Part shown: positions 1 through 13,838 of the stretch, one piece after another
Numbering within the stretch: position 1 is the stretch's first letter
Layout of the letters: each line of letters opens with the position of its first letter
DNA from: a bacterium
GTDB lineage: Bacteria; B130-G9
Reading direction: 5' to 3'
Length of the DNA stretch: 13,838 bases
NCBI GenBank assembly: GCA_021160245.1
Contig: JAGHCW010000105.1
Coordinates: forward strand, 1 to 13,838
Translations under genes and position numbers: made by a program
The notes under the pieces: generated by a model
What the model was told of the DNA's origin: nothing
Seen by the model: only the letters and a program-made list of their open reading frames with translations
Databases searched by the model: none

Positions 1-1
1 A

Positions 2-964
2 GGCAATTCCGCCGGCCGTTTTGGCGGGGGAATTAATTGCAACACCAACTGCTACGCAGTTATCAGAGACAACATCATAGCAGGAAACACGGCCGTGGTC
101 TGGGGTGGTGGGATATCCTCGAAGTACTACTGCTCATGCGCCATCTCAAACAACGTCATAAGTGGCAACACAGCAAATTACGGCGGGGGGATATCTGCTG
201 ACCAGTGGTGCACGCCGACAATTATGAATAACCTGATTGAGAGCAACAGCGCTACCACGGGAGGCGGGGCAATTTACTTCGCAATCGACACCGTGCCAAT
301 GATCGCCAACTGCACAATCGTCTCCAACACAGCGGATAGTATATGCGGCGGCGTATTCTCCGGAGACACAACAAGCATGCATACGATCATCGACTGTATC
401 ATCTGGGGCAATGGTGATGATCTGTTCGACTGCCAAGCCACCTATTGCTGCATCGAGGACGGTGACGTTGGCGAGGGCAACATCCACGACGATCCGATGT
501 TCGTGCCGGGTCAGTTGGGCGACTATTATCTCAATCCGCTCAGCCCATGCATCAACGCTGGAAGTCAATCGGCCGCGGCCGCGGGTCTCTCCGACAGGAC
601 GACACAGGCGGACGAGTCGCTGGATATGGACGAGGTCGATATGGGCTATCATTACGCTCTCTCGGACTCGACGCCGCCAAGCACGATCATCATCACATCG
701 CCGCCCGATTTCTACTACAACACGATCCTTTTGACCTGGACGCCGATTGTTGAGGCCGACCGTTATCTCTTCGAATACGACATTGGCGGGACAGTAGCCT
801 CTTTGGAGTGGCAGGACAGCTGGCTGAGGCTGATAGCTGGCGACCAGGGCGCATGGGCTGGCTTCGTCGGACTGGGCACAATGCATTACAGAGTCTCCGC
901 CCTGGATGCCTTGAACAACGTGATCGATGGCCCGACCGAGTGGATGGGCTGCACCTGTTATTGA
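2..964 (+). CDS. Right-handed beta-helix repeat surface protein, 5' end missing
   Basis: The reading frame is open from base 2, so the gene begins outside the window; the GTG at 95 is merely an internal codon. GGG(I/A) motifs recur at bases 23, 104, 182 and 260, with a weaker CGGV at 344, giving a period of 26-28 residues. Asn-rich 'N.I..GNTA' segments lie between them. This is the pattern of parallel beta-helix coils in pectate-lyase-like and Pmp-like secreted proteins. The helix ends near the motif DMGYHY (bases about 637-654), a common closing signature of such proteins. About 100 residues follow, beginning 'STIIITSPP', which look like a fibronectin-III-type beta sandwich (inferred from strand pattern only). 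No C-terminal LPXTG, PEP-CTERM or type IX sorting signal is visible. Likely exported and structural or adhesive; no catalytic residues can be assigned. Cysteines are frequent in the coils. The substrate or partner is unknown. Confidence 0.85.
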   Translation, partial: GNSAGRFGGGINCNTNCYAVIRDNIIAGNTAVVWGGGISSKYYCSCAISNNVISGNTANYGGGISADQWCTPTIMNNLIESNSATTGGGAIYFAIDTVPMIANCTIVSNTADSICGGVFSGDTTSMHTIIDCIIWGNGDDLFDCQATYCCIEDGDVGEGNIHDDPMFVPGQLGDYYLNPLSPCINAGSQSAAAAGLSDRTTQADESLDMDEVDMGYHYALSDSTPPSTIIITSPPDFYYNTILLTWTPIVEADRYLFEYDIGGTVASLEWQDSWLRLIAGDQGAWAGFVGLGTMHYRVSALDALNNVIDGPTEWMGCTCY

Positions 965-988
965 TGTAAGGCATTGGGTCTTGCCGTA

Positions 989-1005
989 GCGATGCGCCGC
1001 ATCGC
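989..1005. repeat. Perfect 17-bp palindrome downstream of the beta-helix gene
   Basis: GCGATGCG and CGCATCGC are separated by one C, starting 25 bases after the beta-helix stop codon. It could fold as a 7-bp stem with a 3-nt loop. No T-tract follows, so a classical intrinsic terminator is not supported; a palindromic repeat element or transcript-end stabiliser is possible. Confidence 0.5.
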
Positions 1006-1037
1006 CTCGGCGCATTGCGCGAAAACAGCGGAGGGGT

Positions 1038-1064
1038 TTGGGGACACGCTGCGGCTGTCCCCAA
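1038..1064. repeat. Inverted repeat TTGGGGACA/TGTCCCCAA
   Basis: A 9-bp perfect inverted repeat (1038-1046 and 1056-1064) encloses a 9-nt GC-rich loop. No T-tract follows directly, although TTTTTT occurs about 10 bases later at 1074-1079. The 7-mer pair GGGGACA/TGTCCCC occurs again at 4170-4236, on the other side of the accessory block. Best described as a REP-like palindrome; a terminator for the beta-helix gene is the alternative. Confidence 0.55.
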
Positions 1065-1090
1065 TTCCATCGATTTTTTGAGAGAGTCAA

Positions 1091-1176
1091 CGGCACGTCT
1101 CCTGGGCGTCGCATCGAATCTTGATTGAAAGCGAAAGAGGGAAGAGATAGCCTTTAGGCATGGGAATCAAGATCAA
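1091..1176 (+). repeat. 86-bp direct repeat, copy 1 (leader and start of ATPase gene)
   Basis: This stretch matches 3100-3185 at 74 of 86 positions with no gaps. It holds the 69 nt before the ATPase start codon and its first 17 coding bases. All 12 differences lie in the upstream 69 nt; the 17 bases from ATG are identical. Identity stops abruptly after base 1176. The repeat includes purine-rich stretches (GAGG, AAGAGA) that may act in translation initiation, but no well-spaced Shine-Dalgarno motif is obvious. Confidence 0.9.
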
Positions 1177-2179
1177 GAAGCTCAGCATTCGCAACTTCAG
1201 GTGTATCGGTAGCCTCGACCTCGACTTCACCGATCCCGACGGCGCCCCCCTCGACCTCGTAGTCCTCGCCGGCCCCAACGGCTGCGGCAAGACCTCTGTG
1301 CTTGAGGCGATCCGCATCATCTGCGACCGAAAAGACCCGGACGATCCTGCAATAGAGGAAGTCCGGGTCGCAGACATCCGCCACGGATCGAAGAGATATG
1401 AAATCGACGTAATCCTGCAAAGTAATGCAAGTCCAGTTATGAAAGAGCCGCTGCATTTTGCAGGATCTATCGACAATGCGCCTCCTGCGTTTGAAATAGG
1501 AACAGACGATCCATCAAGCTACAAGATATGGCTCATAAAACTGAGTCAAATGCCCTTTGGATATCTGACATCCTGGCGGGACCAGAAGCTCGTGGCCTCG
1601 CTGCCGATCTCGGATGAGAAGCGAGACGGAGATGCAGTTTCCGAAGAGGCAGAACGGCTATTCGCCCTGCAGAAGAAATGTAAGAATCTTTGGCTCTACT
1701 CAGTCATGAATGGGCTTGATACTACTTCAAACCCCCAAGTGCGAGCTATCATTGATCCCCTTGAGAAGGTCTGGAAGATATTCTATCCAGGAGAGATGGC
1801 CGAATTTTTCATCAGATCAGTTGATCTGGATGATCCTGAGAGTGACTATAACCTGTACCTGCGCAGAAGGGACGGCACGGAAATCCCCGTGAACGATCTC
1901 AGTTCTGGCGAGATCGAGGTTCTGACCATGGCCGGGTGGCTCACGATGAACGATTATAGAGGCGGCATCGTTCTTATTGACGAACCAGAGATGCACATGC
2001 ATGTGCAGTGGCACCGGGCGATAATTAGGGCGCTGAGGGTGCTATTGCCTGAGACGCAGATCATCGTGGCGACGCATTCCTGGGACATTCTCAAGTCGGT
2101 AATGAGCTATGAGCGGTTCACTCTCCTGCGAGAAGGGGACCCTCGCATCGCGGTCGATTCTAAGGCCGTGATTCGTTGA
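1160..2179 (+). CDS. ABC/SMC-type AAA ATPase of a putative anti-phage pair (AriA/OLD-like)
   Basis: A 339-aa ATPase of the RecF/SMC/OLD type. The N-terminal strands 'KIKKLSIRNFRCIGSLDL' are typical of the family. Walker A is GPNGCGKT at residues 38-45, the ABC signature LSSGE at 247-251, Walker B with catalytic Glu is LIDEPE at about 272-277, and the H-loop His is H306 in 'ATHS'. All elements for ATP hydrolysis on dimerisation are present. There is no TOPRIM domain in this chain; a TOPRIM protein is encoded immediately downstream with a 4-nt overlap, so the two probably work as a split OLD-like or PARIS-like (AriA plus AriB) complex in the cytoplasm. In PARIS the ATPase senses a phage anti-restriction protein and releases the nuclease; that role is inferred here from architecture. 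ATG 1160 is chosen because it places the first beta strand at the N-terminus; it lies inside the 86-bp repeat. Alternatives are an overcoming-lysogenisation-like or retron-linked ATPase. Confidence 0.85.
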   Translation: MGIKIKKLSIRNFRCIGSLDLDFTDPDGAPLDLVVLAGPNGCGKTSVLEAIRIICDRKDPDDPAIEEVRVADIRHGSKRYEIDVILQSNASPVMKEPLHFAGSIDNAPPAFEIGTDDPSSYKIWLIKLSQMPFGYLTSWRDQKLVASLPISDEKRDGDAVSEEAERLFALQKKCKNLWLYSVMNGLDTTSNPQVRAIIDPLEKVWKIFYPGEMAEFFIRSVDLDDPESDYNLYLRRRDGTEIPVNDLSSGEIEVLTMAGWLTMNDYRGGIVLIDEPEMHMHVQWHRAIIRALRVLLPETQIIVATHSWDILKSVMSYERFTLLREGDPRIAVDSKAVIR

Positions 2180-3039
2180 GCAGCCAAGCCGGCGCCCACG
2201 AATTATATGATGCGGTAGCAGCCCCAGTTATCGTTTGGGTAGAAGATGCGCTCACGGAAGCTTATCTTAATAGATTGTGGGAGGACAACGAAATCCGTAT
2301 TCTTGTGGCTGGTTGCGGCCCCACCGTCGGGGCGGCAACTACTGATGCCCACAAGGCGGGTGCCAAATTCGTTTTTGGCGTGCGAGATAGGGATTTCGGC
2401 AAGACCAACTTCACGAGTTGGCCCAACGACTCCAAACAGATTAGGGTATTCCGGCCTCCTCGGCATGAGATCGAGAACTATCTCCTTGATTGGGAAGCTC
2501 TTGCTGGTTGCAGTGAGAACCGGCGGGGCAGGCAAGCCCATGACATCGAAGCAGATGTAAGAAAGCACGCGGTCAGTCTGAATTGGTGGTTAGCTACCGT
2601 GAGAACGCTTTTTGATCTGAGCACCGAGCTGACCAGGAAATTCCCTGGATCACCGGGGCAGACGAAGATCAACACCTATCAGGAGGCCGTTGTATATATT
2701 TTGAACCAGGGGAATTGGCATTCCCATGTCTGCAAGCTGCCCGAGACTTCACTGAAAAATGACAAGATCGAGTCACTGCTGAAATCCCACAAGAAGCAGA
2801 TCGATAAGGCTTCAAATGGTGAAGAGTGGATTAAGACATTTCCCGGCAAGGAGCTGTTGGGGAAGGCAAGCGCATTTATCAGAACAAGACCGAAGAACGT
2901 AAAAAAGCCGACGCACGACATCGACCTGGCCAAAGCCATCGCCGGCTGGCAGGTTACCAACAACCAGCGGCCCTCGGACCTCATGACCTTGCGGCAGTGT
3001 TTGCGGCAAAGGGCGGGGCTTCCGCAGGCGGCAATATGA
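2176..3039 (+). CDS. TOPRIM (DUF4435-like) putative nuclease, partner of the ATPase
   Basis: A 287-aa soluble protein. TOPRIM-like elements are visible: 'VIVWVED' with the conserved acid E23, a Gly-containing turn (VAGCGPTVGA, 44-53), and 'FGVRDRDFG' with D71 and D73, followed by 'RHEIENYLLD' (96-105). The DRD and IENYL motifs are hallmarks I associate with DUF4435, the family of the PARIS effector AriB. E23 and D71/D73 would bind Mg2+ in a nuclease; AriB cleaves tRNA in PARIS, but the target here is unknown. The C-terminal part (about 110-287) has no motif I recognise. Translation is expected from TTG at 2176, whose bases form TTGA with the ATPase stop; AAGG at 2162-2165 is a plausible ribosome binding site, and no in-frame ATG occurs early. 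The overlap argues for coupled synthesis and a stoichiometric complex. Homology is motif-based, not searched. Confidence 0.75.
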   Translation: MSSQAGAHELYDAVAAPVIVWVEDALTEAYLNRLWEDNEIRILVAGCGPTVGAATTDAHKAGAKFVFGVRDRDFGKTNFTSWPNDSKQIRVFRPPRHEIENYLLDWEALAGCSENRRGRQAHDIEADVRKHAVSLNWWLATVRTLFDLSTELTRKFPGSPGQTKINTYQEAVVYILNQGNWHSHVCKLPETSLKNDKIESLLKSHKKQIDKASNGEEWIKTFPGKELLGKASAFIRTRPKNVKKPTHDIDLAKAIAGWQVTNNQRPSDLMTLRQCLRQRAGLPQAAI

Positions 3040-3099
3040 GGGGCAACCCGCTGAAAGGCGAGACCGTCCTCCATCTTCCAGAAATCGTCCTCAAACCAT

Positions 3100-3185
3100 C
3101 GGCAAGCCTCTTGGGCGTCGGCTCGAATCTTGATTGAAAGCGGAATGGGTAAGAGATAGTCTCTAGACATGGGAATCAAGATCAA
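3100..3185 (+). repeat. 86-bp direct repeat, copy 2 (before the methyltransferase)
   Basis: Second copy of the sequence at 1091-1176 (74/86 identical, ungapped). It carries an ATG at 3169 that corresponds to the ATPase start, with the first five ATPase codons intact, but then diverges and runs into the methyltransferase start region. The ATPase-TOPRIM pair is therefore bracketed by direct repeats about 2.0 kb apart. It may be the scar of a tandem duplication or gene replacement, or a mobile leader sequence shared by defence genes. Confidence 0.9.
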
Positions 3186-3261
3186 ACGAGGATTGTTATG
3201 GAAGCCTATTTCAAGAAAGCGGGAGTGCGGCTCTTCCTTGGAGATGCGGTCGAAGTACTGA
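3169..3261 (+). other. 30-codon ORF from the duplicated ATPase start, overlapping the methyltransferase start
   Basis: ATG at 3169 is the repeat-borne equivalent of the ATPase start. The frame encodes MGIKIK as in the ATPase, then unrelated residues, and stops with TGA at 3259-3261. It overlaps the first 64 bases of the methyltransferase gene in another frame. It is either a non-functional remnant or an upstream ORF that could affect methyltransferase translation. Expression is not shown by the sequence. Confidence 0.3.
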
Positions 3262-4055
3262 ACCAGCTGCCGGAGGATAGTGTCGATCTGGTTTTCTCCG
3301 ATCCGCCCTATAATCTGTCCAATGATGGCTTCACCTGCCATGCGGGGAAGCGTGTTAGTGTCAACAAGGGAAAATGGGACAAAAGTCAGGGGGTTGAGTC
3401 TGACTTTGCTTTTCATTTCAACTGGATTGAGGCCTGCAGAAGGGTCTTGAAGCCAAGTGGCTCGTTTTGGGTCTCCGGGACCTATCATTCCATATATGCC
3501 TGCGGTTTCGCACTCCAAAAACAGGGCTGGCACATCATCAACGACATCTGTTGGTTCAAGCCGAACGCGGCCCCGAATCTCTCCTGCAGAATGTTCACCG
3601 CAAGTCACGAGACACTGATCTGGGCAAGGAAAGACAAAAGGGGGCAACACACATTCAATTATGACGCCATGAAAAATGGAGAATGGGATAGGGATATTCT
3701 CAAGAAGCCCGGGAAACAGATGAGGAGCATTTGGGCTATCAACACCCCTCGAAATGGCGAGAAAAAATATGGCAAACACCCCACCCAAAAACCTGAAGAC
3801 CTTCTGGAGCGCATAATCCTTGCCTGCAGCAATGAGGGTGACATTGTTCTCGACCCGTTTTCTGGTAGCGCAACAACAGGTGTTACCGCAGTACGACATA
3901 ACCGGAAATTCATTGGAATAGACTTGGAGCAAGAGTATCTGGACAAGTTCGCGATCCCGCGAATCGACGACGAGATCATAAAGCAAGAACGTAAATCGGC
4001 TGCTGCGTACCCCAAGACTCAAGCACAGCCATCAGAGCAAGTTCTGACGCTTTGA
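3198..4055 (+). CDS. Beta-group DNA methyltransferase (N6-adenine or N4-cytosine)
   Basis: A 285-aa S-adenosylmethionine-dependent DNA methyltransferase. Catalytic motif IV is DPPYNLS starting at D35, preceded by 'LFLGDAVEVLNQLPEDSVDLV' region features near the N-terminus. The AdoMet-binding motif I is DPFSGSATTG at 219-228, followed by 'FIGIDLEQEYL'. A 'HPTQKP' element precedes motif I. The order motif IV - recognition region - motif I defines the beta group. The middle section contains 'CWFKPNAAPNLSCR' and 'SHETLIWA', seen in many beta-class type II enzymes. DPPY means an exocyclic amino group is methylated; adenine is more likely, but the recognition site cannot be read. ATG 3198 is supported by GAGGA ending 5 nt upstream. 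It follows the TOPRIM gene by 158 bases. It might protect host DNA as part of the ATPase-TOPRIM module or be an independent orphan. Base composition appears AT-richer than mfd. Confidence 0.92.
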   Translation: MEAYFKKAGVRLFLGDAVEVLNQLPEDSVDLVFSDPPYNLSNDGFTCHAGKRVSVNKGKWDKSQGVESDFAFHFNWIEACRRVLKPSGSFWVSGTYHSIYACGFALQKQGWHIINDICWFKPNAAPNLSCRMFTASHETLIWARKDKRGQHTFNYDAMKNGEWDRDILKKPGKQMRSIWAINTPRNGEKKYGKHPTQKPEDLLERIILACSNEGDIVLDPFSGSATTGVTAVRHNRKFIGIDLEQEYLDKFAIPRIDDEIIKQERKSAAAYPKTQAQPSEQVLTL

Positions 4056-4169
4056 TATTCGCCTCACGAAAAATCGCTCGCCGAAGATCGCCCCTATAAC
4101 CCCCTTATTTGGAACCCGAATTTCTCAAGCAGTTCATTGGACTGACAAAGCTCCCTCAGTTCCCTGAAA

Positions 4170-4236
4170 GGGGACAATATGAGTAGCCCCGTGTGAAACG
4201 CGGGGATTCCGCCCAAGCACGCCCTCCTCTGTCCCC
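4170..4236. repeat. Nested inverted repeats between methyltransferase and mfd
   Basis: Outer arms GGGGACA (4170-4176) and TGTCCCC (4230-4236) enclose an inner hairpin: CCCCGTG (4187-4193), loop TGAAA, CGCGGGG (4199-4205) with one G-T pair. The outer arms match the palindrome at 1040-1062. The region separates convergent genes, so it may assist termination on both strands, but no T-tract follows the inner hairpin on either strand. The rest of 4056-4256 shows nothing further. Confidence 0.5.
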
Positions 4237-4256
4237 GAACACATAAATCGTCCCCC

Positions 4257-7200
4257 TCACACAGCGCTCAGAAGCCGCCTCAGCGAGAGGAGCATGAACT
4301 TGAGCATATCGAGTACCGTCTCGCCCTCTATATATCTCGTGCGAACCATCGCTGCCTTGGGGCCGACGAGGCCAACGGCGCGCTTGTTGCCCATCATCAC
4401 AAGCTCCAAATCCTCCGCGCACAGCGGACTCTGCTCAGTGAACTCAAAATAAATCGCCGCGCCTCGTCGAGCAATCGTCTGAAGCCCCACCTGGCGAGCG
4501 ATTATCTTTAGGCCGGCAAGGTCGCAGAGGTTTTTGACCTCATCCGGCATCGGCCCGAAGCGATCGAGCATCTCGGCCCGAAGCTCGTCCAGCGCCATCT
4601 CGTCCGTCGCGCTGATCAGCTTGCGATACATATATAGACGCTTGTCGCAGTCGGAGATGTACTCACCCGGGATAATCGCGTCCACCGGGATATTGAAGAC
4701 CGGCTCAGGCATCCGCTCAAGCGCCGGCTCGCCCTTCATCTCATGTATCGCCTCCTTCAGCAGCTCGCAGTAAAGGTGATAGCCGACCGTGTTCATCTGG
4801 CCGTGCTGCTCCGCGCCGAGGAGATTTCCCGCGCCTCGAATCTGAAGGTCATAAGTCGCAACTCTGAATCCAGAGCCGAGCTCGGTAAGCTCGTTGATAA
4901 CGGCGAGGCGCTTCCTTGCGTCCGGCGTGAGGGATTTGACATTCGGGATCATCATGTAGGCGTACGCCTGATGTTTATATCTGCCGACGCGGCCGCGCAG
5001 CTGATAGAGTTGGGCGAGGCCAAACTTGTCCGCGCGATTGATGATGATCGTGTTCACAGATGGGATGTCGATACCGGATTCGATTATCGTCGTGCAGACG
5101 AGCACGTCAAACTCGTTCCGAACGAACCGAACCATAACGTCCTCCAGCTCGTGCTCTGCCATTTGACCGTGACCCACCGCGATGCGAGCCTCCGGCACAA
5201 GCCGATTGACCATTTGGGCGACGGCCCGGATGCTCTTCACGCGGTTATGCACGAAATAGACCTGACCACCACGACTGATTTCACGGATGATTGCATCGCG
5301 AATCAGTTCCTCGTCGAATCGGATGGTTCGCGTCTTGATGGCCAGCCTGTCCTCCGGGGGTGTGTCGATTATGCTAATATCTCGCAGTTCCGAGAGCGCC
5401 ATGTGAAGCGTTCGAGGTATCGGGGTCGCGGTCATCGTCAAAACGTCCACCTGCTTTTTGAACTGCTTGATCTTCTCCTTGTGGCGAACGCCGAATCGAT
5501 GCTCTTCGTCGATGATCAGAAGGCCCAAGTCGTTGAACTTGATGTCCTTGGAGAGCAGGCGATGCGTGCCAATTACGACCTGAACCGTGCCGTCTTTAAG
5601 GCCCTTCACGGTCTCTTTCTGTTGAGCCTTGGTCCTGAACCTGGACAGGAGGCCGATCTTATATGGGAACATGGAGAAGCGCATCCTGAACGTGTCGTAA
5701 TGCTGTTGGCCGAGTACGGTCGTCGGGACTAGAATCGCAACCTGCTTGCCGTTATTCACAGCCTTGAACGCTGCCCGAAGCGCGACCTCTGTCTTGCCGA
5801 AGCCTACGTCGCCGCAGACGAGGCGGTCCATCGGCCTGGGGAGCTCCATGTCCTTCTTGACGTCCTCGATAGTGAGCAGCTGGTCGCGGGTCTCGTCGTA
5901 CTCGAACATCAGCTCGAATTGATATTGCCACGGCGAGTCTGGCCCGAACGCCTCACCGGGCACGGTCGTCCTTGCGGCATAGAGCTCTAATAGCTCCTTG
6001 GCCATCTCTTGTGTGGCCTTCTTCACCCGCTTAACCGCCTTCGCCCAGGCGCTGCCGCCCATCCGGTCGAGCTTCGGCTTGATGTCGCCGGAGCCAACGT
6101 ATTTCTGAACGCCTCGAAGGTCCTCAACAGGGACGTAAAGGTTATCGTTGCCCTCGTAAATGACGGTCATGTAATCGATGGGAGCGTTGTCAACCATCAT
6201 GGTCGTTAGGCCAATATACTTCCCGATGCCGAAGTCCACGTGGACAACATAATCGCCGACAGAGAGGCTGGCAAAATCGAGCATCTGCTCCTCGATCTTC
6301 TTTTTACGGAGCCTTCCGGTAGAGATCTTGCTGCCCAGTAATTCCTCTTCCGATACAACGGTTGTGCTAAGGGCTGGGAATGCGAACCCGGCAGATAGTC
6401 GGCCAACAAGCACCTGCGCGCGACCCTCCCGATAAATATCCGCGAGGCAGAGACCGCCAAAGGCCTCATCACCAAGCTCCACATCGGCATTGATGGCCAT
6501 CTCCATGGGATTAGCGATGCCGAGCTCGTCCGATAGCAGGAGCTTCCTCATCTTACGGGCCTGGGCCGGCGTATGGCATACAATATGAACCGCGTCGTCT
6601 GCAGAGTTCTTCCTCCGGAATAGAGACAGAAGCATCAAAACCACATCATTGCCGACGGGGCAGACGGGTGACGTATCAAAGTCAAAACGCTTGCAAGATT
6701 CGGACAGGGCGACCTTGGGCGTTGAAGCCGCCACCTCAGCATCGTCCTGCAGAAAGACCTTCTGGCGGCCGTCGAACGACGCTAGAAACTCGCTCTCATC
6801 AACGAAGTTCTTCAGCATCTTGTCCGAAAAAAAGAGCGACGTCCGTTCGGCCGCAATCCTCGCCTCGTCAACTTTCGCTTGAAATCTCTCGACTAATTCT
6901 GCCGGGGCGGACGATGTGGCAACAACGAGAAGGAACCCGTCATCAAAGAGCTCGAGCGGCGCCTTAGGATCGTCGTATATAAGAGATAGGTAGTTTTCCA
7001 TTCCAGCGAAATGCGAAAGCTGCTCCAGTCTCTCAATCACGTTCTGGTAGTTGATGTATTGGTCCGGGCTGGGCTTTATCGAGAGTATGTTCTTGACAGC
7101 CTTTTTCGTAACATCTTCCGTCAAGATTACCTCGCTCGCGGGGGGTATCACGACCGATTCGAGCGGACTCACGGAACGCTGCGTGCCGGGATCATATTCG

Positions 7201-7889
7201 CGTATAGATTCGACCTGATCGTCCATGAACTCAATGCGATAGCCGAGCTCAGCGTTTGGGGGAAAGACGTCCAGTATTCCACCTCTTACAGCGAAGGAGC
7301 TCGGCAGCTCCGCTTGGTATTCTCTTGTGTATCCAGCGCTAAGGAGCATTGTTGCGGCCGCTTCGAGGTCGAATGTGTCGAACGCGGAAAGCCTCAATGT
7401 GAAGCGGTTGACGAGCTCTTGAGGCGCGGTTTTGACCAAAAACGACTCAACTGGCGAGACGACGATTTTTGCCGCTCCGCTCCGTACGGACTGGAGGGCA
7501 AGGTGTCGCTCCGCGGACTCTGAGTGAGGCGGAGAGAACATCTCGAACGGTAGAGTTGACCTTGACGGGAGCACGATTATGTCATCTCTCCGGTCTGCTC
7601 GAGCGGCGTCTGCCGGCAGAAGGATGCCCTCATAATCGGTGTATTTGTCACGGCAGATATTCAAGAACAACGCCAGATCGGAGACCATCTTCCGGGCTCG
7701 CTTCATATCATCCACGAGAACCAGCAGTCGTCTAGATGATTTGTAGGCGAGCTGGGCAAACACCATCGCGGATGAGGCGCCGGCTAGGCCCTTGAGAACC
7801 GCGGAGCTATCCCCCTGATCGACTAGCTGTAAGAGCTCTTTGAAATCCGACCGCGCGCCGAGCGCTCGGAGAGTGTCCTTAATTGGCAT
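4257..7889 (-). CDS. mfd: Transcription-repair coupling factor Mfd
   Basis: A 1210-aa full-length Mfd (E. coli Mfd is 1148 aa). It removes RNA polymerase stalled at DNA lesions using ATP-driven dsDNA translocation and recruits UvrA. Domains in order: UvrB-homology region (about 1-450, including '[13 protein letters not shown]'), RNA polymerase interacting CarD-like domain starting near 540 ('[18 protein letters not shown]'), RecG-like translocase with Walker [10 protein letters not shown] at 693-701 and DEEH box at 794-797, motif '[14 protein letters not shown]', second RecA lobe with 'QLRGRVGR', TRG-type segment ('[20 protein letters not shown]'), and the C-terminal UvrA-blocking domain ('[10 protein letters not shown]' to '[10 protein letters not shown]'). 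The start ATG directly follows the TAA stop of the upstream TPR gene with no gap; GGAAAG lies upstream within that gene. No disruption is visible. It is the second gene of an operon with the TPR gene. Confidence 0.98.
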
Positions 7890-9824
7890 TTATGACTTGG
7901 GCTTTCCGTGCCCGGGCATGAGCGAATCGTAGAGCTTGCTGGCGTCGCGGAATGAGTAATCTATGTCAATCACATGCTCAAGGAACTCCTTCGCCTTCTC
8001 GGGCATATCCGACCTCAAGAATGTCTTAGCGAGCATATAATAGACCTCAGCGGCTTGACTCGAGCGAGGCGCCGCTTTCTGGAGGGCTTTCTCAAGGGCA
8101 TCTCTTGCCTTTGCGAATTGCTCCTTTTTCATCAACCGTTCCGCAAAGAGCAGATTGGCATCGACGAAGTCCGGATGCTCCGGCTGAACCTTCCGGAGCA
8201 TCGACAGAGCTTCCTCCTCCTCACCCAACTCGAGCATCTCTCTGGCGGACTCGAAAAACTCGCCCATTGAGGCGCGCAGCTCGGCCACTTTGTGAGTATT
8301 GCCGATGCGTCGATAGGCCTCCATTGCAGCCTTCTTGTCTCCTATCTTCAGGTAAAGCTCGGCGGCATGCTCCATGTCGCCGTGCCGAGCGTAAAGCTCT
8401 GCCGCGGATTCGAGGTCTCCCTTCCCTTCGCATATCTCGGCGGCCTTGTCCAGTTGGCCCATTCGCTCATAAAGAGAAGTAGCTTCCACCGTCTTGCCTG
8501 CCTTCAAGAGCTCACTCGATGCTGCCCCAAGATCGCCAACCTTCTCCATCACTGCCGCCAGTAGGTCGGACGGGAGCTCGTTGATAGAAATTCTCGTAAG
8601 CGCCTGTTTGAGCATATCCACGTCATCCGATTTGGCCAGAACCTTGACGGCGTCAACGTGTCGGCCGGCGTTTGTGAGCATCTTCCCGGCGGCCACGTGT
8701 TCTGCGAATTCCTCGAATATCGCAGCGGCCTTCTGGAACTTGTTCTGGTGCGCATATAGCCTCGCGCTCTTGAGCGCGTATTTGCGGACGTACATATAAG
8801 CGTGTTTATCGACAGCCCGCCCGGCGTATTGCAGCTTTTCTTGCTCATAGAATTTCTGGTAGAGCCTCGCGGCCTTCAGCTGGTCACCGCTCTTCTCATA
8901 ATAGGCCGCGGCGCCGTGGAGATGCCCGCCTACCTCGTTCATGGCGGCTGCTGCGACAAAATCCTTGCCCTTAGCGTACATATCGGCCGCAAGAAGGTAC
9001 TTCGATTGGGACTCGAGCTCCTTGCCGCACAGCACATAAAGCTCCTGCGTCCTTCCCGGCACACGCAATTTCTCAAACAATTCAGCGGCCTTTTTGTACT
9101 CCCCGCCCTTCTCATATAGATCGGCCGCCCTTTTAAGATGAGGACGCCCAGCCGCATCCGACGATAGCGCTCCCGAACTGCCCAACAGAACGGTCTGCAG
9201 CTCGTCCGCCCCCTCAAATAGCTGCGCAGCGTCCAAAAACACACCGCTGCGTTCATAGCGTCTCGCCATCGAAAGCAATTTTCTGAGCTGCGCCCTGGTC
9301 GGCCTTGCGATTGGGCCCGCCCGCCGAAATCTAACTACCGGACGCACAACGGGCTTAACAAATATGTTAAAAAGTAGCTTCAGCAGAAATAGAGCAATCG
9401 GAAGCGCGATTGCGCCGCCCAGAATGTAGAAAAGAGGCAGGCTCTCCTTCTCGACCTCTCCCATGCGCTTCTTAATGCGCTCGCGAGGCGCCTCTTGAGG
9501 TCCGGTTGCGGATTCGGGTTGATACTTGGTCCCTCTGACGCCTTCGATCATGCGCCGGACCTTTCTATGTGCCTTGCTGTCGCCGGTTGCTTTCCGCTGC
9601 GTATTGGCCTTGGGACGTTTCCTTTCCTCTCTTCGAATGGCGTCCTTGAACCTCTCTACTTGACCGCAAAGAGCAACCGAAGCCAAAAGAACAACCAGCA
9701 GCAAAGCGATGCACATAAGGGCGCAATTCGGCCTTGCAGTTCTCCTAAATCGCACTCGCTGCCCTGAAGAAAGAGAATTCATCGCTCGATGCTCAAACTG
9801 CACCTTGTTCTGGTGTTCCGACAT
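7890..9824 (-). CDS. Membrane-anchored TPR-repeat protein
   Basis: A 644-aa protein, not recognised as a named family. Residues about 34-53 are strongly hydrophobic after a basic N-region (signal anchor or signal peptide). Then comes a basic, low-complexity stretch (54-128) rich in Arg and Lys, a second hydrophobic segment at about 131-156, and a very basic 'KPVVRPVVRFRR' tail of that segment. From about 175 to 640 the chain is made of degenerate helical repeats such as 'AADLYEKGGEYKKAAELF' and 'AAELYARHGDMEHAAELY', i.e. TPR repeats. The positive-inside rule places the TPR domain in the cytoplasm if both segments stay in the membrane. Such domains are protein-binding scaffolds; no enzymatic motif is seen. 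ATG 9824 has AGGA 11 nt upstream; M15 is an alternative giving a shorter, signal-peptide-like N-terminus. Its stop abuts the mfd start, implying translational coupling, but a functional tie to repair is not established. Confidence 0.88.
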   Translation of the reverse strand: MSEHQNKVQFEHRAMNSLSSGQRVRFRRTARPNCALMCIALLLVVLLASVALCGQVERFKDAIRREERKRPKANTQRKATGDSKAHRKVRRMIEGVRGTKYQPESATGPQEAPRERIKKRMGEVEKESLPLFYILGGAIALPIALFLLKLLFNIFVKPVVRPVVRFRRAGPIARPTRAQLRKLLSMARRYERSGVFLDAAQLFEGADELQTVLLGSSGALSSDAAGRPHLKRAADLYEKGGEYKKAAELFEKLRVPGRTQELYVLCGKELESQSKYLLAADMYAKGKDFVAAAAMNEVGGHLHGAAAYYEKSGDQLKAARLYQKFYEQEKLQYAGRAVDKHAYMYVRKYALKSARLYAHQNKFQKAAAIFEEFAEHVAAGKMLTNAGRHVDAVKVLAKSDDVDMLKQALTRISINELPSDLLAAVMEKVGDLGAASSELLKAGKTVEATSLYERMGQLDKAAEICEGKGDLESAAELYARHGDMEHAAELYLKIGDKKAAMEAYRRIGNTHKVAELRASMGEFFESAREMLELGEEEEALSMLRKVQPEHPDFVDANLLFAERLMKKEQFAKARDALEKALQKAAPRSSQAAEVYYMLAKTFLRSDMPEKAKEFLEHVIDIDYSFRDASKLYDSLMPGHGKPKS

Positions 9825-9868
9825 CTCACGTCCTGATGCACGGCGATCACAATATAACTGATGAAGGC

Positions 9869-9874
9869 ATTATA
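9869..9874 (-). promoter_or_regulatory. Possible -10 box for the TPR-mfd operon
   Basis: On the minus strand the hexamer is TATAAT, a perfect sigma-70-type -10. It lies 45 bases upstream of the TPR start codon. No good TTGACA-like -35 is found at 16-18 bp spacing; CTTTTA sits at the 17-bp position. Surrounding sequence (9845-9900) is conspicuously AT-rich. It would separate TPR-mfd transcription from the 241-aa gene upstream. Confidence 0.4.
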
Positions 9875-9954
9875 CTGATTATCATGTTGCATAAAAGAGG
9901 AGTTTGCACAACCGCAAATGACGCCCGAATATGGGCACATCTCACATAATGTGG

Positions 9955-10680
9955 CTAAAGATCGAAGAGGCCTATCGTGAAAAGACCCAACTCCTCCCTA
10001 ATCGCCCCATCAACAAGACGCTTTCCAAGCGCCTCGTCGTCAAGCGATTTGAGCTCGGTAAGCTGCCGCTCAACTTGCCTCCTAATTGCATTCAGTCGCT
10101 CTCTAGGCATGGCGAGCATCGCAATCGCCATGAGCTGCGCGTCGAGCTTTGAAAGCTCGGTCTGGAGTCGCTGGAGCCATTGGCCCCGGCGGCTCTTGTT
10201 CGTCTTAGCGCTTAGAGCCTCAAGCGCATCTACCAATGCTGTCACCTGCTCTCGCCCTGTGTCAAAGCGCTCGTCGTCCAAGAGAACTTTGGACTGCTGA
10301 GCGAGCGACTCGAGCCGATTGAGTATATAGAGCGTGTCCGAATCAACTGCGGGCCTCCGCTGCCCGGCGGGTTCGGCCTCGCCCTGCGTATCGGGGAAGA
10401 GACTCTTGGCCTTCATGTATTTCTTGAATGCGGCGCGAACCGACCTGTTGCAGTAGGAGAGCGTTAGCCTCCGCTTGCTGAACTCGCCTCCATCGGACGG
10501 CAGGCTTCTTTCGGCCTTCTCGATTCCCTGAAAGACAACGACGAGAGGAATCTCGTCATCCTTCCAGCTTTGGGCCACCGTCCATTCCTTCGGCGATAAA
10601 AAGAGCGGCGAAAGCCTCCGCTGGCAGACGAACTCCTCCACCCGCGTCAGGTACTCATCCCGTTCATTAGCGTGTCGCAT
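9955..10680 (-). CDS. Uncharacterised 241-aa helical protein
   Basis: No family is recognised with confidence. The first about 90 residues form a compact region with 'PLFLSPKEWTVAQSWKDDEI' followed by 'PLVVVFQGIEKA' and 'RRLTLSYCNRSVRAAFKKY', resembling conserved hypothetical proteins of other Gram-negative phyla (memory only). The remaining part is predicted to be long amphipathic helices rich in Leu, Glu, Arg and Gln ('LQRLQTELSKLDAQLMAIAM', 'RRQVERQLTELKSLDDEAL'), suggesting coiled coil or a helical bundle. No signal peptide or membrane segment, so cytoplasmic. Start: ATG 10680 is preferred because AAAGGGA lies 6 nt upstream; the TTG at 10698 would lie upstream of this site. It shares orientation with TPR-mfd, from which it is separated by 130 bases and a putative promoter. 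Confidence 0.75.
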   Translation of the reverse strand: MRHANERDEYLTRVEEFVCQRRLSPLFLSPKEWTVAQSWKDDEIPLVVVFQGIEKAERSLPSDGGEFSKRRLTLSYCNRSVRAAFKKYMKAKSLFPDTQGEAEPAGQRRPAVDSDTLYILNRLESLAQQSKVLLDDERFDTGREQVTALVDALEALSAKTNKSRRGQWLQRLQTELSKLDAQLMAIAMLAMPRERLNAIRRQVERQLTELKSLDDEALGKRLVDGAIREELGLFTIGLFDL

Positions 10681-10686
10681 CGCATG

Positions 10687-10693
10687 TCCCTTT
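10687..10693 (-). promoter_or_regulatory. Ribosome binding site AAAGGGA of the 241-aa gene
   Basis: On the minus strand AAAGGGA ends 6 nt before ATG 10680. It decides for this start over the upstream in-frame TTG at 10698. Confidence 0.7.
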
Positions 10694-10713
10694 AGCAACT
10701 GTCAGGTTTTTTC

Positions 10714-10846
10714 GGAGTGCGGCGGCTTGACGCCGCTTTGGTTCGTCGCGGCTTGACGCGACACCAGCTACTATAAATCGGCTCCTGTCATTACAGCGCG
10801 GCGCCTGGCCACCGCATACTGAAGCGGCGTGAACCCGCCGCACTCC
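10714..10846. repeat. REP/MITE-like element with 25-bp inverted arms
   Basis: Left arm 10714-10738 and right arm 10822-10846 are inverted copies matching at 23 of 25 positions (GGAGTGCGGCGG...ACGCCGCTT). The element lies in the 308-base divergent region 10681-10988 between the 241-aa gene and pal. It encodes no protein I can support and shows no clear target-site duplication. It may be a non-autonomous mobile or REP-type repeat; other genomic copies would confirm this. The remainder of the region (10847-10978) is unremarkable apart from an AT-rich stretch with TATAAT at 10928-10933. Confidence 0.65.
10719..10762. repeat. Two tandem hairpins with identical GCTTGA loops
   Basis: Hairpin 1: GCGGCG (10719-10724), loop GCTTGA, CGCCGC (10731-10736). 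Hairpin 2: GTCGCG (10745-10750), loop GCTTGA, CGCGAC (10757-10762). Both stems are perfect 6-bp and the loops are identical while the stem sequences differ. This is the mark of a repeated structured motif. They form the left part of the 10714-10846 element. Confidence 0.7.
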
Positions 10847-10978
10847 AAACCGCCAGAGCCGCCAGTATCAATCTGATTTCTCGTCTCATCTCGTTGCTCT
10901 TGACCCGGGCTATTCTCACAGCTAACATATAATACTATGAATGCATTATTTTGCGACTTGTGAACTTTTTTGGGGACT

Positions 10979-10983
10979 AGGAG
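10979..10983 (+). promoter_or_regulatory. Ribosome binding site AGGAG of pal
   Basis: AGGAG lies 5 nt before ATG 10989. It selects this start over an in-frame ATG at 10941, whose extra 16 residues would spoil the signal peptide. Confidence 0.85.
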
Positions 10984-10988
10984 CGAAC

Positions 10989-11570
10989 ATGCGGAGAAAA
11001 GCACCCTTGATGTTAGCGAGAATGATAGCGATTTGTGCAGTGCTCTGTTGCTTTTGCGCATGCGGTGGCGGCGTTTCAGAGCAGGTTGAGAAGGACCAAC
11101 AGGCGCAACAGGAGGAGGCAGCGCCGGTCGAATCGGAGGAGTTTGCTGAGCCATATTCTCCGCCGGAGGATCAAGTGGAAGAGCAACCACAAGAGAGCAC
11201 AAAGCGAGCCGATATATCGTCCTTGCAGTCTCCGGACATCCGTTTCGACTTTGATCAGGCGAATCTGAAGCCCAAGTCCCGGGAAGTGCTTAATAAGATA
11301 GCGTTCTCGATGTTCGATTACCCGGAGTTGACACTCGTTATCGAGGGCCATTGCGATGAGCGAGGAAGCAACGAATACAACCTTGCCCTGGGCGAGCGGC
11401 GTGCAAGGGCGGCCAAGGACTATTTGATTCAAATGGGTGTTGAACCACATCGAATAGATGCCATTAGTTTCGGCGAGGAGAAGCCGTTGGATACCCGTCA
11501 CAACGTGGCGGCATGGGCGAAAAACAGAAGAGACACGTTCGTGATAACCGCAGAAGAGGCCACAATGTGA
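10989..11570 (+). CDS. pal: Peptidoglycan-associated lipoprotein Pal (OmpA-type C-terminus)
   Basis: A 193-aa outer-membrane lipoprotein that tethers the outer membrane to peptidoglycan as part of the Tol-Pal system. The signal peptide is residues 1-24 with a hydrophobic core (MIAICAVL) and a Cys-rich end; C25, followed by GGG, is the likely lipidated residue, though C20, C21 and C23 make the assignment uncertain. A Glu/Gln/Pro-rich linker (about 30-75) follows. The OmpA-like domain begins at 'DIRFDFDQANLKP' and holds 'GHCDERGSNEYNLALGERR' at 120-138. By homology to Pal, D123 and R138 contact the peptidoglycan diaminopimelate. The usual Thr in GHTDERG is Cys122 here. It is followed directly by cpoB with a one-base overlap (TGATG). 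No tolB is adjacent. A generic OmpA-family lipoprotein is the alternative, but the cpoB link supports Pal. Confidence 0.93.
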   Translation: MRRKAPLMLARMIAICAVLCCFCACGGGVSEQVEKDQQAQQEEAAPVESEEFAEPYSPPEDQVEEQPQESTKRADISSLQSPDIRFDFDQANLKPKSREVLNKIAFSMFDYPELTLVIEGHCDERGSNEYNLALGERRARAAKDYLIQMGVEPHRIDAISFGEEKPLDTRHNVAAWAKNRRDTFVITAEEATM

Positions 11571-12349
11571 TGACCACCGGAACGAGTATATCTCGGGTTG
11601 TTTCAATCCTTTTGCTGGTTTGCGCTTGCGCAGCAGGGCTTTCTTGCGCGTCATCGGATCAGCTCAAAGCCATCAGTTCCAAGACTGATGACACAAGGAC
11701 GCTGGCAGTTGATATTCAGCGAGACCAAAAGCAGATCAAGAAGGACATGGAACTGCTCAGGGCGAAGATAGACGAGATGGAAAAGGTACTCCGCACAACA
11801 CATGCCGGGACGGCAGAGGACACCAAGCAGTTGACGCAGAGTTTGAACGAATTGCTTGTTAAACTGAGCGATGTCGCAGTCCAGCAGGAATCTCTGAGGT
11901 CGGCTGTCTTGGACCTCGAGGAAGCGGTTGGTAGGCTCTCCGCGAAGAAATCCAAACGCGCAAAATCCAAGTCGCCAAAAAGCGTGTTCGCCGCCGCGAG
12001 GCGCGACTACAACAGAGGCGATTATGATGCTGCGATTATGGGCTTTAAGAACTTTCTGGCGGTCTATCCCAAGAGCACGCTCGCAGACGACGCCAGATAC
12101 TGGTTGGCCGAGTCATTCTTCGCCACTCAGAATGCAAGAGTCGCTATTACAGAGTTTATGGAACTCCTGAAGAAGTTCCCCAGGAGCGATTGGGTTCCTG
12201 AGTCCATGTTACGGCTAGGTCTTTGTCACAAACGAATTGATGAGCCGAGAAGGGCTAGGGAATTCTGGGACAAACTTATCAAACGTTTCCCGGACTCCAA
12301 CGAGGCGAGGCTGGCCGAGGGGGAGCTCGACAAGCTCAAGGTCAAGTAG
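11570..12349 (+). CDS. cpoB: CpoB/YbgF-type coiled-coil and TPR periplasmic protein
   Basis: A 259-aa exported protein that in Gram-negatives coordinates outer-membrane constriction with peptidoglycan synthesis through Tol-Pal. The N-terminus is a signal peptide (hydrophobic VVSILLLVCACAAG); 'GLSC' with C26 is a non-ideal lipobox, so lipidation is likely but unproven. Residues 30-125 are a coiled coil (heptad-like 'KKDMELLRAKIDEMEKVL', 'QSLNELLVKLSDVAVQQE'), which in CpoB mediates trimerisation. A Lys-rich hinge (KKSKRAKSKSPK) precedes three TPR-type repeats starting at 'SVFAAARRDYNRGDYDAAI' with YbgF_C-like spacing ('FLAVYPKSTLADDARYWLAE', 'LLKKFPRSDWVPESMLRLG', 'LIKRFPDSNEARLAEGEL'). The start is ATG 11570 sharing one base with the pal stop; the frame stays open upstream to 11513, but that would lie inside pal. 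GAAGAGG about 11 nt upstream may bind ribosomes. Confidence 0.9.
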   Translation: MTTGTSISRVVSILLLVCACAAGLSCASSDQLKAISSKTDDTRTLAVDIQRDQKQIKKDMELLRAKIDEMEKVLRTTHAGTAEDTKQLTQSLNELLVKLSDVAVQQESLRSAVLDLEEAVGRLSAKKSKRAKSKSPKSVFAAARRDYNRGDYDAAIMGFKNFLAVYPKSTLADDARYWLAESFFATQNARVAITEFMELLKKFPRSDWVPESMLRLGLCHKRIDEPRRAREFWDKLIKRFPDSNEARLAEGELDKLKVK

Positions 12350-12409
12350 CGGCCAGGGCAGCATTCAGAGATTCGACGCCTCTAAGCGGGCGTGTGATGT
12401 TGCATCGGG

Positions 12410-13387
12410 CTATACCAGCAGTTCTCGGACCTTCTCCGGGCGCATAGGGCTGACATCGACGTCAAATTGTTCGCCGGCCCCTTCGATGCGAACCGTCGCA
12501 GTCATGTCCTTCGGCGCATCGCTATATCGGGCGACAATTGAGGCGCTTTTCAGTAGAGAATCACGGTCGGACTTCCCGAATAGCAGCCCCGTTGGCCCTT
12601 CGTGACCAATCACATAAAGCAGCGGCTCGTCTGGAATGGCGAGATCGCAAATGCGTTGATTCTCGGACTCGTTCCTTCCCACGATCAACGTGCATTCGGG
12701 GCTTAATCGCACGTGCCTTCCGACACTAAGCAGCTCAATGCTCTGAATCGAGGGTGTGGACCGCAGCTCAAGTAGCCTTCTTAAGCGCCTCGTGAAATTG
12801 GGCTCGGTCAACATACAACCGCCGGCCGGCGCTGGATAATCGTTAACGCCAAACTCTTTCGCCAGTTCTAATTGCCTCGACCGTCCTCTTCCAGAAAGGT
12901 CAAAGAGCCCATCAGGAGGCATTATCCCATCCCTCTGGATTCGTATGGGAGGAAGCAATTTTGCCGAAAGCGGCCTTAGAATGTAGTCCTCATAACCCGA
13001 GAGTCTTGCCACATTCCGAAGTGACTGCTTGTTTTGGGACATCGGTCTCTGGCCAAGCACCTCGCCTGAGAAGAGGAAATCCGCCTTCATCTGCTCCATG
13101 AGGCGTCCTATGCGCCTGAACATGAGCGCTTTGCAGTCAATGCAGGGATTCATATTCTTACCATAACCGTATTTCGGGCGCGGCGCCATGGCCATAAATT
13201 CCTCCGTGATGTCAAGGCAAAGGAGCTCGAAGCCCAGTCCCGCCGCCGCGTTTCTGGCGTTGTCAGAATCGAAGAAAGGAGAGCGAAACGAGACGCAGAT
13301 TGTCTCGATTCCCAGGCGACGGATAGCCTCGGCCGCAAGAATGCTGTCCAGGCCTCCTGATAAGAGACCAATCGCCCTCAACGCCAC
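12410..13387 (-). CDS. PP-loop ATPase of the tRNA thiouridine synthase type
   Basis: A 325-aa cytoplasmic enzyme. The N-terminal PP-loop motif is SGGLDS at residues 10-15, which adenylates a target in ThiI- and MnmA-related enzymes. Further landmarks are 'NPCIDC' (C82 and C85), 'SGEVLGQRPMSQ' (107-118) and 'PAPAGGCML' with C191. These cysteines are candidates for sulfur transfer or metal binding. The C-terminal third (about 220-325) looks like a beta-rich RNA-binding (NFACT-R-like) domain ('LLYVIGHEGPTGLLFG'). It is often annotated as a tRNA thiouridylase-like protein but it lacks the THUMP domain of ThiI and is shorter than MnmA; the modified nucleoside cannot be named. GTG 13387 is chosen because GGAG lies 5 nt upstream; ATG 13389 is in another frame. 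It converges with cpoB, 60 bases away, and lies 81 bases downstream of the diguanylate cyclase gene. Confidence 0.8.
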   Translation of the reverse strand: MALRAIGLLSGGLDSILAAEAIRRLGIETICVSFRSPFFDSDNARNAAAGLGFELLCLDITEEFMAMAPRPKYGYGKNMNPCIDCKALMFRRIGRLMEQMKADFLFSGEVLGQRPMSQNKQSLRNVARLSGYEDYILRPLSAKLLPPIRIQRDGIMPPDGLFDLSGRGRSRQLELAKEFGVNDYPAPAGGCMLTEPNFTRRLRRLLELRSTPSIQSIELLSVGRHVRLSPECTLIVGRNESENQRICDLAIPDEPLLYVIGHEGPTGLLFGKSDRDSLLKSASIVARYSDAPKDMTATVRIEGAGEQFDVDVSPMRPEKVRELLV

Positions 13388-13392
13388 ATTCG

Positions 13393-13396
13393 CTCC
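13393..13396 (-). promoter_or_regulatory. Ribosome binding site GGAG for a GTG start
   Basis: GGAG on the minus strand ends 5 nt before GTG 13387 and supports the non-ATG start of the PP-loop gene. Confidence 0.7.
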
Positions 13397-13451
13397 AAAT
13401 ATTTAGGCCGGGAAAGCCAGATTATGATTCCACCCTCTCGACGAGTAAGGG

Positions 13452-13474
13452 GCCTAATAGCAAGACTACTAGGC
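13452..13474. repeat. Hairpin overlapping the diguanylate cyclase stop codon
   Basis: GCCTAATAG and CTACTAGGC flank a 5-nt loop; 8 of 9 pairs form, with one A/C mismatch. On the minus strand it sits at the stop codon and is not followed by T residues, so termination is uncertain. It may protect or attenuate mRNA before the PP-loop gene. Confidence 0.35.
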
Positions 13475-13837
13475 AAGTATCACTATGTCGCCTTTCTCAG
13501 ATTTGCCTTTGTAAAGCGCGCCATCTGCTCGGTCAATGAGATCACCATAGGTTGAGGCGTCATCCGGATAGGACGCAATGCCAATACTTATCGTGACCCG
13601 GAAAGGCTTTGCGCCCTTAGTATTTGGGGAGACGACCTTTCGCTTAGGGCCGGTCTCCAGGTAGTGAAGAACTGGCTCGCTCTTGACCTCCAGCCTGATG
13701 CGATTCGCGACTTCTTCGGCGCTTTCCTTAGACGTCTCCGGGAGTATTAAGGCGAATTCCTCACCTCCGTATCGCGCGACAAGATCGACGCTTTCTCTGA
13801 CGTTCGATGTGAGCCCATTTGCAATCACGATTAGGGC
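13469..13837 (-). CDS. Diguanylate cyclase GGDEF domain, 5' end missing
   Basis: C-terminal part of a GGDEF domain, which makes cyclic di-GMP from two GTP. The frame is open to the window edge, so upstream domains are unseen; the GTG at 13828 is internal. The active-site motif is 'ARYGGEEFALILP' with the GGEEF signature, and 'TISIGIASYP' and 'DLIDRADGALYKGKSEKGD' complete the fold, so the catalytic half is intact. Before GGEEF the sequence is 'RESVDLVARY': Arg and Asp are one residue too far apart for the standard RxxD product-inhibition site, so feedback control may be weak (inferred). An insert of roughly 15-20 residues with 'KRKVVSPN' lies between 'EVKSEP' and 'FRVTISIG'. The protein ends shortly after the domain, so it is C-terminal. 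Confidence 0.93.
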   Translation of the reverse strand, partial: ALIVIANGLTSNVRESVDLVARYGGEEFALILPETSKESAEEVANRIRLEVKSEPVLHYLETGPKRKVVSPNTKGAKPFRVTISIGIASYPDDASTYGDLIDRADGALYKGKSEKGDIVILA

Positions 13838-13838
13838 C

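What the first reader, a model, noticed from the sequence alone, without database searches (positions are those of the whole stretch)
1091..3185. 86-bp direct repeats bracket the ATPase-TOPRIM pair and include the ATPase start codon
1091-1176 and 3100-3185 match at 74/86 positions without gaps. All 12 changes are in the leader; the 17 nt from ATG are identical. Identity ends abruptly in the coding region. This suggests a tandem duplication followed by replacement of the second ATPase body by the methyltransferase, or a recombination site for swapping defence cassettes. Recombination between the copies would delete the pair.
Basis: seen in the sequence. Interest (0 to 1): 0.75.

Follow-up and report, generated by a model that had tools for sequence, protein, structure and literature searches.

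The report
Copied promoter before methyltransferase gene
The two 86-base repeats are two copies of one promoter: the one that starts an anti-phage gene pair appears to have been duplicated and now also sits in front of a neighbouring DNA-methyltransferase gene, a neat but fairly ordinary case of promoter capture.

Summary
The repeat is real: 1091-1176 and 3100-3185 match at 74/86 without gaps (76/89 over 1088-1176/3097-3185). These are the only two copies in the 3.43-Mb genome, which is related to Candidatus Coatesbacteria. Relatives G001 and G002 carry the ATPase-TOPRIM pair with one leader and no methyltransferase. All three ATPase leaders and copy 2 share TTGAAA-N17-TA(G/A)(C/T)CT-N6-ATG, ungapped. 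In the three species 11 of 12 hexamer positions are invariant, against 3/23 in the spacers and 5/55 further upstream. That layout fits a promoter giving a leaderless ATPase mRNA. Copy 2 carries the same promoter-like block plus the first 17 transcribed bases, ending 2 nt before the Shine-Dalgarno sequence of a horizontally mobile CcrM/DpnA-like methyltransferase. No trace of a second ATPase or TOPRIM body was found. Best explanation: a lineage-specific promoter duplication that put an acquired methyltransferase under the same promoter as a divergent PARIS-like pair. Shown: repeat, footprint, junction, single-copy relatives. Inferred: promoter activity, leaderless start, co-expression. Interest is modest.

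The parts
1088..1176 (+). Repeat copy 1: native ATPase promoter region plus the first 17 nt of the ATPase gene
1125..1130 (+). -35-like hexamer TTGAAA, copy 1, invariant in all four leaders
1148..1153 (+). -10-like hexamer TAGCCT, 17 nt after the -35 and 6 nt before ATG
1118..1126 (+). Left arm ATCTTGATT of a 9-bp dyad around the promoter (right arm 1165-1173); same pair in copy 2 at 3127-3135 and 3174-3182; possible operator, untested
   Evidence: read from sequence
1160..2179 (+). ABC/OLD-type ATPase, AAA_15/AAA_21, AriA-like (339 aa)
2176..3039 (+). TOPRIM/DUF4435-like, divergent AriB-like (287 aa); E23 and D71xD73 invariant in three species
3097..3185 (+). Repeat copy 2: copied promoter block plus 17 nt of ATPase start
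3134..3139 (+). -35-like hexamer TTGAAA, copy 2
3157..3162 (+). -10-like hexamer TAGTCT, copy 2
3169..3261 (+). 30-codon ORF opened by the copied ATG, out of frame with and overlapping the methyltransferase start
3188..3192 (+). GAGGA, Shine-Dalgarno of the methyltransferase, 5 nt before its ATG and 2 nt after the repeat ends
   Evidence: the homologue in L021 has GAGGAGGA before its start
3198..4055 (+). N6_N4 DNA methyltransferase, CcrM/DpnA-like, no restriction enzyme beside it (285 aa)

Best explanation
The repeat is a duplicated promoter. Copy 1 is the native promoter of a divergent PARIS-like ATPase-TOPRIM operon. A -35-like TTGAAA, a 17-nt spacer and a -10-like TANNNT end 6 nt before the ATG, so transcription should start at or next to the ATG and the ATPase mRNA should be leaderless. 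In the lineage of this genome a copy of that block, promoter plus the first 17 transcribed bases, came to lie directly in front of an acquired solitary DNA methyltransferase gene that kept its own Shine-Dalgarno sequence. The copied ATG and 17 nt are now the 5' end of the methyltransferase leader rather than its coding start. The likely effect is that the methyltransferase is expressed from the same type of promoter, and under any same control, as the ATPase-TOPRIM pair. Shown: repeat, conserved spacing and hexamers, exact junction, absence of copy 2 and methyltransferase in relatives. Inferred: promoter activity, leaderless start, co-expression, and the order of events.
For: Repeat and its uniqueness. 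The leaders of the ATPase in G000, G001 and G002, and copy 2, align without gaps from TTGAAA to ATG. Within this block the 12 hexamer positions are 11/12 invariant in three species, against 3/23 for spacer plus gap and 5/55 upstream (Fisher p 9e-6 against the spacer alone; post hoc choice of elements). In the four family genomes the pattern TTGAAA-N17-TANNNT-N6-ATG occurs 7 times; 4 of the 7 are exactly these leaders, and the reversed control pattern occurs 0 times; 5 Mb of simulated sequence gives 0. TANNNT about 12 bp before the start codon is the described mark of leaderless genes in bacteria (PMC3160421), and no SD lies at normal distance before the three ATPase starts. The repeat ends 2 nt before the methyltransferase SD, and protein homology to its relatives begins at its first residues. 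The methyltransferase is 70% identical to one in a distant phylum but 65% to one in its own family, and is absent beside the pair in G001 and G002, as expected for an acquired gene.
Against: The -10 hexamers match TATAAT at only 3 of 6, and a standard sigma-70 scan with its threshold finds no promoter here. A sample of about 246 kb of this genome shows no general excess of promoter-like sites at leaderless distance. The hexamers were picked after seeing the alignment, so the p-values are optimistic. Only three species are available. No expression data.
Confidence: 0.68

Rival explanations
1. Relic of a tandem duplication of the whole ATPase (or ATPase-TOPRIM) unit, whose second body was then replaced or deleted by the arrival of the methyltransferase; the promoter in copy 2 is what was left.
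For: Copy 2 contains the ATPase start codon and 17 nt of coding sequence and sits just behind the first unit, where a tandem copy would begin. The end point is compatible.
Against: No trace of ATPase or TOPRIM sequence in 3040-3096 or 4056-4256; no second ATPase or TOPRIM relative elsewhere in the genome; no relative with two units. The junction 2 nt before the methyltransferase SD needs a precise deletion. It cannot be excluded, since a complete deletion leaves nothing.
Confidence: 0.2
2. Recombination or integration site flanking a mobile defence cassette (att-like or target-site duplication); the pair would be excised or exchanged through the repeats.
For: Direct repeats bracket the pair; in G001 the pair sits 145 bp behind a tRNA-Leu gene, and the three pairs have different downstream neighbours, so the pair does move between places.
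Against: The 86-mer is found nowhere else in this genome or in 97 others; the pairs in G001 and G002 have only one leader and no flanking repeat; no integrase or transposase ORF among those I could assign in the window, and no marked single-strand fold. The only conserved core is spaced like a promoter and sits at the start codon.
Confidence: 0.07
3. The shared block is an operator region kept similar by selection: the 9-bp dyad ATCTTGATT/AATCAAGAT around the promoter binds a regulator so that pair and methyltransferase respond together.
For: Both dyad arms are identical in the two copies, and in copy 2 the right arm is no longer ATPase coding sequence yet has 0 changes in 17 nt while the leader has 12 in 69 (chance 0.058).
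Against: The right arm encodes the conserved IKIK of the ATPase in copy 1, the left arm is not conserved in G001 or G002, no regulator gene is present, and the 0.058 is weak. This would add to, rather than replace, the promoter reading.
Confidence: 0.05

Closest known systems
PARIS (AriA ATPase + AriB Toprim/DUF4435), PMC9122126 and PMC12409363
   Same: Two adjacent overlapping genes, AAA_15/AAA_21 ATPase then TOPRIM-like protein; the TOPRIM members match PADLOC AriAB and AriB profiles and two of three match DUF4435.
   Different: The window's TOPRIM protein scores 14.7 bits against DUF4435, below the 27-bit cut-off; the ATPase is shorter (339 aa against 464 aa for the solved AriA chains) and scores best against PtuA profiles; restricted to this family of Coatesbacteria in the genomes searched; has a methyltransferase beside it.
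Leaderless genes with TANNNT about 10-12 bp before the start codon (PMC3160421)
   Same: TA(G/A)(C/T)CT lies at -12..-7 before ATG, with TTGAAA 17 nt before it and no SD, in three species.
   Different: Not a general feature of the genome sample examined; no transcript data.
Solitary beta-class adenine methyltransferases (CcrM, DpnA type)
   Same: N6_N4_Mtase domain, best solved relative CcrM 6pbd (E 1e-58), then H. pylori DpnA; no restriction enzyme alongside.
   Different: Far below the NCBIfam CcrM cut-off (245 of 830 bits); target sequence unknown; placed behind a copied defence promoter.

Membership tests
PARIS | ATPase with AAA_15 (32 bits) or AAA_21 (27 bits) | tested here: met
   89.6 and 86.3 bits
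PARIS | Adjacent DUF4435 protein at 27 bits or more | tested here: not met
   Window protein 14.7 bits, E 0.027; two of three family members match, best E 2e-6. AriAB profile E 2.4e-10
PARIS | TOPRIM catalytic residues (Glu after strand 1, DxD) | tested here: inconclusive
   E23 and D71xD73 invariant in three species; structure model too poor to place them (pLDDT 40.6)
PARIS | Triggered by anti-restriction protein, abortive defence by tRNA cleavage | not testable with these tools
   needs expression in a laboratory strain
Leaderless gene | TANNNT at -12..-7 before start, no SD | tested here: met
   three ATPase leaders
Leaderless gene | Transcript 5' end at the start codon | not testable with these tools
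   no RNA data
Integration or att-site repeat | Further copies at other insertions, flanking repeats in relatives, or a recombinase | tested here: not met
   no recombinase among the window ORFs assigned
Solitary DNA methyltransferase | DNA methylase domain without a cognate restriction gene adjacent | tested here: met
   neighbours are TOPRIM and mfd

The most novel reading that the evidence does not exclude
The methyltransferase has been recruited as a third, co-regulated component of a divergent PARIS-like system (for example as the guarded modification activity whose inhibition by a phage anti-restriction protein triggers the pair), with the duplicated leaderless promoter as the device that coupled them.
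Probability: 0.1. Interest if true: 0.6.

Novelty: new member of a known kind. Interest (0 to 1): 0.3.

Why it matters
It shows a concrete route by which an accessory gene can be wired into a defence locus: copying of a compact leaderless promoter to just before the ribosome-binding site of an incoming gene. If co-expression is real, it makes testable whether a solitary methyltransferase works together with a PARIS-like pair. It also replaces the cassette-swap reading, which would have been of wider interest.

Tried and rejected
Standard sigma-70 scan: no site at its threshold. Genome-wide leaderless signal: none in about 246 kb. Coding on the minus strand through the repeat: an open frame exists in both copies, but most differences would change the residue (LILIPMPKGYLFPLSLSIKIRCDAQETCR against LILIPMSRDYLLPIPLSIKIRADAQEACR), so no sign of a protein; a search for that stretch failed on stop codons in the frame I gave and was not repeated. 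Structured DNA or RNA element: no unusual folding, no Rfam match. Remnants of a second ATPase or TOPRIM: none. Phage, plasmid and viral-contig searches for the pair: no close relative. The other three family hits of the promoter pattern lie in front of or inside unrelated genes, so there is no evident regulon. TOPRIM structure model unusable (pLDDT 40.6), so no fold search was made. Literature on Coatesbacteria defence systems or promoter duplication of this kind: nothing found.

Full report
Observation. The repeat is present as described. 1091-1176 and 3100-3185 agree at 74 of 86 positions without gaps; three more bases can be added at the 5' side (1088/3097), giving 76 of 89. Outside, identity drops to background (21/60 before, 14/60 after). 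In the 3.43-Mb genome the 86-mer has exactly these two matches, the second with E 5.8e-23. A search of 98 genomes (own plus 97 others) with 1040-1180 gives only short partial hits elsewhere, several of them to the GGGGACA...TGTCCCC element at 1040-1072 just before the repeat.

What the repeat is. The ATPase gene has orthologues in two other genera of the same family, G001 (61% identical) and G002 (55%, also found as a Candidatus Coatesbacteria contig, L011). Each is followed by the overlapping or adjacent TOPRIM gene and by no methyltransferase. When the three ATPase leaders and copy 2 are set by their ATG, they align without gaps for 35 nt and share TTGAAA-N17-TA(G/A)(C/T)CT-N6-ATG. In the three species 11 of 12 hexamer positions are invariant, against 3 of 23 in the spacer and gap and 5 of 55 further upstream. 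The elements were chosen after looking, so the p-values (9e-6 against the spacer alone) are optimistic. The pattern TTGAAA-N17-TANNNT-N6-ATG was then searched in all four family genomes: 7 hits, of which 4 are these leaders, and none for the reversed pattern; simulated sequence gave none in 5 Mb. The same footprint is seen when G000 and G002 are compared by BLAST: similarity runs to the end of the upstream beta-helix gene (969), is lost, and resumes at 1146.

A -10-like TANNNT at about 12 bp before the start codon is the published mark of leaderless genes in bacteria (PMC3160421). None of the three ATPase starts has a Shine-Dalgarno sequence at normal distance (read). I therefore read copy 1 as a promoter whose transcript begins at the ATPase ATG. 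Counterpoints: the -10 hexamers agree with TATAAT at only three positions, a threshold scan reports no promoter here, and a sample of about 246 kb of this genome shows no general leaderless signal.

Copy 2. The copied block ends at 3185. The methyltransferase's own GAGGA (3188-3192) follows after 2 nt and its ATG at 3198. Protein homology to relatives starts at the first residues, and the relative in L021 has GAGGAGGA before its start. The copied ATG at 3169 opens only a 30-codon ORF out of frame with the methyltransferase. So copy 2 looks like promoter plus initial transcribed bases joined to a gene that kept its own ribosome-binding site. The methyltransferase is 70% identical to one in a genome from another phylum and 65% to one at an unrelated place in G002, whose upstream sequence shows no such leader. 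That points to an acquired gene. Copies 1 and 2 are closer to each other (28/35 in -35..-1) than copy 1 is to the leaders of G001 (20/35) or G002 (22/35), so the duplication is most simply placed in this lineage after the genera split.

Tandem duplication or recombination site. Nothing of a second ATPase or TOPRIM gene remains between TOPRIM and copy 2 or between the methyltransferase and mfd, and the genome has no other relative of either protein. Relatives have no flanking repeat. G002 has the same order beta-helix gene, ATPase, TOPRIM with one leader, though its next gene is ftsK rather than mfd. In G001 the pair lies 145 bp behind a tRNA-Leu gene. The pair may thus be mobile, but the repeat is not what marks its ends in relatives. 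A fully deleted tandem copy cannot be excluded.

The gene pair. The ATPase matches AAA_15/AAA_21 and PADLOC AriA and PtuA profiles. The TOPRIM protein matches AriAB at 2.4e-10 but DUF4435 at only 14.7 bits, under the cut-off used to call PARIS (thresholds in PMC9122126). I call it PARIS-like and do not file it as PARIS. A structure model was too poor to use. In 386 genomes the TOPRIM profile found only the three family members.

Possible regulation. A 9-bp dyad, ATCTTGATT at 1118-1126 and AATCAAGAT at 1165-1173, lies around the promoter in both copies. The second arm is also the coding sequence for the conserved IKIK motif, and the first is not conserved in the relatives, so it may be chance. 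The absence of any change in the 17 nt after ATG in copy 2, where it no longer codes for ATPase, has a chance of 0.058 given the 12 leader changes; this is weak.

Verdict. A confirmed repeat, best explained as a lineage-specific promoter duplication that placed an acquired methyltransferase behind the promoter of a PARIS-like pair. Transcription start and co-expression are inferred and need RNA data.

Noticed in passing
window 1160-2179: Across three genera the ATPase is nearly invariant at its N-terminus (1-53) and C-terminus (247-339) but very divergent in the middle (about 54-246), as if the middle were a fast-changing sensor part.
   Followed up: no
window 461-960; L123 4049-4548 (G000:C27): The C-terminal part of the beta-helix ORF has a 79% identical DNA copy elsewhere in the genome, starting abruptly at the stop of a glycosyltransferase gene, which suggests mosaic recombination among these surface-protein genes.
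   Followed up: partly
window 1040-1072: GGGGACACGCTGCGGCTGTCCCCAATTCCATCG, a palindromic element just before the repeat, has dispersed copies in the relatives G001 and G003.
   Followed up: no
window 10709-10849: A 49-nt imperfect inverted repeat; pieces of it match an intergenic region of G001 (L120 around 6100) at up to 100% over 28 nt, so probably a family-wide dispersed repeat.
   Followed up: no
L120 11214-11302 and 11448-13365 (G001): In G001 the ATPase-TOPRIM pair sits directly behind a tRNA-Leu gene, a typical insertion hotspot.
   Followed up: partly
window 3169-3261: The copied ATG opens a 30-codon ORF overlapping the methyltransferase start in another frame; if translated it could damp methyltransferase synthesis.
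   Followed up: no
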